From positions 124,001-188,000 of the IMG/VR virus record IMGVR_UViG_3300050821_009835: DNA of 64,000 bases. One strand, given 5' to 3'. Under the pieces are notes generated by a model. It saw only the letters and a program-made list of their open reading frames with translations, made no database searches and was not told the origin of the DNA. This document shows, in pieces, positions 1 through 64,000 of this stretch; positions within the stretch are counted from its first letter, which is position 1; each line of letters begins with the position of its first letter. Source of the stretch: a virus. Position numbers and translations under genes: made by a program.

Positions 1-39
1 GGCAGTGGGCCGCAGTTGGGCGGTGCTCTGGAAGTAAGT

Positions 40-66
40 GAGGGATAGGCTAATAACCTATCCCTC
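40..66. terminator. Hairpin between convergent genes
   Basis: A perfect 10-bp inverted repeat (GAGGGATAGG with CCTATCCCTC) encloses a 7-base loop. It sits 10 bases past the stop of the minus gene ending at 77 and just after an open plus-strand frame that enters from the left edge and stops near base 37. A shared terminator for converging transcripts is inferred; neither side has a strong T run. Confidence 0.5.
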
Positions 67-76
67 AATTTGTTGA

Positions 77-961
77 TTAAATGAGCGATAGAGCCGTTCC
101 GCATTGAGCGCAGAACTTCTTATCGCCCTTAGATTTCTTACCACAGGTTTGACAAGTTGACCTAGTTTTGACAGTGACAGCTTTCGCTACAGGTTCTCCA
201 CCTACCGCACCCCGCAGTTTAATCACGATGACTTCAGTTTGTTCGTGGCATGCGAAATCAGACGCATGGCAGAATTGCTGATTACTTTCGCTTCCCGGCA
301 CCGTAATACCGCTGTCATCAACGTTATCACCCCCAGACTGAGAGGAAGCATCTGCGGAATTGAACGCCATCATGTTGGTATTGCCATTTTGCATGGCACC
401 GATATTTCCAGAAGTCGCTGAGTAAGAAACGTTATCCGAAGATCCTACAAAGCCAGAAGTAGACTGCCCAAAGCCAAAAGACCCGCACCAGATTGGATCC
501 CATGGATAACCCCAAGGACGCGGATAATAAGGCCTGTTCCAAGGCCAATAATAATCATAGTAATCGTGATAGTGAGTCCGTGTAATATGAACATCCTGAG
601 TCGTAGCGACCTTTTCTGTCCTGTATTCAATACGAACCAGCCCATCGTCGGCCTTTAGCCCACGATGCTTTTCGATCTGCTTGGTACGAGGGATGAATTT
701 GAAGCGGTTACCCGATTGCAGATTTCCGTTGCGGATGTAACGTTCCAATTCAAGAGACTGATTCGGTCCGATGATAAGCCAAGTACCTTCGGTAGCATCT
801 TGTCCATCTACGAGAATTTTTACTTGAATGCGTTTAGAGTTGAGGTTCTTGAGTAGAATAGAATATTCTGAACCGAAGGGAATACTAACAGTGTTGTCGG
901 TGTCACGTAAGACTTGACCGCCAACTTTAATGCATGCAACTAACTTCTGAAAATACACCAT
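77..961 (-). CDS. Hypothetical protein with C-terminal zinc ribbon
   Basis: This 294-residue protein has no family I recognise in its body. The middle is rich in Tyr, Trp and Pro (about residues 130-155) and then Gly/Ser/Asn rich, which looks like an exposed or low-complexity linker. The last 30 residues hold two CxxC pairs (CQTCGKK ... FCAQCG), a clear zinc ribbon. The start is supported by an AAGGAGAA Shine-Dalgarno sequence 5 bases before the ATG. It is the last gene of the minus-strand structural block and could be a virion or scaffold-associated protein, but that is inferred only from position. Confidence 0.75.
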   Translation of the reverse strand: MVYFQKLVACIKVGGQVLRDTDNTVSIPFGSEYSILLKNLNSKRIQVKILVDGQDATEGTWLIIGPNQSLELERYIRNGNLQSGNRFKFIPRTKQIEKHRGLKADDGLVRIEYRTEKVATTQDVHITRTHYHDYYDYYWPWNRPYYPRPWGYPWDPIWCGSFGFGQSTSGFVGSSDNVSYSATSGNIGAMQNGNTNMMAFNSADASSQSGGDNVDDSGITVPGSESNQQFCHASDFACHEQTEVIVIKLRGAVGGEPVAKAVTVKTRSTCQTCGKKSKGDKKFCAQCGTALSLI

Positions 962-1092
962 GGTGTTCTCCTTGTACAGGACGCACCCACTAGGACGTCC
1001 AGATTGAAAGTGGGTTGGATTTAACAGCTTGGCGGTTTTCTCTCCGCCATTAACTAAATACTAGAAGTTGTAGATTCGGGATAAATTAGCGA
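962..1092 (-). other. Spacer with hairpin and promoter-like motif
   Basis: This gap holds an inverted repeat TGGCGG/CCGCCA near 1032-1050 and an AGTATTT copy of the recurrent motif at 1056-1062. It probably ends the transcript of the upstream minus gene and restarts transcription for the zinc-ribbon gene. No coding frame longer than nine codons is present. Confidence 0.4.
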
Positions 1093-2730
1093 TCAGATTA
1101 GAAACACTTGAACTTGTAAATTGTTCAAACAAATGGTTACTGCAGCTGCACCTGTATTGATTAACTGGATCGCAAAGCCAAAATTGGAATCATTGATGAA
1201 TGTGCTTGTGACAATCCCACCCCAGTTGTCAGTTGGTCCTCCAATTACTTCTTTAAGAACTTGTGAGGTCCAGGGAGTGTTCAAAACTCTACTGGCATAA
1301 GAACCATAAGGGCCGTATAATTGTACGCTCTGAGTAAAGATTGTTCTGGAATTATCGGGATAACGGCTATAAAATTTCTGAAAAGAAATCTCTATCCCAG
1401 CTACAGTTTTGTTTGTGGGAATTTCAAAGTTAAAACCAGAGACAGGGATCGTTACAGAATCATTACCCGCCAAACCTATAACAACCCAGTTTGAAGAAAC
1501 CTCATCTGTTAGAGAATTTGAGATGTTGTTAAGACCGCGAACACTGGACAATGAGACAGACTGCTTCACTGCTGTGGATTTGTTTCCTGAATTTACCAGC
1601 ACTACAGAAGAGATAACTCCCTTCAAAACAGAAATCCCAGCAACATAAGCAGAAGTTGCCCCGGATTCCGTGGTTCCTGATCCAGAACTAATACCAATTG
1701 AAGCCCCAATCAAGACCCCCTTCGCACCCAGTTTTGCCGTATGGGTAATCCGACCAACAGCACTTCCTATTAGGATTCCTGGAGAATGAAGCAGAGCAGT
1801 TTCAGTAGCAAGCCCGGTAGAATTTCCGAGTAGTGCGCCCTTAGCTTTTAAGTCACTAAGGCAAAAAACAAAGCCTGTAATAGAGCCGCGAAGCCGCCCA
1901 GTATCCTGGGTGACACCAGTTACAGTTGAGGTAGCAATTAGAAAACTCGATAATTTACCGAGTGCCTTTATAAGAGCAGTTTCACTTGCCGCTCCCACTC
2001 CCACGCCCAGGAGCTTACCCGTAGAGCTCAGCAATCCGGTCATAGTAGTATGCCCGGAAGAATTTCCAAGCAAGCCCACCATGGCGACTAAATGACCAGC
2101 TAAAGTTGCGCGTCCAGTTGAACTCCCAATGAGGACTACTGTTCCTTTTAAAACACCAGATTCAGTTGCTCTAGCAGTCGAAGATCCTATCAGTACTCCA
2201 GCCGCCTTTACTGTTGCACTTCCTGAAGCGTGGCACGTCAGAGAAGCAACTAAGGTCGCCTTTCCACTAAGTAAAGCCGTCTGATATGTAGTAGCGGATA
2301 TACTTCCGGCCAAACTCCCCACTGCTTGAAGCAAACTGAATTCGGAAGCAGCTCCAGTTACTAAACCAGCAAGTAGACCTGTTAAAGTGAGTTGAGCCGT
2401 CGACTGGGCACTAGCGACTAAAGCGCCGACAAGTGTACCCGTTGCTAAAAGCACAGCAGATTCAGAAGCTAACCCAGCCGAAACACCAATACTCGAGCTG
2501 TATGCAACGATGTTAAACAACTGAATTGCAGGGAGAGAAATTACTGAGGCAGCCTTTTCTGCATAAATTACGGGTGCAGAAGAGGGAGGCTCAAGGACAA
2601 TAACAGAAGTGGTGTAAGCAGCAGGAACCAAAACTCTTCCAAGAAGAGTCAGAATGGGTGCAGTGGTTTGCCCCGCACTTAACGGGTACAGTATCGGGGT
2701 AGAGGCTGGATTCTCCAATACTATATTCAT
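1093..2730 (-). CDS. Ala/Gly/Ser repeat protein, probable tail or surface protein
   Basis: This 545-residue protein consists largely of degenerate tandem repeats of roughly 30-40 residues, each with a pattern like LxGSSTGRATExxLLKAxGxLxG, from about residue 75 to 370. Charged residues are almost absent there. The last 170 residues differ: they are Asn/Thr rich and look like a compact beta domain. Repeats of small residues with periodic Gly are typical of elongated phage fibre or spike proteins, but I recognise no named domain. It lies directly before a carboxypeptidase-regulatory-like protein in the structural block. The DNA repeats are diverged, so the expansion is old. Confidence 0.7.
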   Translation of the reverse strand: MNIVLENPASTPILYPLSAGQTTAPILTLLGRVLVPAAYTTSVIVLEPPSSAPVIYAEKAASVISLPAIQLFNIVAYSSSIGVSAGLASESAVLLATGTLVGALVASAQSTAQLTLTGLLAGLVTGAASEFSLLQAVGSLAGSISATTYQTALLSGKATLVASLTCHASGSATVKAAGVLIGSSTARATESGVLKGTVVLIGSSTGRATLAGHLVAMVGLLGNSSGHTTMTGLLSSTGKLLGVGVGAASETALIKALGKLSSFLIATSTVTGVTQDTGRLRGSITGFVFCLSDLKAKGALLGNSTGLATETALLHSPGILIGSAVGRITHTAKLGAKGVLIGASIGISSGSGTTESGATSAYVAGISVLKGVISSVVLVNSGNKSTAVKQSVSLSSVRGLNNISNSLTDEVSSNWVVIGLAGNDSVTIPVSGFNFEIPTNKTVAGIEISFQKFYSRYPDNSRTIFTQSVQLYGPYGSYASRVLNTPWTSQVLKEVIGGPTDNWGGIVTSTFINDSNFGFAIQLINTGAAAVTICLNNLQVQVFLI

Positions 2731-2739
2731 GTATCCCCG

Positions 2740-3264
2740 TTAGAGTGAAGGTTGAAGTGTGTTTATAGTTACTCCAGCCAGATTTCCCGAAACAATTGTA
2801 GAGACCAGATAATGATTTTGACCAGAGTAAAAAGTGGGGCATTGATAGTTTCCGTTGCTATCTGATGTCGTCTGTCCCACCATCAAATCACTGGAAGTTA
2901 AATACGCCTTAATCACTGCTCCTCCAAGCGGATTGGAGTATTGATCAGTGCATGTTCCACGGAAGAAATAGGGGCGAAAGGTTCCGAGAGAATACGCCGG
3001 AGGGACCTCCCATACTCCTGAAAGTCCTGCGTTGTCCTCTCCCATGGTCACGAAGCCCTGGGTCATATCTCCTGCCGCCAAAGAAGAAGCATACCACAAT
3101 TCCAGCCATGGCACATACTGTTTAAACAACGTACCGAGATTACGTTGTTGATAGTTCCAATAGAACTGAGGACTGGCCAAATTGCCTCGTTCTTCGTCCC
3201 AAATAGTCAGTATGGAGTTCCAAGTACCCGCCCCCACTGTAGCAGAATTTAAAAAAGTTGACAT
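2740..3264 (-). CDS. Structural protein with carboxypeptidase-regulatory-like beta domain
   Basis: The C-terminal half (about residues 100-174) has the pattern of CarboxypepD_reg-like Ig-fold domains: GTCTDQYSNPLGGAVIKAY, then a TTSDSNGNY turn and a YLVSTIVSG strand. Such domains are common in phage tail and surface proteins. The first 95 residues are unrecognised. It sits 9 bases upstream of the repeat-rich 545-residue gene and is probably co-transcribed with it. A role in tail-tip or fibre structure is inferred from context. Confidence 0.65.
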   Translation of the reverse strand: MSTFLNSATVGAGTWNSILTIWDEERGNLASPQFYWNYQQRNLGTLFKQYVPWLELWYASSLAAGDMTQGFVTMGEDNAGLSGVWEVPPAYSLGTFRPYFFRGTCTDQYSNPLGGAVIKAYLTSSDLMVGQTTSDSNGNYQCPTFYSGQNHYLVSTIVSGNLAGVTINTLQPSL

Positions 3265-3276
3265 TGATTCCTCAAT

Positions 3277-3492
3277 TTAGGCGGGGACTAGTACATCTTT
3301 GCCAGCTTGCAACTGTTGACGCTGATGATGATTTTCTACACACTCCCGTGCAGAATCGAGCATTGCCAGCGCATACATCTTATCATCAATGTTGCCCGCC
3401 ACACTCATCGAACCATCCCGACGACATCGTATACGTATCTCTGAAACGATGTCATCCTCACGCATTTCTCGAGCTTGTTCAGAAGTTATCAC
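3277..3492 (-). CDS. Small hypothetical protein
   Basis: A 71-residue acidic/basic mixed protein sits tightly between structural genes on the same strand, with 6-12 base gaps on both sides. No motif is recognised. The central stretch (EIRIRCRRDGSMSV) looks like paired beta strands and the C-terminal part like a helix. The regular spacing in the operon is the main argument that it is real. Confidence 0.6.
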   Translation of the reverse strand: MITSEQAREMREDDIVSEIRIRCRRDGSMSVAGNIDDKMYALAMLDSARECVENHHQRQQLQAGKDVLVPA

Positions 3493-3498
3493 TGTCGT

Positions 3499-3927
3499 TT
3501 ATTCATCCACCACGAACCAGAAGTTCATAGAAGCAGAGTTTGTGGCAAGGTTCCAAATCAAAATTCCTGCACTCGGGGCCAAAATAAGACCACGTGGGAA
3601 TGTCCAGATTACACCTGCTCCAGCGGTGGCAGGAAGACCAATCCTGCGGAAGAAGTTGGATGGAACAGTGGGTGCCACTGACCAGGCCACAGCGCACTTA
3701 GAGTTGCCAGCCGGATCGTTTGGATTTTCCTGCTGGACAGTGACAGGGGAAGTTTGCGTTTCCGTATTACCCGAACGACCAAGCCCGTAAGTAGAGGCCG
3801 TAGCAGTGATTAAGTTGATGCCAACTTCCATAATACGTGGAGCGTTGGCCGAAGAAGCCATAATATCGCCTGCAGCTGCTCCGGTTGTAGTTACAGTGGT
3901 GTTGAGAGAAAGAGAATAGATTGCCAT
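3499..3927 (-). CDS. Probable virion beta-sheet protein
   Basis: This 142-residue protein is rich in Ala, Thr and Gly with few charges, as in small head or tail decoration proteins. A good Shine-Dalgarno (AAAGGA) precedes the ATG. It is spaced 9 bases from the next gene of the structural operon. No named family is recognised, so the function is inferred from composition and neighbours. Confidence 0.65.
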   Translation of the reverse strand: MAIYSLSLNTTVTTTGAAAGDIMASSANAPRIMEVGINLITATASTYGLGRSGNTETQTSPVTVQQENPNDPAGNSKCAVAWSVAPTVPSNFFRRIGLPATAGAGVIWTFPRGLILAPSAGILIWNLATNSASMNFWFVVDE

Positions 3928-3936
3928 AGTTGTCCT

Positions 3937-4407
3937 TTATGTTTCCGTAATTGTCAATTCATCAACTGCAAATGATGGGGTTATTCCATTGTTGACAGTT
4001 AACGAGCTTGTCAAAGCCCCAGAATAAAGTAGAGGTGTCGCTCCGCTAGATTCAAGCCCAATGCCAAAGTAAGTTTCTACTTCTGGTCCACTTGACGCTT
4101 GTGGGAAGGTAATTGCTGCTGCATTATTGATCGTTTGACCAGAGAGCGTCCAACCGGATGCTGAGCGAACAACCGCTTGGCGTGCATAACCTGTGTAGGC
4201 CGCCTCGCTAGTGCTTTGAGAATTTCCACCAGAGGCTCCCGGGTCCGCAGTATGCAGGCTAACGTACAAAGAGGTAGCCGGGGTCCCGCCACCATTTTGT
4301 GCTAGTGTAAAACCGGAGGTATTTAAAAGAGAAGAACCTCCGGTTGTTACGGCTTGAAAAATCAGGGCTAACAAGCCTGCTGAGTAATTCGTTGCTTTAC
4401 CTGCCAT
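3937..4407 (-). CDS. Phage tail-associated protein of the SLHTADPG type
   Basis: This 156-residue protein contains the motif LYVSLHTADPGASGG, followed by EAAYTGYARQAV and a QTINNAAAITFPQA segment. I recognise this arrangement from small phage structural proteins encoded beside tail-fibre genes. The start has an AGGAGAA Shine-Dalgarno. Position inside the structural operon agrees with a virion role; its exact place in the particle is unknown. Confidence 0.75.
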   Translation of the reverse strand: MAGKATNYSAGLLALIFQAVTTGGSSLLNTSGFTLAQNGGGTPATSLYVSLHTADPGASGGNSQSTSEAAYTGYARQAVVRSASGWTLSGQTINNAAAITFPQASSGPEVETYFGIGLESSGATPLLYSGALTSSLTVNNGITPSFAVDELTITET

Positions 4408-4425
4408 AGGTTCTCCTGAAGTGCC

Positions 4426-5220
4426 CTAGTTAGCCACAAGTGCAAGATCAGCCTCGAGCTGTTTCAATACCAAAGGCCATGCGGTTGTAAAGTGATCTAG
4501 CCAGAAGTTGAAGAGCAAGGCGTGACTCTCGTCGCAATAAGTATTCCAGAACGCCCAAGTCATCTTCTGTAATTGACCCCATGTAATGCAAGTTGGGCCA
4601 ACAGAGTCATAGGCAGCAACGATAACGCTGTGGCCACCCCAGCTTCCTGGCTGGCTGTTAGCATCGGTTTTTGGGTCACCAACAACATCCCACACTCCTC
4701 CAACTTGTGACTGAGCTGAGACCGGCAATTGTAAACCAATGTCCACTATCCCAAAGGTTTGAACAGATTGCATAATGTGAAGTGTACTGTTTGGAGAAGG
4801 ATCAGCATAAGCGAACAGAGGGAACTTCTTCTTGTGTGGGTAGGGCTTTCTCTTATGCCCTAAACCATTCTTTCGAACATAATTAAGGACGTCAATGATA
4901 ACGCCCCCTTGATCGGTCGAAGGATCTCCCGGTACATAACCGCAGGCATGTTCATAAAGATTTAGAATCAAGACATCGGGGGGTGTAATTAAACCCACAG
5001 GCGTGTTCAGGGAAACGACCTGATCTCCATGGCCGATGGCGGCGCAAGTACAATTTCCAAGTGTGTCATTAAGCATCATACCCCAATTAGTGACATCACC
5101 AAACCAGCTCAAGCTGGGAGGGGGAGTAGGCAACCCGGCGAATAGTCTTTCAGCTTTGAGCGTTCTTTCATCCACTAGTGGAGCTTTCTTCCCTAATTTC
5201 AGCGTAGTTACATCGAGCAT
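4426..5220 (-). CDS. Papain-like cysteine-protease-fold protein (putative)
   Basis: This 264-residue protein has a conserved Cys motif LGNCTCAAIGHG near residue 58 and a GGHSVIVAAYD segment near residue 185, then a long Trp-rich helix. A Cys early and a His-containing strand later are what papain-like (C1/C39-like) hydrolases show, so a peptidase or amidase fold is plausible. No signal peptide is seen. It ends with TAG, which shows that TAG is a working stop codon in this genome. It overlaps the glycosyltransferase-sulfotransferase gene by 13 bases. Catalysis is not proven. Confidence 0.6.
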   Translation of the reverse strand: MLDVTTLKLGKKAPLVDERTLKAERLFAGLPTPPPSLSWFGDVTNWGMMLNDTLGNCTCAAIGHGDQVVSLNTPVGLITPPDVLILNLYEHACGYVPGDPSTDQGGVIIDVLNYVRKNGLGHKRKPYPHKKKFPLFAYADPSPNSTLHIMQSVQTFGIVDIGLQLPVSAQSQVGGVWDVVGDPKTDANSQPGSWGGHSVIVAAYDSVGPTCITWGQLQKMTWAFWNTYCDESHALLFNFWLDHFTTAWPLVLKQLEADLALVAN

Positions 5221-6719
5221 GATAAGACTCCTTTTGAAACCACTTTTGACACGTACTCTAAAGGGTACGGTATTTGGGGAATTGGCTTATCCAAGAAGCC
5301 AGAAAGGGCAGCCCAATGATCATTCCCCTCCATGTTCATGACTAACAAATCTTGTGGACGATCTTTAAAATATTCTAGAACTTCAATGTTATGACGGCGG
5401 TAGATTTCCAACATCACATCAGGATTAAAGTCTTTTTGGCCATATAATGCTGAATGAAGTTGGTTGCTGATAGGATAGATATCCCATAAATAGCGGGTTG
5501 GGTTATACCTTGGATCCCACAATCTCGAAATGCTCTTCAACCACTTCTCCTCATCACGAATTGTCAAAATGAATTTGGAGCCGGGGTAAGCTCGGTCCAA
5601 TTTCTGATAAAGAAGAGGAATCGGTAAATCGCAAAGAGAATACCAGCGTTCGAGTGTTTTTGAGCGATATCGCATGACCGTAAAATTGCCACAGGAACAT
5701 TTGCGAATTGTATCTTCAGTAGCACCATATTGCACTGAAGTTTTGCATTCACTATCTCCATGGTGGCCGTGAAAATGCGCGTTGTAATCATGACCACAAG
5801 TGCACAACGGGGAGGTCATCTCGTGCCAAATTAGCGGGGCTTCCCCATTCCCCCAGTGTAGGCTGTCAAATCCAAGAATCTGAAAAGCTTTGTGCAATGA
5901 ATTGGTGGCAGTTTTATGCATGCCAATGCCAAAAACTCTAGTGGGAACCGCTTTCAATTCGGTGGGATTGGAGCCAAAATTCTTAAACACTGTGCCGAGA
6001 CCAAATTTACCGAAATTAACTACGGTTTCAACGCGATTAGAAAGCACCCTGGCCTCATGCTTATTTTCATATTGGCGTGCGTGCGGATATTCTCTAAAGC
6101 GAACCTCGGAACTATGGGGAATTGTTTCCAAGTAGCGATTATCTATGTGTCGCATTGTGTAACCCATGCGCTCTAGGCGATAAATCAAATCCATGTCCTC
6201 TCCTCGCCAAGTAGAGAAGATTTCATCATAACCTCCAGCTTTAACAAAATCCTGCGCCCTAATAGCTAATCTACCCGCATATCCTCGAGCAGGACGAAGG
6301 GGGCCATGCGGAAGACTGTGAATCAAGGGGAAGTCAGGACAAAGGAAAATTCCAGATTCATTAAATTTTTCATTTATGAAACGAGCAAAGCCGTGGCCAG
6401 TGAAATTATCAGCATCAAGAGTCACTAGAATATCCGCACCTTCTAGGATACCCAGTCTTGCTGCTATGTTCTTTGCGTGAGCTACGTGAAAAGGTACATC
6501 TTCTCTGTAACTATAGACATTTAGATAGCCATTAAGAATTGTAAGTTCGTGAACAGTTTGAAGATATTCTAGAAGCCCGTCTTGACTATTGTAGTCCAGA
6601 AGAACGAATTTACAATTAGGATAATTAGCATTATCTGCTAAATTTCGAGGCAAGGTTTGTTTAATATGCTGAGCGCGACCTTTGCAGGTAATACAGAAAA
6701 CAATGCTTCTATCAATCAT
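5208..6719 (-). CDS. Glycosyltransferase family 2-like / sulfotransferase-like fusion
   Basis: This 503-residue protein has two recognisable parts. Residues 1-220 resemble a GT-A glycosyltransferase: an N-terminal beta strand with CKGRAQH, then VTLDADN as the DxD-type metal site and a WRGEDMDLIYR segment typical of GT2 enzymes. From about residue 260 the protein resembles sulfotransferases: FGIGMHKTATNSL fits the 5'-phosphosulfate loop and KFILTIRDEEKWLKS the 3'-phosphate site. A Cys/His-rich insert (CTCGHDYNAHFHG ... CSCG) inside the second part probably binds zinc. Joint glycosylation and sulfation of a surface glycan or virion protein is inferred. The ATG has a weak Shine-Dalgarno, and an AGTATTAA motif lies 21 bases upstream. 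Confidence 0.75.
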   Translation of the reverse strand: MIDRSIVFCITCKGRAQHIKQTLPRNLADNANYPNCKFVLLDYNSQDGLLEYLQTVHELTILNGYLNVYSYREDVPFHVAHAKNIAARLGILEGADILVTLDADNFTGHGFARFINEKFNESGIFLCPDFPLIHSLPHGPLRPARGYAGRLAIRAQDFVKAGGYDEIFSTWRGEDMDLIYRLERMGYTMRHIDNRYLETIPHSSEVRFREYPHARQYENKHEARVLSNRVETVVNFGKFGLGTVFKNFGSNPTELKAVPTRVFGIGMHKTATNSLHKAFQILGFDSLHWGNGEAPLIWHEMTSPLCTCGHDYNAHFHGHHGDSECKTSVQYGATEDTIRKCSCGNFTVMRYRSKTLERWYSLCDLPIPLLYQKLDRAYPGSKFILTIRDEEKWLKSISRLWDPRYNPTRYLWDIYPISNQLHSALYGQKDFNPDVMLEIYRRHNIEVLEYFKDRPQDLLVMNMEGNDHWAALSGFLDKPIPQIPYPLEYVSKVVSKGVLSCSM

Positions 6720-6739
6720 GGACTATTCCTGTTTGGGTT

Positions 6740-6746
6740 TAATACT
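6740..6746 (-). promoter_or_regulatory. AGTATTA motif before the GT-sulfotransferase gene
   Basis: One copy of the recurrent minus-strand motif (CAAGTATTAAAC) lies 21 bases before the ATG at 6719. It may be a phage-specific promoter element; no expression evidence is available. Confidence 0.35.
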
Positions 6747-6773
6747 TGCCTAGCGTCGCCGTTAGGAAATAGA

Positions 6774-7457
6774 TCAATGTGATATCAAAAACTGCACATC
6801 TGCTGAATCTGCGTCAATCCAGATTGTTCCGTCAGTTTGTTGAAACAGGGCAGCTGAAGGAATCCAAACCTGAGCAAATTCACCTGAGGCTACCATATAT
6901 TGTCCTTCGCAAGAACTGCCCACCGTAGCTTGACGGCCTTGGGCATCGGGCGAAGAATGGAGAACGAAATAATGCGTGGAAGGAGTGGAAGAAACGCTTC
7001 CCGTACTTGGAGTTGAGGAATACGGTGCAAGATTGACAATGGCAGTAAAACCAGTTGAGGTCACGTTTAAAACCTGAAGGGTCAAACCACTGATAGGAGA
7101 AGATACAGGCGGGGAGGCCAATGTTACAACTGTCCCAAACGTGACGGTTTGACCGGCAACAAAGGGGGGATTTGCCAAAGTGACTGTCAAGACATTGGGA
7201 TTGACGATAATGATACCACCTAATCCAACAACCGAGCCTGAAACTGTGACGATGGCGACGTTAGTTAAAACACCGGATTCAGCTTTTGTATCAGCGTTGT
7301 AAACAAGTAGAAGATCTCGGCCTGTTGCTGTGAAATTGTTGAGGTTAACTGGGTCGGCAGAGACCAATTCACCTGTCCCATAAGCATCCAGTTGACCCTG
7401 GAGTGCGCCCGAACTGAGTAAAGTATTAAGCGAAGCTTGTAAAAGTGTGCGAGGCAT
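6774..7457 (-). CDS. Probable virion protein
   Basis: This 227-residue, mostly beta-predicted protein is rich in Thr, Val, Ser and Gly. It contains DPVNLNNFTATGRDLLLVYN near residue 35, a pattern I have seen in small phage head or tail decoration proteins. It ends with hydrophobic beta strands. It lies in the structural operon between the sugar-modifying fusion and small membrane proteins. No named family can be assigned. Confidence 0.65.
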   Translation of the reverse strand: MPRTLLQASLNTLLSSGALQGQLDAYGTGELVSADPVNLNNFTATGRDLLLVYNADTKAESGVLTNVAIVTVSGSVVGLGGIIIVNPNVLTVTLANPPFVAGQTVTFGTVVTLASPPVSSPISGLTLQVLNVTSTGFTAIVNLAPYSSTPSTGSVSSTPSTHYFVLHSSPDAQGRQATVGSSCEGQYMVASGEFAQVWIPSAALFQQTDGTIWIDADSADVQFLISH

Positions 7458-7533
7458 GACGAGAATTGCCCTCCTATTCTAAAACAGGAAGGTGATTTTC
7501 GTTGGATTAACGGGGCTATTCTTTTCCTGAGGT

Positions 7534-7668
7534 TCAATGACTCTCATTCTGCACCTCATGAATCTGATGTATATTGTGAAAATCCTGACTGACACAAAAA
7601 GATAGAACAACCAAACAGATAGCAATGACAATCAAACAAATCGGTTCGACATTTCTATTTATGCCCAT
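7534..7668 (-). CDS. Small membrane protein (44 residues)
   Basis: The frame from 7668 encodes 44 residues with one hydrophobic segment (ICLIVIAICLVVLSFCV). Its ATG overlaps the end of the upstream 71-residue membrane-protein gene by 10 bases, which suggests translational coupling. A longer upstream extension of this frame overlaps the neighbour and is less likely. The function is unknown; holin or accessory membrane roles are possible. Confidence 0.4.
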   Translation of the reverse strand: MGINRNVEPICLIVIAICLVVLSFCVSQDFHNIHQIHEVQNESH

Positions 7669-7874
7669 TGCAACCACCAGAAAAACCACATCATAGATAT
7701 TCCAATGAAAATAATCCCAAGAGGAAAATTCATTAGCATAAATCCGAATGCTGTGATCGCCCATCCCAGAACAAATCCCCAAGCTCTAACGCTTTGATCT
7801 GGGAGATTTATTGCTGCCCACGCAAGAATGAAACTTGCGATGCTCCAAACCCTTATGCTGGGATCTAGTTTCAT
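7659..7874 (-). CDS. Small membrane protein with two or three TM segments
   Basis: This 71-residue protein has hydrophobic stretches at about residues 9-25, 30-45 and 49-70. Its ATG overlaps the stop of the cupin-like gene in an ATGA arrangement, which fixes the start. Size and topology fit a holin-like or other small phage membrane protein, but no family motif is visible. Confidence 0.6.
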   Translation of the reverse strand: MKLDPSIRVWSIASFILAWAAINLPDQSVRAWGFVLGWAITAFGFMLMNFPLGIIFIGISMMWFFWWLQWA

Positions 7875-8365
7875 GGCATCATATCTCTAATGTAGGCATA
7901 CAATGTATTAAACGGGATCCACCCCTTGTCGTGAGTAAGAAATCCCCAAGTGCGTTTCTTTGCCCCCGTGAACACCAAAGACCAGGCAGGGGCTTTTAAT
8001 TTCAAACGATGAAAATCGGTGGCCTTATGATAAATGATCGATCCTGGGCGCTTCCATTTCTCAGTCTGAAGAGAATCAGAATCGTCAGCCTCAGGATACT
8101 CACAAACCTCGGTATACCCTGTCTTTAAAATAATGGAGACGAAACTCCAGGGATGGTCGTGGCATGCACGTTCATAATCACTGCGAACAATATGGTGAAG
8201 GTAGATATGCGGGCGGTATTTTCCGCGATAGATGTAATACCTTCGTAGATAGAGGTCGTTGTAATTCTCTGTCCCATCTAAATTTACTCCCCAAATATCT
8301 TGATATGGGACTCCGAGACAACGTAAAATACGGTCACCTAACGTGTTGATGTCGGAGACTGGCAT
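7871..8365 (-). CDS. Cupin-fold metal-binding protein
   Basis: This 164-residue protein has HDHPW near residue 80, then a GSIIYHKATDFHRL strand about 45 residues later. These are the two His motifs expected of a cupin. It resembles small phage cupin proteins with no known reaction. An AGTATTA motif lies 9 bases upstream of the ATG. It is the first gene of the block downstream of tRNA cluster 1. Substrate and metal are unknown. Confidence 0.7.
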   Translation of the reverse strand: MPVSDINTLGDRILRCLGVPYQDIWGVNLDGTENYNDLYLRRYYIYRGKYRPHIYLHHIVRSDYERACHDHPWSFVSIILKTGYTEVCEYPEADDSDSLQTEKWKRPGSIIYHKATDFHRLKLKAPAWSLVFTGAKKRTWGFLTHDKGWIPFNTLYAYIRDMMP

Positions 8366-8441
8366 TATCGTTGTAATACTGGGAATTTAAGAATACAGCA
8401 CAACAAGGTGAGAAAGGAATGCAGTAAGAATTTCTAGAGAT

Positions 8442-8520
8442 TGGTGGGACAGGTAGGATTCGAACCTACAACGCGCGCATCTTCGGTGCGCCGCTCTACC
8501 GAAATTGGAGCTACTGCCCC
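8442..8520 (-). tRNA. tRNA-Phe (GAA), C33 variant
   Basis: A full cloverleaf can be drawn: acceptor GGGGCAG/CTGTCCC, D stem GCTC/GAGC, anticodon stem GCGCA/TGCGC, T arm GTAGG/CCTAC with TTCGAAT, and an encoded CCA. The anticodon loop is CCGAAGA, giving GAA (Phe) but with C instead of the near-universal U at position 33. Confidence 0.85.
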
Positions 8521-8996
8521 TCAAAATACAGAACACATTTAGACGCCGACTGTGATGTCAGCGACGCTAACGAAACGAGTTATCAATTCACTCCGGACCC
8601 GAGTTTACCGGGGGTACCACTAACTTTTGATAGAAGTTAGAAACTAGAGGAGCGACCAACCAGGCTCGCCGCCACCACCACTCACTCTAAATCAACGACC
8701 GGGGAGTGAGACCCTTAAAATTCAGGACTATACTGCGACTGGCTACGCAGGATCGCGGGACATCTACCCGAGGGTACAGCATTATCGAGCGTCCTGAAAA
8801 CTTTAATTGGCAATCGGCCTCGTAATTTGCAATCCGAGGTAAACGCCGAACCTTGGACATATCGCAATCCGTGCAACCAGATTAGCGCGGTAGCGGTCTT
8901 CAGGCGAAGTATTGATCTTCGATCCGGGTGTGCTGCCCGGTTGCCAGCTGCACTGTAAACAAGCTCGACTGTATTAGAGCCGTGCATCGAAGAAAT
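8521..8996 (-). ncRNA. Long structured non-coding spacer, candidate large RNA
   Basis: These 476 bases between two tRNAs hold no convincing gene but many local inverted repeats: TTCAGGAC/GTCCTGAA (8721-8728 with 8791-8798) enclosing CTGCG/CGCAG, CTCACTC/GAGTGAG (8681-8687, 8704-8710), and CTAACTT/AAGTTAG (8620-8640). Large ornate RNAs such as GOLLD and ROOL are known next to phage tRNAs; membership cannot be decided by eye. Confidence 0.4.
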
Positions 8997-9069
8997 TGGG
9001 TGCGGTCGCCGGATTCGAACCGGAGTACGAGCTTATGAGGCTGCGTGTGGCCCATTCCACTTCCCCGCA
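8997..9069 (-). tRNA. tRNA with CAT anticodon (Met or Ile2), imperfect
   Basis: The D arm GTGG/CCAC, T loop TTCGAAT, loop CTCATAA and encoded CCA are clear. The acceptor pairs only in its outer five positions and the anticodon stem carries one bulged C. It could be an elongator Met or lysidine-type Ile tRNA, a decayed gene, or contain an assembly indel. Confidence 0.6.
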
Positions 9070-9319
9070 TAAATCTGGGAGACGCTAGGCGACTCCACTT
9101 ACAAGGCGCAAAGCGCCTCGCTAGATCTCTTTGCCGCTAGTCTTACACCAATCGCTTCTGGCCAGAAACGAATCCAGCGGCTCAAAGGAAGTGACTCACA
9201 ACGTTTCATCAGCTACAACTCCCAGCGTCTAGAACGCATTGACTGACGTTGTACCACTCCGTGCGCCGGGACCAACATACCCAGCTTTACTTTGAAAATC
9301 TTTCGGGTTCCGTTAAACA
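9070..9319 (-). other. Spacer between tRNAs with inverted repeats
   Basis: About 250 bases contain no supported gene. The strongest local hairpin is AAGGCGCAAAGCGCCT near 9101-9117. It may be part of the tRNA precursor or another structured RNA. Confidence 0.3.
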
Positions 9320-9396
9320 TGGTAGCGGGGGTGGGATTTGAACCCACGACCTGTTGATTATGAGCCAACCGAGCTGCCAGACTGCTCCACCCCGCA
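9320..9396 (-). tRNA. Initiator tRNA-fMet (CAT)
   Basis: The sequence follows bacterial initiator tRNA closely: 5' TGCGGGGTGGAGCAGTCTGG, anticodon stem GTTGG/TCAAC with loop CTCATAA, T arm GTGGG/CCCAC with TTCAAAT, and an encoded CCA. The first acceptor pair is mismatched (T1 against T72), the hallmark of bacterial initiator tRNAs. Confidence 0.92.
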
Positions 9397-9398
9397 AA

Positions 9399-9743
9399 TT
9401 ATTCGTACCGGATCAAATACATCGACGGTGCAACGTCATGGACTTCTTGCTGCGATGGTCTTAGCTTCTGACCTTTGCGCTTGAACTCCACAAACAAAAC
9501 TTTACCATCTTTAATGGCAACACGATCGCATACAACCGTGGGTGAGAAGACTTTATACCCCTCTTCTCTCAGCTTCGCAGCCATTGCTTCTTCGGCGGCG
9601 AGTTGATTTCGTCTAGATTGGCTTCCCGTCTCAGACGTAAAAGGCTTCACAGGCTTGTTATGATTCTTCCCACGAAAAGCCTCTAAATTCCTACGTCCCG
9701 CTGCAATCCAAGCGGCGTTGCTTGAACCTTTTGTTGCTTTCAT
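9399..9743 (-). CDS. VRR-NUC / Holliday-resolvase-like PD-(D/E)XK nuclease
   Basis: This 114-residue protein shows a PD-(D/E)XK core in its second half: VCDRVAIKDGKVLFVEFKRK supplies the Asp, Glu and Lys, and a PSQQEVHD helix follows, as in VRR-NUC and small phage resolvase-like nucleases. The basic N-terminal half may bind DNA. It begins just upstream of the initiator tRNA, leaving 2 bases between them. Two tandem AGTATTGAA motifs lie immediately before its start, so it is probably expressed from its own promoter. Substrate (flap, junction or broken DNA) is unknown. Confidence 0.75.
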   Translation of the reverse strand: MKATKGSSNAAWIAAGRRNLEAFRGKNHNKPVKPFTSETGSQSRRNQLAAEEAMAAKLREEGYKVFSPTVVCDRVAIKDGKVLFVEFKRKGQKLRPSQQEVHDVAPSMYLIRYE

Positions 9744-9750
9744 CTCTATT

Positions 9751-9769
9751 CAATACTTAATTCAATACT
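9751..9769 (-). promoter_or_regulatory. Two tandem AGTATTGAA motifs
   Basis: Two copies of the recurrent motif, 12 bases apart, directly precede the VRR-NUC gene start. The duplication makes this the clearest example of the putative promoter element. Confidence 0.45.
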
Positions 9770-10061
9770 TAATAGTTTTGTCGTGTCGTCTAAATTCATT
9801 TTGTGACTCAGCCAATTTTCTGGCGTTACGACGCTTTCGTTTATCCGACAAATACTTAGCAGAGTGGCACATTCTACAGCCACAATTCAAATTGAATTTG
9901 GCGTACTTACCCCACTGCATTTCCGCCAACCATTTCCGATTAGACTCGCTGCCTATACTATACGAGCCACATGACCAAATTCGGGTAACAATGAACTTTC
10001 TACGAGAAATAATACCCTCTCGTACAGTCCGCCGCTCCTGACGGTTACTTGGATGATTCAT
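9762..10061 (-). CDS. Small basic Cys-containing protein (NCGCxMC motif)
   Basis: This 99-residue, very basic protein has NLNCGCRMCHSAKYLSDKRK near residue 62. The CGCxxCH cluster followed by a Lys/Arg helix is recurrent in small hypothetical proteins of phages with tRNA arrays, and may bind zinc or nucleic acid. The start is well supported by AAGGAGG 6 bases before the ATG. It has no known function. Confidence 0.7.
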   Translation of the reverse strand: MNHPSNRQERRTVREGIISRRKFIVTRIWSCGSYSIGSESNRKWLAEMQWGKYAKFNLNCGCRMCHSAKYLSDKRKRRNARKLAESQNEFRRHDKTIKY

Positions 10062-10083
10062 GACCTGCCTCCTTGAACGGCTA

Positions 10084-10110
10084 CTATGCCGCTTGAGTAG
10101 TGTTAGCCAT
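10084..10110 (-). CDS. Possible eight-codon leader peptide
   Basis: A strong CTAAGGAGG Shine-Dalgarno precedes an ATG that encodes MANTTQAA and then two TAG codons. It lies 23 bases upstream of the next Shine-Dalgarno and gene start. It may be a leader peptide or a remnant of a longer gene. Confidence 0.3.
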   Translation of the reverse strand: MANTTQAA

Positions 10111-10230
10111 GAATCCTCCTTAGAAATTTGCCGAGTATCCGATACTGTGTTTGGGCAGTTAATCGCCTCTGCTTGCTTTGGCGCTATAGCCTCGGAAGGG
10201 TCCGCAGATTCTCGGCGTCCCTAACAAGTT

Positions 10231-10305
10231 TGGAGCCGCTAGAATGGTATGAACCATCCGACCCCCGGACTAAATGTCCGGTGCTCTACTCTGAGCTATA
10301 GCGGC
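10231..10305 (-). tRNA. tRNA-Lys (TTT), A33 variant
   Basis: The acceptor GCCGCTA/TAGCGGC, D stem GCTC/GAGC, anticodon stem CCGGA/TCCGG and encoded CCA are clear. The loop CATTTAG places TTT (Lys) at 34-36 with A rather than U at 33. The T arm pairs GGATGG with CCATTC around a short loop, which is unusual. Confidence 0.75.
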
Positions 10306-10324
10306 CTGTTTATATGAGTCCTTG

Positions 10325-10396
10325 TCAGACTCTCTTAATAAGCCATACGATCAAAACAATTACGATGATGGTTCCTAATACGCCTAAACCTAGCAT
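10325..10396 (-). CDS. 23-residue single-pass membrane peptide
   Basis: An ideal Shine-Dalgarno (AAGGAGGTCAC) precedes an ATG that encodes MLGLGVLGTIIVIVLIVWLI followed by KRV and a stop. The peptide is one hydrophobic helix with a positive end. Similar miniature membrane proteins occur in phages and bacteria without known function. It is too short for routine gene finders but is well supported by its ribosome-binding site. Confidence 0.7.
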   Translation of the reverse strand: MLGLGVLGTIIVIVLIVWLIKRV

Positions 10397-10446
10397 GTGA
10401 CCTCCTTATTACTGCATTACTGCACTACAGCGGTATACATGAGGTT

Positions 10447-10944
10447 CTAGAAGTTAAAATCATCGCTTAGATTCACTTCTTTACTCGGCGCGGACAATTC
10501 ATTAAGTAAGAGATTCTGAACTCCATTGCACTTTAGAATCGGTGTCCGATAAATTCCTTTGTTGCCCAAATATGACTGAAAACTTCCATTTCTAGGAGCT
10601 GAACTCGCAAAGGTTCGATCGAATTGCTCTTTGAACGGTACTCTTGGAGAATCCGCGAAAAGCGATGGACCCTCAAACTGGTGCTTCTGATATTCTTCCA
10701 AAGAACCGTACTTCTCTACTCCCGCTGCTACCTCTCCAGCTTCTTTCTCAAAGCCAACGAAGTTACCACTGACCGCAGCTGCGATTTTTACAGCTGAAAT
10801 ATCATCCATCGCGGCTTCGTCTTTATCAGCTGGATTTTCTGCCAGCCACAAATCTACAAATGTTAGTGGAGCATCTAATTCAGGGTGGAGATTATCGCCA
10901 TCACGCTTAACCCGTATACCTCGTGCTTCCACAGCAAATTTCAT
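10447..10944 (-). CDS. Hypothetical acidic protein
   Basis: The likely ATG at 10944 follows an AGGGAGA Shine-Dalgarno, giving 165 residues; a TTG six bases upstream is less likely. The protein is acidic with alternating helix and loop segments and no recognised domain. It ends in NLSDDFNF, an acidic-aromatic tail of the kind seen in single-strand DNA-binding proteins, but nothing else supports that role. The stop codon is TAG. Confidence 0.6.
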   Translation of the reverse strand: MKFAVEARGIRVKRDGDNLHPELDAPLTFVDLWLAENPADKDEAAMDDISAVKIAAAVSGNFVGFEKEAGEVAAGVEKYGSLEEYQKHQFEGPSLFADSPRVPFKEQFDRTFASSAPRNGSFQSYLGNKGIYRTPILKCNGVQNLLLNELSAPSKEVNLSDDFNF

Positions 10945-11027
10945 GGTCAATCTCCCTGTGTATAGTACTCGGAATTGACCAAACCTTTTACCAGTTCCCT
11001 TTTACGTGTCCGTGCTCTGAGATATTT

Positions 11028-11104
11028 TGGTCGGGAATACAGGATTTTAACCTGTGACCCCTCGCGCCCAAGGCGAGTGCTCTAACAAGCTGAGCTAATT
11101 CCCG
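11028..11104 (-). tRNA. tRNA-Pro (TGG), copy 1
   Basis: The acceptor CGGGAAT/ATTCCCG, D stem GCTC/GAGC, anticodon stem CTCGC/GCGAG with loop CTTGGGC, T stem ACAGG/CCTGT and encoded CCA all fit. The T loop is TTAAAAT instead of TTCAAAT. Confidence 0.88.
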
Positions 11105-11253
11105 AAATTTACGGAAGCCCTCGTGCACGTGATTCCTTTTCAGGCTGAACCGTGAAGTTCTAATCCGTAACACTTACAGATGGTCTGGGCATCTCCGCCC
11201 ATCGACATCGGCGCACTCTATTCTCTGCGAATATGTGCGGGACTTCTCTACAA

Positions 11254-11332
11254 TGGTAGCAGCGGGTGGATTTGAACCACCGATCTTTCGGTTATGGGCC
11301 GACTGCACTAGGCCAGACTGTGCTACACTGCC
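11254..11332 (-). tRNA. tRNA with CAT anticodon (Met or Ile2), C33 variant
   Basis: The acceptor GGCAGTG/CGCTGCT, D stem GCAC/GTGC, T arm GGTGG/CCACC and encoded CCA fit. The loop is CCCATAA, so the anticodon is CAT with C at position 33. Together with 8997-9069 and the initiator, three CAT tRNAs would cover fMet, Met and Ile2. Confidence 0.82.
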
Positions 11333-11339
11333 AAAATTT

Positions 11340-11417
11340 TGGTCGGGACAGCCAGATTCGAACTGGCGACCTCACCCACCCCAAGGGTGCGCGCTGACCA
11401 GACTGCGCTATGTCCCG
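11340..11417 (-). tRNA. tRNA-Pro (GGG)
   Basis: The acceptor CGGGACA/TGTCCCG, D stem GCGC/GCGC, anticodon stem CACCC/GGGTG with loop TTGGGGT, T stem GCCAG/CTGGC and encoded CCA are all present. Confidence 0.9.
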
Positions 11418-11420
11418 AAA

Positions 11421-11539
11421 CGATGTTCCAATGTAGGCGTCCTCGACAGCCTCGTGAACCCTCGACTGGCGGGTCTTTCTTTCCGTACATCCAGCCTACC
11501 TTGCGGCAGCTGGTCGGCCCAGCGACTCATGGAACATCG
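11421..11539 (-). ncRNA. Structured RNA candidate closed by a 10-bp stem
   Basis: A perfect inverted repeat CGATGTTCCA/TGGAACATCG closes a 99-base interior. On the minus strand the interior contains CCAGCTGCC-GCAA-GGTAGGCTGG, a 9-bp hairpin with a GNRA tetraloop, and an ATGTA/TACAT stem. It directly follows tRNA-Pro(GGG) and has no coding frame of interest. The function is unknown. Confidence 0.5.
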
Positions 11540-11694
11540 GTACAACCAAACTTGTTTCCAGACTTCCACTGGATGTCGTTCACCTGTACGATCCTAGAAC
11601 GTCGCGATTTGTGCTACCACTTCCCGCAAGGACGATACTTGCGGGTGAATAATGCTTTCAGCCAATTCATACTGACTTGCGCCCTCCTTGGAGG

Positions 11695-12114
11695 CTAACA
11701 AAATCGTCTGCTGAAACACTCTATACAGTCATTCTGAAAACCACTCCTCGTACTTCTGTTCTTGTGGAATTTATCAACTGAAAGAAATGCTTGGTGACCA
11801 CTACACCAAGCCATATCTTTTGGTGCTTTGTCGTATTTTGAGTGCCAAGGAATTTTTCCTTTAACACCAGCAACGTAGTTGCAACGCCTATGGCTAAATG
11901 CAATGTTATCCAAATCCCAAAATAGCGCAGGATCTATATTCTGCCAAGGCTGCTTGTGTTCTGTACTCAATTCGTCTGCAGTTTCAATCCTCCTTTGGCA
12001 ATGGAAACATGTGTCTAATCCCGCCTTTTTCACGAGGGAGAACTTAATCTGCTTTTCTAAACGGCCACAAGCTGTACTAAACGAAAGACCTAATTGCTGT
12101 GATTTCCTGTCCAT
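11695..12114 (-). CDS. HNH homing endonuclease (free-standing)
   Basis: From the ATG at 12114 the protein has 139 residues; longer frames run through tRNA genes and are not credible. A treble-clef/HNH pattern is visible: DTCFHCQRR, then STEHKQPW, NIAFSHRRCN and a C-terminal CxxC (NDCIECF). Mobile endonucleases of this type often sit in phage tRNA arrays. It lies between tRNA-Pro(GGG) and tRNA-Pro(CGG). The likely target is a tRNA gene or an adjacent spacer in a related phage. Confidence 0.75.
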   Translation of the reverse strand: MDRKSQQLGLSFSTACGRLEKQIKFSLVKKAGLDTCFHCQRRIETADELSTEHKQPWQNIDPALFWDLDNIAFSHRRCNYVAGVKGKIPWHSKYDKAPKDMAWCSGHQAFLSVDKFHKNRSTRSGFQNDCIECFSRRFC

Positions 12115-12152
12115 ATTTAAGGGCAGGAAAAACGGTTTAGTCTCACACTTAT

Positions 12153-12226
12153 TGGTCTGGAAACCGGGATTTGAACCCGGACTACACCGCCCCGAACGGT
12201 GGGTGCTACCGTTATACCATTTCCAG
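12153..12226 (-). tRNA. tRNA-Pro (CGG)
   Basis: The acceptor CTGGAAA/TTTCCAG, anticodon stem CACCG/CGGTG with loop TTCGGGG, T stem CCGGG/CCCGG and encoded CCA fit. The D arm (GGTATAACGGTAGCAC) is short, as in some Gln/Glu-type tRNAs. Confidence 0.85.
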
Positions 12227-12227
12227 T

Positions 12228-12302
12228 TGGTCGGCGCGGCAGGGATCGAACCTGCGTGACCTCGCTCCCAAAGCGAGTGCCTGTCCTCTAGGCTACGCAC
12301 CG
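12228..12302 (-). tRNA. tRNA-Pro (TGG), copy 2
   Basis: The acceptor CGGTGCG/CGCGCCG, anticodon stem CTCGC/GCGAG with loop TTTGGGA, T stem GCAGG/CCTGC and encoded CCA fit. This is the fourth proline tRNA of the cluster and the second with TGG. Confidence 0.88.
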
Positions 12303-12709
12303 AAACAAGCCCGATGCCGAAGCAGAGCGGGTACAATCGAGGCTGATGTTTTGGAATTGCCTTACTTTACAGCGGCCTCGAGCCTAGCAGCACGAGGCGG
12401 ACTCTAGAGAACGAAGTCCATGCCCTCGTGCACGGTAGGCATGCACGGTCGAATCATCGTAAATGGTCGCATGATGTTCATAAAATGACGGCAGTGGGTA
12501 ATTCTCTGAACGCTACTGCCATACGTTCCCGAGGATGTAGACTATTGAGTAAAACTTGGGTCAAGCACCCACATCTATGCTCCCCACTCAGGTACAGCAA
12601 CAACCTATAACATCAACATTCCAACAACATCAACACAGGCACGGGTGCCGGGTGATGTTCCCTGCCTGCTATTCAATTACTTCGGAAGTCAGGAAATCGG
12701 GTAGGAAAA
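12303..12709 (-). other. Non-coding spacer with several hairpins
   Basis: About 400 bases separate tRNA-Pro from the SET gene. They hold GCCTCG/CGAGGC (12375-12398), GGCAGT/ACTGCC (near 12491-12521) and CAGGCA/TGCCTG (near 12637-12669). No supported gene is seen. It may be a structured RNA or leader/terminator material. Confidence 0.35.
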
Positions 12710-13165
12710 CTAATTTTTATCCTTAACGTTGATATACCCACGGCATTTCTTACTTCTGCATGAACAAACAACCAGCTCAGCAGCCCAATCGAAATTATAG
12801 TCTACGGTCAACTCTTCGCCTTTCTTAATAGAGCGACGGGCGACATAGTAAACTCGATGTCCGTGAAACCTAACCGTCAAATTAGGATCACAGGAATGAT
12901 TGATAAACTCTGCACCGCTGCCACCCGTGCGTCCATCAATGAGCCAATACCAAGGATCACCAATCTGCCAAATGTAGATGAGATTTTCTTCTGGTGTATC
13001 CTCAAAAAGCTGCTTGGCCGCCTTTCGGTTATAAAGGACACCTGTATATTCGATGACGTATCGTCGTGCTGGAATTTTCTCTTCAGTAATGACCCCATAA
13101 CGATGGATAGGGGACTTGATTAGCTTAAGCCGAAACCAAGCATAGTCCTGATTGATCTTAGACAA
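12710..13165 (-). CDS. SET-domain protein (putative lysine methyltransferase)
   Basis: This 151-residue protein is a compact SET domain: RYGVITEEKIPARRYVIEYTG at the start, AEFINHSCDPN as the NHSC active-site motif near residue 90, GEELTVDYNF with the catalytic Tyr, and a post-SET Cys cluster (CSCRSKKCRG) that binds zinc. SET enzymes transfer methyl groups from S-adenosylmethionine to protein lysines. They are mostly eukaryotic but occur in some bacteria and large phages. It overlaps the NADAR gene start by 8 bases. The target, host or viral, is unknown. Confidence 0.88.
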   Translation of the reverse strand: MSKINQDYAWFRLKLIKSPIHRYGVITEEKIPARRYVIEYTGVLYNRKAAKQLFEDTPEENLIYIWQIGDPWYWLIDGRTGGSGAEFINHSCDPNLTVRFHGHRVYYVARRSIKKGEELTVDYNFDWAAELVVCSCRSKKCRGYINVKDKN

Positions 13166-13712
13166 TAAAACTCCTTCGCAACTCCATCAGGAGTTTGCCC
13201 AACCAATTTTGCCCCGGCGCTTCGCACTCAGGTCTTTCACCACAAACACAATTACCCCAGAAATTGTCATGCCAAGTGTTTCCCTCTACCAATTCAGCAG
13301 AAAACGAGGCCATTAGTTTCCGCTTGAGGATACTATACGTGAATTTTTGTTGGAGTAAGTCACGCATGATAGGGATGTTTACTTGAAACCAATCCTTCCT
13401 AACCCTGGACTTCATGTTGGCCGCCATGCGCTTGGCCTGTCCCGGTTTTAACCCCTCATAACGAAACCGTGCTCGGATTTCCGGGTCTAGGAACTTAGCA
13501 GCTTGGTAGGCATGTTCCGTAGAGTCATAGACCTCTTCCGTATATGTGGTACCAGGCACGGCATAATGAGTCATCCCACCCCAAACCAGAGTCTGGCCAC
13601 CCAGCCCAACTCTAGCAACAAACAGCTTGACCTTAACCGGGCCATAGAAATTAGAATAGACAAACCACGGGCCTTCAAAACGATCGATTAAAGTTGGGAG
13701 CTGTACTGTCAT
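13158..13712 (-). CDS. NADAR (YbiA-like) domain protein
   Basis: This 184-residue protein matches the NADAR family: FVYSNFYGPVKV near the start, then TEHAYQAAKFLDPEIR, an AKRMAANMKSRVRKDW segment and a C-terminal NFWGNCVCG ... GQNWLGKLLMELR block. NADAR proteins are N-glycosidases acting on ADP-ribose linked substrates; some reverse ADP-ribosylation of DNA guanine. In a phage it could remove a host-imposed mark or act on NAD-derived nucleotides, which is inference. A Cys pair near residue 155 replaces the commoner surface loop. Confidence 0.88.
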   Translation of the reverse strand: MTVQLPTLIDRFEGPWFVYSNFYGPVKVKLFVARVGLGGQTLVWGGMTHYAVPGTTYTEEVYDSTEHAYQAAKFLDPEIRARFRYEGLKPGQAKRMAANMKSRVRKDWFQVNIPIMRDLLQQKFTYSILKRKLMASFSAELVEGNTWHDNFWGNCVCGERPECEAPGQNWLGKLLMELRRSFIV

Positions 13713-13933
13713 TTCAATTTCGCTGCGATAGCCTCGATTCCGAGACCCTTAAAGACAACTGGAATATCTTCCAAACCGTAATCCGCCATGCACCCAGCCA
13801 ATTCGCGCTCGGGAACTGATTCATGGTCATCAGCCGGACAGTATTGCCCACCATCCTCAGTGCTAGGATGATAGTCGAATCCATTCATTTTGATCTTGGG
13901 TTCGTTGGCGAGACAATAGTAACATTTAACCAT
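13709..13933 (-). CDS. Small hypothetical zinc-binding protein
   Basis: The likely start at 13933 overlaps the stop of the upstream gene (coupled translation), giving 74 residues; a start six codons earlier is possible. The N-terminus has CYYCLANEP and a later YCPADDHE, so a Cys/His metal site is likely. The C-terminal helix ends in IEAIAAKLK. The stop overlaps the NADAR start. The function is unknown. Confidence 0.6.
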   Translation of the reverse strand: MVKCYYCLANEPKIKMNGFDYHPSTEDGGQYCPADDHESVPERELAGCMADYGLEDIPVVFKGLGIEAIAAKLK

Positions 13934-14291
13934 TGATCCCAAACCTCGCAACTTCTAAAAAACGAATGAGTTGTCCTAGAGGAAAATCTTCAACTCTCTT
14001 AGGATCGGCTACAGTTTCAAACCAATTTTCAGCAACCAGAGCTAGTTGGTGAAACCCGGTACGACACCCAGAGGGATTTGGCCAATCTGAATAAGCATAA
14101 TCGCAGTCTGTCCCAAAATGAAGCAGGCGATGCAGTCTATCAGACAGCAATTCAGTGCTGGTGAAGGCCTCCCGACGCTTTATCTCAACATTGAGTTCAG
14201 CAACCTCCATGGTAGCATTCGAAAATCGCGCCCGTAAAATCTCCATGGGCATTCCCTTCACAGAACCATAATACTCTGCTAGCTTATTCAT
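13926..14291 (-). CDS. Hypothetical protein
   Basis: This 121-residue, mostly helical protein has no recognised family. It overlaps both neighbours by 8 bases, typical of a translationally coupled early gene string. The C-terminal part (LGQLIRFLEVARFG) looks amphipathic. Confidence 0.6.
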   Translation of the reverse strand: MNKLAEYYGSVKGMPMEILRARFSNATMEVAELNVEIKRREAFTSTELLSDRLHRLLHFGTDCDYAYSDWPNPSGCRTGFHQLALVAENWFETVADPKRVEDFPLGQLIRFLEVARFGING

Positions 14292-14586
14292 TGTGTTCTT
14301 TCTGTAACTCCTGAACGGCTTCAGCTAACTGGAGGAAAAGGCTATACAAACAGCCAATTTCATGACCGACATCCAAGTTGTCAGCATCCCAAACAATATG
14401 CTCAGGGTCAGCAAACAGTCGATGAGCCGAGTAAGCGCGGCGTTCACTACGATATTTGAGACACTCCAATCGCGATGTAGCTGAATCGATGGTGTGTTTT
14501 AGAGCTTTTGTATTAACTTGCACGAAATCTCCAATGAGAGGTTGGATTCCTACCATGAAAAGAGACCCAGAGTCTCGACCTCTCAT
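14284..14586 (-). CDS. Hypothetical helical protein
   Basis: This 100-residue protein is predicted helical, with a C-terminal Glu/Gln-rich helix (QLAEAVQELQKEHNE). Start codons inside the first 15 residues are possible. It overlaps the next gene by 8 bases. No family is recognised. Confidence 0.55.
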   Translation of the reverse strand: MRGRDSGSLFMVGIQPLIGDFVQVNTKALKHTIDSATSRLECLKYRSERRAYSAHRLFADPEHIVWDADNLDVGHEIGCLYSLFLQLAEAVQELQKEHNE

Positions 14587-14603
14587 TGATATTCTACTGA
14601 GGT

Positions 14604-14911
14604 TTAAGTTGATTCAGGTAATTTGGCAAGAACTTCATCCATTTTCGCGAGCAACTTTTCCATGCGCTCACGATCTAAGTCATTCTGCCGGTTATTAGAC
14701 ATCATGATCAGCGGATTCTGAAATGTGCTGATGATTGTTAAGATCCAATTGAGGAAAAGAAACGGGTAGGGATCAAAGGTTGTTTTGTGATAAAGATTTA
14801 CGAAGACCCAGAGGATGCTTGCCCCCCTCCGAACCATGCAATGAAAGGCCAGCTGCCACTAAACTCCGTAACGATGTCAGCCCACTTCTGAGCAAATGTA
14901 CGATTTTCCAA
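14604..14911 (-). pseudogene. DUF1003-like membrane protein split by a frameshift
   Basis: The downstream frame (from about 14837) encodes a transmembrane segment and the DUF1003 signature TFDPYPFLFLNWIL ... PLIMMSNNRQ. The missing N-terminal part is in another frame just upstream: from a TTG at 14911 it reads TFAQKWADIVTEFSGSWPFI, the usual DUF1003 beginning. The frames meet at a run of six G (14822-14827 on the plus strand as C). A -1 shift there restores one protein of about 100 residues. This may be a slippery site, a real mutation or an assembly error. An AAGGAGGG Shine-Dalgarno lies upstream. Confidence 0.65.
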
Positions 14912-15090
14912 TTCTCATAACCCTCCTTGGTTGAGATAGCCTCGCGGCTAACCGCTGTTACACTTACCGCTTTTAGAAAAGCTGAAGTGTCAATACTAAG
15001 AAATTAGCGAATTGAGAATTGGTGGGGGAAGTATCCCACTGTAAGGATGGAGTGCGATTCCACTATGCCTTGCCGAGTTTCCCTGAATTT

Positions 15091-15179
15091 TGGTACCGGG
15101 TAGGAGAGTCGAACTCCTAAAGAGCTTGCGCTCCACTAGGGCTTGAGCCTAGCGCGTTTTCCATTTCCGCCAACCCGGC
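15091..15179 (-). tRNA. tRNA-Leu (CAA)
   Basis: A class II tRNA: acceptor GCCGGGT/ACCCGGT, anticodon stem CTAGG/CCTAG with loop CTCAAGC, a long variable arm GAGCGCAAGCTC, T arm AGGAG/CTCCT and encoded CCA. Its 5' part overlaps the 3' end of the HNH gene by 44 bases. Confidence 0.9.
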
Positions 15180-15765
15180 AATAATTTGGTGTCTGTGAAT
15201 GACAGTTAGGGCACAAATATACCAGATTCTCACGCTGTTCATTGCCGTGATTCCCGTCTACGTGGTGAATCTCTAAAACCAATTCCCGATTACACCACCA
15301 ACTACTCAAACCACAGTATCCACAGACACTCCCCTGCTCACGTAAGACTCTACGGTACCTTTCCGCCCTCGGAGCCTTTTCCCAGGACGCCCCAGCTATC
15401 CTAGCTCTAACTGTGTCGTGCCCTCTGTGCCTTGTTTCTAAGGTAAAAGGAATTCTAACTTCTTTCGGAACCTCATCTTTACAGTGAAGAACGTGAGCAC
15501 AATACCCCTGTTTATCTTTTTTACGCCACCAACCCTTACAGTTTGAGCATTGATACTTATAGCGTCGAGGATCAAACCCAGTTTGAAACTGATTTCCTCC
15601 TATAGTACGCCCCTTCAAACTTAGAGCTATTTTAAGATTGATTTCTCCTCGATTTTCTCTTGTGCTAAAACCTCGAGCACATTTCTCTCCACAGAACCGT
15701 CCGCTCCCGTAGGAGCCGTCATGCGAACTTCCACAATTTTCACATTCTCTAAATGTGTCTGCCAT
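15136..15765 (-). CDS. HNH homing endonuclease with N-terminal zinc motif
   Basis: This 209-residue protein begins with a Cys-rich module (CENCGSSHDGSYGSGRFC), has a second CxxC pair near residue 72, and ends with an HNH nuclease: SVCGYCGLSS, LEIHHVDGNHGNEQRENLV and LCPNCHSQTP. This order is typical of free-standing phage homing endonucleases. The last codons read into tRNA-Leu(CAA), so the gene and tRNA overlap on the same strand. The tRNA locus is a likely insertion or recognition site. Confidence 0.85.
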   Translation of the reverse strand: MADTFRECENCGSSHDGSYGSGRFCGEKCARGFSTRENRGEINLKIALSLKGRTIGGNQFQTGFDPRRYKYQCSNCKGWWRKKDKQGYCAHVLHCKDEVPKEVRIPFTLETRHRGHDTVRARIAGASWEKAPRAERYRRVLREQGSVCGYCGLSSWWCNRELVLEIHHVDGNHGNEQRENLVYLCPNCHSQTPNYCRVGGNGKRARLKP

Positions 15766-15800
15766 ACTACCCTCTAATAGAGGATAGAAAGCTCAAACAT

Positions 15801-15884
15801 TGGTACCTGGTGAGGGATTTGAACCCTCAAACCTTTCGGTACGGGTTTCTAAAACCCGCGTGTATGCCGTTCCACCAACCAGGC
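15801..15884 (-). tRNA. tRNA-Leu (TAG)
   Basis: A class II tRNA: acceptor GCCTGGT/ACCAGGT, anticodon stem CGGGT/ACCCG with loop TTTAGAA, T stem GAGGG/CCCTC and encoded CCA. Confidence 0.9.
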
Positions 15885-15969
15885 AAATTCATTGAGACCT
15901 ACCCGGCATCCGTCGTTCGCTAACGCACGTTCCGGCACCCTTACGAGCGGCTTGACCCGGTCTCAAATT

Positions 15970-16055
15970 TGGTGCATCCGAGAGGAATCGAACCTCCACC
16001 CCATTGCTGGGACTGGCACCTCAAGCCAGCGCGGCTTCCTTTACGCCACGGGTGC
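15970..16055 (-). tRNA. tRNA-Leu (GAG)
   Basis: A class II tRNA: acceptor GCACCCG/CGGATGC with one mismatch, anticodon stem CTGGC/GCCAG with loop TTGAGGT, variable arm CCCAGCAATGGG, T stem GGAGG/CCTCT and encoded CCA. Confidence 0.88.
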
Positions 16056-16066
16056 AAACTTAAGTT

Positions 16067-16146
16067 TGGTGCGCAAGGTGGGCTTCGAACCCACAAATCC
16101 GCTGATTCTGAATCAACGAGGTATTCCAAATTCCCGTCACTTGCGC
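16067..16146 (-). tRNA. tRNA-Leu (CAG), short variable region
   Basis: The acceptor GCGCAAG/CTTGCGC, anticodon stem GTTGA/TCAGC with loop TTCAGAA, T stem GTGGG/CCCAC and encoded CCA are clear. The variable region is only about six bases, unlike the class II arms of the other leucine tRNAs here, so charging identity is less certain. Confidence 0.75.
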
Positions 16147-16159
16147 GAACATCTAAATC

Positions 16160-16249
16160 TGGTGGCGCATATAGGATTCGAACCTATTCAGGCCGCTAGG
16201 GCCACGAGTTTTACAGACTCGCGAGACTCTCCCACTTCCCCGATACGCC
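16160..16249 (-). tRNA. tRNA-Tyr (GTA)
   Basis: The acceptor GGCGTAT/ATGCGCC, anticodon stem CGAGT/ACTCG with loop CTGTAAA, long variable arm GGCCCTAGCGGCC, T stem ATAGG/CCTAT and encoded CCA fit. It is the first tRNA transcribed in cluster 1. Confidence 0.92.
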
Positions 16250-16262
16250 ATATTCCGAACAA

Positions 16263-16288
16263 TAAAAATGCCGACCATTAAGGTCGGC
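16263..16288 (-). terminator. Intrinsic terminator
   Basis: On the minus strand GCCGACC-TTAAT-GGTCGGC is followed by ATTTTTATT. It lies 25 bases after the stop of the small gene at 16314-16388 and just before tRNA cluster 1. Confidence 0.75.
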
Positions 16289-16313
16289 TGCTTTCCTCTA
16301 ATCTACGTCTCTG

Positions 16314-16388
16314 TTATCCGACGCAGACCTCGGCGCAGCCGCTGGTAAGCAGTAAATATAGATACAAGTTGGCTGCGATATTCTTCAT
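16314..16388 (-). CDS. 24-residue lipoprotein-like peptide
   Basis: The ATG at 16388 lies 7 bases after an AGTATTA motif, and the stop is followed by an intrinsic terminator, so it forms a self-contained unit. The peptide MKNIAANLYLYLLLTSGCAE is basic then hydrophobic and ends in a lipobox-like LTSGC, followed by VCVG. It may be a mini-lipoprotein or leader peptide. There is no classical Shine-Dalgarno, so translation would be from a very short leader. Confidence 0.4.
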   Translation of the reverse strand: MKNIAANLYLYLLLTSGCAEVCVG

Positions 16389-16395
16389 ATTGATA

Positions 16396-16402
16396 TAATA
16401 CT
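16396..16402 (-). promoter_or_regulatory. AGTATTA motif before the mini-lipoprotein
   Basis: The motif CTAGTATTATATCAAT directly precedes the ATG at 16388. It is the recurrent start-proximal motif described in the findings. Confidence 0.4.
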
Positions 16403-16421
16403 AGGAAGTTAAGAATTTCAG

Positions 16422-16780
16422 CTAAATTAGCGATTCCGCATATCGGCGCAGGACGGCGGCGAGTTTCGGTGGGTCTTTGCGAAGCTGGAAATTGTACCAG
16501 TCGTGCCACGAGTCCCAGTCCATGCTCATGAACGGCGCGAGCGAATCGCGCATGACATAGAATGCCTGAAGATGTTGACCGTAATAGTTTTTCTCGGACT
16601 GACCAGCCCGTCGCTCCTCATGGAGCTGAACGACTGGTCAAGTTGAACAACCGGGCGGCGGCGGATAGAACGGTCTGTACCCACCATTGTAGAAGCTATA
16701 GCGAGAGCCTCAGCTGCTGTGAGTTTAGGATCGGTTGCCGCTACATAAGGTTTGGGCGATTTGCGACGAGGAACTGCCAT
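16422..16780 (-). pseudogene. Hypothetical gene with apparent frameshift
   Basis: The first frame starts at 16780 (MAVPRRKSPKPYVAATDPK) and is coherent for about 50 residues. The remainder of the expected protein is in the -1 frame from about 16640 to a TAG at 16422; there it reads RAGQSEKNYYGQHLQAFYVM and continues as an aromatic, charged helix-rich chain. The switch lies between about 16620 and 16640. One frameshift would give about 119 residues. It is a mutation, an assembly error or two overlapping genes. No family is recognised. Confidence 0.45.
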
Positions 16781-16784
16781 TGGT

Positions 16785-17258
16785 CTAAACTACGGCGGGC
16801 AGGAGGGATTTGACTAATTGTTGACCTTCTGGGAGTAACGTCGTTTCGGCTACATCAAAAATTTCGGGAACGTGAACGATTAGCTTAGATTCATCTTTAT
16901 GGGGATCGTGTATTTTGACACCGTCCATATAGAAATGCTCGTCCAACTCATGCAACTCAAATCGTCGAAGCATGTTGTAAATTGCACGTCCATGCAAGTC
17001 CATGTCCATGTCTGCAAAAAGAGTTGGCCCAGGAAGACCCAAATCGATAAGATTACCTGTAACGGTATCCTTGACCTTGACCGTCAAAAAGATGAAAATT
17101 GAAGAATCATCACGGTATAAGTCCATCCTCTTGTAATCTTTTTGCAATGTCCAAGTGCAGTCTCTTTGCCGATACTCCATCCGTTCCAACAGATCTTTCA
17201 AGCGAGCTGCTAGGGGACTCACTTGATGGAGATGATCCGGCTCGCAAATCACTTTCAT
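16785..17258 (-). CDS. Hypothetical protein
   Basis: This 157-residue protein has an alpha/beta pattern with a central DSSIFIFLTVKVKDTVTG sheet and a C-terminal LIVHVPEIFDVAE strand. No family is recognised. Its first 50 codons overlap the end of the 427-residue gene in another frame; an internal start at residue 32 would reduce the overlap. It is probably co-transcribed with its neighbours. Confidence 0.55.
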   Translation of the reverse strand: MKVICEPDHLHQVSPLAARLKDLLERMEYRQRDCTWTLQKDYKRMDLYRDDSSIFIFLTVKVKDTVTGNLIDLGLPGPTLFADMDMDLHGRAIYNMLRRFELHELDEHFYMDGVKIHDPHKDESKLIVHVPEIFDVAETTLLPEGQQLVKSLLPAVV

Positions 17259-18393
17259 GCTGTTTGATACTGAATTTTCCCTTCAGACTGCGAATTCTAG
17301 CCGCTTCGATAGGGTTGGCAAGCTTGGCACAAATCTCAATCAATTCATCTGCAGATTCTAATTCTGTGACTGTTGGATTGACGGCTTCGTCTTCTGCGCG
17401 AACTCGGCTTCCTAATTGAATTTGCAAACAACCATACTGAGCTTGCAGTTTGCGCAGTATGTTAACCACGACCTGATTATCCTTATCCATCACCACCATT
17501 AGAGAATTCATACGGGGCAGAATAGTTAGGATCGATTTAGTTACATCAATAGCTCCAAAAATCTCATACACCAATTTACGAGCAAAGAGAACATCGTGCA
17601 AAATTTCTCCACCAGATTTAGAGACGAATGGATACTCAATTCCGTCTGCCCAAAACCAGGTTCCGCTCTTTTGGGTCTCAGCCGCGACATTAGGAAACCC
17701 CGGCCCGGTATCACGTCGTGCCATAAGTGGACTTGTGCCTGGCGACCAAATGAGATAGTAAACTTCGAGTTGAGATAAAACGCGCAAGTACTTATCTGCG
17801 CCCATGCCGAGCATGCTTACGTTGTTACTGTCCGCAAATGCAGGAGTTTTTCCCATCGGAGAAACACGGAAGCTGATTGCAGGCGTAAAGTTGGTGATAA
17901 TTTTAAGGGAACGAATGGTGCTGAGATACAAATTGAACGCATTTTCTTGCTGAGTCAACGGAATCTTTACCATCGTGTCTGCTGCACCGAGCGGGCGCTC
18001 TCCAGGTCGCAACAGAGTTGATTGCTTTTTCTTCCACTCTTTTTCAATTCTTTGGATTTCTTTTTGGGCATCGGCTGTTTGGTAAGCCATGCCATTGTAA
18101 TGCTGAAGGTTAAGTAGAATTTGACTGAAGATATTATAATCCAACAACGGGTGCAGCAATTTCAAAACACAATGGCGATCATATCCTGTCGGCTCAACCT
18201 TGACCGCTGGCCCTGCCTCCATCCAGCAGTCCCGAAACATGTGATAAAGTATAGCCTGCCAGTGATCTGTACGACTAAATGGGACATGAGAAAGCCGCTT
18301 CTCCCATTCTGCCCTCATCGTTTCTTCAGATTTCCAAACTTCTAATATCCGTTTTTTAAAACAATTCGCAACCTTCTGATAGATTTCTTGCAT
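17110..18393 (-). CDS. Hypothetical 427-residue protein
   Basis: This large unrecognised protein has a helical N-terminal third (residues 1-130), a beta-rich centre, and an alternating hydrophobic segment near 300 (ILTILPRMNSLMVVMDKDNQ). Its last 50 residues are low-complexity (SSPSSESPSSS) and overlap the next gene out of frame. A frameshift near the end, or a true overlap, cannot be distinguished. It lies in the early-gene operon before the metallophosphoesterase. Confidence 0.6.
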   Translation of the reverse strand: MQEIYQKVANCFKKRILEVWKSEETMRAEWEKRLSHVPFSRTDHWQAILYHMFRDCWMEAGPAVKVEPTGYDRHCVLKLLHPLLDYNIFSQILLNLQHYNGMAYQTADAQKEIQRIEKEWKKKQSTLLRPGERPLGAADTMVKIPLTQQENAFNLYLSTIRSLKIITNFTPAISFRVSPMGKTPAFADSNNVSMLGMGADKYLRVLSQLEVYYLIWSPGTSPLMARRDTGPGFPNVAAETQKSGTWFWADGIEYPFVSKSGGEILHDVLFARKLVYEIFGAIDVTKSILTILPRMNSLMVVMDKDNQVVVNILRKLQAQYGCLQIQLGSRVRAEDEAVNPTVTELESADELIEICAKLANPIEAARIRSLKGKFSIKQHESDLRAGSSPSSESPSSSLERSVGTDGVSAKRLHLDIAKRLQEDGLIP

Positions 18394-18577
18394 CCGCGAC
18401 TCCCAACAATTCGTACAGTTTTCTTGTTATCCATAAGTGTCTTTGGTAATGACTTTGCAGGATTGAAGAAGTTATAGGCAAAACAGGAAAAGACTTGCAG
18501 CAAATCGGGCACACGTGGGTCGTCCTCGGCTTAATCACAACCCTACTTTTCGCTGCCCTTTGATTGAAGATTTCCAT
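18356..18577 (-). CDS. Small C2H2-type zinc protein
   Basis: This 73-residue protein contains HVCPICCKSFPV followed by HYQRH 20 residues later, a C2H2-like zinc finger. It overlaps the preceding metallophosphoesterase by 43 bases and the following gene by 38. A GGGAAG element sits just before the ATG. DNA or RNA binding is inferred from the finger alone. Confidence 0.5.
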   Translation of the reverse strand: MEIFNQRAAKSRVVIKPRTTHVCPICCKSFPVLPITSSILQSHYQRHLWITRKLYELLGVADARNLSEGCELF

Positions 18578-19263
18578 GCTTCCCAGAGAGGAATCTTTTC
18601 CTTCATTCGTTTAATGACTGTTTCAATACTCACCGGGTAGAAATTGTTTGGATCCACACCGCAGTCCATAGACAACCACTGATATTGCGTATGATGACAA
18701 TGCGGGCAAGTATTGTCTTCTGGTAAGGCTCCGTGGCTATGCCCGTAGAGCTGCCAGACCCCTTTGTGGCTACCATGCCAGACACGCATAGAATAATGAC
18801 ACAACGTGATATGCGGCGTATCCCAGCCAGCAGGTTTAATTCGGATTAGATCTTTCATCCACACAAAACAATCAGGAATCTCAGCAGCCACCTGATCGTG
18901 ATTCCCGTAGATGAAGTAGAAATTTCCATTCATCTGATAACGAGTTTCTCGAGCCAATGCTGGCTTAACTTTGAGAAACATATCTCCTAATTCATAGACA
19001 AGATCGCCTTTTTCAACAACTTCATTATGATTGTCGATGATGCGCTTGTTCATGTCCCAGATGTTTGCAAACATGGGACGTGGAGGGGCTTCAGTCTGCA
19101 CCATTTTCGCTTGGCAGCATGAGGTGAGTCCGTCAGGTTCAGAAGTCTTAATAGGACGTTTACAGGCAACGCAACCGCGTTTTCCTCTTACCAACATCTC
19201 GTGAAACAGATGCTTGTCCCCCGAAAACCATATCATCGGGATTCCTCGATTTACGTTCGCCAT
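18535..19263 (-). CDS. Calcineurin-like metallophosphoesterase
   Basis: This 242-residue protein has the metallophosphoesterase motifs in order: WFSGDKHLFH (D-x-H), VYELGDMF, FIYGNHDQ near residue 122, and LYGHSHG near 177. An inserted Cys-rich loop (CVACKRPI ... SCCQAK, residues 31-53) probably binds zinc. Family members hydrolyse phosphodiesters in nucleotides or nucleic acids. A GGTATTAGACAAAT motif lies just before the ATG, inside the upstream gene. Substrate unknown; a 2',3'-cyclic or RNA-end role is possible given the tRNA-rich genome. Confidence 0.82.
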   Translation of the reverse strand: MANVNRGIPMIWFSGDKHLFHEMLVRGKRGCVACKRPIKTSEPDGLTSCCQAKMVQTEAPPRPMFANIWDMNKRIIDNHNEVVEKGDLVYELGDMFLKVKPALARETRYQMNGNFYFIYGNHDQVAAEIPDCFVWMKDLIRIKPAGWDTPHITLCHYSMRVWHGSHKGVWQLYGHSHGALPEDNTCPHCHHTQYQWLSMDCGVDPNNFYPVSIETVIKRMKEKIPLWEAWKSSIKGQRKVGL

Positions 19264-19489
19264 ATTTGTCTAATACCTTTTCAAGCAATGAACGGGACAA
19301 AGGAGGAACATCCATAGCATCAGCAATACAGGCGTCCAAATGAAACAGGGCCATACCTGCACCTAACACTTTTCCCAATGCTGACTTACGATATTTTAAT
19401 TCGTAGATGCCAACAGAAAACATCGCCAAATGCCAGACGCTTTTATACGCACGCTCCGTTTGTAGATCTTTTCTCATGAGATTCTCCAA
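19160..19489 (-). CDS. Hypothetical protein
   Basis: This 109-residue protein is helical in its first 80 residues (SVWHLAMFSVGIYELKYRKS). The last 30 residues overlap the metallophosphoesterase start and look like out-of-frame read-through, so a 3' frameshift or natural overlap is possible. No family is recognised. Confidence 0.5.
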   Translation of the reverse strand: MENLMRKDLQTERAYKSVWHLAMFSVGIYELKYRKSALGKVLGAGMALFHLDACIADAMDVPPLSRSLLEKVLDKYGERKSRNPDDMVFGGQASVSRDVGKRKTRLRCL

Positions 19490-19637
19490 TAGAACGTTCC
19501 CAATCCTTGCGGAATGCTCGCTCTATAAAGAATCCATTCAGTCTTAAAACTACCACAACAAGCGCAATCAAAGCTAGAAACGCCAGAGAAGGCCAAGCAA
19601 GCGGAGACCAAGGATAGAATTTCATAAACCAGGGCAC
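19443..19637 (-). CDS. Single-pass membrane protein
   Basis: This 64-residue protein has one strong transmembrane segment (WPSLAFLALIALVVVVL) followed by a basic and acidic tail. It overlaps the SbcD-like gene by 16 bases upstream and the next gene downstream by 47. The function is unknown. Confidence 0.5.
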   Translation of the reverse strand: MPWFMKFYPWSPLAWPSLAFLALIALVVVVLRLNGFFIERAFRKDWERSIGESHEKRSTNGACV

Positions 19638-20632
19638 AGCTCCAAAGCAAGATCAAGTGTTGGTTTATCATCACCAGCTAACGCAATAAGCACATCGCGT
19701 GGCTCAGATGTAGCTACGTTGCTTACGGCTTCGTCCATAGACTGAAAGAAGTCCGTAATGTTCTCCAGTTTACCCACGGTCTCCATTCCTTTGTCTGCTG
19801 TACGAAATGCAACATCTAAAGGCTTTGTGGGAATGGGAACTTCTCGGGGACGATATGCACCTTTTTCCGTGAATCGAAGAACCGTAGCAACTACCGGGTG
19901 ACCGTCTTCGTCTGTAGGTAAAGCCGCCCGTGCTAGGGATCCTAGCTGAACATGGGTCACATTTCCCACTTCATTTATGCCAGCCCGGCTATGATCGTGG
20001 CCCCAAAGCAGAAAATCATAATCACAATCCGCAACCTCATTATACCCAATTTTAGTCGCCCCCCATAGTGAGCCGCGTTCACCAAGTGCCCCATATTGAT
20101 GAACGATTCCAACACGATACTTCGCCAGCGCGGTGCGGAGCGGAGCGTTTAGGATACGCTCAAGAGTTTTCAAACCATCATGTTCATACGGGAAGGCGTC
20201 GACTAATACCCCGAAAGTTTCTGTCTTATTTACAAAAAGAATGGACTGTTTAGTCAGGTCATGATACACCCCGGCTGCGATAAGAATTCCAAGAGGAGAA
20301 TCGGGTAGTGTGGACATTTTGTCCCACTGAATGTCATGATTTCCCACTGCCCCTATCACGACTCCCTCTGGAAAAGACCCGAATATTCGGGTAATTTTTT
20401 CAATCAAAGAACAGGAGTTTCCAGGATGTTTGGGCTGCTTATAATGGAAACAATCCCCTCCAAAAAGGGCCACTCCATCCACCTTAAAACAGAGGTCTTT
20501 AACAAAATTCACCTTATCTAGGATGGCTTGTTGGTAGTCGTCTCTTCTTCTCCCAATAGGAATGGCAGATAAATGAGCATCTGTGAAAAACACAAAATTT
20601 ATCTCATTCGATGGTAGGATTTTAACCAGCAT
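19622..20632 (-). CDS. SbcD/Mre11-like nuclease
   Basis: This 336-residue metallophosphoesterase shows FFTDAHLS (D-x-H), ALFGGDCFHY, IGAVGNHD near residue 97, VGIVHQYGA, and FLLWGHDHSR near residue 213. This layout and a C-terminal capping region fit the SbcD/Mre11 family (T4 gp47-like), which processes double-strand DNA ends with an SbcC/Rad50 partner. The partner is probably the ATPase at 22374-23537. Together with the RecA-like and RuvC-like proteins it indicates recombination-dependent replication. Confidence 0.85.
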   Translation of the reverse strand: MLVKILPSNEINFVFFTDAHLSAIPIGRRRDDYQQAILDKVNFVKDLCFKVDGVALFGGDCFHYKQPKHPGNSCSLIEKITRIFGSFPEGVVIGAVGNHDIQWDKMSTLPDSPLGILIAAGVYHDLTKQSILFVNKTETFGVLVDAFPYEHDGLKTLERILNAPLRTALAKYRVGIVHQYGALGERGSLWGATKIGYNEVADCDYDFLLWGHDHSRAGINEVGNVTHVQLGSLARAALPTDEDGHPVVATVLRFTEKGAYRPREVPIPTKPLDVAFRTADKGMETVGKLENITDFFQSMDEAVSNVATSEPRDVLIALAGDDKPTLDLALELCPGL

Positions 20633-21054
20633 TAGACTGGAACATCTTCTGGCTCCGTGTTAGTCACGGTATAAGTCCCATCTTCTTCAGGAATAACAAA
20701 CCAGATAGGTAGGCCAAATTTCTCGGCAATCTTACGCTCTGCCTTTACACCAGTTGAAATTGAAAAGCCGGGAATAGTAAGAATCCACATTTCCGAGCAG
20801 CGAGAAAGGATGCATTCATCAAAATTTGCCCAGAACTCCCACTCAATAGGCAGAATACAACGTTCCGCGATCGGATGAGTATGAGCAATTGGAGAATAGA
20901 AATGGCGACCATCTTTGATATTATTCATCAGCCAACCCATACAGTCTACGGCCTTGTGGAATCTAACAGTCCACATCTCCTTATCTTTGTGAGTGTAGGG
21001 AGAAGCCAGATAGATCAGTTTACCAAAGAACTCTGGTTGTTGAGCGATATTCAT
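20632..21054 (-). CDS. DUF1937 / nucleoside 2-deoxyribosyltransferase-like protein
   Basis: This 140-residue protein begins with LIYLASPYTHKDKEM and continues with a Rossmann-like fold, an IAERCILPIEWEFW segment and CSEMWILTIPGFSIS..GVKAE, the pattern of DUF1937 and related deoxyribosyltransferase-like enzymes. It shares one base with the stop of the SbcD gene. It likely handles nucleosides or nucleotides; the exact reaction is not known. Confidence 0.75.
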   Translation of the reverse strand: MNIAQQPEFFGKLIYLASPYTHKDKEMWTVRFHKAVDCMGWLMNNIKDGRHFYSPIAHTHPIAERCILPIEWEFWANFDECILSRCSEMWILTIPGFSISTGVKAERKIAEKFGLPIWFVIPEEDGTYTVTNTEPEDVPV

Positions 21055-21530
21055 TAGGCCTCTCTAGGTTTAGGCTTAATACTTCGAATGTGGCGAAACG
21101 CAACTCCTGCCTCCTGAAACATCTTCATCGCCTCTTTGTAATCTTCAGCGTATTTTTCGTTATTGAGATCCGGCATAAGCCCCACAAGATTTTTGATGCC
21201 ACACTGACAAAGAGCGGCGGCGCAAGGCCCACAGGGAAATCCGTGATCACCATTTAAATAAACAGTTCCACCCGTGAGAGAAATTCCAACACGTGAAGCA
21301 TTGAAGATAGCATTCTTTTCTGCGTGGATAGTCCAGATGTATTTTAATGGGCGTTCAGATCTTTCTTCAACTGTATCATCCACCCCACGCGGGAAACCAT
21401 TATAACCAACCGTAAGAATTTCTCGACTCGGGCCAATAATAACACAGCCAACTTTGGTGGTGTCTTTGCTCCAACTAGCAATCATCGCGGCCATGTCCAT
21501 CAACCGCTGATCCCAAAGACTCATCCCCAT
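21054..21530 (-). CDS. Deoxycytidylate (dCMP) deaminase
   Basis: This 158-residue protein has the cytidine-deaminase zinc motifs: IHAEKNAIF near residue 78 (His and catalytic Glu) and PCGPCAAALCQ near residue 104. Length and the GCVIIGPSREILTVGYNGFP opening match dCMP deaminases such as ComEB. It converts dCMP to dUMP, the substrate for thymidylate or hydroxymethyl-dUMP synthesis, which would feed the proposed thymine modification pathway at 58.2-61.2 kb. Confidence 0.92.
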   Translation of the reverse strand: MGMSLWDQRLMDMAAMIASWSKDTTKVGCVIIGPSREILTVGYNGFPRGVDDTVEERSERPLKYIWTIHAEKNAIFNASRVGISLTGGTVYLNGDHGFPCGPCAAALCQCGIKNLVGLMPDLNNEKYAEDYKEAMKMFQEAGVAFRHIRSIKPKPREA

Positions 21531-21533
21531 AGG

Positions 21534-22103
21534 CTATTCCTTGGAGTCGAGCTTACCCGTGATAGCTGGGTCAGGCTCACCAACTGCGGCTGTACCAATA
21601 CCAGGAATGCCATCGTCCTTATGAATCGGATCCGGTGTGACAACCGTTTTTTGAAGAGCGGCCTTAATCTCTCTTTTGGTCGACTTCGGGTTAGAAAGAA
21701 CTTGCTGCGCCTCAACCGGGACGGCTACAGAAACATGTTCCAATACAGAGATTGGGGGAGATCCAGCGGGACTGAATTTTTCGCCACTATCAGGTTCATC
21801 AAGAATCTTTTTGGCAGCAGAAACTCCTTCTACAACTGAGGGCAGCATAGTGAGTGCGCTCTCCAACGAAGGGCTAGTAGCTTGCTGGGCCGCCAACCCG
21901 GCTGTAACTTGCTCAACTTCCTCTTTTATGTGGTTAATTTGGCTAATATGCTTGGCATATTCTTCTGCCAAATCCTGACCCCAATACGTATAAGGAAAGA
22001 GAACTTGGGAAACAACTCCCTGTTGGTGAATAACATTAACGATATATGTTCCGTCACCTTGCTTTTCAACGGTTACATCCTTGACCGGGAAAATCTTCGA
22101 CAT
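21534..22103 (-). CDS. Hypothetical protein
   Basis: This 189-residue protein has a beta-rich start (VTVEKQGDGTYIVNVIHQ), a short helical region and a long Pro/Ser/Glu-rich C-terminal half that looks disordered. It lies between the coiled-coil protein and the deaminase. No family is recognised. Confidence 0.6.
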   Translation of the reverse strand: MSKIFPVKDVTVEKQGDGTYIVNVIHQQGVVSQVLFPYTYWGQDLAEEYAKHISQINHIKEEVEQVTAGLAAQQATSPSLESALTMLPSVVEGVSAAKKILDEPDSGEKFSPAGSPPISVLEHVSVAVPVEAQQVLSNPKSTKREIKAALQKTVVTPDPIHKDDGIPGIGTAAVGEPDPAITGKLDSKE

Positions 22104-22105
22104 AT

Positions 22106-22417
22106 TTATTTCTCCTGTAATGAATTGTACTCGGCGATTAATTCCTCGCCCGTTTTTAATTGTTCTTCCAAAGCGGTAACCTTTTCAGTTAATTGAGCCT
22201 GAATTTGTTGCGCCATAGTTTCAAGTTCTTCCGCCGAAAGGGCTTCTGGCTTTTCGATTCCTAATTCTCGCAACTTCTCTTGAGCATTCTCTAACTGACC
22301 TTCTTCACGCCCAATATCGCTGATGATCTGATCACGCTTGGTAGCGAAAATTTTGATCTGCTCTTGAACTTGCTTAAGATCCACAGATATGCTCCAACGG
22401 CTTCCCACACTTATCAC
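22106..22417 (-). CDS. Coiled-coil protein
   Basis: This 103-residue protein is almost entirely heptad-like helix (QVQEQIKIFATKRDQIISDI through the C-terminus). It overlaps the end of the SbcC-like gene by 44 bases in another frame. It could be an accessory to that ATPase or a detached piece of its coiled coil. Confidence 0.6.
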   Translation of the reverse strand: MISVGSRWSISVDLKQVQEQIKIFATKRDQIISDIGREEGQLENAQEKLRELGIEKPEALSAEELETMAQQIQAQLTEKVTALEEQLKTGEELIAEYNSLQEK

Positions 22418-23537
22418 AGAGACCGTTTTTTGTACACAATTCCTTAAGGTCGGTCTCTAACTGAATGAGTTCGACTTTTTTATCCACGACTCTCCGAATT
22501 ACCTGTGCAGCTTGACCCGTGTGTTTAATACTAGCCTGCAAGCTAATCGCGGCAGAGAGAATACTTTCCATTTCTCCAACAACAGCATTCAGTTTCCTCG
22601 CAGCAGCTTGCTCGTGCAAAGCTTCTAACTTCCCGGCTAAACTCGCGGTCTCATTGATGACTTTAGCATTACGACTGAGGTTGACAATATTGTTCCAACG
22701 ATTGATGGTTGCCTCAAGTTGAACATCCATATCTCGCAGTCGGAGCATGCGAATCTGCGAATGGATGGTACTTCGGAGATATGCCACCATATCCTGCAAC
22801 CGTTCTGCCTCTAAGGTGTCAGGTATGAATAGGGACGCTTGCAATCGTCGCAGAGGAACGAGTCGAGTCTTAGTAGAGGAAAGTTCCCGAAACCAAAAGC
22901 CTATCGTCTCCAATGAGCGTAGTTTTGGTTCTAGGGCTTTAATCCCCTTGTCTACCAAAATTCCTTTTGTAAAAATCTGCTCTAGATTTTCACAACGTTC
23001 CTCAGAATCGCCAATCTGCTCAGCTAATGTTTTAGCCTCACTATTCTTTTGGGTAACAAAGAGATTGGCTTGTTTCTTACCGTATTCCAGTTTCTCCGTT
23101 GAAGAGAAGGCTCCAAGAATAGTGTTTAGCTCTGTTGGCCCAGCACCTTCCAACATGAACTGCTCGCCAAACTGCGAAGCAAAGATCGGGTCGATCTTAT
23201 ACTCACCAACTTGAACTTCTCCAGCATTAAGATCTTTAAGAGCATCAGGAATACCCTTAGCCAGACTGGTATATTCACCTTTGTCTGTGAGGTATTTTGT
23301 AGAGCTGTTGGCTTTACGAACAGCTTTAATTGTCTTCCCTTCGTGCTCAAGGGTAAGTTCAAGTTGGTCTGCCCCTATACGGACACGCTGTTCGGGAATT
23401 TCGTTACGAATAAGACCTTTGAGGGCGCGGAAGATGGCACTCTTACCCGCAAAGGACGGGCCAATCATAACTACAAAACCGTCTAAATTCAGGGAGAACT
23501 CAGGCCAGGCTTGGAAATTTTTACCAGAGAATTTCAT
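22374..23537 (-). CDS. SbcC/Rad50-like ATPase, N-terminal half
   Basis: This 387-residue protein opens with MKFSGKNFQAWPEFSLNLDG and a Walker A GPSFAGKSAIF, as in SbcC/Rad50/RecF-type ATPases. Then comes a long helical coiled-coil region (about residues 150-360) and a terminal CDKCG that looks like a zinc hook. The C-terminal ATPase lobe (signature and Walker B) is absent. The following coiled-coil gene does not supply it either. It is either a truncated, trans-complemented enzyme or an RecF-like variant. Partnership with the SbcD-like nuclease is inferred. Confidence 0.75.
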   Translation of the reverse strand: MKFSGKNFQAWPEFSLNLDGFVVMIGPSFAGKSAIFRALKGLIRNEIPEQRVRIGADQLELTLEHEGKTIKAVRKANSSTKYLTDKGEYTSLAKGIPDALKDLNAGEVQVGEYKIDPIFASQFGEQFMLEGAGPTELNTILGAFSSTEKLEYGKKQANLFVTQKNSEAKTLAEQIGDSEERCENLEQIFTKGILVDKGIKALEPKLRSLETIGFWFRELSSTKTRLVPLRRLQASLFIPDTLEAERLQDMVAYLRSTIHSQIRMLRLRDMDVQLEATINRWNNIVNLSRNAKVINETASLAGKLEALHEQAAARKLNAVVGEMESILSAAISLQASIKHTGQAAQVIRRVVDKKVELIQLETDLKELCTKNGLCDKCGKPLEHICGS

Positions 23538-24043
23538 GAACTAAGAGGATTGCACCCCGGCGCTTCATTACGAAGTGCTTTAGTTTCTGGTCCCGGCAGC
23601 AGACAACCGTGTTGATTGGACAAATCGTTAAATGTCTTCAAACCCCCACCCAAGATAGGAAATTCACTAGATGAAACACCAGCCAATCGCTCAATATCGC
23701 TCGGGCGACCATAGATCATCAGTGCCCGAACAATCAAAGAAGCAACTTTAATCATACGGATGCGAACTGAGCCGCCATCCGGGGTAAAGTTGCTCATTGC
23801 TAGAGGAATTTCATCCCAATATTTCTTGGCAAAAACCCACCAATCACCTAAGGAGAAAGGGGAACCTGCTGGGCCTGTGGTTCCGGCATGGACATCCTGG
23901 TCTTTTACACCTTCGATAAGAGAAATCTTACGTTTGCCATCCTTACCGCCCCAACCCTTAGAATATTCTCCCTCCTTGCGGATGCAGTCAATCACTTCCT
24001 CAAAGGTCAGCCCGGTACCTAGTCCATTACGTGCTTCACTCAT
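23534..24043 (-). CDS. Hypothetical protein, paralogue A
   Basis: This 169-residue protein is clearly related to the product of 26536-27003: they share the LTFEEVIDCIRKE opening, the FTPDGGSVRIRMIKV segment, GRPSDIERLAG, SSSEFPILGGGLK and the ALRNEAPGCNPL ending. No family is recognised. The duplication flanks the RecA-like and RuvC-like genes, so a replication or recombination role is possible. Confidence 0.65.
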   Translation of the reverse strand: MSEARNGLGTGLTFEEVIDCIRKEGEYSKGWGGKDGKRKISLIEGVKDQDVHAGTTGPAGSPFSLGDWWVFAKKYWDEIPLAMSNFTPDGGSVRIRMIKVASLIVRALMIYGRPSDIERLAGVSSSEFPILGGGLKTFNDLSNQHGCLLPGPETKALRNEAPGCNPLSS

Positions 24044-24051
24044 AACTCCTC

Positions 24052-24330
24052 CTAACTTTGTGTTCTTTGAAATGGAAACGAAAACGAGGGGCAGCCGCAG
24101 AGATGACCGTAAAGGTCGAGACTTATTTCTGCTCCGTCCAAATCTGTAATCTCATCATTCGAGCAGACACAGTGCGAAGTTAGGCATGAATCTTTTTCAG
24201 CTTGTGTTTGGTGATAATGCCATTTACCATACGGTTCACCAGCCCAACAACTAATTTGAGCGTCAAATTCGTCGACATCACAAACACTGCGACGCCCTTC
24301 TAATGCGACTTGGTCTTCTATCGTTGGCAT
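24052..24330 (-). CDS. Small Cys/His-rich protein
   Basis: This 92-residue acidic protein has scattered Cys and His (SCWAGEPYGKWHYHQ, CLTSHCVCS, HLCGCP) that could form a metal site. It shares one base with the stop of the recombinase gene. The function is unknown. Confidence 0.55.
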   Translation of the reverse strand: MPTIEDQVALEGRRSVCDVDEFDAQISCWAGEPYGKWHYHQTQAEKDSCLTSHCVCSNDEITDLDGAEISLDLYGHLCGCPSFSFPFQRTQS

Positions 24331-25685
24331 TATTCCTCTATTTCGAAAGCTTTACTGATGGTGAGTGATTCTTCAGCCTCGTCAAACCCTTTGGTGGATT
24401 CATCACCATCCAAATACGCACGCTCTTCTCCCGATGGTGCCTCGCTTACAAATCTAGTGGACTGATCGTTATCAATTGCTTCTCCAACCAATACACTTAG
24501 CTTGCTAAGCACTTCTGGATTCTCATCAATGACAAGATCCTGAATAGCTTCTTCTTTGGACTTATAAGTAGCAATAGCATCATCAACCGAAGTCCCTACG
24601 TACCAAAGTTTTCTAGGACTATAATCAATCAAGCCATACTGACGGGCCAATTCGCGGATGCTTAAATTTTCATCCTGACCCGGGATCTTGCCGACACCTG
24701 TAGGTCGAATCCAGATGAATCCCTGACGATAGCCTCCCCCGCCAACTTTATTCTTTAAAGTGCGGACGCGCATGCGTTGTACCACTTCAAGATCCTTAGT
24801 TTCAGGAGTAGCGGGTTCAAGGATGAAATCGTCTTTGGTGCCCGAACCGTATAAATCAACAGGTCCTGGCTTAAAACTCTTCATAACTTTGACATTTTCA
24901 ATCATGATGGCAGGAGTGAAACGGCAAATCCAGCCGCCTGGTAGAGTGTAGGGCATGTTGGCAAAGGTTGGGTATTTCTGCGCATTCTTAGCGTCATTGC
25001 CATCCTCAATACGATCCCGGATTTGATTCGTGATCATTAAAAGACAGTTAAACTCTGCTAAATGAGGAAGCATGTTATCATAGAATTTTGTCATGACGCG
25101 AGGATGAACCGCCATGTCTGCTTTAAAAGCCTTTCCAGACAAAATGTCACTCATCGCAACCTTACTCTTCATACGTGGGATAGAATCACAGACGAATAAA
25201 CGAACGCCTGCTGTCATCAAACGTATCATGTCCTGCTGACAATCTTCAACAGAGTCCGGCTGCTTGAAAAACAGCATGTTGGGCGATACGTCTACTCCCA
25301 TCTCCCGTAGATAGTTTATAGTACCAGTTCGTTCAAAATCATAAACTGAAACAGGTTCTTTGGTGAACCTCTGGAAATTACAAAGCATTTTGTAGATGCT
25401 GGTAGATTTAGCGGTTCCGTCCTTTCCATGAACCTGCGTAACACGACCACGAAATCCCATGCCGCGTAAACGTAAAACGTGGTCGTAAACAAGCATACCA
25501 TAGGGAACAAGTTCTTCCACATCATCCGACTTCAGCACCTTATAATCGTCGTCCAACTCACCACGAGCCTTTAGCAGTGCTTCGCGACGTTCAGCAGCCG
25601 TCCAATCCCGAGGATGCTTAACTTTCTCTTTCTTAACCGCAACAGTCTTCTTTGCAGCTGCTTTCTTCTCTTTCGTTTCTGCCAT
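24330..25685 (-). CDS. RecA/UvsX-like recombinase
   Basis: This 451-residue protein has a Lys/Ala-rich N-terminal tail (about 20 residues), a recombinase core with Walker A HGKDGTAKST near residue 86, VYDFERTG, a Walker B-like RLFVCDSIPR near residue 165 and LLMITNQIRDR, and an acidic C-terminal tail. This fits the RecA/UvsX family: ATP-dependent strand exchange on single-stranded DNA. The Walker A differs from the usual GPESSGKT. Neighbouring RuvC-like, exonuclease and SbcCD-like genes support the role. Confidence 0.85.
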   Translation of the reverse strand: MAETKEKKAAAKKTVAVKKEKVKHPRDWTAAERREALLKARGELDDDYKVLKSDDVEELVPYGMLVYDHVLRLRGMGFRGRVTQVHGKDGTAKSTSIYKMLCNFQRFTKEPVSVYDFERTGTINYLREMGVDVSPNMLFFKQPDSVEDCQQDMIRLMTAGVRLFVCDSIPRMKSKVAMSDILSGKAFKADMAVHPRVMTKFYDNMLPHLAEFNCLLMITNQIRDRIEDGNDAKNAQKYPTFANMPYTLPGGWICRFTPAIMIENVKVMKSFKPGPVDLYGSGTKDDFILEPATPETKDLEVVQRMRVRTLKNKVGGGGYRQGFIWIRPTGVGKIPGQDENLSIRELARQYGLIDYSPRKLWYVGTSVDDAIATYKSKEEAIQDLVIDENPEVLSKLSVLVGEAIDNDQSTRFVSEAPSGEERAYLDGDESTKGFDEAEESLTISKAFEIEE

Positions 25686-25699
25686 GGAGCGTTCCCTCT

Positions 25700-26530
25700 C
25701 TAAACTGGATAATCAAAACGACTCAGAACTTTCTTGGGTTGAGCCGCATCGCGGACACAAATCGTAAAATTCTGCTTCTGGTAACTGTAGTAATACTCGG
25801 GTCTCTGCCCGGTTGTATGAAGTAATCCTTTGGTTGTGACACGAACATTACGGCCCTTACCGCGCTCTACAGGTGCGGCATCACAAAGTGTCTGAAGATA
25901 CTTAGGCTGGACCTCTTCGGGCATTCCGAGAAGAACACTACAAGCAGCCCGTGCTACCATTGTAAGCATGACTGCATCACAGGCATCCCCATCAAGATTT
26001 GGGAAACGTGCTTTATCAAGAAAAGTGTAGGCTTGTTTGATGTTTTCCCCTTTGTTATTGCCCTTAGTGTACAAACCCATCAATGAACGGAGTGTACTAG
26101 CATTGATGGTTAGAATTTTAATCTGTTGGAAGCGATTAGCTAAATCCCCATCTGAAAAGATGTGCTCATGAAACACTGCATTTACTCGATTAAGAAAATC
26201 TTCTCCGGGAGTGGGGGCTTCCATGACAACCATAAGACCCATTGATACAAGCTGGGGGGCACAAAAAGGAAGGGAAACTCGATCTAACATTTGCTTCAAG
26301 TACATAGCCATCAATTTGGCGCGAAGCCAAACGGGGTTCTTAGTTTCCTGGGGCTTACAAGATCCAACATCCAACCATTTAGCGGTTGAGGTTCCTGATA
26401 CATCCTCGCTGGGACTAACGTGCATGAAAGCGTAACCCGTGCAAGAAAGTGACGGGTCGAGCCCCATGATGAGCCAGTGATTGACATCAGTCACCGCAGG
26501 CGGGATGTTTAGAACAGCAGGCTTAGGCAT
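25700..26530 (-). CDS. RuvC-like Holliday junction resolvase
   Basis: This 276-residue protein carries RNase H-fold acidic motifs: IMGLDPSLSCTGYA (first Asp), MVVMEAP (Glu) near residue 105 and FPNLDGDACDAVML (paired Asp) near residue 180. That order matches RuvC-family resolvases. The C-terminal 80 residues are an unrecognised extension. It likely cleaves four-way junctions produced by the adjacent recombinase. Confidence 0.82.
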   Translation of the reverse strand: MPKPAVLNIPPAVTDVNHWLIMGLDPSLSCTGYAFMHVSPSEDVSGTSTAKWLDVGSCKPQETKNPVWLRAKLMAMYLKQMLDRVSLPFCAPQLVSMGLMVVMEAPTPGEDFLNRVNAVFHEHIFSDGDLANRFQQIKILTINASTLRSLMGLYTKGNNKGENIKQAYTFLDKARFPNLDGDACDAVMLTMVARAACSVLLGMPEEVQPKYLQTLCDAAPVERGKGRNVRVTTKGLLHTTGQRPEYYYSYQKQNFTICVRDAAQPKKVLSRFDYPV

Positions 26531-26535
26531 CGCGA

Positions 26536-27003
26536 CTATTTCAATGGGTTACAGTTCGGGCTTTCGTTTCTCAGACTTTTAGTTAAGGCAGATGGGATCA
26601 AACATCCTTCTTCGCTGGATAAAGCATCGAATATTTTCAACCCGCCGCTAAGAATAGGAAATTCGCTAGATGACTTTCCAGCCAAACGCTCGATATCGCT
26701 TGGTCGCCCGTGAACCATTAATGCTCGAGTTAGCAAATTCAAAACTTTGATTATACGGATGCGCACTGCCCCGCCATCTGGTGTAAAGCTAGTCATTGCT
26801 GCGTCAATTTCGTCCCAATACTTTTTAGCAAAAGTTTTGAAATCCGCAATCGAGTAAGGTTGGCCAACCAACGGTTCCAGAGAATGAACATCGTTGTCTT
26901 CCACTCCCTCTACCTTAGAAATCTTTCGTGAGCCTTTGGCCCAACCTTGTGAGTACTGCATTTCTTTCTGGATACACTTCACTGCCTGTTCAAAGGTAAG
27001 CAT
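26536..27003 (-). CDS. Hypothetical protein, paralogue B
   Basis: This 155-residue paralogue of 23534-24043 shares the same conserved blocks (FTPDGGAVRIRIIKV, GRPSDIERLAGKSSSEFPIL, LRNESPNCNPLK) but lacks the other's first residues. It is followed 5 bases later by the RuvC-like gene. The function is unknown; two diverged copies suggest a hetero-oligomer or separate substrates. Confidence 0.65.
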   Translation of the reverse strand: MLTFEQAVKCIQKEMQYSQGWAKGSRKISKVEGVEDNDVHSLEPLVGQPYSIADFKTFAKKYWDEIDAAMTSFTPDGGAVRIRIIKVLNLLTRALMVHGRPSDIERLAGKSSSEFPILSGGLKIFDALSSEEGCLIPSALTKSLRNESPNCNPLK

Positions 27004-27029
27004 GTTTTCTCCTTAACAAAAATTGTAAA

Positions 27030-27143
27030 CTAACGGGATAAGAGCCCATTTCCTCCCAGCAAATGTACCAACCCCATTACACCTAACAAGAAAATCAAAG
27101 TTAACACTCCAATGTAGACGACGTGCCTCGGTTCGATATTCAC
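27030..27143 (-). CDS. 37-residue membrane protein
   Basis: A GTG start at 27143 overlaps the stop of the exonuclease gene (GTGA), with AAGGAG 5 bases upstream. The peptide has one transmembrane helix (IGVLTLIFLLGVMGLVHLL). It is too short for routine calling but has a good ribosome-binding site and coupling. The function is unknown. Confidence 0.6.
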   Translation of the reverse strand: MNIEPRHVVYIGVLTLIFLLGVMGLVHLLGGNGLLSR

Positions 27144-27880
27144 TTATTCTCCTTGATAATCGTAATGGGAAACCCAGCCTCAGCTACTTCTTTCTCCAGA
27201 AAGCACTCCTTTAAACTTTGTGCCCAAATCTTCTTGCCGGTTGGGTTACGTGGGTCCTCTTGCCAACGATAGCCTCGAGCCTTAGCAAGCTCTCGATCAT
27301 CATAACTAACAAGAGCTTCCACCATTACACTGGGCTGTTTTGCGAGGAAGATGACTCGTTCAAGATCGTAGTTGTCCAGAACCTTGAGCATGGTCATTAC
27401 ATCGAATACCGCTCTGTGGGGAAATGGGTTAAGAAATTGATGGTCCGCCGCCATATAAACCAGCTTGCGGCTCATTTTATGTTCTAATTCACCCAACTCA
27501 ATGTCAGTGTTAGTGTCGATCCAAGTCTTATTCAGATCCGGATCATAGCCGTATCGAGCGCACCAAGCATTGAAGAAGATTCGATCAAAGCGTGTACCAT
27601 TATGGAAACACGCATAATCGGCCATCTGGTACCAAAGGAGGAATTGCTTCAGGGCTCGTTCGTCTTCATAGCCGTACTTTTCGCACAATTCCGGTGTAAT
27701 GCCGTTAATTTTAGCTGTAATAGGGTCCCATTCACAACCAGCCCATGGCTTGACAAGATAACCCATCACTTTTATGGGTGCATGTAGTTCAGTCTCCCAA
27801 AGAACCATGCCAACTTCTGTTATAGCATTCTTTTCTGGAGAAAGGCCGTTGGCCTCGAAGTCACCACCTAAGAGCAGCAT
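27140..27880 (-). CDS. DEDD-family 3'-5' exonuclease (DnaQ/RNase T-like)
   Basis: This 246-residue protein shows Exo motifs: LGGDFEANGL with Asp-Glu, CFHNGTRFDR near residue 90, and PHRAVFDVMTM near residue 155, the HxxxxD of the DEDDh type. It removes nucleotides from DNA or RNA 3' ends. A proofreading, repair or tRNA 3'-end role is possible. It overlaps the MazG-like gene by 13 bases. Confidence 0.85.
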   Translation of the reverse strand: MLLLGGDFEANGLSPEKNAITEVGMVLWETELHAPIKVMGYLVKPWAGCEWDPITAKINGITPELCEKYGYEDERALKQFLLWYQMADYACFHNGTRFDRIFFNAWCARYGYDPDLNKTWIDTNTDIELGELEHKMSRKLVYMAADHQFLNPFPHRAVFDVMTMLKVLDNYDLERVIFLAKQPSVMVEALVSYDDRELAKARGYRWQEDPRNPTGKKIWAQSLKECFLEKEVAEAGFPITIIKENK

Positions 27881-28260
27881 ATGGGAATCTGTAACCCCAG
27901 TTCCCGCTTCAACTTAGTCTTGGCTTTATACTGTTCGAGAGGTTTAAGTCGATTCTTAGCCATCTTCTTATCGACAGCGTCCTGCGCGCTAAACCCGCGC
28001 TCCTCGGCGTATGTCCACAAGTTGAGTTGGATGTCCGCGACTTCACCTTCGTCAGCTTCAACCGGGGTCCCAGCTGCTGCGCGACGTTCAGCCTGACCAA
28101 CCGATAGGTTGACGGCAGATTGAATTTTTTCTTTGGAAAGGCCAGCGGTTAAACCAAGTTCAACCGCTTCCTCGATGATGGCAAGCGCACGGCCTTGAGG
28201 CCCGGACCATTCTGGGAATGTCTCAGAAACCCATGCGTGAACTGATTTTTGAGTTTCCAT
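27868..28260 (-). CDS. MazG-like nucleotide pyrophosphohydrolase
   Basis: This 130-residue protein has IIEEAVELGLTAG near residue 28, EADEGEVADIQLNLWTYA near residue 70 and VDKKMAKNR near residue 100, the ExxE, ExxD and basic motifs of the all-alpha NTP pyrophosphatases. Phage MazG proteins hydrolyse dNTPs or (p)ppGpp-related nucleotides. A second MazG domain is encoded at 62504-63121. Confidence 0.82.
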   Translation of the reverse strand: METQKSVHAWVSETFPEWSGPQGRALAIIEEAVELGLTAGLSKEKIQSAVNLSVGQAERRAAAGTPVEADEGEVADIQLNLWTYAEERGFSAQDAVDKKMAKNRLKPLEQYKAKTKLKRELGLQIPICCS

Positions 28261-28275
28261 TAAAGTGAGTTTCCA

Positions 28276-29169
28276 TTAAAGTGCATCGATATTTCCTAAT
28301 TCTGCCTCTTCCGAAGTCTCAGCAGATGCTCCCGACAAAGCCGCCTTCAACTCGAGTAACGTGACTTGCTTACCCAGCTTGGCTCGTAACTTCTTACCAT
28401 CTAAATACGGTTTGATGGCCTCAAGAACAGCTTCCTGCACCTTCGGGTCAGAACGCCACCGCGCCTTACCTGCCAAAGCGTAGTTGTAGCCACCACCCGT
28501 TTCAGCATTTTTCCACGCGAAAGTAAAGTCAATATCATAAACGGTCGGACTGTCCGTGGACCAAGGACGTGCGATTTCCTCGGGAGGCAAACCACTCAAA
28601 GTCTGGAATCCCTGACGAGATAGCTTGACCCACTTAATATCAAACTGAACAGGATCCTTATATCTCGTCTTCCCGTCTTCTCCTTTAACAGTCGCATACT
28701 TACCGTCCTTGGCGACGTTAGTGTAGTGAACGGCTAAACAAGCGATGGCCAACTCAGCAGGTTCCTTACAATCAGTGCAGCAAATGGCCTCTTCAGTGAT
28801 ATTGCCGTGCTTATCACGAACAGAATGACAAGCAAAGGTGCCCTTCCCCTTGATCCAATGAGAGTAGCCTTTCTTCGGCTTCACACTGACAAGAATAGGA
28901 AGACCCGTCGCGTCTCCGATAATACTAGCACGAACTTTGTCAGTCGTACCCTTTGGCGGCAGGAGTTTACGAAGGCCAGTCTCCTTCATAAGTTCTTCAT
29001 CGCCGAATTCTACATCTTCTACAACGCCTTTCACGGGTGCTGAACTCTCAACTTCTTCTCCAGCATCGGCCACTTCGGTGGCTGGTTGAGGAGCAGGTGT
29101 CTCTACGGCAGGTTTAGTCGGTACAATTCCCGCCAATTCATCTGTAACTTCTTCAACAAACTTAGCCAT
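28276..29169 (-). CDS. Putative ssDNA-binding or zinc protein
   Basis: This 297-residue protein has an acidic, Pro/Ala-rich N-terminus (residues 15-50), a central domain with FACHSVRDKHG and ICCTDCKEP Cys motifs near residues 113-135, and an acidic C-terminal tail. Such architecture and the location between HU-like and MazG genes recall phage single-strand DNA-binding proteins (T4 gp32 type), but no decisive motif is seen. Confidence 0.5.
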   Translation of the reverse strand: MAKFVEEVTDELAGIVPTKPAVETPAPQPATEVADAGEEVESSAPVKGVVEDVEFGDEELMKETGLRKLLPPKGTTDKVRASIIGDATGLPILVSVKPKKGYSHWIKGKGTFACHSVRDKHGNITEEAICCTDCKEPAELAIACLAVHYTNVAKDGKYATVKGEDGKTRYKDPVQFDIKWVKLSRQGFQTLSGLPPEEIARPWSTDSPTVYDIDFTFAWKNAETGGGYNYALAGKARWRSDPKVQEAVLEAIKPYLDGKKLRAKLGKQVTLLELKAALSGASAETSEEAELGNIDAL

Positions 29170-29524
29170 TTTGATTCTCCTTTACTTCTTCCGCTTTGCG
29201 GAGTCTTCCCAACGTTACAAATTTAATTTTACGCTTGTCTTTAGTGAGCGAAACAACGTAGTCACCTTTTTCGTCTCTGCTAAAAGGAATCTTTCGAAGG
29301 ATCCCTGGCCGATGATGAACTCTTAGTTTTGCGAAACTGTTCAATTTCAAACTGAAGTTGTCGATGCCAATGTTATCCAGCAGAACTTCTTCAATGCCGG
29401 AAATTACAGTGGCAAGAATAGCTTCAGTTTCTTTTTTGGTTAAAGATTTATCTCCAATAACCGGGGGTAGTATCTTTTGAAGATGTGTGATCAGTTGCCC
29501 GCGACCTTTGATCTTGTCAGCCAT
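29162..29524 (-). CDS. HU/IHF-like DNA-binding protein
   Basis: This 120-residue protein matches the HU/IHF plan: two N-terminal helices (SLTKKETEAILATVISGIEE), a FSLKLNSFAKLRVHHRPG strand region, and a basic beta arm (RKIPFSRDEKGDYVVS) ending in a basic tail. It probably bends or compacts phage DNA. An AGTATC motif lies just upstream. Confidence 0.75.
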   Translation of the reverse strand: MADKIKGRGQLITHLQKILPPVIGDKSLTKKETEAILATVISGIEEVLLDNIGIDNFSLKLNSFAKLRVHHRPGILRKIPFSRDEKGDYVVSLTKDKRKIKFVTLGRLRKAEEVKENQNG

Positions 29525-29531
29525 TGTTTCC

Positions 29532-30323
29532 TTAACAATAGATACTACTGTTTCTTAGTGCTTGAGCTGTTCCATGCCAAATGTTAGTGATTTTAAGAGT
29601 GCATAGAAGTGGGTTATATCTCAGAATTCGCCATTTATTCAGCTCTAAAATAGACGCTCGCAAACGATTCAACTCTAGAGAACGGCTAATGTCCTTGAGT
29701 ACTTTAAACTTACTGGGACGCACTCCAAACTTATGCGCAGCTTCCTCATCCTCGTCTTTCGCATAGACAAGTGCAATGCAATCTCGATAGAGAGTGTTTA
29801 ACCTGTACTGAGGATCCACGTTCACTGGAAGCCAATCTTTTGATGACCAAGGCTCCGGCCATGGCTTAAAGGGTTCTGGAGTAAGGCCAGTAAGCAACCA
29901 AACAGATTCCCACACGGCAGCAGTTATGTCCAAAATCGGTTCCTTGATGAGTTCGTCAGCGAAAGCAGCAATTTCTGTAGGTGTCTTTTTAATCCCTAGA
30001 ATTGACGCAGCATGACGAACTACAGCATAAAGACCCGAGCTTCCTTTAACGAGTGGGGAGATAGAAAATAAGTCAATCATTCTACGAACTTGTGGTGAAA
30101 ATTCTAGATTCCAAGAATGCTCTACTTGATAAAGAAACGATTCTTGGTTCCCCAGGACATCTTCATCCCGAACAATATCCTTGAACTGAATAGGAAGACC
30201 TAAGAATTTTGCGGCAAACTGCTCCTGAACTGGATCATAACCAATAAGAATATTGTGCTTTTTTATAGTTTTCTGATCAAGCAAGGCGGGAGTAGACGGG
30301 TAGGAGGTTTCTTTGACGCCCAT
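29532..30323 (-). CDS. Hypothetical protein
   Basis: This 263-residue, mostly helical protein contains many Trp and Pro residues in its centre (FKPWPEPWSSKDWLP). An AGTATC motif lies before its ATG, so it may start a transcription unit with the HU-like gene. No family is recognised. Confidence 0.6.
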   Translation of the reverse strand: MGVKETSYPSTPALLDQKTIKKHNILIGYDPVQEQFAAKFLGLPIQFKDIVRDEDVLGNQESFLYQVEHSWNLEFSPQVRRMIDLFSISPLVKGSSGLYAVVRHAASILGIKKTPTEIAAFADELIKEPILDITAAVWESVWLLTGLTPEPFKPWPEPWSSKDWLPVNVDPQYRLNTLYRDCIALVYAKDEDEEAAHKFGVRPSKFKVLKDISRSLELNRLRASILELNKWRILRYNPLLCTLKITNIWHGTAQALRNSSIYC

Positions 30324-30324
30324 G

Positions 30325-30957
30325 TTATGCTGATACTAAAGGGGAAGGAAGTACCTCATAATTACTGCCTTTAGTCTTCCATGTATAAAATGAACCGGCA
30401 GGGCAGCCGCAATCCCTTACTCGGTACTCTGTACCACAACCAGCACAACACTCCACCTTTTCGGGATCCAGAATATCTTTCATGAATAGATTGAAAGTCT
30501 GATAGCGAGTAACGGGCTGAATTGCTCTAAGGTGACTAAGCCGGGTATCGTACTTCCCTCCATGCTTAAACGCGCCTACATCTTGTAAATGAACAAAGAT
30601 ACTGCTGATAACATCCTTTTTATCTTCTTCTTCCGGGCCAATAACAATACATTTCTTACCCCAAGCCAACGCCGCGCCAAATTCAGCAATGCGCGTGTTA
30701 CGTTCCATGGGGATACCTGGATCAAAGAGAATCAAAGTATCTGCACTAGCAATATTGAAGAGATCACGCTCAGAAAAATTTTGACATTCAGAATGTAGAG
30801 AAGTGTAGATGAGGGTTTTGTTATCTGAAGAAGTGAACTGTTGCTTCTGATGAAGCCATTCAGCAGTAATGGTGTACCCAATAGCTGCTAATCGGTCAGC
30901 ATATCCAAGAATGCGTCCCTGCCAAGAAAACGGGCCTGCCGGGTAGATGTTCTTCAT
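30325..30957 (-). CDS. Nucleoside 2-deoxyribosyltransferase-like protein with zinc ribbon
   Basis: The protein begins KNIYPAGPFSWQ and follows a flavodoxin-like deoxyribosyltransferase pattern: ERDLFNIASADTLILFDP, then the EFGAALAWGKKCIVIGPEEE block containing the catalytic-type Glu region. The last 50 residues add a zinc ribbon (CCAGCG ... CGCP). The start at 30957 is preferred over the GTG one codon earlier. An AGTATTA motif lies 8 bases before it. A role in nucleoside salvage or modified nucleosides is likely. Confidence 0.7.
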   Translation of the reverse strand: MKNIYPAGPFSWQGRILGYADRLAAIGYTITAEWLHQKQQFTSSDNKTLIYTSLHSECQNFSERDLFNIASADTLILFDPGIPMERNTRIAEFGAALAWGKKCIVIGPEEEDKKDVISSIFVHLQDVGAFKHGGKYDTRLSHLRAIQPVTRYQTFNLFMKDILDPEKVECCAGCGTEYRVRDCGCPAGSFYTWKTKGSNYEVLPSPLVSA

Positions 30958-30979
30958 CACGATTTAATACTGTTTATTC

Positions 30980-31294
30980 CTATGCACCTTGGAAAATAGC
31001 GATGATATAAAACAACACACCAACAGCAAGAGCGGTCTTCAATACTCTGCTAGAAAATTTTCTTGCGGTGTCAAAAGCGAGCATTCCCACCAGAATCATC
31101 ACAAGCAAAACACAACACGCTGCCCAATTACTCACCAAAAGTGGTAAAGCATTCACAAAATAGATTTTAGCTTGCACCGGGTGGTAGAAACACCAAGCAG
31201 TGATGAGGAAAGGCATTGCAAGCAGCCACAGGAAAAGAATGACTGTGTCTACAAGAAAATCTCCAATCCAACTTAGAATGTCTAGAATTTTCAT
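30980..31294 (-). CDS. Membrane protein with about three TM helices
   Basis: This 104-residue protein has hydrophobic segments near residues 11-35, 50-70 and 85-102. No family motif is visible. It has a short leader and follows the 251-residue gene. Function unknown; a holin-like role is one option. Confidence 0.6.
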   Translation of the reverse strand: MKILDILSWIGDFLVDTVILFLWLLAMPFLITAWCFYHPVQAKIYFVNALPLLVSNWAACCVLLVMILVGMLAFDTARKFSSRVLKTALAVGVLFYIIAIFQGA

Positions 31295-31327
31295 GGATCC
31301 TCTACCTAGAGTCTACGTATTTAACGA

Positions 31328-32083
31328 TTATTTCGGGTAGCTCGTTGATTCTGTAGGTTTTTCATTTTGGAACCGCTTATGTGCTTCCGCCACTAGAGAA
31401 ATGTACTTTTGAGCATCCTTCAAATGCAGCATCACTCGCCTTCCCAAAGAGGTTAGAGAATACACCTCTTCTTCGTGAGTATCCATTATCCCATAGCAGA
31501 CACTAACGAGACAGAATGCTTCAACCAATTGACGTAGGAGATTGCTTTTAAAAGCTATCTGCTGTTCTGGCGAAATTGGTTTCCCGGATTTATCAGTCAG
31601 CTCTATTTTAACCGCTGCCGAAAGCGAATCGACCATGTACTCATGTTTGGGATCATTCAGCTCACAGAGAAGCACAAGATAAAGAGTTCTCAATGCAGTC
31701 TCAAATGTACCCTGAAGCTGTCGAACCTGCTCTAAGATCAACTCTCCAACGAGGAGAGCCACCCCAAACGTTGCCCCCCACTTTATGGCAAGGTCTGGTG
31801 TATTCGGCATGAGATTAAATTCTGTCATGGTTGGATACATAGCATATTTTTCAAGCAAAAGAGATTCAGCCTTCATAATTGTAAAAACCTTTTCCTTTTG
31901 CTTTTCTTCAGGTTCATCTTCAATAGCCTGTAAATTTTCATTGCTGGCGATCTTAGCGAGTTCCTCAGCAGTCTGGCGAGTACAGAGCTTCTGCCGAAGT
32001 AAGACCTTCTTGAGATCCTCAATGGTGCGGATATTGATTAGCGGGATAGAAGCTGGTTGTGGAGAAGGGCGGCGAAGATTCAT
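31328..32083 (-). CDS. Hypothetical helical protein
   Basis: This 251-residue protein has a short Pro-rich start, a long helical body and a C-terminal segment (EEEVYSLTSLGRRVMLHLKD) that resembles a small winged-helix end. No family is recognised. It lies in the early operon between the helicase block and a membrane protein. Confidence 0.6.
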   Translation of the reverse strand: MNLRRPSPQPASIPLINIRTIEDLKKVLLRQKLCTRQTAEELAKIASNENLQAIEDEPEEKQKEKVFTIMKAESLLLEKYAMYPTMTEFNLMPNTPDLAIKWGATFGVALLVGELILEQVRQLQGTFETALRTLYLVLLCELNDPKHEYMVDSLSAAVKIELTDKSGKPISPEQQIAFKSNLLRQLVEAFCLVSVCYGIMDTHEEEVYSLTSLGRRVMLHLKDAQKYISLVAEAHKRFQNEKPTESTSYPK

Positions 32084-32095
32084 GCTTTCTATTAC

Positions 32096-32386
32096 TTAGA
32101 TTTTAACTTGGAGCATGCGAGTGAGGTAAACAACAAGGGGACGAAGATTATCGAAAGTCTCTGAAGGGCGAGTGCCAACCTGAGCCACAAAGAAATCTCC
32201 GGCATAGATATCGGCTATCCAATTCCAATCATTTGTTTTCCCCATCGCACGCCAAGCAGGAACGTCTTTCAACGAGCGACGCCAGGCATAGGTGATCCCG
32301 GTATCGGTAGGAATCAGCTTCTCCAACGTAGCATTGAAGACTTTGATGTCTTTTGGTTTAGGAAAACGCAGCATTGCTATTCCCAA
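32096..32386 (-). CDS. Hypothetical protein
   Basis: This 96-residue alpha/beta protein (ITYAWRRSLKDVPAWRAMGK) has no recognised family. Its start overlaps the end of the ligase remnant by 10 bases. Start codons at residue 1 or 5 are both possible. Confidence 0.55.
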   Translation of the reverse strand: MGIAMLRFPKPKDIKVFNATLEKLIPTDTGITYAWRRSLKDVPAWRAMGKTNDWNWIADIYAGDFFVAQVGTRPSETFDNLRPLVVYLTRMLQVKI

Positions 32387-32575
32387 TACAGCCGATATTG
32401 GGTGCCGTAAATCTCATTCAATTTTTTGAAATAGGCATCCGTTTTGATTTTGCACATCCATCCATCGCCCTTGCAAACAACACCCTCCCAGACCGAGTAA
32501 TCTCCACGACGAACGGCATCAATAAACGGTTGATTATTCCTTTGAATCTGTCTATTGAATAAAACTACGCCTCAT
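32377..32575 (-). pseudogene. C-terminal remnant of an ATP-dependent polynucleotide ligase
   Basis: An open frame with no normal start codon reads NNQPFIDAVRRGDYSVWEGV, then VCKGDGWMCKIKTDAYFKKL, and ends in TAG. The EGVV...WMCKIKT pairing matches motifs IV and V of nucleotidyltransferase ligases. The N-terminal adenylation part with KxxG is absent because the helicase gene lies directly upstream. It is a truncated gene, or its first part was lost with the helicase junction. Confidence 0.6.
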
Positions 32576-34330
32576 TTAAACCTTTGCCTTTGGGCGCAGG
32601 AATTGAATCGAATCCGTCCACCATTTCGGCAACACATACTGGTTCTTGGTGAGGAAAAACTCAAAAGCTGAGTCTAAGATATATGTATGACTCTTATCAG
32701 TTTTTGATCGTACAGTTCGGCCCGTGGCTTGCACCATTGCAAGTGCTGTCAACCACTGATAATATGCCGGGTCTCGCTCCAAACGAGCTTTCTGATAAAC
32801 ATCCAGGGCTGGGTACATTACTTTACAGATTATCGCGAACCGACCTAGATCATCTTTAAGATCCAATCCTTCACCCATTGAAGGGGACATAAGCACCGTG
32901 GGTTCCAAACTTTCCATGTGCCGCACTATAGCAGCTTCACGGTTCCCTTGCTCCGAATTATGGGTAATAATTCTAGGACCAAATCCTCGAGAAGTCAAAT
33001 ATTCCACAAGGTAATTCGTGATCTTGTAGCTATGGGTATGGATGATGCCCTTCTTCCCTGCGTATTTAGTCAACAACTGAACAACACCATCCGCCATATG
33101 AGGCATCGTTTGTTCGATGAACTTCTGTGACATTGATCCGCAAGGCCAGAAGAAGATTGGGCGATTCTCCAGCGGGAATTCACTGCCTAGCTTCACGATC
33201 GTGGCTTCTTCTTTAGAGATGCCCAAATTGCGCATGACGGTTGTGAAGTCGAGAATCGTCGCGCTCATCATCAGAATCTTGTTTGCTTTGCTGAAAAGAA
33301 CCTCATCCGCAAACAACGTCGCGGTCAACGGTTTAATGGTGAGATTACCCGATTCCTTGCTGTTCTTATCCGTGTTGGTCCAGCATAGCCAATTACTCGG
33401 ATCATTACTGTTGATGAAGCGATTCAGGCGGCAAGTGTACTTATCATACGAATCGAGTTTCTTAGCATACTTAATGGCTTCATCTCGATTGCCTGAAAGT
33501 TTGGCTTCTTCAAGAAGATCTTCCAGCTTTTGCATGTAAGTTACTAGAGCAGGGCGAAATGCACTGACTAACCATTCATAAGTTTTGGCATTCTCACCCG
33601 GCTTGATAAAAGGCATCGGACCAGCACCGACTTCCTCATTACGCTTGCGAGTGATGACAGTATCAGTGAAGCCTAAGACTTGTGATTCAACATTATGCCC
33701 TTCATCCAGCACCAGCATTTCTCGAGTACCCAGCTGCCCAGCATATTGCGTCTCATTCAGGAAATAGGCGAAATTCATCGTACCAACGCCAGAACTCAGC
33801 ATTGTTCTTTTCGCGTATCTGTAAGGGCAACTCTCACAAACCGTCCGCTCATCACCCTGCTTTGCAGAATTGTTGAGAAGGGCACCCGTATCACAATCAG
33901 TATCGTGATCGCTACACCAATAGTTTGACTTGCCTTTAAGTTCTACCAGACCCATTTCTTCAAAATCTGACATGTATTGTGCAGTTAGAGATTTTTGCGG
34001 GGATAAAATATACCCGCCAACTCGATGTTTATCCCCACCATAGCACGGTTTGGTCTTTGCCCATGACGCGGCAGCAATTGCCAGTCCGGATTTTCCTGTG
34101 CCTGTTGGAGCCTCTATGATTACGAACTTCTTTTCTTGCTCATAGGATTTTTCAACGGCAGAAAGGGAAGCATCTTGTGAAGGGCGAACAGCCTCAAAAG
34201 GGAAGTGGTCACGCAGATTGGGCGAGAAGTTGGTTTGGATGTTCATCCGCTTCTTGCCACTAGAAAGTTTTGGTGTCGATTCGAGTTGAACCAGCGGGTT
34301 ATTGACGGTTGCCATCTTCTCTCCACTCAT
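32576..34330 (-). CDS. XPD/DinG-like superfamily 2 helicase with Fe-S cysteines
   Basis: This 584-residue protein has Walker A EAPTGTGKSGLA near residue 74, the DEAH-like LVLDEGHNVE near residue 205, and motif VI-like QATGRTVRSK near residue 540. Between motifs I and II four cysteines (YWCSDHDTDCDTG ... VCESCPYRYA) fit the iron-sulphur cluster of XPD/DinG/Rad3 helicases, which unwind 5'-3'. It likely acts in replication or repair. Confidence 0.85.
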   Translation of the reverse strand: MSGEKMATVNNPLVQLESTPKLSSGKKRMNIQTNFSPNLRDHFPFEAVRPSQDASLSAVEKSYEQEKKFVIIEAPTGTGKSGLAIAAASWAKTKPCYGGDKHRVGGYILSPQKSLTAQYMSDFEEMGLVELKGKSNYWCSDHDTDCDTGALLNNSAKQGDERTVCESCPYRYAKRTMLSSGVGTMNFAYFLNETQYAGQLGTREMLVLDEGHNVESQVLGFTDTVITRKRNEEVGAGPMPFIKPGENAKTYEWLVSAFRPALVTYMQKLEDLLEEAKLSGNRDEAIKYAKKLDSYDKYTCRLNRFINSNDPSNWLCWTNTDKNSKESGNLTIKPLTATLFADEVLFSKANKILMMSATILDFTTVMRNLGISKEEATIVKLGSEFPLENRPIFFWPCGSMSQKFIEQTMPHMADGVVQLLTKYAGKKGIIHTHSYKITNYLVEYLTSRGFGPRIITHNSEQGNREAAIVRHMESLEPTVLMSPSMGEGLDLKDDLGRFAIICKVMYPALDVYQKARLERDPAYYQWLTALAMVQATGRTVRSKTDKSHTYILDSAFEFFLTKNQYVLPKWWTDSIQFLRPKAKV

Positions 34331-34357
34331 ATTATACGGTTGGGGCGAGAGGATCAG

Positions 34358-34597
34358 CTAAATCTGCTCTTGACGTTCAACTGAACAACGAATTGGTGGC
34401 AGCTGCCCAAAAGTCTTTAATGTTAAGTACAGATACCCAGTTAAAAATAAGAGGAATCGCTCGCGTAGAGTCAATCGCCATTTGGTTTCCACGTAAGGCC
34501 CGATAATATTTGCTGGAAGTGTTAAATACTGTGGTTGACTCTTAGCTATTTCAACAAAACGTGCGTTCACACGAAGTTCTGGTTTAATGGGTTTCAT
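34358..34597 (-). CDS. Small hypothetical protein
   Basis: This 79-residue basic protein has a hydrophobic stretch (RFLLFLTGYLYLTLKTFG) that may be membrane-associated. It overlaps the following gene by 4 bases (ATGA). The function is unknown. Confidence 0.5.
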   Translation of the reverse strand: MKPIKPELRVNARFVEIAKSQPQYLTLPANIIGPYVETKWRLTLRERFLLFLTGYLYLTLKTFGQLPPIRCSVERQEQI

Positions 34598-35259
34598 AGT
34601 ATCGCTCTAAAACAATCACTTGTGCAACTGTAACGTTGCAAGGCTTCCTTCTTACAAATACTAAGTTCTTCGTCATGAAGAAACTCCAAAATGTTTTCCG
34701 CAATATCCCAAATCTTCGCACGAAACTGATTATCCTTCATTCCAGAGAGATTTGCACAATACAACTGGAGCCTGCCTATGTGGTGTTCGCAAAAATCACG
34801 AGGCAGGCCACTATATACTTCCACCCCGCACTTTCGAAGAAGAAGAATAGCATCCTCCAATCTTTGCTGAGGCGCATCAATGTGATTATAGATACAGCAA
34901 AGTTTAAACCATAATTTCTGGCGAGTAGAAAGATCATCCCATTTTGGTGCTGCTCGAACTGCTAGTGCAACAAGGATGTCCGCCTCCATTTGCTCAACCC
35001 GAAGGAAATTCAAGCACCCTTGAATTTCCTCTGGTTCCATACTGAGAAAACGTTCGCGACGACGTTCTTTTTCTTCTCGTATCAGACGAGACGAGCAAGC
35101 AGCTTCGCCTGCTTCGCCTACACAGCACAAAACTAATTCTTGATAAGGAATTGAAGGAAGGCTGGTTTCATCAAACCTTTTACCGTGAGCGATTAAATCA
35201 TCACGTAGAAGATAAAAATTCTGCCTCGGGGTTCCCAGGTTCTCTATTTCGATTTTCAT
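34594..35259 (-). CDS. Hypothetical helical protein
   Basis: This 221-residue, Cys- and Leu-rich protein is mostly helical (EREERRRERFLSMEPEEIQG-like region near residue 70). No family is recognised. It lies before the helicase-associated small gene. Confidence 0.55.
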   Translation of the reverse strand: MKIEIENLGTPRQNFYLLRDDLIAHGKRFDETSLPSIPYQELVLCCVGEAGEAACSSRLIREEKERRRERFLSMEPEEIQGCLNFLRVEQMEADILVALAVRAAPKWDDLSTRQKLWFKLCCIYNHIDAPQQRLEDAILLLRKCGVEVYSGLPRDFCEHHIGRLQLYCANLSGMKDNQFRAKIWDIAENILEFLHDEELSICKKEALQRYSCTSDCFRAIL

Positions 35260-35356
35260 GCGTCACACGCCCAGCCCCAAGGCATGCCTTGCAAAGTTGG
35301 TCATGAATCTCACCATCTCCATCACAGGCTGGGCAAATATCGTCTTCAGGAAGCAT
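35201..35356 (-). CDS. DnaJ-like zinc-finger protein
   Basis: From the likely start at 35356 (MLPEDDICPACDGDGEIHDQ) the 51-residue protein has one CxxCxGxG...CxxCxGxG module, the DnaJ-type zinc finger (CPACDGDG and CKACLGAG). Such single modules occur as small phage proteins of unknown function. It overlaps its neighbours on both sides. Confidence 0.65.
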   Translation of the reverse strand: MLPEDDICPACDGDGEIHDQLCKACLGAGRVTHENRNREPGNPEAEFLSST

Positions 35357-35624
35357 TAGGAATTCGAGGTTCAAATTCGAGTGTGTCCAAATTAAGCTGC
35401 CAAACAGCAACATCAATGGCTAAGTCTTTCACCAATCCAGAAATCCAGTCTCGAAAACTCGCATCTGCTGTTCGCGCATGCGTTGTAGCATTCTGAAATT
35501 GAATTTGAGAATTGAGTTGTTGCCACTGTAGTTCCCGAGTTTTATATTTTTGAAAAACATCGAGAGTGGGTTTTACAGGTGGAGAAGACTTTGGAGACGC
35601 CGATTCTATTACTTCCGTTGCCAT
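35346..35624 (-). CDS. Hypothetical protein
   Basis: This 92-residue helical protein (YKTRELQWQQLNSQIQFQNA) has no recognised family. Two AGTATTGAA/ATATTGAA motifs lie just upstream of the ATG, suggesting its own promoter. Confidence 0.55.
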   Translation of the reverse strand: MATEVIESASPKSSPPVKPTLDVFQKYKTRELQWQQLNSQIQFQNATTHARTADASFRDWISGLVKDLAIDVAVWQLNLDTLEFEPRIPNAS

Positions 35625-35659
35625 AACGTTTCAATACTTGATTGCATAACGTTTCAATA

Positions 35660-36331
35660 TCAATTTGCCAAACCTACTATTTGCCAAGTAGTGGATCCAT
35701 CAGACTCTAAAACTACACACTGACCCTGGTTGGTTAAAACATAGGAAGTCATGGAGAAAGCCGCCCCTATAAATTGCCCGGCTACGGGGTTCAAGGAAGC
35801 ACCCCCTCCTGTGGTTGCTGTCAAAATCGCTTTGATGGTCTGGCCTTGGTATAAAGTAGCATCAGGTAGCTGAATTGGTGCATTCCCAGAAGCGCCGACT
35901 GAAATTTTCACTAAAGTCTTAAAGTTGGTTCCTCCAGCAGCCACAGTACCTCCAGAAGCCGTGAAAGTCTGTACGCTATCCCCCATATTTGCCCAAGCAG
36001 CAGCTGTAGAACTCGTGGCCACAAGTACCTGCCCTGAACTTGGCGGGGTGCTGCTAATTTGTACCCCGTAAATCTTATTGGCATTGATGATACCCGAACC
36101 AGAGAATGTTAAATTGGCCCCACTGCCCACTACCATTAAAGCACTGGTATTAGTACCACTAAGGAGATTCTCAAATCCAGCGGCGGCTCCCGCCGAAAAG
36201 AAACTTGGATCCAAAGTTCCATCGCTGTTTGTCACAATAGGAACACCTGGAGCGGCAGGGCTTGTAGCTGCACCCTCAACAAGATCATAGAAGAAGGTTT
36301 GCTGGTTAAGAATTAGAAGAATTGTGGCCAT
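35660..36331 (-). CDS. Tail-fibre-like protein
   Basis: This 223-residue beta-rich protein has a glycine/alanine-rich body and a C-terminal half resembling phage fibre tips (TATTGGGASLNPVAGQFIG, ending STTWQIVGLAN). It shares composition with the 553- and 149-residue fibre-like proteins downstream. No signal peptide is present. Confidence 0.65.
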   Translation of the reverse strand: MATILLILNQQTFFYDLVEGAATSPAAPGVPIVTNSDGTLDPSFFSAGAAAGFENLLSGTNTSALMVVGSGANLTFSGSGIINANKIYGVQISSTPPSSGQVLVATSSTAAAWANMGDSVQTFTASGGTVAAGGTNFKTLVKISVGASGNAPIQLPDATLYQGQTIKAILTATTGGGASLNPVAGQFIGAAFSMTSYVLTNQGQCVVLESDGSTTWQIVGLAN

Positions 36332-36365
36332 TGGTCCTTTTCAAGCTCGATAATGCTTCTAAAAG

Positions 36366-38777
36366 TCAGTTGATTGTTCCATTGTTTAGTATAGCATTGT
36401 TGATAGTAACCACAGGACTCCCACCCGAGGATACCCCAGTTCCAGTCAATGGCAGCAAATCCGGAGAGGATGCTGCGTTCGAAGCTACGTTCACGTTCGC
36501 CGAGTAAGAAATTGCGCTGGTCGGCGTAAACGTAACCACAATATTACAGGACGCACTGGCAGCCAGTGTTGAACTGCAAGTTCCCGCACCCGTCAGCGTG
36601 TAAGCCGCCGCCCCGGTACCCGTCAGCGAGATGACGATACTGCTCAGCGTCGCCGTTCCGGTATTCGTAAGAACTATCGTCTGCGGACTGCTAGTGGTAG
36701 TTACCGCTTGATTGCCGAAGGCCAGGCTAGATGGGCTATAACTAGTTGCTGGAGCTGGTGCCGTACCCTGAAATGGGTGAGGATAAGTAAATCCACTGCC
36801 CCAAGTGGGGGAACATGTATTCGGGAAAAAGTCCGTCCCAGAAATTAAGTACGGGGCGTCCGCCGCGTTCGGTACATTGATGATCGAACCAGTCAACCCG
36901 GAAATTGTATTGTTACATGCATAGATAGGAGCGGATACCTGACCCGGCCCATATCCCGGTTGATCCCTGAACGGCTTCGTGCCGTTCGTATTATCTACAT
37001 ATCGAGTACAGGTGCCCCCGCTCACGCATTGAGTCTCGTTATCGGTGGACAGAAACTTTTGCGGGCTAGATGTAGCCACCACGCCTCCTGCGTTCGCCCA
37101 GGCGCTCCCGTTGTCAATTGTAAGATCAACGAAGCACGTGCCGAAAAGTGTTCCCGCTCCCAATCCCGCCCCAGCAGTGAATTGAAAACTTGTAGCGTTG
37201 CTGGCCGTCACCGACCAAAGACCGTTGTAACCACTCGGCGTAATATCCATGCAAGCTACATTGTTTGTTCCCGTGCCAGGATTCAGCGTACTAGTGATCG
37301 TGACGGTTGTCGAAGACTCGCTCGCTGCCGTCACCGGGATTGGGGTAGAAATCGTCTGGTTGAAGGGGTTGGGACGGCTTCCTCCACTCGTAAACGCTTT
37401 AACGGCCTTGTAATTATAGGTTCCGGAATTGTTAGAGGTGGGACCGATTACTGCGTCCGCTGCGTAGGCATTGCTGGCTTGCCAGTCGGAAGCACCAAGA
37501 GTATTTTGAACTCCGTCAATTCCATTCACTTCCCAATTAAGATCAGGTCCTCCCGTGCCTAGTCTAGCAGCGTCAGTGGGTTGGTCTACTCGATAGATCG
37601 CTAATGGGCAAGGACTCCAGCCTCCACCACCGCTATTAAGGAACGTGTTATTCTCTAAAATCCCCGTACCACTACGCCAGTTGCACAGGATGATCGAACT
37701 GGCACTAGGATTGTCCCAAGTAAGGCTATACAGTTCTAATCCGATTGTGCCTCGCGTTTCGCCGCTGTCGTACCCGTGCCCACCCGCAATGAAAGAACCG
37801 ATACCATATGAGTAGCGTAAAGCGAGACTGCCCCCTGTATAAAAATCAGCGACTCCTTCAGTCCCGTTCGTGGCGAAGTAAAAGAAACTGTCTTCGACGT
37901 ACTGTTCATTCTCCGTACCCACGGGATTAGGAAGCAGCCAATTAGAGAATCCATCCGTACCGAAGTCTCCGTAAATTTCAAATGGTGCCGTAGGCGGCCC
38001 TGCCGACGAGTCCTGGTACAGAAGGTGATCACTCAAGCCATTCATGTCCAAAATTGCAAACAGTCGAGGATCGGCGTTCGGAGACTTGATGTGGATATGA
38101 TCGATACGGTAACCGAGAGTTCCTACGGCTCCTACAAGTTGAAGGAGGCCGTTTGAGTACGCAGAATTAGGAGTTAGCGTCATTCCAGTCAGCCGTACAA
38201 ATGCCGTATTGGCTGCTCCTGTGATGTTCAATGTTTGCACACCACTTGCGGCCAATGTCAAATTGGTATTGTCCGTAACGATCATCGGGACTACATAGTT
38301 AGCCCCTGAGAGAGTGGGCACAGTACCCGTAGTGATAAGCGTGGTAGGAGAACTGACTGAAGAAATTGTATAGGGTTTGCCAGCTACGTAAACGGTGCCC
38401 GTCCAGCCCGTATTGAACATCGTACCAGAGACATAAGTAACGGTCGTTCCACTGCTATTCACAGTGCCAGAGCCAGAAATACCCCCGGAACTTGCACCGC
38501 AACCGAATTGACAGGTGTTTGCTCCTTCAATAGTGAGCGCAGGATTGTTTGTACCTGTAAAGGCGGGACAGCCCGTTGGGGGACTTGCGGTAATCCCAGT
38601 ACCTAAAGAAGTAGCCGAACAGCTAGGAATCTTGACTATCGTATTGCATGCGGAAACTGAGTTCAACGCCGTCTGTATATCCGAAGCTGAACACGAATTC
38701 GCGTTAATAATCGTCTGCGCACTCGCCCCAAGGACAAGCAAGAGCAGCAAGATAGCAGCGAGGAAAATTTTCTTCAT
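36366..38777 (-). CDS. Secreted 803-residue protein with ASH (choice-of-anchor D) domain
   Basis: A signal peptide (MKKIFLAAILLLLLVLGASA) is followed by a long beta-helix-like region and, near residue 700, an ASH/choice-of-anchor D domain: SPSSLAFGNQAVTTTSSPQT, then ASCNIVVTFTPTSAISYSA and SSPDLLPLTGTG. Beta-helical parts fit a pectate-lyase-like or adhesin fold. Such modules are abundant in Acidobacteriota secreted proteins. A phage role in depolymerase or host-surface interaction is inferred. Confidence 0.75.
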   Translation of the reverse strand: MKKIFLAAILLLLLVLGASAQTIINANSCSASDIQTALNSVSACNTIVKIPSCSATSLGTGITASPPTGCPAFTGTNNPALTIEGANTCQFGCGASSGGISGSGTVNSSGTTVTYVSGTMFNTGWTGTVYVAGKPYTISSVSSPTTLITTGTVPTLSGANYVVPMIVTDNTNLTLAASGVQTLNITGAANTAFVRLTGMTLTPNSAYSNGLLQLVGAVGTLGYRIDHIHIKSPNADPRLFAILDMNGLSDHLLYQDSSAGPPTAPFEIYGDFGTDGFSNWLLPNPVGTENEQYVEDSFFYFATNGTEGVADFYTGGSLALRYSYGIGSFIAGGHGYDSGETRGTIGLELYSLTWDNPSASSIILCNWRSGTGILENNTFLNSGGGGWSPCPLAIYRVDQPTDAARLGTGGPDLNWEVNGIDGVQNTLGASDWQASNAYAADAVIGPTSNNSGTYNYKAVKAFTSGGSRPNPFNQTISTPIPVTAASESSTTVTITSTLNPGTGTNNVACMDITPSGYNGLWSVTASNATSFQFTAGAGLGAGTLFGTCFVDLTIDNGSAWANAGGVVATSSPQKFLSTDNETQCVSGGTCTRYVDNTNGTKPFRDQPGYGPGQVSAPIYACNNTISGLTGSIINVPNAADAPYLISGTDFFPNTCSPTWGSGFTYPHPFQGTAPAPATSYSPSSLAFGNQAVTTTSSPQTIVLTNTGTATLSSIVISLTGTGAAAYTLTGAGTCSSTLAASASCNIVVTFTPTSAISYSANVNVASNAASSPDLLPLTGTGVSSGGSPVVTINNAILNNGTIN

Positions 38778-39148
38778 TCACAACTCCAGGTGAACGTATC
38801 GTGGCACTCGACCGTCAAACCGTGAGATGTGCCTAAATCTTGACTCGGTTTAATGTCAAACGCTCCGCCGTCCGAACAAGATTGTTTTCCATCCCGTACC
38901 ATCGGGTGGCTATCGTGTCGCTGAATAAACCCACACCCATTTGACGCTTTAAAGTAGATTGAACTTCTGATTCCCACAACAGAACGAGGAGTGGCTGCTG
39001 TACGGCACTCTGAAATAGTCAATTCATTACCGTGGCGGGCATAGCAAGTGCGCTCGCTGAGCACGGTTTCTCCCTCAGCAATTCCCGCTACTTTGTTCTG
39101 GGCTGCCGCCGCGAGACAAAAGAGAAGAACGCACAAGAAACGCTTCAT
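38774..39148 (-). CDS. Small secreted protein
   Basis: From the ATG at 39148 (overlapping the previous stop) the protein starts MKRFLCVLLFCLAAAAQNK, a signal peptide. The mature 100 residues contain several Cys (likely disulphides) but no recognised fold. It belongs to the string of secreted-type genes. Confidence 0.65.
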   Translation of the reverse strand: MKRFLCVLLFCLAAAAQNKVAGIAEGETVLSERTCYARHGNELTISECRTAATPRSVVGIRSSIYFKASNGCGFIQRHDSHPMVRDGKQSCSDGGAFDIKPSQDLGTSHGLTVECHDTFTWSCE

Positions 39149-39825
39149 TGCACCGACCCCGCTGACCAAGTATTAAGCTGATTGACAGTCGAACCTGACC
39201 CAGAATCAACATCAATTCCAGGGTTTCCTGTAGTGTAAGTTGTGTCCGTTGCAGTCGGCGAAAGAGCCACACCATTCACTTTTAAAGTCAATACACTCCC
39301 CTTAATTTGCAGATTAACGATATCACCGAGTGCTGGCGTTTGAGAATAGGTTTGGAGAGTCGTAAACCCACCTGGTTGATCTGATCTCTGAATATAATAA
39401 GTGGTTGAACTTATGTGTGTTTCCGCCCCTCCACAATATCCCGTTAAATGACCACTGCTTCCAGCTGCGCGAACACATACCATAGTTGTATTAGAACCTG
39501 AAATCGTGCCGAGCGTTGCCTGAGCAAACTGATTATTAGTCCAGGTAAATCCTGTCCGATCATCACAAGAAGCAAACCCAGCAACACCACCATTTGGCGT
39601 AGAGATTTTACCATCGTTACAGGCGCTACTATAAGGCGAATTCTCCCAATTAGCATTGTAAGTATGCAGATTCGTTGCAGCCGTACCACTGAACGTATCC
39701 GTATCGAGTATCGTTTGACCACCAGCCGGAGGCTGAGGTTCAAGAAGCCCAGGCATTACCCCCTGGGCATAAGCAGAAATCGAAAGAATAATAATTAGAA
39801 ATAGGCGGGTTAGTTGTTTGTCCAT
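39145..39825 (-). CDS. Secreted concanavalin/LamG-like protein
   Basis: The start at 39825 gives MDKQLTRLFLIIILSISAYA as a signal peptide and removes an unconvincing 67-residue extension. The mature part is beta-rich (DTDTFSGTAATNLHTYNANW, then YIQRSDQPGGFTTLQTY and VLTLKVNGVA), the pattern of LamG/concanavalin-like sugar-binding folds. It overlaps the fibre-like gene's stop and precedes the small secreted gene. Confidence 0.65.
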   Translation of the reverse strand: MDKQLTRLFLIIILSISAYAQGVMPGLLEPQPPAGGQTILDTDTFSGTAATNLHTYNANWENSPYSSACNDGKISTPNGGVAGFASCDDRTGFTWTNNQFAQATLGTISGSNTTMVCVRAAGSSGHLTGYCGGAETHISSTTYYIQRSDQPGGFTTLQTYSQTPALGDIVNLQIKGSVLTLKVNGVALSPTATDTTYTTGNPGIDVDSGSGSTVNQLNTWSAGSVQ

Positions 39826-41471
39826 GCTGTCGTCGCTCCTGCTCCAATGGCTTCCCAAGTGGTGGAATCTGTATCTTGTACGCAGAGGAAATCCCCTGCA
39901 CTTCCAGGTGATACCAAGCCAGTGGCTGAACCCGCAGTACCCGCTATCCCCTTGTAGTACATCGTCACACCCGTGGTAGGAACAAACGAAACAGCGTGAG
40001 CTACAGTGTGGTAATTCCCCACACAAATCGCCGCACCAGAACCCGTAGGCACAGGTAAATCAACGACATAAGCTCCAGAGGTGTTGTTATAAATAACCTG
40101 ATTCTGAAGAGTAGCACTAAACGGCGACCCAGTAGTCTTCACGAATTTACAACCTAATCCCGTGTATGCTGTGGTTGCTATGGTGGCAGAATTATCACAA
40201 GCTGACGGAGCGGCATTTGGGGCTTTAAACAGCGTAGACCCATTCACCTGAAAATCTGCAATGTCTACGCTCGTCCCCGAGGGGTTATTGAAGATTGCAC
40301 CCACCGTAGACGTGCTCCCGGAAGTCGCAGTCACCTGAGTAAACGCGCCAGTGCTCGGAGTCGTTCCGCCGATAGCTCCAGGACTAGGGAAGGATGACGT
40401 AGACGCACCCAGCGCGACGGAAGTCCCAGCAATGTTGATTGTTGAGTTCGCTAAAGCGGCATTTGGCACTGAACCAAAACTAGGATCAGCACCAGTATTG
40501 CCAAGGAGCACTGTGTTTGTCGTTCCCACAGCCGTACCTCCAAGCTGTGTTGTGGTGCCCTCATTTAATGTAACACCATGAGCAGTGCTAACGCTATTAA
40601 CATTAACAGAACCACCCAGTGAAGTGGATTGTCCTTGCACAGTAATGGAAGAATTAGAAAGAGCCGCATTCGCGACTGTTCCGAAACTTGGATCTGCCCC
40701 CGTATTTCCAAGCAAAACGGTATTATTTGTACCGACTGCCGTTCCTCCCAATTGAGTTGCCGCTCCTTCATTCAAAGCGACACCATGAGCAGTCGTCACG
40801 CTGTTGATGTTGACCGATCCACCCAGTGAAGTAGACTGCCCTTGAACTGTTATCGAGGAGTTAGTTAAAGAGCCATTACCAATATTCGTAAGTGTGTTGC
40901 TCGCCCCACTGATCGTCTTATTCGTTAATGTCTGAATGTCCGACGTACCAACTACTGTTCCCGCAGGTGCCGCTACGCTCCCTACTACACCCGTTGCCGT
41001 GGTTACTGTAACCAATCCAGTAGAAAGTGCTCCTGGTAGCAAGAATCCCGCAGCAGAATGTAAGTCCAAAATGCCACTCCCTCCTGCTGTGATCGTGTGA
41101 CCAGAAAAAGTAAAATCACCCACGCAGCCAAAGACTCCGGCATTATCATACTGAAGAGATGATCCTGTCGTCGTGCAAGGTGTCCCGCTGACGGATACCC
41201 AGGAGGGTACGCCAGTGCTAGTCTCTTGGAGGACTCTAGTTCCCGAAGTGTTTCCAGGCAAAAGCGCCCAAAAAGTGCATTGTCCGGATGAAAAAGTTGC
41301 GCAATAAACCAAGTCCCCCGATTCCAATGCCGGGGGGAACAGATTTATACGGTCCTGTGCCGCTGTTTGCCCCCCAGTACCACCCTGAGGAATGCGAAGA
41401 ACAGTTTGCGCAAATGCAGAGAGTGAGAGCATTAATACTAAAGCGGCGAGGAATTTTGTGACGTTGCGCAT
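39810..41471 (-). CDS. Tail-fibre-like protein with signal-peptide-like start
   Basis: This 553-residue protein starts MRNVTKFLAALVLMLSLSAFA, unexpectedly a signal peptide, then VLRIPQGGTGGQTAAQDRIN, a motif typical of phage tail fibres. Residues 210-340 contain two copies of a longer repeat (SNSSITVQGQSTSLGGSVN then AVGTNNTVLLGNTGADPSFG). The DNA repeat spans about 40440-40870. A fibre exported to the cell surface, or a host-derived domain swap, are both possible. Confidence 0.7.
   Translation of the reverse strand: MRNVTKFLAALVLMLSLSAFAQTVLRIPQGGTGGQTAAQDRINLFPPALESGDLVYCATFSSGQCTFWALLPGNTSGTRVLQETSTGVPSWVSVSGTPCTTTGSSLQYDNAGVFGCVGDFTFSGHTITAGGSGILDLHSAAGFLLPGALSTGLVTVTTATGVVGSVAAPAGTVVGTSDIQTLTNKTISGASNTLTNIGNGSLTNSSITVQGQSTSLGGSVNINSVTTAHGVALNEGAATQLGGTAVGTNNTVLLGNTGADPSFGTVANAALSNSSITVQGQSTSLGGSVNVNSVSTAHGVTLNEGTTTQLGGTAVGTTNTVLLGNTGADPSFGSVPNAALANSTINIAGTSVALGASTSSFPSPGAIGGTTPSTGAFTQVTATSGSTSTVGAIFNNPSGTSVDIADFQVNGSTLFKAPNAAPSACDNSATIATTAYTGLGCKFVKTTGSPFSATLQNQVIYNNTSGAYVVDLPVPTGSGAAICVGNYHTVAHAVSFVPTTGVTMYYKGIAGTAGSATGLVSPGSAGDFLCVQDTDSTTWEAIGAGATTAWTNN
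40440..40870 (-). repeat. Internal tandem repeat in the fibre gene
   Basis: Two to three copies of a unit of about 190 bases encode the SSITVQGQSTSLGGSV/AVGTNNTVLLGNTGADPSF modules. The copies differ at many third positions. Confidence 0.6.
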
Positions 41472-41482
41472 AATAGTCCTTT

Positions 41483-41932
41483 TTAAAATCTGTACCAGGC
41501 GGCTAGATCAGATCCCAGTACAGGAGCAGTAAAAATGGCGATGGTAGAACCTGAAAGAGTAAAATCAATTCCTGAACTCAACACTTGCCCATTCTCAACA
41601 AGAATTAGGCTGGCGGCGGGGTTCGGAATATGGGCTAGAGTAAAAGTTGCATTAAAGCCATCAATAACACCTGCCGGGGTTTCCGCATCAGAAAAATTTG
41701 GAACATTTCCGCCAGACTGTCCACTATTGGAAATGAAGCCTAAAGAAATATTTGATCCGGATATGGCTGAAACTGCAAGCAAATCCCCAACATTGTATGG
41801 AGCGGCATTTGGCAACTGAATGAAGAGGTCACCGCCCAATGGTTGTGCGCCAATAGCCACCTGACCCACTAAAGAACCTGTGGCGATAAAATACCCATTA
41901 ATCAGTTGATATTGTGGCGTTTGCCAGCTCAT
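41483..41932 (-). CDS. Tail-fibre-associated beta protein
   Basis: This 149-residue protein has the segment ETPAGVIDGFNATFTLAHIP and then NPAASLILVENGQVL, a pattern I recognise from phage tail and fibre connector proteins. It lies upstream of the 553-residue fibre-like gene. Confidence 0.7.
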   Translation of the reverse strand: MSWQTPQYQLINGYFIATGSLVGQVAIGAQPLGGDLFIQLPNAAPYNVGDLLAVSAISGSNISLGFISNSGQSGGNVPNFSDAETPAGVIDGFNATFTLAHIPNPAASLILVENGQVLSSGIDFTLSGSTIAIFTAPVLGSDLAAWYRF

Positions 41933-42024
41933 AGATGTTTTGCCTTTAGATTTCTGACCTTGAAATGCTTCTATCTATTATGGAAGCCAGAAAGTCAACC
42001 TATTTATTTTTGGAAGCCAGAAAG

Positions 42025-42735
42025 TCAATCTGTTCTTGCGGGCCATTGAACCCTATGGTGTTTCTTTTCTAACAGCTCGGGAAAATCTTTGTCGGCGTCT
42101 GTATCCACGCTAATGTTACCCTGGGGTTTCGGGGTTTTGTTCCCATCCATGCCTGGGCCGCCTGTATCCCATTGAGCCTTTTGATCTGCATTCGTACCAA
42201 CCCCCTCCTGAATTTCCCCACTTTGATCGTATCCATAACCTGTTTTTACGAGAAACACAGCCCTTTTTCGCTTACCTTCCATTGTCAAAGCTTCCAACAT
42301 GCTGTGAAGTTTGGACAAAGCATAAGACTGATAGAAGGATGCTGTGGTGAAATCACCAGCCTTGGCATACAACTCGGCTACCTGGGCATCGTGACCAGCT
42401 CGTTCGGTTGTTTTGTACAAATCAATGCGGCCCGAACGTTGGGCGAAGATGTCTCTCAATCCCATAAGCAACTCTTCTAGTTTCGGTTCAGTTCGTTCGT
42501 ACAGGATCTTCTGTTGTTCTGATGTGCTAAATGGAAGAGAATTCCAGAGGCCAGAAACATTATTATAAGTATCACGGAGATAATTTACGTCCTGAGGCCA
42601 AGTGGCTCCTGATTGCAGAAGTTCGTTGGTGAATTGAGGCTTGACCTTGAGAGAAGGAAACGAGGCACCCGCGAGTTTGGGGATGGAAGGCCGTCTCCGC
42701 GCTGCTTCTTGCAATGTCTCTAATGGGATTGGCAT
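42025..42735 (-). CDS. Hypothetical helical protein
   Basis: With the AGAGGG Shine-Dalgarno the ATG at 42735 gives 236 residues; the longer frame adds an unconvincing 17. The centre is helical (LEELLMGLRDIFAQRSGRID, then HSMLEALTMEGKRKRAVFL) and the C-terminal 50 residues are acidic and disordered. No family is recognised; a head-to-tail or tail assembly factor is possible. Confidence 0.6.
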   Translation of the reverse strand: MPIPLETLQEAARRRPSIPKLAGASFPSLKVKPQFTNELLQSGATWPQDVNYLRDTYNNVSGLWNSLPFSTSEQQKILYERTEPKLEELLMGLRDIFAQRSGRIDLYKTTERAGHDAQVAELYAKAGDFTTASFYQSYALSKLHSMLEALTMEGKRKRAVFLVKTGYGYDQSGEIQEGVGTNADQKAQWDTGGPGMDGNKTPKPQGNISVDTDADKDFPELLEKKHHRVQWPARTD

Positions 42736-42786
42736 GAAACCCTCTACTAAACTTCGTAAATTGGGTTTCCACGCTACCAAAACCAC

Positions 42787-42923
42787 TTACATGAAGACAT
42801 TTCTTCAGAGGTGCCTATAGAAGGGCGCTAGAGTTGCATTTCAAGTTCGGACTCTTGTCCGAACAAGGTCCATATGAGACGACTATCGCGGTAGTCGTTC
42901 CATGAGACTCAGAAAGCCAGGAT
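42787..42923. other. Hairpin-rich spacer
   Basis: The gap holds TTCGGAC/GTCCGAA (around 42845-42862), GACGACTA/TAGTCGTT (around 42878-42899) and AAAGCCAGG/CCTGGCTTT (42913-42938). The last overlaps the stop of the glycosylase gene and has a T run on the plus side. Terminator function is likely but the direction is unclear. Confidence 0.4.
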
Positions 42924-43515
42924 TTAGTTCCTGGCTTTCGATTTTTGAGGAAGTGCGTACTTCTTCCAAACTTGAGTGTCTAAATCTTTCGCTGACATTC
43001 GTCGTTTCTTGGCTTCTGCTATAAACACTTGCTCTAATTCAAGATAGTGTTTACCGCTAGGAGTTGTAACCGGAGCCTTATAACCCTGGGCACGGAGCCA
43101 TTTCAGAACATGAGTATCCAACGGGACACAAGCTGTCTCTGGTTTATAATAAAGCATAATCATACGAGCGGTCTTTGGCCCGATGCCCTTCACTGTCTCT
43201 AATTCTGCTACCGTCGTGTTTAGCGGATCCTTAATTTTATGTACAACCTCGTTCATAGCACGAGCAATTCGCGTATACTGGCCCATGCGATGTGCTCTTA
43301 ACCGCCATTCGAGCATTCCTTTGGTTGACAAGGTGCTGAATGCGCTGGAATGGGGTTTGGATGTAAGGAGGAAAGGAGGGCAGTCCGTAGAGAAATTTCT
43401 CTACTTTGACTGCTGTAGCATCAGCAGGCTTGTTGCAAACACAGATTCCAAAAATTATCCACTCTTCTAGACGCTGGCGATCCCAAGGTTGAGTTAGATC
43501 GTAAGGATCGATCAC
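42924..43515 (-). pseudogene. HhH-GPD DNA glycosylase interrupted by a frameshift
   Basis: The first frame (from 43515) encodes WDRQRLEEWIIFGICVCNKP and PFQRIQHLVNQ, and the second frame (to 42924) encodes MLEWRLRAHRMGQYTRIARA, then LETVKGIGPKTARMIMLYY and VPLDTHVLKWLR. Together they make the usual small phage HhH-GPD (endonuclease III-like) protein of about 195 residues with the HhH motif and catalytic-type Asp. The frames join near 43325 by a +1 shift. This is a mutation, an assembly indel or programmed frameshifting. Confidence 0.7.
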
Positions 43516-43763
43516 ACTCCCTCCACATAAGGATCCTCTAATCTTGGTGAATCATGGAGAGGATTAGTGTCACCAGGACGAGGGATTGCCATACCGCCTA
43601 CAACAATCGGAACGAGTCCCATCTCTTCTTCGGTTTTACCGTCATACCCGCCGTAGAACTGATCCGCAGTCTCATTTTCGTAAAATGGAGATATGCGCGT
43701 GAAGCCGCGTTTCTTAGCGGATTGACCTCTGTAGAAAGCGACTCGTGGTTCAATGTATTGCAT
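43512..43763 (-). CDS. Hypothetical protein
   Basis: The preferred ATG at 43763 follows an AGTATC motif and gives 83 residues; the track start ten residues earlier lies before the motif. The C-terminus has GGMAIPRPGDTNPLHDSP. No family is recognised. Its stop overlaps the glycosylase start. Confidence 0.55.
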   Translation of the reverse strand: MQYIEPRVAFYRGQSAKKRGFTRISPFYENETADQFYGGYDGKTEEEMGLVPIVVGGMAIPRPGDTNPLHDSPRLEDPYVEGV

Positions 43764-43774
43764 TTTAATTGATA

Positions 43775-44416
43775 CTAGATGTCCAATATCCAAGGTTTAT
43801 TTACGGGACGATAGGCTTCATCCACAGCCGCTGCGTTGTAGAAAGCGGTATCCCCATATTGCCGCTTACCATATCCTCCATGGATGTGGCCAAATACATG
43901 AATTTTCGGTTTAGTGCGTTCTACCGCTGTTATCAATTCTGCACAACCCACATGCTCAGACCCAAGATGAGCAGCGGCTTGGTCCAAGATTCCCATAGGA
44001 GGGCCATGAGTAACCAATATATCGAGGCCGGAAGGTATCAAATCCCAGTATTTATGGAGCTGGCCTCGAGTGACGTTGAATGCCCAAGAATAGAACCATG
44101 GTTGCCACGGACTCCCATAGAATTTCAAGCCCATGATTTCAATCCCGCTATCTTCTAAATAAACGATGTTCGGATAATCGGCCTTGAGCAGTTCGATTGC
44201 CTGTTTCTTCTGCCTTTCAAAAAGCCAATCATGATTACCCGCAATAACTATCTTATGAGAATGAGGAAGAGATTGAAGCCATTTACTAACCATGGTAACT
44301 TCTGATACGCGCCCACTCAGGGTAAGATCACCCGAATGGACAAGAATATCCCCATCTGGAACCTATACTTTATCATGAAAATTATGGGTATCAGAAATTA
44401 AGATTAAACGAGGCAT
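43775..44416 (-). CDS. Metallophosphoesterase with in-frame TAG
   Basis: From 44416 the frame reads MPRLILISDTHNFHDKV, then TAG (44363-44365), then VPDGDILVHSGDLTLSGRV and continues through IVIAGNHDWLF, VTHGPPMG and VFGHIHGGYG to the end. All metallophosphoesterase motifs, including the first D-x-H, are present only if the amber codon is read through. If translation starts at the internal ATG (44293) the protein loses its first metal motif. Substitution, suppression or sequencing error are all possible. Confidence 0.7.
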
Positions 44417-44474
44417 TACTCTTGTATACTTCAAAGGGAGAGAACTTCCTGATTTCTGTTAATGGAGGATTCTT

Positions 44475-45134
44475 ATGTTTATTGATTCGAATATCCAATC
44501 CGCCCCCGGCTGGGGATCTCACGTACAATCTGACGGCTCAGATGTGGGTGGCTGGGATCCAGCAGTATACACCATTGATCAAACTTTTCCGCCCAGCTGC
44601 CGATTTTTTCTTCAAGGTACAAAAAAGCAGGGGTCACTCCCCACAGTAGACTGGTACATTGCGCGCCCAGTACAGGCCAATACCGGCAATCTACAATTAA
44701 ACTTCAGTCTAACGCCAAATACAAATTTGCTTAACAACTATCTGTTCGAAACTGATTGTAAGTTATCGATAGACGAATACACCTACAATTTTTCGTTGCA
44801 GGTGCTTGTGGGAAGTTGGAAATTAGAGATTTCCAATCAAAAAGGCGATTGGGTAGATACTGGATTTACAGTCCCACCTTTCGTTCCTGGTGTTGCAACG
44901 CAGTACGAATTGGTCTACCGTTTTAATACAACAACCAAACTCTATTCTATTCTAACAGCTTCCATTGGTGGACAAGCATTTGAAATCCCTTCTTCATTGG
45001 GAAATCTAACCGCCATCAAAACTGGATGGACTGACACCTTGATTCAGATGCAACGTTCCTTAACGGAAGAAGCAGGGGACGCTAATCAAAGCGCAAGCGA
45101 CCAACTAGATGCTTGCGAATTGATTTGGAGTTGA
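44475..45134 (+). CDS. Plus-strand beta-rich protein
   Basis: This 219-residue protein is the only plus-strand gene between 1 kb and 49 kb. A good GGAGG Shine-Dalgarno precedes the ATG. It has a beta-sandwich-like pattern (NTGNLQLNFSLTPNTNLLNN; TQYELVYRFNTTTKLYSIL) reminiscent of lectin or LamG folds. It lies divergently from the metallophosphoesterase and converges on tRNA cluster 2. The function is unknown. Confidence 0.65.
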   Translation: MFIDSNIQSAPGWGSHVQSDGSDVGGWDPAVYTIDQTFPPSCRFFLQGTKKQGSLPTVDWYIARPVQANTGNLQLNFSLTPNTNLLNNYLFETDCKLSIDEYTYNFSLQVLVGSWKLEISNQKGDWVDTGFTVPPFVPGVATQYELVYRFNTTTKLYSILTASIGGQAFEIPSSLGNLTAIKTGWTDTLIQMQRSLTEEAGDANQSASDQLDACELIWS

Positions 45135-45141
45135 CCGAATT

Positions 45142-45215
45142 TGGCGGCTATACCGGGGCTCGAACCCGGTTCTGCTGATTGAGAATCAACAATCCTACCC
45201 ATAGACGATATAGCC
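45142..45215 (-). tRNA. tRNA-Glu (CTC)
   Basis: The acceptor GGCTATA/TATAGCC, anticodon stem GTTGA/TCAGC with loop TTCTCAA, T stem CCGGG/CCCGG, discriminator G and encoded CCA fit. Confidence 0.88.
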
Positions 45216-45219
45216 GAGA

Positions 45220-45295
45220 TGGTGGCATACAGGGGAGTCGAACCCCTCATCATCTGGGTGAAGGCCAGAGGACCAAACCGATAGTCGGGTATGCC
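45220..45295 (-). tRNA. tRNA-Glu (TTC), C33 variant
   Basis: The acceptor GGCATAC/GTATGCC, anticodon stem TCTGG/CCAGA, T stem AGGGG/CCCCT and encoded CCA fit. The loop is CCTTCAC, giving TTC (Glu) with C at position 33. Confidence 0.87.
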
Positions 45296-45329
45296 AAAAC
45301 TAACTTGTTTGTGAGCTAACAGTACAAAC

Positions 45330-45405
45330 TGGTGGAGACGGCGAGATTCGAACTCGCGGCCTCATCGTTGCGAACGATGCGCTCTCCCAACTGAGCTACA
45401 TCCCC
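45330..45405 (-). tRNA. tRNA-Ala (CGC)
   Basis: The acceptor GGGGATG/CGTCTCC, D stem GCTC/GAGC, anticodon stem CATCG/CGATG with loop TTCGCAA, T stem GCGAG/CTCGC and encoded CCA fit. Confidence 0.9.
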
Positions 45406-45412
45406 CAAATTT

Positions 45413-45486
45413 TGGTGCTCCGTAAGCGAATCGAACGCTTGCTTTCTGCATGTCGAACAGACGCTCTACCACTGAGCTAACAGAGC
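45413..45486 (-). tRNA. tRNA-Val (GAC), C33 variant
   Basis: The acceptor GCTCTGT/ACGGAGC, D stem GCTC/GAGC, anticodon stem TCTGT/GCAGA, T arm and encoded CCA fit. The loop TCGACAT gives GAC (Val); normal Val(GAC) has TTGACAT, so this is U33 to C. Confidence 0.85.
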
Positions 45487-45488
45487 TT

Positions 45489-45959
45489 TTACTTCGTAAC
45501 CGGGACTACCTGAGAAGGGATCACCACTTCTGTCCCTGGTACAGTCGATCCGCCTGTTTGGGGTGGAGTCGCTGTAGTAATGGTCGTACTCGTTGTCCCC
45601 GTACTGGTGGAGGGTGCTGGACTCGGAGCATCCGGGCTCATTGTCTTCAATAATGCGCCAAATGCTGAACCAAATGCACCTGTATCAAACGTCAAACCAT
45701 TCAGAGCAATCCCGTTATCCGAAGCAATTGTCCCGTTTTGGATCAACTGCACCACCGTGTAGTACATGTGCTCGGCACGATAAAAAAAGAATACAGAAGC
45801 GACTGCTAGAATTATGATGTTCCCGCCACGAGAATTCGTAATCGTAGCAAAATCCTGCCACACTCCTACGGAGGGGAGCTTCCCCTGATACCACATTACC
45901 ATGAAGGAGAGATATACTACAATCACTCCCGCCCACATTTCCCAAGTTATCGTCACCAT
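45489..45959 (-). CDS. Membrane protein with Thr/Pro-rich tail
   Basis: This 156-residue protein has two transmembrane segments (about residues 7-25 and 47-65), then an extracellular-type Thr/Ser/Pro-rich tail (TSTGTTSTTITTATPPQT). Size and topology allow a holin or a surface-anchored protein. It begins the transcript leading into tRNA-Val. Confidence 0.6.
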   Translation of the reverse strand: MVTITWEMWAGVIVVYLSFMVMWYQGKLPSVGVWQDFATITNSRGGNIIILAVASVFFFYRAEHMYYTVVQLIQNGTIASDNGIALNGLTFDTGAFGSAFGALLKTMSPDAPSPAPSTSTGTTSTTITTATPPQTGGSTVPGTEVVIPSQVVPVTK

Positions 45960-45993
45960 TTCGCACCTCTACTATCGAGGCTCGAAAGTCAAA

Positions 45994-46800
45994 TCAATCG
46001 TAGAGTCTCCAAAGTTTTTCTACTGGCAACCCAGTTACCGAAGCCACTTCTGAAAACGTGGGCTGCAATTCTTTTTCAAAAAGAAATTGTACTTGAGGAC
46101 ATTGCTGCTGCTTAGCACTCGTTCTTGCAGAAGGCCAGCCCTTGATTTCTACCAAATTTCCATCTACTAAAAAATCCGGGTAGAAATTGTATCGCACTCC
46201 CTCAAACTCGTAAGATAATGGCCGCCAATTTCTTTCTACTTTCTTTCCTAGCTGCAACGAATGAATGAGATAGGCACATTCCCAGGTGGACTGTACAAAC
46301 ATACCATGGTAGTATCCTGATTTACTACGGCCTCCACCTTCCCGTATTCCACCGCAGCGACCTTCAGCCTTTGCTTTGGCTAAACCTTCTTCATTGTGCA
46401 ATTTTCTACACGAAAGACAAACTGTCCAATTCCTAGGTATTTCTTGCCCACAAGCACAACGTTTAGGAGGCTTAGGAGGTAATAAAGAAACCCTATCATG
46501 GTGAGCCTGAGATATCCTTCTGCGAGTTGTTAACAAACACGGTCTTGTATTCGAACAAGACACAGAACAAGTTAACCCCTTACGTCTAGAAAATTGTTTT
46601 GGGGTGCATTCCAACAAAAACTGCTTTCCACAAACAACGCACTGAACCGGGTAAAGAACCTTTCGTTTGTTTTTCTTTGCCACTGCCAAATTCAAGGCTA
46701 CTCTGTCTGGACGTTTGAAGCAATTACGTATGTGCGCTCCCCAACTTCGCCCATCCTTAGGAAATCCTTCCCTACTTAGTCCACAGTACTGACAAGTCAT
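45994..46800 (-). CDS. Homing endonuclease (PD-(D/E)XK type), copy 1
   Basis: This 268-residue protein has an N-terminal zinc module (CQYCGLSREGF), more CxxC pairs, and a C-terminal nuclease: SGYYHGMFVQSTWECAYL, then YNFYPDFLVDGNLVEIKGW with the PD and ExK residues. It is related to the protein at 47914-48579. Both sit inside tRNA cluster 2, so homing into tRNA genes or nearby RNA genes is likely. Confidence 0.75.
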   Translation of the reverse strand: MTCQYCGLSREGFPKDGRSWGAHIRNCFKRPDRVALNLAVAKKNKRKVLYPVQCVVCGKQFLLECTPKQFSRRKGLTCSVSCSNTRPCLLTTRRRISQAHHDRVSLLPPKPPKRCACGQEIPRNWTVCLSCRKLHNEEGLAKAKAEGRCGGIREGGGRSKSGYYHGMFVQSTWECAYLIHSLQLGKKVERNWRPLSYEFEGVRYNFYPDFLVDGNLVEIKGWPSARTSAKQQQCPQVQFLFEKELQPTFSEVASVTGLPVEKLWRLYD

Positions 46801-46863
46801 TGGTTTACAACCTCTATAATCAACTCAGATAGTTGTAAATCAAGACTCAACAGTCGCTTATTT

Positions 46864-46942
46864 TGGAGCGGAAGATCAGATTTGAACTGACGAAATGCTG
46901 CGTTGGAAGCGCAGTGCCTTAACCAGACTTGGCGACTCCCGC
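46864..46942 (-). tRNA. tRNA-Gly (TCC)
   Basis: The acceptor GCGGGAG/CTTCCGC, D arm, anticodon stem CTGCG/CGCAG with loop CTTCCAA, T stem GTCAG/CTGAT and encoded CCA fit. It lies 9 bases after the RNase P RNA. Confidence 0.9.
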
Positions 46943-46951
46943 AAAACATTC

Positions 46952-47325
46952 GCGCTGAACCTATAGCCAGGATTTTGTCGTGGACGACCATTCCTCTAGG
47001 CCACCCGTTACCGTGTGGCTCAAGCTCTCTACCCGCTGATTCCCCACTTCTTACGAAGTGAACGGGCCGGATCAGCCCTGCTCAGCCTATTTGAGATTGC
47101 TCCACGTGGAGATTGCCCGTTTCACCCTATGCTATGGCTGCGAGCCCCTCCCGCATTTAATCCCCAGTCGAGGGAACCAAGTCACAGACTCGTCTCTGTT
47201 GCTCTAATCGTCATTACGCCTTTCAGCGTAACGCTAGGGAGTTACCCTACACGCCATCCTGTGGAGTCCTGAACTTCCTCGGTAAGCAATTCCATCCTGC
47301 TTAACGCGATCGTCCAGTTCAACGC
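46952..47325 (-). ncRNA. rnpB: RNase P RNA (bacterial type)
   Basis: The minus strand carries the universal RNase P RNA blocks in order: AGGAAGTTCAGGACTCCACA near the 5' end, AGGGTGAAACGG, GTGGAGCAATCTCAAATAGG, GGGTAGAGAGCTTGAGCC, and GGCCTAGAGGAATGGTCGTC followed by CCACGACA near the 3' end. A P1 stem pairs GCGTTGAAC (5') with GTTCAGCGC (3'), defining about 374 bases. It is flanked by tRNA genes on both sides. RNase P removes 5' leaders from tRNA precursors, so a phage copy fits an array of 28 tRNA genes. The P3 region is shortened. A protein partner is not seen in this window. Confidence 0.95.
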
Positions 47326-47339
47326 AAATTTCAAAGATC

Positions 47340-47365
47340 TAAACCAAAGTTGCCTGAGCAACTTT
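47340..47365 (-). other. Hairpin between tRNA-Ala and RNase P RNA
   Basis: An inverted repeat AAAGTTGC-TCAG-GCAACTTT separates the 3' end of tRNA-Ala (47370) from the RNase P RNA 5' end. It could be a processing signal or weak terminator. Confidence 0.4.
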
Positions 47366-47600
47366 AATTTTGGTGGAGAACACGGGATTCGAACCCGTCT
47401 GTATTCCGCATTGCAAGTGCAGCGGCCACTCCCAGCAGTCCCGATCCCCCTAACCCCCTTAATCGTTCAATCTCATTGGCAGCTTCTTCAAGTAAATCAG
47501 CCAATCTATCAGGCTTCCCTTCTTGCACGCTCTTCCGTGTAGAAATCTGACGTCTTATCTCAGCTCGCTTGCGTAATCTCTCAATGAGATCTTCGTTCAT
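47364..47600 (-). CDS. Small helical protein overlapping a tRNA gene
   Basis: This 78-residue protein begins six bases after the CCA of tRNA-Ala(GGC), with no Shine-Dalgarno; after tRNA processing its mRNA would have a 5-base leader. Residues 1-50 are a helical phage-type segment (RLADLLEEAANEIERLR). The remaining 28 residues are encoded by the next tRNA gene, tRNA-Ala(TGC), so the real C-terminus may be a consequence of tRNA insertion. The function is unknown. Confidence 0.55.
   Translation of the reverse strand: MNEDLIERLRKRAEIRRQISTRKSVQEGKPDRLADLLEEAANEIERLRGLGGSGLLGVAAALAMRNTDGFESRVLHQN
47370..47450 (-). tRNA. tRNA-Ala (TGC), copy 1
   Basis: The acceptor GGGGGAT/GTTCTCC pairs with several wobbles, the anticodon stem CTGCA/TGCGG has loop CTTGCAA, the T stem is ACGGG/CCCGT, and CCA is encoded. 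The D arm is irregular and longer than usual. It lies inside the 3' end of the 78-residue reading frame. Confidence 0.7.
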
Positions 47601-47604
47601 AAAT

Positions 47605-47680
47605 TGGTGGAGCTAGTCGGGTTTGAACCGACGGCCTCTTTCATGCCATGAAAGCGATCTCCCAACTGATCTATAGCCCC
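47605..47680 (-). tRNA. tRNA-Ala (GGC)
   Basis: The acceptor GGGGCTA/TAGCTCC, D stem GATC/GATC, anticodon stem CTTTC/GAAAG with loop ATGGCAT, T stem GTCGG/CCGAC and encoded CCA fit. Confidence 0.88.
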
Positions 47681-47744
47681 AAACTCGAGGGGTCTCGGGG
47701 ATTTCACGAAACGTTCCAGCCGTCGCTGTCTATCCCAGACCCTG
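47681..47744 (-). ncRNA. Conserved three-way-junction trailer, copy A
   Basis: This 64-base block is nearly identical to 50312-50374. On the minus strand GGGTCT-GGGAT pairs with ATCCC-AGACC, enclosing a CAGC-GACG-GCTG hairpin and a short ACG/CGT hairpin, so a three-way junction can be drawn. It forms the 3' part of permuted tRNA precursor A. Function unknown; it may be a ribozyme, protein-binding or processing element. Confidence 0.65.
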
Positions 47745-47858
47745 AAAGCCCTAACGTGCACCTACTGGGACTCTGCTCTGCCGCTGAGCTACACCCCTGT
47801 CGGGATGGTTGGATTCGAACCAACGACCTGAGTCCGATCGATGCACAGGCTTTCGAAA
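47681..47858 (-). ncRNA. Circularly permuted tRNA precursor A
   Basis: The region is bounded exactly by tRNA-Cys upstream and tRNA-Ala downstream, giving 178 bases. In transcription order it holds a tRNA 3' half (anticodon-stem strand GGACTC, AGGTC, T arm GTTGG/CCAAC with TTCGAAT, acceptor CATCCC) directly followed by a 5' half (GGGGTG, D arm GCTC/GAGC, anticodon-stem strand GAGTCC). GAGTCC pairs with GGACTC and GGGGTG pairs with CATCCC with one wobble. The flanks pair further: GTGCA/TGCAC and GAAAGCC/GGCTTTC (47744-47750 with 47848-47854). After the 5' half comes a conserved structured trailer. The anticodon cannot be fixed without the joining rule; no CCA is encoded. Confidence 0.8.
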
Positions 47859-47937
47859 TGGAGATGAAGGCAGGATTTGAACCTGCGATTACAGAGGTTG
47901 CAGCTCTGCCCCTTTAGCCAGACTTGGGTACTTCATC
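47859..47937 (-). tRNA. tRNA-Cys (GCA)
   Basis: The acceptor GATGAAG/CTTCATC, anticodon stem CAGAG/CTCTG with loop CTGCAAC, T stem GCAGG/CCTGC, discriminator T and encoded CCA fit. Its 5' part overlaps the read-through end of the homing endonuclease gene. Confidence 0.88.
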
Positions 47938-48579
47938 ATAAAGTCGTACGAAATCTTGTCCGTACTTGCCAGAAACATGATCCAAAATACCCTGCATCTG
48001 TTCCCACATTAGAAGATGAATCTTCCTGCTTCCAACGGCATCCAGTTTTCTCTACAAGATATCCTTGTCCACTACAAAACCCTTAATCTCTACTAAACTC
48101 CCATCCGCCAACTTGAAATCCGGTGTGTAGAAATGAACCACTTCATTACGGTCTAAGTAACCGAATCTTTCCCGATTTCTTTCAAAAGGAACACCGTGTT
48201 CCAATTGATAAATTACCCAAGCAAGTTCCCAAGAAGAGTCGCACCAAATTCCTTGATATCGGCCTTTAATGCCTCGCCCACCTCCCTGGTTGCCCAATCC
48301 TAATCGCTTCCTAGTATCACCAATCTTTTTCTTAGTTTCTTCGGACGGCGGTCCTGCTTTACTCCCGGTTCTAGCCCTTGCTGCTGCTTCTACTAAAGCC
48401 CGAACCTTTTCGTTTTCTATAGTCAACCCCTTATTCCAAGGTATCGTGCGTTCAGCTGGCTTAAAACTTACTCCTTTGCCATGCATCCTCCAAATGTGAC
48501 TTGTTAAGCCAAATAAGGACATTTCTTTCCGGCAAATAAAACAGCAAACAAAACCACCCTTAGAGCCTGTTGTTGGCAT
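47914..48579 (-). CDS. Homing endonuclease (PD-(D/E)XK type), copy 2, with in-frame TAG
   Basis: The N-terminus has a zinc motif (VCCFICRKEM ... HIWRMH), a basic NUMOD-like centre, and a nuclease core (GIWCDSSWELAWVIYQLEHG; FYTPDFKLADGSLVEIKGF). After VVDKDIL comes TAG at 48052-48054, but the frame stays open for 45 more codons (including MWEQMQGILDHVSGKYGQDF and VRLYDE) to a TAA inside tRNA-Cys. The extension matches the C-terminal RLYD of copy 1, so it is genuine coding sequence. Amber suppression, decay or an error is possible. Confidence 0.7.
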
Positions 48580-48659
48580 AACTCCCTCTAAATAAGAGTA
48601 GGAAGTTTAAAACCAGCTCTGTGCCTTACCACTTGGCCAACGGTCCATCTAAACTTTTT

Positions 48660-48734
48660 TGGCGGTGACGACGAGAGTCGAACTCGCATCCTACTCCGTG
48701 ACAGGGAGGCACTCTACCATTAAGCTACGTCACC
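48660..48734 (-). tRNA. tRNA-Asp (GTC)
   Basis: The acceptor GGTGACG/CGTCACC, anticodon loop CTGTCAC between CTCC/GGAG, T stem GCGAG/CTCGT, discriminator G (expected for Asp) and encoded CCA fit. Confidence 0.88.
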
Positions 48735-48744
48735 GCATAAAACT

Positions 48745-48818
48745 TGGAGCGGGATAGGGTAATCGAAACCCTTTCTCCGGTCTGGCAGACCAGGGCACAC
48801 CCAATGTACCAATCCCGC
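48745..48818 (-). tRNA. tRNA-Gly (GCC)
   Basis: The acceptor GCGGGAT/ATCCCGC, D stem GTAC/GTGC, anticodon stem CTGGT/ACCGG with loop CTGCCAG, T stem AGGGT/ACCCT and encoded CCA fit. Confidence 0.88.
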
Positions 48819-48874
48819 TTTAAACGATGCGAATCTATACGCTCAAGACGTTCGTCGCGCCTAAATCTAAATTT

Positions 48875-48951
48875 TGGTACAGGGTGAGGGACTCGAACCC
48901 CCGACATTCTCCTTGTAAGGAAGACGCTTCTACCAACTGAGCTAACCCTGT
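48875..48951 (-). tRNA. tRNA-Val (TAC)
   Basis: The acceptor ACAGGGT/ACCCTGT, anticodon stem TCTTC/GGAGA with loop CTTACAA, T stem GGGGG/CCCTC and encoded CCA fit. Confidence 0.88.
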
Positions 48952-48969
48952 ACATTCTATCGTAAAATA

Positions 48970-49000
48970 GAAAAGACGCCATTAACAGGCGTCCTCGTTT
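48970..49000 (-). terminator. Intrinsic terminator
   Basis: On the minus strand GACGCC-TGTTAAT-GGCGTC is followed by TTTTCTATTTT. It follows the 32-residue frame at 49021-49119 and precedes tRNA-Val. Confidence 0.7.
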
Positions 49001-49020
49001 TACGATTCGGATGTCTTGTT

Positions 49021-49119
49021 TTACTCTCCGAATCCCTCCGAGGACACTTGCCCCTCCGCCGCGACGCAGCATTCAGCTGCAGTACCGCTATCTCGCACGA
49101 AAGTGTTATTGGTCGTCAT
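49021..49119 (-). CDS. 32-residue hypothetical peptide
   Basis: A GTATTA motif lies 8 bases before the ATG and an intrinsic terminator follows the stop, the same compact unit design as 16314-16388. The peptide is acidic and has a CC pair (TAAECCVAAEG). The function is unknown and translation is uncertain because no Shine-Dalgarno is visible. Confidence 0.35.
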   Translation of the reverse strand: MTTNNTFVRDSGTAAECCVAAEGQVSSEGFGE

Positions 49120-49126
49120 GTTATAA

Positions 49127-49133
49127 TAATACC
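49127..49133 (-). promoter_or_regulatory. GTATTA motif before the 32-residue frame
   Basis: GGTATTATTATAAC precedes the ATG at 49119, another copy of the recurrent start-proximal motif. Confidence 0.4.
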
Positions 49134-49179
49134 TAGGTATTTGGAAAATCGGGTATAACTAGTGAAATAAAAACTAAAG

Positions 49180-49206
49180 GCCCGAATCTTCTTCTTCGGG
49201 CCTTCT
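49180..49206 (-). terminator. Terminator hairpin
   Basis: AAGGCCCGAA pairs with TTCGGGCCTT; on the minus strand the stem is followed by a T-rich stretch (TAGTTTTTATTT). It may end transcription from the structured region upstream. Confidence 0.6.
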
Positions 49207-49258
49207 ACTGCCGATGCCGTCGATCGTTACAGGACAACATTAAAAGTTGAAAGGAACC

Positions 49259-49381
49259 ATGATGGTTTTTCGCATAGTTATTGTCCTCCTTTTCTTAAAT
49301 TGCACAAAATTCGATCCCCAGCGAGGCCTATGGTATCCCCGCTTCTTTAAAGAGAGCCAACACCCTCCTCCGTTATTGTAG
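49259..49381 (+). CDS. 40-residue lipoprotein-like peptide
   Basis: A plus-strand ATG with an AAAGGA Shine-Dalgarno begins MMVFRIVIVLLFLNCTKFDP, a signal sequence ending in a lipobox-like LFLNC. The remaining 20 residues are Pro-rich. It could be a small outer-membrane lipoprotein such as a spanin subunit. It is isolated on the plus strand, so confidence is moderate. Confidence 0.45.
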   Translation: MMVFRIVIVLLFLNCTKFDPQRGLWYPRFFKESQHPPPLL

Positions 49382-49715
49382 TCCTCCGGTGTTGGCCTTG
49401 GGCGGAGATCTCTGCCCCGTCGTCGACCGGGTTGGCTCCCTCCGCCTCAATTCACTCGGGTGCATCCTACTTCCAGCGGCAATTTGGTTCCGTTTTAGAC
49501 CTAAAGACTTCTTAGGAATCCAGTTTCGGCAGCACCCGCGCTTTTGCGTTTACATCGTACGCTGTGGACGTGTACCTGACCCGCTCCGACCCGAACGTGG
49601 CCGAACGATCGTTGGCAAACGGCGGCTAACGCTTCCCACAGCTAAACTTAATCCAGGAACGCCCTCCTGCGCTCAACAAGGCAGTTATGCACTATACACC
49701 GTGTTCCCGAACCCT
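49382..49715 (-). other. Long structured spacer, candidate RNA
   Basis: No supported gene is present. Strong inverted repeats include GCCAACACC/GGTGTTGGC (49356-49364 with 49388-49396) and a long-range CGGGTGC/GCACCCG pair bracketing a CCTAA/TTAGG hairpin. The region follows tRNA-Ala(TGC) in the transcript. Confidence 0.35.
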
Positions 49716-49791
49716 TGGTGGAGGATGCAGGGATCGAACCTGCGACCTATTGCTTGCAAAGCAATCGCTCTCCCAACTGAGCTAATCCCCC
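49716..49791 (-). tRNA. tRNA-Ala (TGC), copy 2
   Basis: The acceptor GGGGGAT/ATCCTCC, D stem GCTC/GAGC, anticodon stem ATTGC/GCAAT with loop TTTGCAA, T stem GCAGG/CCTGC and encoded CCA fit. Confidence 0.92.
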
Positions 49792-50311
49792 GACAGCAGC
49801 GTGTCCGAATACCGCGTTGCTCTGCGTTCACAGACTTCGATTCCGACTCGCACCTGACCTCCGGGTAACTTCCCTCATAGTACTCAGAAAGTACAGAAAA
49901 TACAAAAGTACAGAAAATACAAAAGTACAGAAAATACATCGGCTACAGTAACCCTGCACGTTGAACTATTGCCAGTTAGACTTCGGGACGTTGCCACCGT
50001 CGCACCTATGATGCTTCGGGTTATGCGGGTCATGACTCCCGTGGCAGTGGGTTTTAGCCCTAACCAACCGTGCACAGTATGCAGCCGAATCTTAAGCCTT
50101 AGAAGAACGCGGCGGGAAACTTCCTAGGCAAGTCCCGCCGCATCTCTATCCGTTTCTCCGCCAGGACTGCGCGAGTACTCGGGCTGCTCGTTGCGCGTAT
50201 ACTCAGCGCGATTACCTCTGGATGACCGCTCTGGTGGTCCTGCGTTGCTCTTCGTTACTAGCTGTTAGGCCTCACGGGTGCTGCCCGCTCTGGTCCTCCT
50301 GCGCTTCATCC
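49792..50311 (-). other. Spacer downstream of permuted tRNA B
   Basis: About 520 bases hold a GCGGCGGGA/TCCCGCCGC hairpin (50109-50141), the 17-bp tandem repeats and GC-rich inverted repeats, but no supported gene. It may be the 3' part of a long transcript carrying permuted tRNA B. Confidence 0.35.
49887..49937. repeat. Three tandem 17-bp repeats
   Basis: Three units of AAAAGTACAGAAAATAC (first unit with one change) lie head to tail. There are no spacers, so this is not a CRISPR array. It may be an expandable or regulatory element. Confidence 0.85.
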
Positions 50312-50374
50312 AAACTCGAGAGGTCTAGGGGATTTCACGATAGTTCCAGCCGTCGCTGTCTATCCCAGACCCTG
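50312..50374 (-). ncRNA. Conserved three-way-junction trailer, copy B
   Basis: Sixty-three bases, differing from copy A (47681-47744) at about five positions, while the tRNA bodies they follow differ strongly. The same GGTCT/AGACC and GGGAT/ATCCC stems and CAGC-GACG-GCTG hairpin are kept. Confidence 0.65.
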
Positions 50375-50488
50375 GAGCTGTCAACGCATCGTCTACTGAG
50401 GTCTGCTCTTCCATTGCGCTACATCCCCTTAACGGAGAAGGAGGGAATCGAACCCCCGACCTGACCTTATCGACGATACTCTGCTCCA
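50312..50488 (-). ncRNA. Circularly permuted tRNA precursor B
   Basis: The same arrangement as at 47681-47858. In transcription order: flank, anticodon-stem 3' strand AGGTC, AGGTC, T arm GGGGG/CCCTC with TTCGATT, acceptor CTTCTCC and G; a 4-base linker; then GGGGATG, D arm, and anticodon-stem 5' strand GACCT, then trailer. GACCT pairs with AGGTC; the acceptor pairs at six of seven positions. Flanks pair as GACGAT/ATCGTC (50388-50393 with 50472-50477) and TGGAGC/GCTCCA (50373-50378 with 50483-50488). The helices have other sequences than in copy A but the same positions, which is covariation. Confidence 0.8.
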
Positions 50489-50812
50489 AACTTATGAAGC
50501 GATTCCTGTTGGTACTTGGTAGCTATCGAGTCTACCCTAAGCACGAATCGACCAAACCAACGCGATACCACACGGCAATCTTTGCTGCTGGCTCCCATGA
50601 TTAACGACCTTTGGGTATTAGTATCCGGAACGGTCGTCTTACATAACCTTGACGGTCGTCTTACATAACCTTGACGGATCTGCCAGCAATTCTTTGCGAG
50701 GTAGGCAATGCATTTGTACAGCCAACCAGTCCTCGACTTCTGAGCTTCGTAGTCATCCGAAGACGCTTACCGTTTCCGGCCTGTCTCCGGTTCACTCACT
50801 CAGCTTCTATGT
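50489..50812 (-). ncRNA. Non-coding leader region, candidate structured RNA
   Basis: About 320 bases between a GTATC motif (50816-50821) and permuted tRNA B hold no supported gene. They contain a 22-bp direct duplication and several inverted repeats (for example CCGGAGACAGGCCGG). A transcript starting near 50811 would carry this region and then the permuted tRNA. Confidence 0.4.
50631..50674. repeat. 22-bp tandem duplication
   Basis: The unit CGGTCGTCTTACATAACCTTGA minus its last two bases is shown here as CGGTCGTCTTACATAACCTT; two exact 22-bp copies follow one another. Confidence 0.85.
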
Positions 50813-50815
50813 TTA

Positions 50816-50821
50816 GATACT
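50816..50821 (-). promoter_or_regulatory. AGTATC motif upstream of the permuted-tRNA region
   Basis: CGTAGTATCTAAACA lies at the boundary between the gene at 50820-51101 and the long non-coding stretch, a likely start point for that RNA. Confidence 0.35.
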
Positions 50822-51101
50822 ACGGGGCTGCAATAGAAATCGGGTAGTCAATATTCTGACACCGAATTCCCAAAAGAATTTCACCCCAATACAACTCACA
50901 TTTCCCGCAAAGCTCGCGTACCTTTAGCCAAGGTCGTTGACCATTCATGGCTTCCACGAAATCTCCAGTACAAAGCCCATACTTTTTCTCATTATCATTG
51001 GGTTCATCAATATAGCATTCGTGCTTTGGCGTTGTTGGGCTGGAGGAATCTTTAATGAGGCAGTGCGTTGGATGCGAAGTTGAAATTTTTGAATGTTTCA
51101 T
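50820..51101 (-). CDS. Small Cys-containing protein
   Basis: This 93-residue protein has several Cys (CLIKDSSSP, HECYIDEP, LCGKCELYWG) that may bind zinc. It overlaps the upstream gene's stop in an ATGA arrangement and ends in TAG. The function is unknown. Confidence 0.55.
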   Translation of the reverse strand: MKHSKISTSHPTHCLIKDSSSPTTPKHECYIDEPNDNEKKYGLCTGDFVEAMNGQRPWLKVRELCGKCELYWGEILLGIRCQNIDYPISIAAP

Positions 51102-51358
51102 TGTGCTCCCTGGGGCGACCCAATAGTTTTGACGACTCGCGGCTTAATCTGTTCATACAGCTGAGTCATCTGTTGGAAATCCCGGGCAGCATTCAACATC
51201 GTTTGTTGAGTTGCGTACACGGCATACATAAACTCACAACGAGCGCATGCTCCTTTGACACCACCGCGCCCTTCTTTTTCTGGGTTATATCGCGTATGTT
51301 TGTCGCAATGAATCTTAACTCGACTGTTCATCTTCAACCTTGTTCTTATGTTTAACAT
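51098..51358 (-). CDS. Small zinc-binding phage protein
   Basis: This 86-residue protein contains HCDKHTRY, then GACARCEFMYAVY, a CxxH...CxxC zinc arrangement seen in small phage proteins of unknown role. The strong AGGAGGGGAG before the ATG at 51358 supports this start over the internal ATG. Confidence 0.65.
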   Translation of the reverse strand: MLNIRTRLKMNSRVKIHCDKHTRYNPEKEGRGGVKGACARCEFMYAVYATQQTMLNAARDFQQMTQLYEQIKPRVVKTIGSPQGAQ

Positions 51359-51373
51359 CTCCCCTCCTAAAAG

Positions 51374-51396
51374 TTACGGCCTCGATATTCGAGGCC
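51374..51396 (-). terminator. Terminator hairpin
   Basis: ACGGCCTCG-AATAT-CGAGGCCGT on the minus strand is followed by AACTTTT, just upstream of the gene at 51098-51358. Confidence 0.6.
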
Positions 51397-51513
51397 GTTA
51401 TTTGGTTATTGTTGGTTTCTTAGGCCGTAGCCTTTACTGCTGCGCACCGTCCTGCGAGACATCCTCTCAGATTGTACGGCGTCTTGTTGTTCACTCCGGC
51501 ACAGCAACGAGTT
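51397..51513 (-). other. Short spacer
   Basis: About 115 bases between the terminator and the next gene hold no supported feature beyond weak inverted repeats. Confidence 0.3.
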
Positions 51514-52437
51514 TCAGCTATTGACTTCTGCCAAGCAACCGTACTTCAACGGCTGTAGAGTCCAATTTTCGATCTTTGCCTTGTTGATCTGGATGTCTTG
51601 CTTCACTGTGCTTAATTCAAACTCTAGGCGCGACTGACGATTGGCAATCTCCTGATTGAATTCGTATTGATTGGCTTCTTTGGTAAAGGTCTTGGTGTAG
51701 CCCACGCGCTTGCCGTTCTCCCACTTTTGGCACTGTACGTCCACGCTGACTAACGACGGTAGCGTCTTAAGAGCCGCAACAATTCCTTTGCGATGTGATT
51801 CAAGTACAGGAGCAAAGGCGATGTTAGCCTCGTTAGAAAGTTCGTACGGCTTATATTCGACTCCGAAACATTTTCCCACACGATATCCAGCATGATTATA
51901 ATCGGACATCTGATAACCATGCATCACCATTCTAGTGGCGACATCCAACTTCTGGCGGCGAGCGCAAATCGCGCAGATGCCTGTGTTAAAGTTTTCAGCA
52001 ATCAAGTCCGCTTCTGACTTCTCAACTGGGCGGCGACCCTTCACAACAAAGGGCTTTATAGCTTTGATCAGTTTGCCAATCTCGACCACTTCCCGCAAGA
52101 ATTCCATGTATTCGAGGATGAGAGGGTTGCCAAAGCCGTGCTGTTTCTCTAGATTGCGGAGAACTTTGGGGGCGCTAGTGGTATTCATGTAACAAGAGAC
52201 ATCATAACGCGGATCATTCGAATCCCAAGTAACGGCAGACGATCGTTTCTGGACGTAGAAAGGCTCTGCGTAAGAGTTGGTAGCGTCATCTATGCTTCTG
52301 CTGATGACGTATTTTGCATCCTCAACTTGAACGTTCCAGATCTTTTGTGCAGCGAGGCCTGCTTCGAGGACAGCAATCTGCTCTTGAAATCGAGGAGCTT
52401 TGTTTCCAAGAGCCGCGAAGATCTTGGGTGTGTTCAT
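51514..52437 (-). CDS. Hypothetical protein with Cys motif
   Basis: This 307-residue protein has a NTGICAICARRQKL zinc-type motif near residue 155 and HGYQMSDYNHAGYRVG downstream. The N- and C-terminal parts are helical. I recognise it as a family of large-phage hypothetical proteins only by feel, so no function is proposed. Confidence 0.6.
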   Translation of the reverse strand: MNTPKIFAALGNKAPRFQEQIAVLEAGLAAQKIWNVQVEDAKYVISRSIDDATNSYAEPFYVQKRSSAVTWDSNDPRYDVSCYMNTTSAPKVLRNLEKQHGFGNPLILEYMEFLREVVEIGKLIKAIKPFVVKGRRPVEKSEADLIAENFNTGICAICARRQKLDVATRMVMHGYQMSDYNHAGYRVGKCFGVEYKPYELSNEANIAFAPVLESHRKGIVAALKTLPSLVSVDVQCQKWENGKRVGYTKTFTKEANQYEFNQEIANRQSRLEFELSTVKQDIQINKAKIENWTLQPLKYGCLAEVNS

Positions 52438-52482
52438 GTAGTTATTCTACGGCACTTACAAAGAATTCGGGTAAAGGATCGC

Positions 52483-53109
52483 CTAGTTCATCAGTTTTCG
52501 TTCTGCTTCAATAGTTTTCAGTAATTTCGCTGATTCTGACACAACTCCTACTCGCTTTTCAAATTCCGGAACTTCCATTAAGAATCCCACCATCGGTTTA
52601 TCTTGGTCTAAAACTTGCCCCAAAAGACCTCGCAGTGTAAAATCCCAACCCGTAAGAAGATGTTCGTTAGTAAAACGACGATGATCATCAACAATAGGAA
52701 TTTGACCCGGTGCGAGGTACCAAATAAAGTCATATTTACGAGCCTGTTCCCACAATGAAATTACAGTAGTCCCAAACTCTAAAGGTGACATAAGTTCCGG
52801 GTGCGGGGCACAAACATGGTAGAAGTAGTTTATGAGATCCAATGGGGTTTCATCCCCAATAAAATCAGGGAGCAAACTTTCCATTTCAAGACGCACGGAT
52901 ACATACACTCGTTCAAAATTGACATGCTCTTCGGGAGTCATATTGGGAAAGAATTTTGTATGTGGTATTTGGCCTAGTTGCTCCATACGAGCGAACACGG
53001 CTGCGTGAACATCAGTATCGATAATGGCTGGAATTTTCAAGGCCTCGGATACAGCCTTGGTGAGTGTGGATTTTCCAACACCGCTTACACCCGCTATGCC
53101 AATCTTCAT
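52483..53109 (-). CDS. P-loop kinase (AAA_28-like; nucleoside or nicotinamide kinase)
   Basis: This 208-residue protein opens with GIAGVSGVGKSTLTKAV (Walker A), then PAIIDTDVHA and a helical lid region. Such small phage kinases act on nucleosides, nucleotides or nicotinamide riboside. Overlap with the next gene is 4 bases (ATGA). The substrate is not known. Confidence 0.7.
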   Translation of the reverse strand: MKIGIAGVSGVGKSTLTKAVSEALKIPAIIDTDVHAAVFARMEQLGQIPHTKFFPNMTPEEHVNFERVYVSVRLEMESLLPDFIGDETPLDLINYFYHVCAPHPELMSPLEFGTTVISLWEQARKYDFIWYLAPGQIPIVDDHRRFTNEHLLTGWDFTLRGLLGQVLDQDKPMVGFLMEVPEFEKRVGVVSESAKLLKTIEAERKLMN

Positions 53110-53378
53110 CCTAATTTAATCCTCCCATTGTTGGGCAGAGTTGAAGGAATCTCTCCGGGCTGAGCAACGAGGATAGAAGGGACCTCAACTTCAATGGTGT
53201 TAAGGCGAGTTACACGCATGCCGAATTCCGTCGGCTCGATAAATCCAGCTTGCATAAACGTGCTAACGAGTCTGTTAATGGCTGCTTGAACTGCTGCTGG
53301 ATCTGATGATACATCGTATGACTTGGTGATCTCTCGACCGTCGAAGGTCACCATTTTTAAAATCAATTTGTACTCCAT
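53106..53378 (-). CDS. Small hypothetical protein
   Basis: This 90-residue beta-alpha protein (LKMVTFDGREITKSYDVSSD) lies between the kinase and the reductase. No family is recognised. Confidence 0.55.
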   Translation of the reverse strand: MEYKLILKMVTFDGREITKSYDVSSDPAAVQAAINRLVSTFMQAGFIEPTEFGMRVTRLNTIEVEVPSILVAQPGEIPSTLPNNGRIKLG

Positions 53379-53387
53379 AAATCAATC

Positions 53388-55391
53388 CTAAGGTTTGTCC
53401 GTAATCATTAGTCGGACATCCGTCTTTTTCATTATTGCCCACGGCCTCTGACCCTCGTCATAAGCGACAGCAGCAACAGTACCAAAATCTGCGAGCTCGC
53501 ATACTCCCCCAGCAGAGCAAGCCAATTCTTTGGCTGAAGTCGTGCTATCTTCCTTTTCAAATTCTGGAAGCCGAGACCAATCAAGGGTTGGAAATTCCGA
53601 CACTCTCTTTTGATACTCTCCCTCTGAAATTTCTGCGTAGGGTGGTTGCCGATAAATTGTTTCTGAATATGGGAGGAAACTTACGCCACCGATTTCTTCA
53701 AAGTGTTCGTAAACCCAGGCAGCCACTTGTATCCATTCATGCTGCTTAACATAAATTGTTGTGGAGGGATTATGTTCGCACCAATGACGTAGATACGTCA
53801 AATATAGTTCAAGTTGCTGAACAGCCGTTCTGGTTCCACGCTTTAAGCTGTTCTTTGGAGATTCTAAAGGGAAGTAGAAGACGTCCACATCATTCGGCTT
53901 AGTAACGTCCGGCTCACTAGGTACACCTGAAGCTTTTAAGAATTGACCCAAGGGATCTTTACGATCACCTCTTACGGCTCGCAAGATGTAATCCGACCAA
54001 CGGTCATGAATACCCGAAGAACTTCCGCAAAGCTGGCTTACTGTTCCCGAAGGTTTTGTACATGTAATTGCAACAGAAACATTAATGCCCAACCGCTTGG
54101 CCCAATCCTTACAGACAGTTAGTGCATACTCGCGAAGCTCGTCTAGGAGTGTCTCTAATTCGGGGCCGTTCGTACTTAAGAGTACATTATCGGCAATGCC
54201 GGTTAGAGACACTCCAAGCAATCGTTCTTCCTCGGCATTCTTCTGCCAAATCTTGCGAAGATAGCGGAAGTCAGTCAAGGTCGATTGCAAGCAGCCAAGA
54301 ATGACTGCGTGGCGAATCTTGTGTTTTAAAGTTTGTTTAGTATCTTCAGGGCGGGCAACGACTTCAGTTAAGTTGCACAATCCACAAGGCCGAAGGTAGA
54401 TTTCTGCGCATGGGTTTACTCCAAAGTTAATACCCTTGTATTTACGTCTACCAGTTTTCTTGGCTTGATGAACTGCGGCTTCTCGATTAAAAATACCTCG
54501 CTCGCCTGCTTTGCTCTCCACGAGCGTGAGCCATTCACGCATGAAGATTTCAACCTCAGGTTTTTCCGTATAAGCAACAGAATTGTTACTCAACGCGCGA
54601 TGAGGTGAATCGATCCACCATTTTCCATTTTTCGCATTACGCATACGATCATCTGAAAGATTAGAAAGAGATAAAAGAGCACTCCGCCGAACCCCACCAG
54701 AAACTGCACAATCGGCAATCGTACACATGAGATCGTGACACTCTAAGGAGTTGAGTTTTCTGCCAGCAGCATTCTGAAAAAGATTAACAGCAAAACGGAA
54801 GCAACGTTCCAACGGTTCCGGGCCGGATGCGCGGCCACCGAAGGTCTTCAAGACAGCACCCGCAGGACGCAAAGCACTGGTATCCCACTTAGGAATAAGA
54901 CCACCGTACAGCAAAGATATTAGCTGCCGCAGTGAAGTAGCCCACCCGATTTTACTGTCCATGACTTTGATAACAGTGTTCGTTGGATAGAAAGTTTCTG
55001 CAATAGTTGGCATTAATCCAACAAATTGCCGTTCAACTGAAAACCCCACCCCCACACCGCACATACTCAGATACAGAGTCTCATCGAATGCTCGTGGGTC
55101 GTCCACAATTACAAAAGAGCAGTTGAAGCCAGCCACTTGATCTTTTTCCAGTGCCGGGCCAGCCGTCATCAAAGCACGCATAGAGGGCATGACTTCAAGA
55201 TTAAGAATAGCTTTTTCTAGTTCCGCCGAAGTTTTTTCACGCCCGTCTTCGGGGATTCTTGGGGTAAAAAATTCACTGTAACGATGAACAGTTTCGTCCC
55301 AGTTTTCTCTGCGATTTTCTTTTGGAAGCCAGCGTGCGTAGCGGCTTTTGTGTATGAATTGTTGAAAAGGCGACATCTTGGTACTAGACAT
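53388..55391 (-). CDS. nrdJ: Class II (adenosylcobalamin-dependent) ribonucleotide reductase
   Basis: From the ATG at 55391, preceded by AAGGA, the protein has 667 residues. It shows the reductase barrel motifs: GFNCSFVIVDDPRAF, MCGVGVGFSVER, CAVSGGVRRSALLSL, NPCAEIYLRPCGLCNL with the finger-loop Cys, and CTKPSGTVSQL. No partner beta subunit is encoded nearby and no radical-SAM activator motif is visible, so a monomeric B12-dependent enzyme is likely. It makes dNTPs for phage replication and needs host cobalamin. Confidence 0.92.
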   Translation of the reverse strand: MSSTKMSPFQQFIHKSRYARWLPKENRRENWDETVHRYSEFFTPRIPEDGREKTSAELEKAILNLEVMPSMRALMTAGPALEKDQVAGFNCSFVIVDDPRAFDETLYLSMCGVGVGFSVERQFVGLMPTIAETFYPTNTVIKVMDSKIGWATSLRQLISLLYGGLIPKWDTSALRPAGAVLKTFGGRASGPEPLERCFRFAVNLFQNAAGRKLNSLECHDLMCTIADCAVSGGVRRSALLSLSNLSDDRMRNAKNGKWWIDSPHRALSNNSVAYTEKPEVEIFMREWLTLVESKAGERGIFNREAAVHQAKKTGRRKYKGINFGVNPCAEIYLRPCGLCNLTEVVARPEDTKQTLKHKIRHAVILGCLQSTLTDFRYLRKIWQKNAEEERLLGVSLTGIADNVLLSTNGPELETLLDELREYALTVCKDWAKRLGINVSVAITCTKPSGTVSQLCGSSSGIHDRWSDYILRAVRGDRKDPLGQFLKASGVPSEPDVTKPNDVDVFYFPLESPKNSLKRGTRTAVQQLELYLTYLRHWCEHNPSTTIYVKQHEWIQVAAWVYEHFEEIGGVSFLPYSETIYRQPPYAEISEGEYQKRVSEFPTLDWSRLPEFEKEDSTTSAKELACSAGGVCELADFGTVAAVAYDEGQRPWAIMKKTDVRLMITDKP

Positions 55392-55488
55392 GAAGACTGA
55401 TCCTTGCGAAATGAAACTTAACAGCGGTTTGAGCAACAACCTGGGTCAGAAATTTATGGGAAAAATTCATTAGCGAAAAATTGAACAT
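55384..55488 (-). CDS. Possible 34-residue upstream peptide
   Basis: An ATG 7 bases after an AGTATTA motif opens a 34-residue frame that overlaps the reductase start. It may be a leader peptide or merely the untranslated leader. Confidence is low. Confidence 0.25.
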   Translation of the reverse strand: MFNFSLMNFSHKFLTQVVAQTAVKFHFARISLHV

Positions 55489-55495
55489 GGTGACT

Positions 55496-55502
55496 TAATA
55501 CT
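55496..55502 (-). promoter_or_regulatory. AGTATTA motif upstream of the reductase
   Basis: CACAGTATTAAGTCACC lies about 105 bases before the reductase ATG, in an AT-rich spacer, and may be its promoter. Confidence 0.4.
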
Positions 55503-55575
55503 GTGTTTACGATGGTTTGCGGGGTATTATTAAAATCCCGAAAAGTTCTAATTTTTCGGTAAAACACTGACATTC

Positions 55576-56007
55576 TTAGTAAGGCCGCCAACGATGTTGT
55601 CTACCTGTAATTTCGGAAAGAGGCACCGGGCCGTGTTTTAGTCTTTCCTCGATAGACAACTTGCCCCCGGTTTGCTTAGTCAAAATCTCTTCCATTTCTT
55701 TTCGTCGTTTCTGGGTCCAAAACTGGCCCATCATAGTGTCGATAGAGTTAACAAGATTGCAAGGCAACTGGAGAATTTTACGCCAAAACGGATCGTCTGT
55801 TTGTTTTGCCCACTCCAAAGATTCGGAGATATCTGGGTAAGCATATTTTTTCAAAATAGGGAAAAGTTCATCCGCCCAAAGTTCCAGGGCACCTTCGGTG
55901 CCAAATCTTCGAGGGCAGCCAAGAAATGACCAAAAACGGGCTGCTAATTTCTTAGCTGCTTCCGGGGTTGGTTTTAAAACCACCACCACTGGCTTAACGG
56001 CGCTCAT
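55576..56007 (-). CDS. Hypothetical replication-linked protein
   Basis: The ATG at 56007 overlaps the upstream stop (ATGA), giving 143 residues. It has a helical core (LELWADELFPILKKYAYPDI) and a basic C-terminus. Position after the winged-helix gene suggests a helicase-loader-like or primosome role, but no motif confirms it. Confidence 0.6.
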   Translation of the reverse strand: MSAVKPVVVVLKPTPEAAKKLAARFWSFLGCPRRFGTEGALELWADELFPILKKYAYPDISESLEWAKQTDDPFWRKILQLPCNLVNSIDTMMGQFWTQKRRKEMEEILTKQTGGKLSIEERLKHGPVPLSEITGRQHRWRPY

Positions 56008-56594
56008 TGTCCTACTTCCTGCATAATATCCTGCCAATCTGAACTCAGTTCATTTTCCGTTTTGCTTCCGCGTGCCGCTGGCTCTTCTGTTCTGTTTGGA
56101 ACGTCTGGTATATCTGGTACTTCTGGAATAGGCCGCCTTTCCGTATCACCATCCGCCGCTCTTCCGCCGCCTTTCCGTATCACCATCCGCCGCTCTTCCG
56201 TATCACCATCCGTATCACCATCCGTTTTTTCCTCATAAAATGGAACGCACTTACTCCCGTTCTTCCAAGCGTTTAGCCGCTTATTGCTCAGTTTTCCACC
56301 TTGAGGTTCAAACTTGTTAATTAGTATGTTGTAACCCTTGTGTGTGCCATCGCCTTTTCGATAATTTATATATTTGTTTTCTCTAAGACGAGTTAGCGAC
56401 CGTTGAATTGACTGTTTCAGACGGGGGTTGTCAAAACCGTAGGCAATACCAAGTGCGGACCCGTGATAGATGCCCGTAGCCCAATTACACTCGTAGTGTA
56501 GGTACAGATAAATGCCTAAATCTTGGGGGGAAATTTTACCCTGTTTGATGTGCTCGCGTAGGCCATTGCGAAGTCTTGCAAATCCATCGTTCAT
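56004..56594 (-). CDS. Winged-helix replication protein with repeat-rich tail
   Basis: Residues 1-110 look like a winged-helix DNA-binding domain (RNGLREHIKQGKISPQDLGI; QSIQRSLTRLRENKYINYRK) as in phage replication initiators. Residues 120-160 are encoded by short DNA repeats (DGDTDGDTEERR, ADGDTERRP), a likely variable linker. It overlaps the helicase gene by 4 bases, consistent with origin recognition or helicase loading. Confidence 0.65.
   Translation of the reverse strand: MNDGFARLRNGLREHIKQGKISPQDLGIYLYLHYECNWATGIYHGSALGIAYGFDNPRLKQSIQRSLTRLRENKYINYRKGDGTHKGYNILINKFEPQGGKLSNKRLNAWKNGSKCVPFYEEKTDGDTDGDTEERRMVIRKGGGRAADGDTERRPIPEVPDIPDVPNRTEEPAARGSKTENELSSDWQDIMQEVGQ
56150..56232. repeat. 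Short tandem repeats in the winged-helix gene
   Basis: Imperfect units of CCGTATCACCATCCG alternate with CCGCTCTTCCG. They encode a polar linker and may vary in copy number. Confidence 0.7.
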
Positions 56595-58096
56595 TTTATA
56601 CTCTCGAGAGTAGCCAATGCTGGATCGTAATCGGAAGGTGGCTTAATGTCGGATACTTTAGCTCTAGAACCACCAACCCAACCATTAGGCGACATCTTTG
56701 CTAGAAAAGGGTCAAAGCCCACGCCGTCGCGATCTTTAGGGCAGGAGAACATTACATCGTAACAACCTTGTGGGTCCTGTCCTTTGTTGAATACTCCCAC
56801 GATGAAAGTCATACTACGGCCTAACTCTTTTTCATTGTTGATGGCGCTGGGTTTATACACACCGTCCTGTTCTTCTTTCGCTGCCCGGTTCAACCCCTCT
56901 TCATTAACTTGTACAGGAGAAATTATACACATCCCTCGTCCACCGTCAAAGACCATGCCAAATTGACGGATATCTTTGATCATCGCACTCATCTTAGATC
57001 GTTGATCATCGGTATTTCTAGAGGGCGGTTCGAGCAACTGAATATAATCGAGCAAGACTGCATCCAAAGGAGCCACTAAGTCTTCGGTTTCAATTAGAGT
57101 TTTAATGTGCTCCCAAGAAGCAACACTGGGTTTTCTAATGGTAAGTCTTCCTTCTATGGTTTCTTTAAAATCTTGAGCAACTTCAATCCACATACGAAGT
57201 AAATCGGTTGTAAGCTGCTTCTTTCTTTTTTTAGCATAAGTTAAGGCTTCATATTTTCCACCAAATTTTGGGTTGTTAGCGTGCAGAAAAATAAATTTGT
57301 CACGTTCAACCGTTTGGCTATTTTCAACGGAAATGTGAAGTACGTTTCTTCCCGCCGCAGCCATGTTATACAACATAAAACGACTTACAGTGGATTTCCC
57401 GCTGCCTAAGTACCCAAGAATGCCAATAAAATCCTGGCGTTCTAGGTAGAAGTCGCTGAATCCACATTCTAATTGGGGGATACTCAATGATTGTTGGTAT
57501 TCTTCAGGACCAAGATGAGCTTCTGTTTGCACCACTATGGGCTTGAGAGTATTGCTGGCATCCACCAGAAGTCCTTCTTCTAATTCGTGCACTAAATATT
57601 TGAGTGCATCACGAGGACCAGACATTTTCTTGTTGCGCTGACCCATGAAATTCATTTCGATGCTGCCCAAATTAATGCCGTTAGTCAATTTTAGAACGTT
57701 GGTGATCCGACGCATTTCCCAATCTGTACACCAGTCTTTGAGGACCACAGCAAGATCTGCTGGGTCATGAATAGTAAGATCGGTTTGGCTTCGATAATCT
57801 TTTTTAAGAGCATCCAGCAATTCATCATTTTTTTCAGTAGATTTAACTTCTTCAAGGAGAATTTCGTAGCTAGGGAGTGTGCCTGTTTCTTGCGCAGTTT
57901 TCCATAAGGCAGCAAGGAGGTCAAATTGTACATCGTCAGCGGCGGCAATTCGTTTAAGAATGACGTAATAGTCATTCATCCAGGACCAAACATTGGCCGA
58001 ACGAATTTGTTCTTCCGAAGAATTTCCGTGGCGAAGAAGGGAGTGAAAAAGACGCCACCAGTTGAAAACAGGGTCTGGCTTCTTAGTCGGAGGCAC
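56591..58096 (-). CDS. DnaB-like replicative helicase
   Basis: This 501-residue protein has an N-terminal helical domain and a RecA-like core: Walker A GYLGSGKSTVSR near residue 227, an ISVENSQT segment, and Walker B VLLDYIQLLEPP near residue 340, followed by IRQFG and ISPVQVNEEG. This is the DnaB helicase plan, slightly longer than usual. It starts with GTG after GGAGG. It unwinds DNA at the phage fork. Confidence 0.85.
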   Translation of the reverse strand: MPPTKKPDPVFNWWRLFHSLLRHGNSSEEQIRSANVWSWMNDYYVILKRIAAADDVQFDLLAALWKTAQETGTLPSYEILLEEVKSTEKNDELLDALKKDYRSQTDLTIHDPADLAVVLKDWCTDWEMRRITNVLKLTNGINLGSIEMNFMGQRNKKMSGPRDALKYLVHELEEGLLVDASNTLKPIVVQTEAHLGPEEYQQSLSIPQLECGFSDFYLERQDFIGILGYLGSGKSTVSRFMLYNMAAAGRNVLHISVENSQTVERDKFIFLHANNPKFGGKYEALTYAKKRKKQLTTDLLRMWIEVAQDFKETIEGRLTIRKPSVASWEHIKTLIETEDLVAPLDAVLLDYIQLLEPPSRNTDDQRSKMSAMIKDIRQFGMVFDGGRGMCIISPVQVNEEGLNRAAKEEQDGVYKPSAINNEKELGRSMTFIVGVFNKGQDPQGCYDVMFSCPKDRDGVGFDPFLAKMSPNGWVGGSRAKVSDIKPPSDYDPALATLESIK

Positions 58097-58187
58097 TATA
58101 TACCTCCGATAAAACGAATGTTTATCATGTAGTATTCCTTAAACAAAGAGAGCAAGGCCCTCCAGTGGAGTAGATAATACCGCTTTT

Positions 58188-58194
58188 TCCCGTA
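58188..58194 (+). promoter_or_regulatory. GTATCA motif before the plus operon
   Basis: CCCGTATCATGCTATATACC lies immediately before the first plus-strand gene start, matching the minus-strand motif in orientation and spacing. Confidence 0.35.
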
Positions 58195-58208
58195 TCATGC
58201 TATATACC

Positions 58209-59312
58209 ATGAATGACAGCATTTTCAGAATACAGTCCATCGACCGTAATTTGATCCATTGGGAAGACCATCTTCTGGATCTCAGTCCTTGCGAAAAAAT
58301 TGGTGGCATGTGGTTTAAACGAGAGGATTTCTTTGCCCCTTTAGGATTTGGTGGTATCAATGGCAGCAAACTCCGTGTTTGCATTTGGCTAATTAACGAA
58401 GCACTCAAGCAAGGGGCCAAGGGGGTTTCGCATGGTGCTGTGATAGGTTCCCCTCAACATCCCATGGTAGCTTGTATTGCTGCTCATTACAATGTTCCAG
58501 TGATTGATTGTATTGGTACTAAGAAACCACTTGAACACGAAACTTTAGCGACGGCTGCATGGATGGGGGCAGAATTCCGTTCGTTTAATCCGGGCTTTGC
58601 AGCTACATTAAACAGCAAGGCCGAACAGATTGCAAAAGAACTTAGATATTTCCATTTAGAAACTAACATCACTGTAGATCAGGAGAAGAATCCTGCGGCT
58701 CGGGTGGAAGCATTTCACAAGGTCGGCAGTGTGCAGGTCCAAAATATTCCTGATCACATTGAGAACATCATCGTGCCAGCGGGTAGTTGCAACAGTGTGA
58801 CCTCTGTCTTATACGGGATTGCCCAATATCGCCCCAAGAATCTCCAGAATGTTATCCTCATGGGCATTGGTTCTTGCGGTAGTTCTGATCCGACTTACAT
58901 CCATCGTCGTCTGCAAATTATCGAAGGAGTAAGTGGAGTAAACTCTCAGGACATGTTTGGTTGGTTCCTGAACTACAAACACAACAATCCTAGCCAAAGC
59001 GCGGCCACTTGGCCTCGTAAATTCTCACCTATCTACACATTAACCCATTATGATGTAAATGGGGGCTGTGGACAGTGTAAGAAGTGCGAAGGAGGGTATT
59101 GCACCTACAACGATCTGATGCCCTATCGATTTAATGATCTGGATTTTCACCCGAGGTATGAGGGTAAGATGATGTGTTTCATGGGAGATCATCTATCCGA
59201 ATTCCAACAGTATCTCAATGACAAGACACTCTTCTGGATTGTTGGATCTAAGCCATCTGCGGCAGCGATGGCTCCGGTATTGAAGGAGAAATTTGGGGAT
59301 TTTTATGAGTGA
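58209..59312 (+). CDS. PLP-dependent enzyme (fold type II, ACC-deaminase/desulfhydrase-like)
   Basis: The protein (367 residues from the ATG at 58209; a start four codons earlier is possible) has FKREDFFAPLGFGGINGSKL, with the Lys expected to bind pyridoxal phosphate, a VPAGSCNSVTSVLYG phosphate-binding-type loop and a C-terminal Cys-rich segment (GGCGQCKKCEGGYCTYN). It resembles fold type II PLP enzymes acting on amino acids. It is first in an operon with an aGPT-Pplase2-like protein and a kinase, so a role in building a modified base from an amino acid is inferred. Confidence 0.75.
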   Translation: MNDSIFRIQSIDRNLIHWEDHLLDLSPCEKIGGMWFKREDFFAPLGFGGINGSKLRVCIWLINEALKQGAKGVSHGAVIGSPQHPMVACIAAHYNVPVIDCIGTKKPLEHETLATAAWMGAEFRSFNPGFAATLNSKAEQIAKELRYFHLETNITVDQEKNPAARVEAFHKVGSVQVQNIPDHIENIIVPAGSCNSVTSVLYGIAQYRPKNLQNVILMGIGSCGSSDPTYIHRRLQIIEGVSGVNSQDMFGWFLNYKHNNPSQSAATWPRKFSPIYTLTHYDVNGGCGQCKKCEGGYCTYNDLMPYRFNDLDFHPRYEGKMMCFMGDHLSEFQQYLNDKTLFWIVGSKPSAAAMAPVLKEKFGDFYE

Positions 59313-60525
59313 TCTTTTCTACAGCCCGTTCGATCAAGAAGTCATAGGGCTTGACAAAATACTCGTGTGTTCAGCAGATCATACGACTCCAGGCCGCTAT
59401 TGTGAACTTTTGGGCTTGTTTGAACAACAGGATCTTAAAGAGGGCATGGATTTTCGCAAGCCGGAATTCCGAAGGGAAGTATTTCTACGTTTCTACGAGT
59501 TCTGCCTGAAGTATCGGCTGCACGCCGGGGCTAGTCTACCCTACATGACGTTCCCGTTCTTGAGCAAAGAAATTGGTTGGGGGCGGGAGGAGTTGCTGTG
59601 GTTCGTTTTCATCAACGGGAACACTCAACATCCGTTGACTTCTTGGGTTATTTTCAATCAGTTCCCTGACTTTGCTAATCTAGATATCCCGGCTCTGGAT
59701 GCTTGGTACAACAAGGAATGGCCTCGTCTTGAATTTGACACAGATCGTCGACACCAGAAACGCGATTTTATCAAATCGGTTACTCGCTATAAGGAACTCT
59801 GTGGATGTAGAGATCAAGCGTGGCTTTTTCACAACCAAATAGTAAGCGACGACCCACTTGAGAATTTTCAAGTTGTATGGGATATGGTGCGTAAGGATTT
59901 CTATTCTTTTGGTCGTATGAGTACGTTTTCTTATCTTGAGTACCTGCGTATCGCTCGGCTGAACATTGAGCCGAACTCTTTGTTTCTAGAAGACATATCC
60001 GGGAGTAAATCGCTTCGTAATGGTTTGGCAAAAGTATTGGGCCGGGATGACCTCGATTGGGGTGGCCCGGATAACCCTACAGGGTTCGAAGGAAAGTATA
60101 CTCCTCAGATGATGGATTGGTTGAAAAAAGAAGGTGCCATCCTTCTTGAGGAAGCTAAGAAAAGATTCAAAGGCCGGGATTTCGCTCAGGATGTGACTTA
60201 TTTTACGCTGGAATCGGAGTTCTGTACTTACAAGGGCTGGCATCGCTTAAATCGGCGTTACCCTGGAGTTTATGCTGATATTTTTCATGGAAGAATTAAG
60301 AAAGCCGAGGCCCGTTGGCCCGAAGAGGATTTTTCGGTCTTTTGGAAGATGCGTCAGCAAATGTTGCCTCAGTATTTGCGTCTTGAGGATAGTCCTGGGG
60401 ATCCTGGTTTAAAGCCTGAGAAACAAAATCACTACCGAGAAACTGGGCAGGTTATCATGATGTTGGACTGGTCCTGTTTTAAGAATGATTTTAACGATAG
60501 AATTTTGAGTATTGAAGCAACATGA
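59305..60525 (+). CDS. aGPT-Pplase2-like DNA base hypermodification protein
   Basis: From the ATG at 59305 (overlapping the previous stop by 8 bases) the protein has 406 residues. It contains LPYMTFPFLSKEIGWGREEL, FVFINGNTQHPLTSW and WPRLEFDTDRRHQKRDFIKS, which I associate with the alpha-glutamyl/putrescinyl thymine pyrophosphorylase clade 2 family. These enzymes replace pyrophosphate on 5-(pyrophosphoryloxymethyl)-dU in DNA with an amine or amino acid. The adjacent kinase would supply that activated base. Confidence 0.7.
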   Translation: MSDLFYSPFDQEVIGLDKILVCSADHTTPGRYCELLGLFEQQDLKEGMDFRKPEFRREVFLRFYEFCLKYRLHAGASLPYMTFPFLSKEIGWGREELLWFVFINGNTQHPLTSWVIFNQFPDFANLDIPALDAWYNKEWPRLEFDTDRRHQKRDFIKSVTRYKELCGCRDQAWLFHNQIVSDDPLENFQVVWDMVRKDFYSFGRMSTFSYLEYLRIARLNIEPNSLFLEDISGSKSLRNGLAKVLGRDDLDWGGPDNPTGFEGKYTPQMMDWLKKEGAILLEEAKKRFKGRDFAQDVTYFTLESEFCTYKGWHRLNRRYPGVYADIFHGRIKKAEARWPEEDFSVFWKMRQQMLPQYLRLEDSPGDPGLKPEKQNHYRETGQVIMMLDWSCFKNDFNDRILSIEAT

Positions 60526-61169
60526 AATGCCTTATAACTATCCTCGGGGCGGGGGCATCGGGTAAGTCCACGCTAACTCGTGCGTTGTGTGGTTCTGGAG
60601 GAAAAGAAGAAGTTGTCTTCTACAATGTAGAAGGCAAGGCAGAAAAAGCTAAATTTGTCCTCTTTCCAAACGGCGCTGCGATAGCGGGGAACCTACAAAG
60701 CACCTCTGATTCTGTCAGCAGTATGGAAGCCCGTTCTTTACTAATCCAGGATTTGCTTAAACGTCCAGATGTTCAATTCGTGGTCACAGATGGTGTTCGT
60801 TCGAGTAAGAAATGGGATGTAGACTGGGTACAGGAGAAGTTGGACTGCGCCGTTGTCTATGTGTATTTGGATATCCCCCTGGAAGAGAATCTTCGACGTT
60901 TAGTGGCAAGAAGAGCAGCCAAGGGTAAAACGGAGATGAATCCGAAGACGTACGAGAACATGTTGGCATTCCGCGAGCGAGCTGCCTTTGTTTGGAAATC
61001 TGCCATTGATACTTACAAACGTCAGCCTGTTAAGTTTATCAAATTGATTGAGGGCCAGACTGTTCAGGATTGGACTCGTGAAGTTAAGCGAACCATTTCG
61101 CAAATGTTTGACTCTGAAGATCAACGTGCGAAAAGAGCGCAGCACTTTAAAAACAGCACTAGTTATTAG
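60522..61169 (+). CDS. P-loop kinase, probable 5-hydroxymethyl-dU DNA kinase
   Basis: This 215-residue kinase has GAGASGKSTLTRAL (Walker A), FVVTDGVRSSKKW as an acidic strand, and VYVYLDIPLEENLRRLVARR as lid. It shares four bases with the previous stop. In known hypermodifying phages a kinase of this size phosphorylates 5-hydroxymethyluracil in DNA before the transferase step, so this assignment rests on operon context. Confidence 0.65.
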   Translation: MKCLITILGAGASGKSTLTRALCGSGGKEEVVFYNVEGKAEKAKFVLFPNGAAIAGNLQSTSDSVSSMEARSLLIQDLLKRPDVQFVVTDGVRSSKKWDVDWVQEKLDCAVVYVYLDIPLEENLRRLVARRAAKGKTEMNPKTYENMLAFRERAAFVWKSAIDTYKRQPVKFIKLIEGQTVQDWTREVKRTISQMFDSEDQRAKRAQHFKNSTSY

Positions 61170-61200
61170 CAGTAAATTAGAACTTTTAAACAGGAGAAAC

Positions 61201-62451
61201 ATGAAGCGATTTGCGTTAATGGTACTAACTTCTCTCGTCCTTTCACTCTGTGCTTTTGCTACATCCTCGGATACAGTAGAAGTCAATTTTGCCCGCTGTG
61301 ACACCGACAATTACGGGATGATGCCTTACTTTGGTAACAAAATATCTTTGGCTACAATCGGGGCATTTGCTAATGAGACATTTGGAACTATCGTCAATGG
61401 TGGTGGTTCAATTGGCAATTGTAACCCAGGCTTTAATCAGTTTGGCAGCGGAGTGGTATTTGAGTTCGTACCCCCTGCGAACTACTCTGTTCTAACAACT
61501 TTTGCAGGAGGCGATGGTTTTTACCCACAGACAAATGTAGTCCAAGATTCTACCGGGACTATATGGGGAACTTTAACCCGAACTGGGGCCAACGGCGGTG
61601 AGATATTCTATCTCAAGTATTCCAGCGGTGTTTGGAATTTAACCGAACCGTATAATAACGTAAGTGGGCCTCCAAAGGGAGACATCGTTCTCTCTTCGTG
61701 TGGTTCAGACCAGTGTCTCACTGGTACTACAGACCAAGGCGGGGCTAACGGTAACGGTGAGATTTGGCAGTATGACATAACAAACCCCAACTTTACCGAC
61801 GTCTATGATTTGAAAGCGGTCAGTGGTGGGGTGTACCCTGACGGTAACAGCATTCTTGGAGGCTTGGCGTTAGGGAGTTCCGGGGTGTTCTACGGGGTTG
61901 CGTCAGGCGGTGGTGCTTATGGGCAAGGAGTGATATTCTCTTGGAGTCCAACATCTGGGTATACTGTTCTCTACAATTTCTGCCCCGCAGGAGGAAATTG
62001 TGTTGATGGTGCTGTTCCATACGGTGCCCCTTTCATCGACAGCATGGGAACTTTATATGGAACCACTGGAGGTGGGGGAGATTCCGATAGCGACGGTGTT
62101 ATCTATCAGTATGTTCCTGGCGGTTTTCTAACCGTGCTTCACACTTTCGGTAATTCCGATGGTAAGCAACCTGTAGGTGAATTGGTATCATCCGGAACCA
62201 AGTTGTGGGGTACTACAACTTACGGCGGTGCTCACTCTTGTGGAGTAGTATTCTCGTACTCTGGAACTACATACACTGATGTGTATGACTTCCAGGGCGG
62301 AACTACTGATGGGTGTAATACTTATGCTCCCATCACTTTTGACGGTGGCAGTATGTATACCATGACCAACAGAGGCGGAAACAACGGCGGTTCAATGGCA
62401 CCCGGTTGTTCCAGAAGTGGGTGCGGAGTCTTGGTAAAGATAAACCCTTAG
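61201..62451 (+). CDS. Secreted GloVer-repeat protein
   Basis: From the ATG at 61201 (AGGAGA Shine-Dalgarno) the 416-residue protein has a signal peptide (MKRFALMVLTSLVLSLCAFA) and then seven or so repeats of about 50 residues with GLoVer-like signatures (GVIFSWSPTSGYTVLYNFCP, DSMGTLYGTTGGGGDSDS). Such repeats form beta-propeller-like folds and are frequent in Acidobacteriota secreted proteins. A surface or receptor-like function is inferred. Confidence 0.8.
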   Translation: MKRFALMVLTSLVLSLCAFATSSDTVEVNFARCDTDNYGMMPYFGNKISLATIGAFANETFGTIVNGGGSIGNCNPGFNQFGSGVVFEFVPPANYSVLTTFAGGDGFYPQTNVVQDSTGTIWGTLTRTGANGGEIFYLKYSSGVWNLTEPYNNVSGPPKGDIVLSSCGSDQCLTGTTDQGGANGNGEIWQYDITNPNFTDVYDLKAVSGGVYPDGNSILGGLALGSSGVFYGVASGGGAYGQGVIFSWSPTSGYTVLYNFCPAGGNCVDGAVPYGAPFIDSMGTLYGTTGGGGDSDSDGVIYQYVPGGFLTVLHTFGNSDGKQPVGELVSSGTKLWGTTTYGGAHSCGVVFSYSGTTYTDVYDFQGGTTDGCNTYAPITFDGGSMYTMTNRGGNNGGSMAPGCSRSGCGVLVKINP

Positions 62452-62472
62452 ACGTTAATAATTTAGATTAAC

Positions 62473-62505
62473 CGGGGCACCTTTAAAAGGTGCCCCATTT
62501 GTTTT
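62473..62505. terminator. Bidirectional terminator
   Basis: GGGGCACCTTTTAAAGGTGCCCC with flanking AT-rich sequence on both sides separates the convergent plus operon and the minus MazG fusion. Confidence 0.8.
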
Positions 62506-63121
62506 ACGAGACAGTTGGGGAAGAACTGCCAGGTAGGGGTCCAAATTTAGGTTTGGCCTTTTGTTTTGCTCTAATCTTTTCTATCACTGTCCAGGCTCTA
62601 GCTAGTTCTGCTTCTCCAGCTTCATTCATCTCTAACTTTTGGGCATTGCATAAAGCTGAAAGTGTGACCATGACGCCACCAACCTCTTGGAATTTTTCTC
62701 CCACAGGGCGATTAAAGACATAGTCCACTAATTTGTGCGCTTCTTCTTGAGTTGTTCCACAGGCCTGAACAAGTTCTAGGGCTTCCTCAAGGAATCTGTG
62801 ATTACGTTCCACTTTATCGGTTGCAATCTCTTTGCCGAAGCAAGCATACAACCAATCGCGAACTCTGTTTTGGTAAGATTGTTTCTGAATTGACATGACC
62901 ACAAAATTACTGGGCTGCATGGCTTGACAGGACGCGGCTATGTAGGGTACGCTGAGGAGGATCTCTCGTCCAGAATAGAGTTTTGTTGTGGGATCCCATT
63001 CTCTGAGTAATAATTCATCACCAACTTGGTACCCACGGTCGTTTTTGCGTACCTCGAAAGTTTTGGTACCGGATAAGATAGTGGTGAAATAGATAGGCCA
63101 GCATTTCAATTCATGTTTCAT
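62504..63121 (-). CDS. DUF3850/ASCH-MazG fusion protein
   Basis: This 205-residue protein starts MKHELKCWPIYFTTILSGTK then TFEVRKNDRGYQVGDELLL, the DUF3850 (ASCH-like) signature of small phage RNA-binding-type domains. From about residue 105 it has a MazG-like helical domain (RFLEEALELVQACGT; EVGGVMVTLSALCNAQ). The join of two normally separate phage proteins suggests a combined nucleotide-sensing or clearing function. A GAGTATTAAACAGG motif lies just before the start. Confidence 0.8.
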   Translation of the reverse strand: MKHELKCWPIYFTTILSGTKTFEVRKNDRGYQVGDELLLREWDPTTKLYSGREILLSVPYIAASCQAMQPSNFVVMSIQKQSYQNRVRDWLYACFGKEIATDKVERNHRFLEEALELVQACGTTQEEAHKLVDYVFNRPVGEKFQEVGGVMVTLSALCNAQKLEMNEAGEAELARAWTVIEKIRAKQKAKPKFGPLPGSSSPTVS

Positions 63122-63127
63122 CCTGTT

Positions 63128-63134
63128 TAATACT
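63128..63134 (-). promoter_or_regulatory. AGTATTA motif before the MazG fusion
   Basis: GAGTATTAAACAGGATGAAACATG places the motif 7 bases before the start codon, a clear instance of the recurrent element. Confidence 0.45.
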
Positions 63135-63191
63135 CAGGTATTTAGACACCGCTAGTGAATCTTGGACTTACGGCTGTCAGCAACAGGTTGT

Positions 63192-63674
63192 ATGGATGAA
63201 CTATTTGAAGTAAAACTCCTTAATTACACCTTTCGTTTCAAAAGACTTACATGGCGAGAGGAGTTTCTTATCAAATTTCCCAAAGGGAAGGATCAAACAA
63301 GGGTGTATCTTTCTCATGCACTTAAAGAAGTATCTGGCCTTTCGGTAGAAACGATTGAAGAAGCCACACGTATTTTGGAGGCTCTTCCATCAGCCATTTC
63401 TAGTCGAGTTTTTCGTATCTATAAAGGACAGATTCAACCCAATCAGAGATTTGAAACGGCAGCTTTGTACAAAGCCCCAGAACCCAATAAGTTCCGGGTG
63501 TTGCTACAAGACGATGAGACTGAGAAAGACGAACTTGCTGAGCGGGCGCGCATACGACTGGAACAGCAATTTGGTCATCGTGAAGTTGCCGCAGCCACGG
63601 CAGTAGATCTTCAGATTTTAAAGGCTTCTAAATTACGTGGAGCCATTAAGGCAAGTCCAGAAAATGTCTCTTAA
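63192..63674 (+). CDS. Hypothetical tail assembly chaperone-like protein
   Basis: The ATG at 63192 (after ACAGG) gives 160 residues; a TTG start ten residues earlier is less likely. The protein (FEVKLLNYTFRFKRLTWREE ... SALPSAISSRVFRIYKGQI-like segments) has the size and helical character of tail assembly chaperones, but the match is weak. It overlaps the next gene by 11 bases. Confidence 0.5.
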   Translation: MDELFEVKLLNYTFRFKRLTWREEFLIKFPKGKDQTRVYLSHALKEVSGLSVETIEEATRILEALPSAISSRVFRIYKGQIQPNQRFETAALYKAPEPNKFRVLLQDDETEKDELAERARIRLEQQFGHREVAAATAVDLQILKASKLRGAIKASPENVS

Positions 63675-64000
63675 AACCGAACCCGCTAAGACTGACTCCC
63701 AGGTTTTTGGCGCTGGGGTTAAGCTTCTTCGACCGCGTAATCAGAAGGAGAAGAACGCATTGAGTGTCTCTGGGGTAGATCTGATGCGTAAGATTAGCGA
63801 AGGTGTAGTTCCACAAGCTTCTACTGCGCAAATTTTAGAAGTGCGAACGGTGATCTCCAAAAATTGCGAAGAGTTGATTGAACAAGGAGCGCGTATTCGC
63901 CCGTTAATGTCGGGCAATAAACAGATTGGTTGGGTTCGAGGCTTGCACATTGTAGAACGGAAGCTTTTGCAAAGATGGATTTTTGATACCAATGAATTTC
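63664..64000 (+). CDS. Partial gene running off the window
   Basis: An ATG at 63664 opens a frame of at least 112 codons (MSLKTEPAKTDSQVFGAGVK ... WVRGLHIVERKLLQRW) that continues past the end. It overlaps the previous stop. Its length and function cannot be judged. Confidence 0.6.
   Translation, partial: MSLKTEPAKTDSQVFGAGVKLLRPRNQKEKNALSVSGVDLMRKISEGVVPQASTAQILEVRTVISKNCEELIEQGARIRPLMSGNKQIGWVRGLHIVERKLLQRWIFDTNEF

Follow-up and report, generated by a model that had tools for sequence, protein, structure and literature searches.

In animals as well as in bacteria, Y RNAs act as partners of Ro60, and the purpose of their tRNA mimicry is still poorly understood. YrlA (Y RNA-like) RNAs are 90–150 nt long and consist of a large stem that joins their 5′ and 3′ ends and a domain that resembles the D, T and acceptor arms of a tRNA; the stem holds Ro60 (Rsr), while the tRNA-like domain holds PNPase and is modified by DusA and TruB (PMC8394870). 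Earlier papers mention phages that have Ro60-like proteins and YrlA (PMC7765460, PMC7824862), and YrlA has been proposed to act as a decoy against an anticodon nuclease (PMC7790460). A second point of reference is the permuted tRNA genes of algae and archaea, which are defined by a bulge-helix-bulge (BHB) motif and have intervening sequences of 1–74 nt (PMC3978253). The literature that we searched yielded no permuted tRNAs from phages.

Here, we describe two permuted, base-paired elements, copies A and B, on the minus strand of a 64,000-nt stretch of DNA (the window) that belongs to a virus record of 264,912 bp. The first-pass annotation had read copy A as a circularly permuted tRNA gene of a type not known in phages. 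As regards the architecture, the latter statement fails, since phages have been reported to carry YrlA (PMC7765460).

Arrangement and structure of copies A and B

Copy A occupies 178 nt (47681–47858) and is bounded exactly by two ordinary tRNAs, as had been claimed: tRNA-Cys(gca) directly upstream (47859–47937) and tRNA-Ala(ggc) directly downstream (47605–47680), both on the minus strand, adjoin it with zero gap. Read 5′ to 3′ on that strand, the element indeed follows the order 3′ half, short linker, 5′ half. The outer strand GAAAGCC (47854–47848) and the inner strand GTGCA (47846–47842) are succeeded by an internal-loop strand, TCGATC (47841–47836), and by the tRNA 3′ piece (47798–47835), comprising the anticodon-like strand GGACTC (47835–47830), the variable stretch AGGTC, the T arm, the acceptor strand CATCCC (47807–47802) and the linker GACA. 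The tRNA 5′ piece (47768–47797) then contributes the acceptor strand GGGGTG (47797–47792), the D arm and GAGTCC (47773–47768), after which come a CAGTAG loop strand, TGCAC (47760–47756), GTTAG and GGCTTTC (47750–47744), together spanning 47744–47767, and a 63-base 3′ end. All pairings proposed beforehand, namely those of the anticodon stem, the acceptor and the two flank helices (outer, GAAAGCC/GGCTTTC; inner, GTGCA/TGCAC), are present, and RNAfold returns exactly such a fold. T arm and D arm are normal, the acceptor stem has 6 bp and is thus one pair short, and the linker that joins its strands encodes no CCA, though the neighboring tRNAs do. The basal stem, made up of the outer and inner helices, extends directly from the anticodon stem in the tRNA-like head. 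Because it does so, and because the acceptor is closed by a short loop, the head comprises T arm, D arm and acceptor in permuted order, without an anticodon.

Element A is real and not a product of chance. Its RNAfold energy of −71.6 kcal/mol (z −3.29) was equaled by none of 200 shuffles, and its flank duplex has −18.5 kcal/mol as compared to −9.2 ± 2.4 kcal/mol in shuffles, 5 of 5,000 of which reach this value. When a permuted-tRNA detector was run on 40 shuffled windows, it returned 11 matches, only one of them with a 5-bp anticodon stem, versus two such elements in the real window.

The second, strongly diverged copy, B, lies at 50312–50490 (minus strand), has the same arrangement and lacks flanking tRNAs. 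With the helix register placed by hand, 13 of the 31 helix pairs are changed on both sides between A and B and still paired, two are changed on one side, 14 are unchanged and two are broken in B. Copy B has one mismatch in the D stem and one in the acceptor (7 positions), and the energy of its flank duplex is reached by 108 of 5,000 shuffles. The compensatory pairs, the flank energies that beat those of shuffles and the rarity of the arrangement in shuffled windows together demonstrate that the structure of A and B is real and maintained.

Both copies end in a separate 3′ domain of 63–65 nt (47681–47743 in A, 50312–50374 in B; minus strand), which is almost unchanged between them (95% identity, as compared to 50% for the tRNA-like part and flanks). 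No relatives of this domain were found in viral contigs, genome contigs, phages or plasmids, and its folding energy is unremarkable (z −0.9 and −1.3), so that its fold stays unproven. The string AGTTTGG recurs on the minus strand at 50486–50492, 50310–50316 and 47679–47685, overlapping the start of B, the 3′ end of B and the 3′ end of A, respectively, and is possibly a processing or boundary signal.

The phage tRNA array additionally contains a full-length RNase P RNA of bacterial class A (RF00010, 170.3 bits; 46948–47325, minus strand), separated from copy A by a few hundred bases, and two endonuclease-like genes (45994–46800 and 48052–48579, minus strand), which may be mobile. Elsewhere in the window, a gene for an amino acid:DNA transferase (PF18724; 59293–60525, plus strand) suggests that the phage DNA is hypermodified. 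A search for relatives of the phage via its DnaB-like helicase found none.

YrlA and the permuted RNAs of other phages

Searched at a relaxed threshold, the Rfam YrlA model (RF02553) aligned end to end to both A (47742–47853; 44.6 bits, E-value 5.4e-8 in 3 kb and 1.1e-9 in the record) and B (50371–50487; 30.6 bits, E-value 5.9e-4). Neither score reaches the curated gathering score of 69 bits; the tandem tRNAs of the same record score 13.9 bits at most with this model. Both copies have permuted D, T and acceptor arms in their tRNA-like domain as well as a large basal stem formed by the paired 5′ and 3′ ends, and the published description of YrlA fits them feature by feature (PMC8394870).

To find permuted tRNA-like RNAs in other phages, viral contigs were scanned with two patterns, namely a T loop followed by a D arm and a recurrent GTTACTTC motif, yielding ~60 stand-alone permuted tRNA-like genes. 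TROVE/Ro60 was encoded in 27 of the 32 viral contigs with such RNAs, as compared to 1 of 32 control contigs that were caught by the same first pattern but held tandem tRNAs only. In all 16 contigs with both RNA and Ro60 in the fetched stretch, the distance between them (to the middle of the gene) was 0.76–1.74 kb. The YrlA model aligned end to end to permuted RNAs of other phages as well (35–48 bits). An alignment of 27 such RNAs revealed covariation in the outer helix, inner helix, acceptor and T stem, with both-side changes in 24 of 30 pairs, and a covariance model of Ro60-linked phage Y RNAs built from it (R1) scored further members at 50–108 bits. Ro60 co-occurrence, closeness, covariation and R1 matches thus identify permuted tRNA-like genes in phages, as a rule, as Y RNAs.

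Phage Y RNAs are widespread; judging by the yield of a few pattern scans, mostly from Ro60-encoding contigs, phages seem to be a rich reservoir of such RNAs. They are unannotated in the two named phages checked: the finished genomes of Caulobacter phage CcrPW and Streptomyces phage Moab contain permuted RNAs outside annotated features with TROVE nearby. CcrPW (L290; MH588545, ~115.9–117.1 kb) has an unannotated array of at least four permuted tRNA-like RNAs beside the TROVE gene gp146c, labeled ‘hypothetical’. Permuted tRNA-like RNAs whose 5′ flank carries a CAGCAA motif form a second group, seen at L034, L060, L087 and L091; TROVE was absent from the three contigs of this group that were tested (20, 164.7 and 234.9 kb).

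Joining nt 28 of the 5′ piece to nt 29 of the 3′ piece gives a complete 5-bp anticodon arm in 30 of the 54 GTTACTTC-class RNAs (at L045, L115, L163, L180 and L242, for example). All 30 arms have U33 and a purine at position 37, and 17 different anticodons are represented. ARAGORN called a tRNA for 34 of 34 reconstructions, a set that includes re-fetched loci and one contrived case; five of the 34 carry Ser or Leu anticodons on type-I bodies, and some have A34. The idea that the arm-bearing Ro60-linked RNAs are decoding tRNAs was put aside in view of these Ser/Leu anticodons, the A34 cases and the location beside Ro60. Based on the Ser/Leu anticodons and the location, we tentatively read these RNAs as mimics of whole tRNAs. 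That many phage Y RNAs retain a complete anticodon arm speaks for their putative origin by tRNA-gene permutation.

A possible Ro60 partner and rival readings

As judged from sequence and predicted fold, A and B are shown to be related by architecture to the Ro60-linked phage RNAs. They are atypical, with no Ro60 found in the record, stems unlike the Ro60-linked model and a tail found nowhere else. R1 aligns to copy A in the tRNA-like core alone (positions 47–116, 40 bits), leaving the stem unaligned, and to B weakly (32.7 bits); as ordinary tandem tRNAs can reach 39.5–47.5 bits with R1, its match alone does not make A a member. A TROVE/Ro60 gene was found in the 264.9-kb record neither with Pfam nor with a profile of 20 phage Ro60 sequences, the latter run without a positive control; the record is possibly incomplete, and the partner could be the host's. 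As a lead only, we took the Ro60-site motif to be G-N-C-G-A-A. The form G-N-C-G-N-A is absent from the 5′ flanks of A and B, though within the Ro60-linked class, too, strict matches are few (11 of 62 RNAs).

A search for RNAs resembling A and B, in which CAGTA or CAGTAG follows the D arm, returned few permuted cases (L254, L261, L259 and L325). A separate CAGTAG class was not established, because L254 and L325 resemble Ro60-class RNAs. In L261, two canonical Y RNAs adjoin the Ro60 gene (88.9 and 68.3 bits with R1), whereas the CAGTAG-type permuted RNA, which like A matches R1 in its core only, lies in another part of the contig, outside a 14-kb stretch that surrounds this gene.

We consider it very probable that A and B are tRNA mimics rather than decoding tRNAs. 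That they are phage Y RNA-like RNAs of YrlA architecture in the full sense, with a Ro60 partner, has in our view slightly better than an even chance. According to this Y RNA reading, copy A would be cut from a tRNA precursor by the ordinary processing of its two neighbors. Such release of a 178-nt RNA is plausible and would apply to A only, since B has no tRNA neighbors. The released RNA may serve as a tRNA-shaped tether or decoy, with its head recognized by proteins that bind the tRNA elbow (PNPase, DusA and TruB in known Y RNAs) and its basal stem held by a protein, the likeliest candidate being Ro60/Rsr of the host or encoded outside the record. The 3′ domain would have a separate role as an additional module, special to this phage, that binds protein or RNA.

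Alternatively, A and B could be Ro60-independent tRNA mimics of the same lineage, with stem and 3′ domain binding a different phage or host protein, which we hold to be possible though unlikely. The failure to find Ro60 in 264.9 kb, the unmatched Ro60-type stem, the conservation of the unique 3′ domain far above that of the tRNA-like part (95% versus 50%) and the L261 case of a core-only RNA away from Ro60, with canonical Y RNAs beside it, all point this way; however, an incomplete record or the host may account for the missing Ro60, and the reading comes without a named partner. On this reading the RNAs would serve for decoy or regulation, perhaps directed at a nuclease that targets tRNAs: decoy action has been proposed for YrlA (PMC7790460), but A and B have no anticodon loop with which to bait an anticodon nuclease. 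We entertain only tentatively that A and B represent a branch of permuted tRNA mimics that left Ro60 behind and whose stem and 3′ domain serve another partner; were this true, the phage would produce, by processing, an RNA of tRNA shape that functions independently of the Ro60 system.

The remaining readings fare worse. The location in a tRNA array and the two broken pairs in B would suit a functionless relic of an array rearrangement that left the 3′ half of one tRNA beside the 5′ half of another, yet halves of two different tRNAs would not pair, whereas here acceptor, anticodon stems and flanks pair in two copies of 50% identity with 13 compensatory pairs, making a relic improbable. Still harder to sustain is a genuine circularly permuted tRNA gene, the transcript of which would be circularized and then cut to a decoding tRNA. 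Of the first-pass reading, the order and the paired flanks stand, and together with the acceptor and anticodon-stem pairing they fit such a gene, examples of which, with 1–74 nt of intervening sequence, exist in algae and archaea (PMC3978253). What is not supported is the assignment to that algal and archaeal kind. Joining the halves at any point to form a 7-base loop never combined U33 with a purine at 37 (none with U33 in A; two with U33 in B, then without the purine), so no usable anticodon loop results; a strict BHB motif is absent from A and B, and neither a tRNA-splicing endonuclease nor an RtcB ligase was found in the phage record. The short acceptor of A, the D-stem and acceptor mismatches of B and a linker without CCA, unlike the neighboring tRNAs, likewise argue against it. 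A permuted tmRNA or tmRNA-derived RNA is the least credible of all. Two-piece tmRNA genes are similar in order, and weak partial matches to the permuted tmRNA and tmRNA models occur near B, but their 15–16 bits are far below the gathering score of 47, the window holds no above-threshold tmRNA match, and the elements have a full tRNA-type D stem and no recognized tag reading frame.

A pair of copies in a phage without detectable Ro60 would offer a way to ask what the tRNA-like head does alone.

Comparison with known systems

Like A and B, two-piece tmRNAs encode the 3′ part of their tRNA-like domain ahead of the 5′ part, but A and B have a true D stem, no recognized tag coding region and no above-threshold match. 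With the permuted tRNA genes of algae and archaea (PMC3978253), they share the leading 3′ half, a short intervening sequence and a paired leader and trailer; they differ in having neither BHB motif, splicing endonuclease nor usable anticodon loop. The Ro60-linked phage Y RNAs (such as those of L200, L209, L163, CcrPW and Moab) have the same permuted head and long flank helices. Where A and B have TCGAT / CAGTAG, most of these carry GTTACTTC together with a distal loop that is conserved (about GNGCGNAG / CTTGTTCTC), and unlike A and B they often have a full anticodon arm and lie beside Ro60. Relative to YrlA (RF02553), A and B stay below the cut-off score, have no recognizable Ro60-site motif or detected Ro60 gene and carry the extra 63–65-nt 3′ domain, and copy A is located within a tRNA array, not next to rsr. 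They nonetheless share with YrlA the permuted head, in the order T arm, acceptor, loop, acceptor, D arm, and the long basal stem built from the two ends, and once its tail is left off, copy A has a similar length of ~112 nt.
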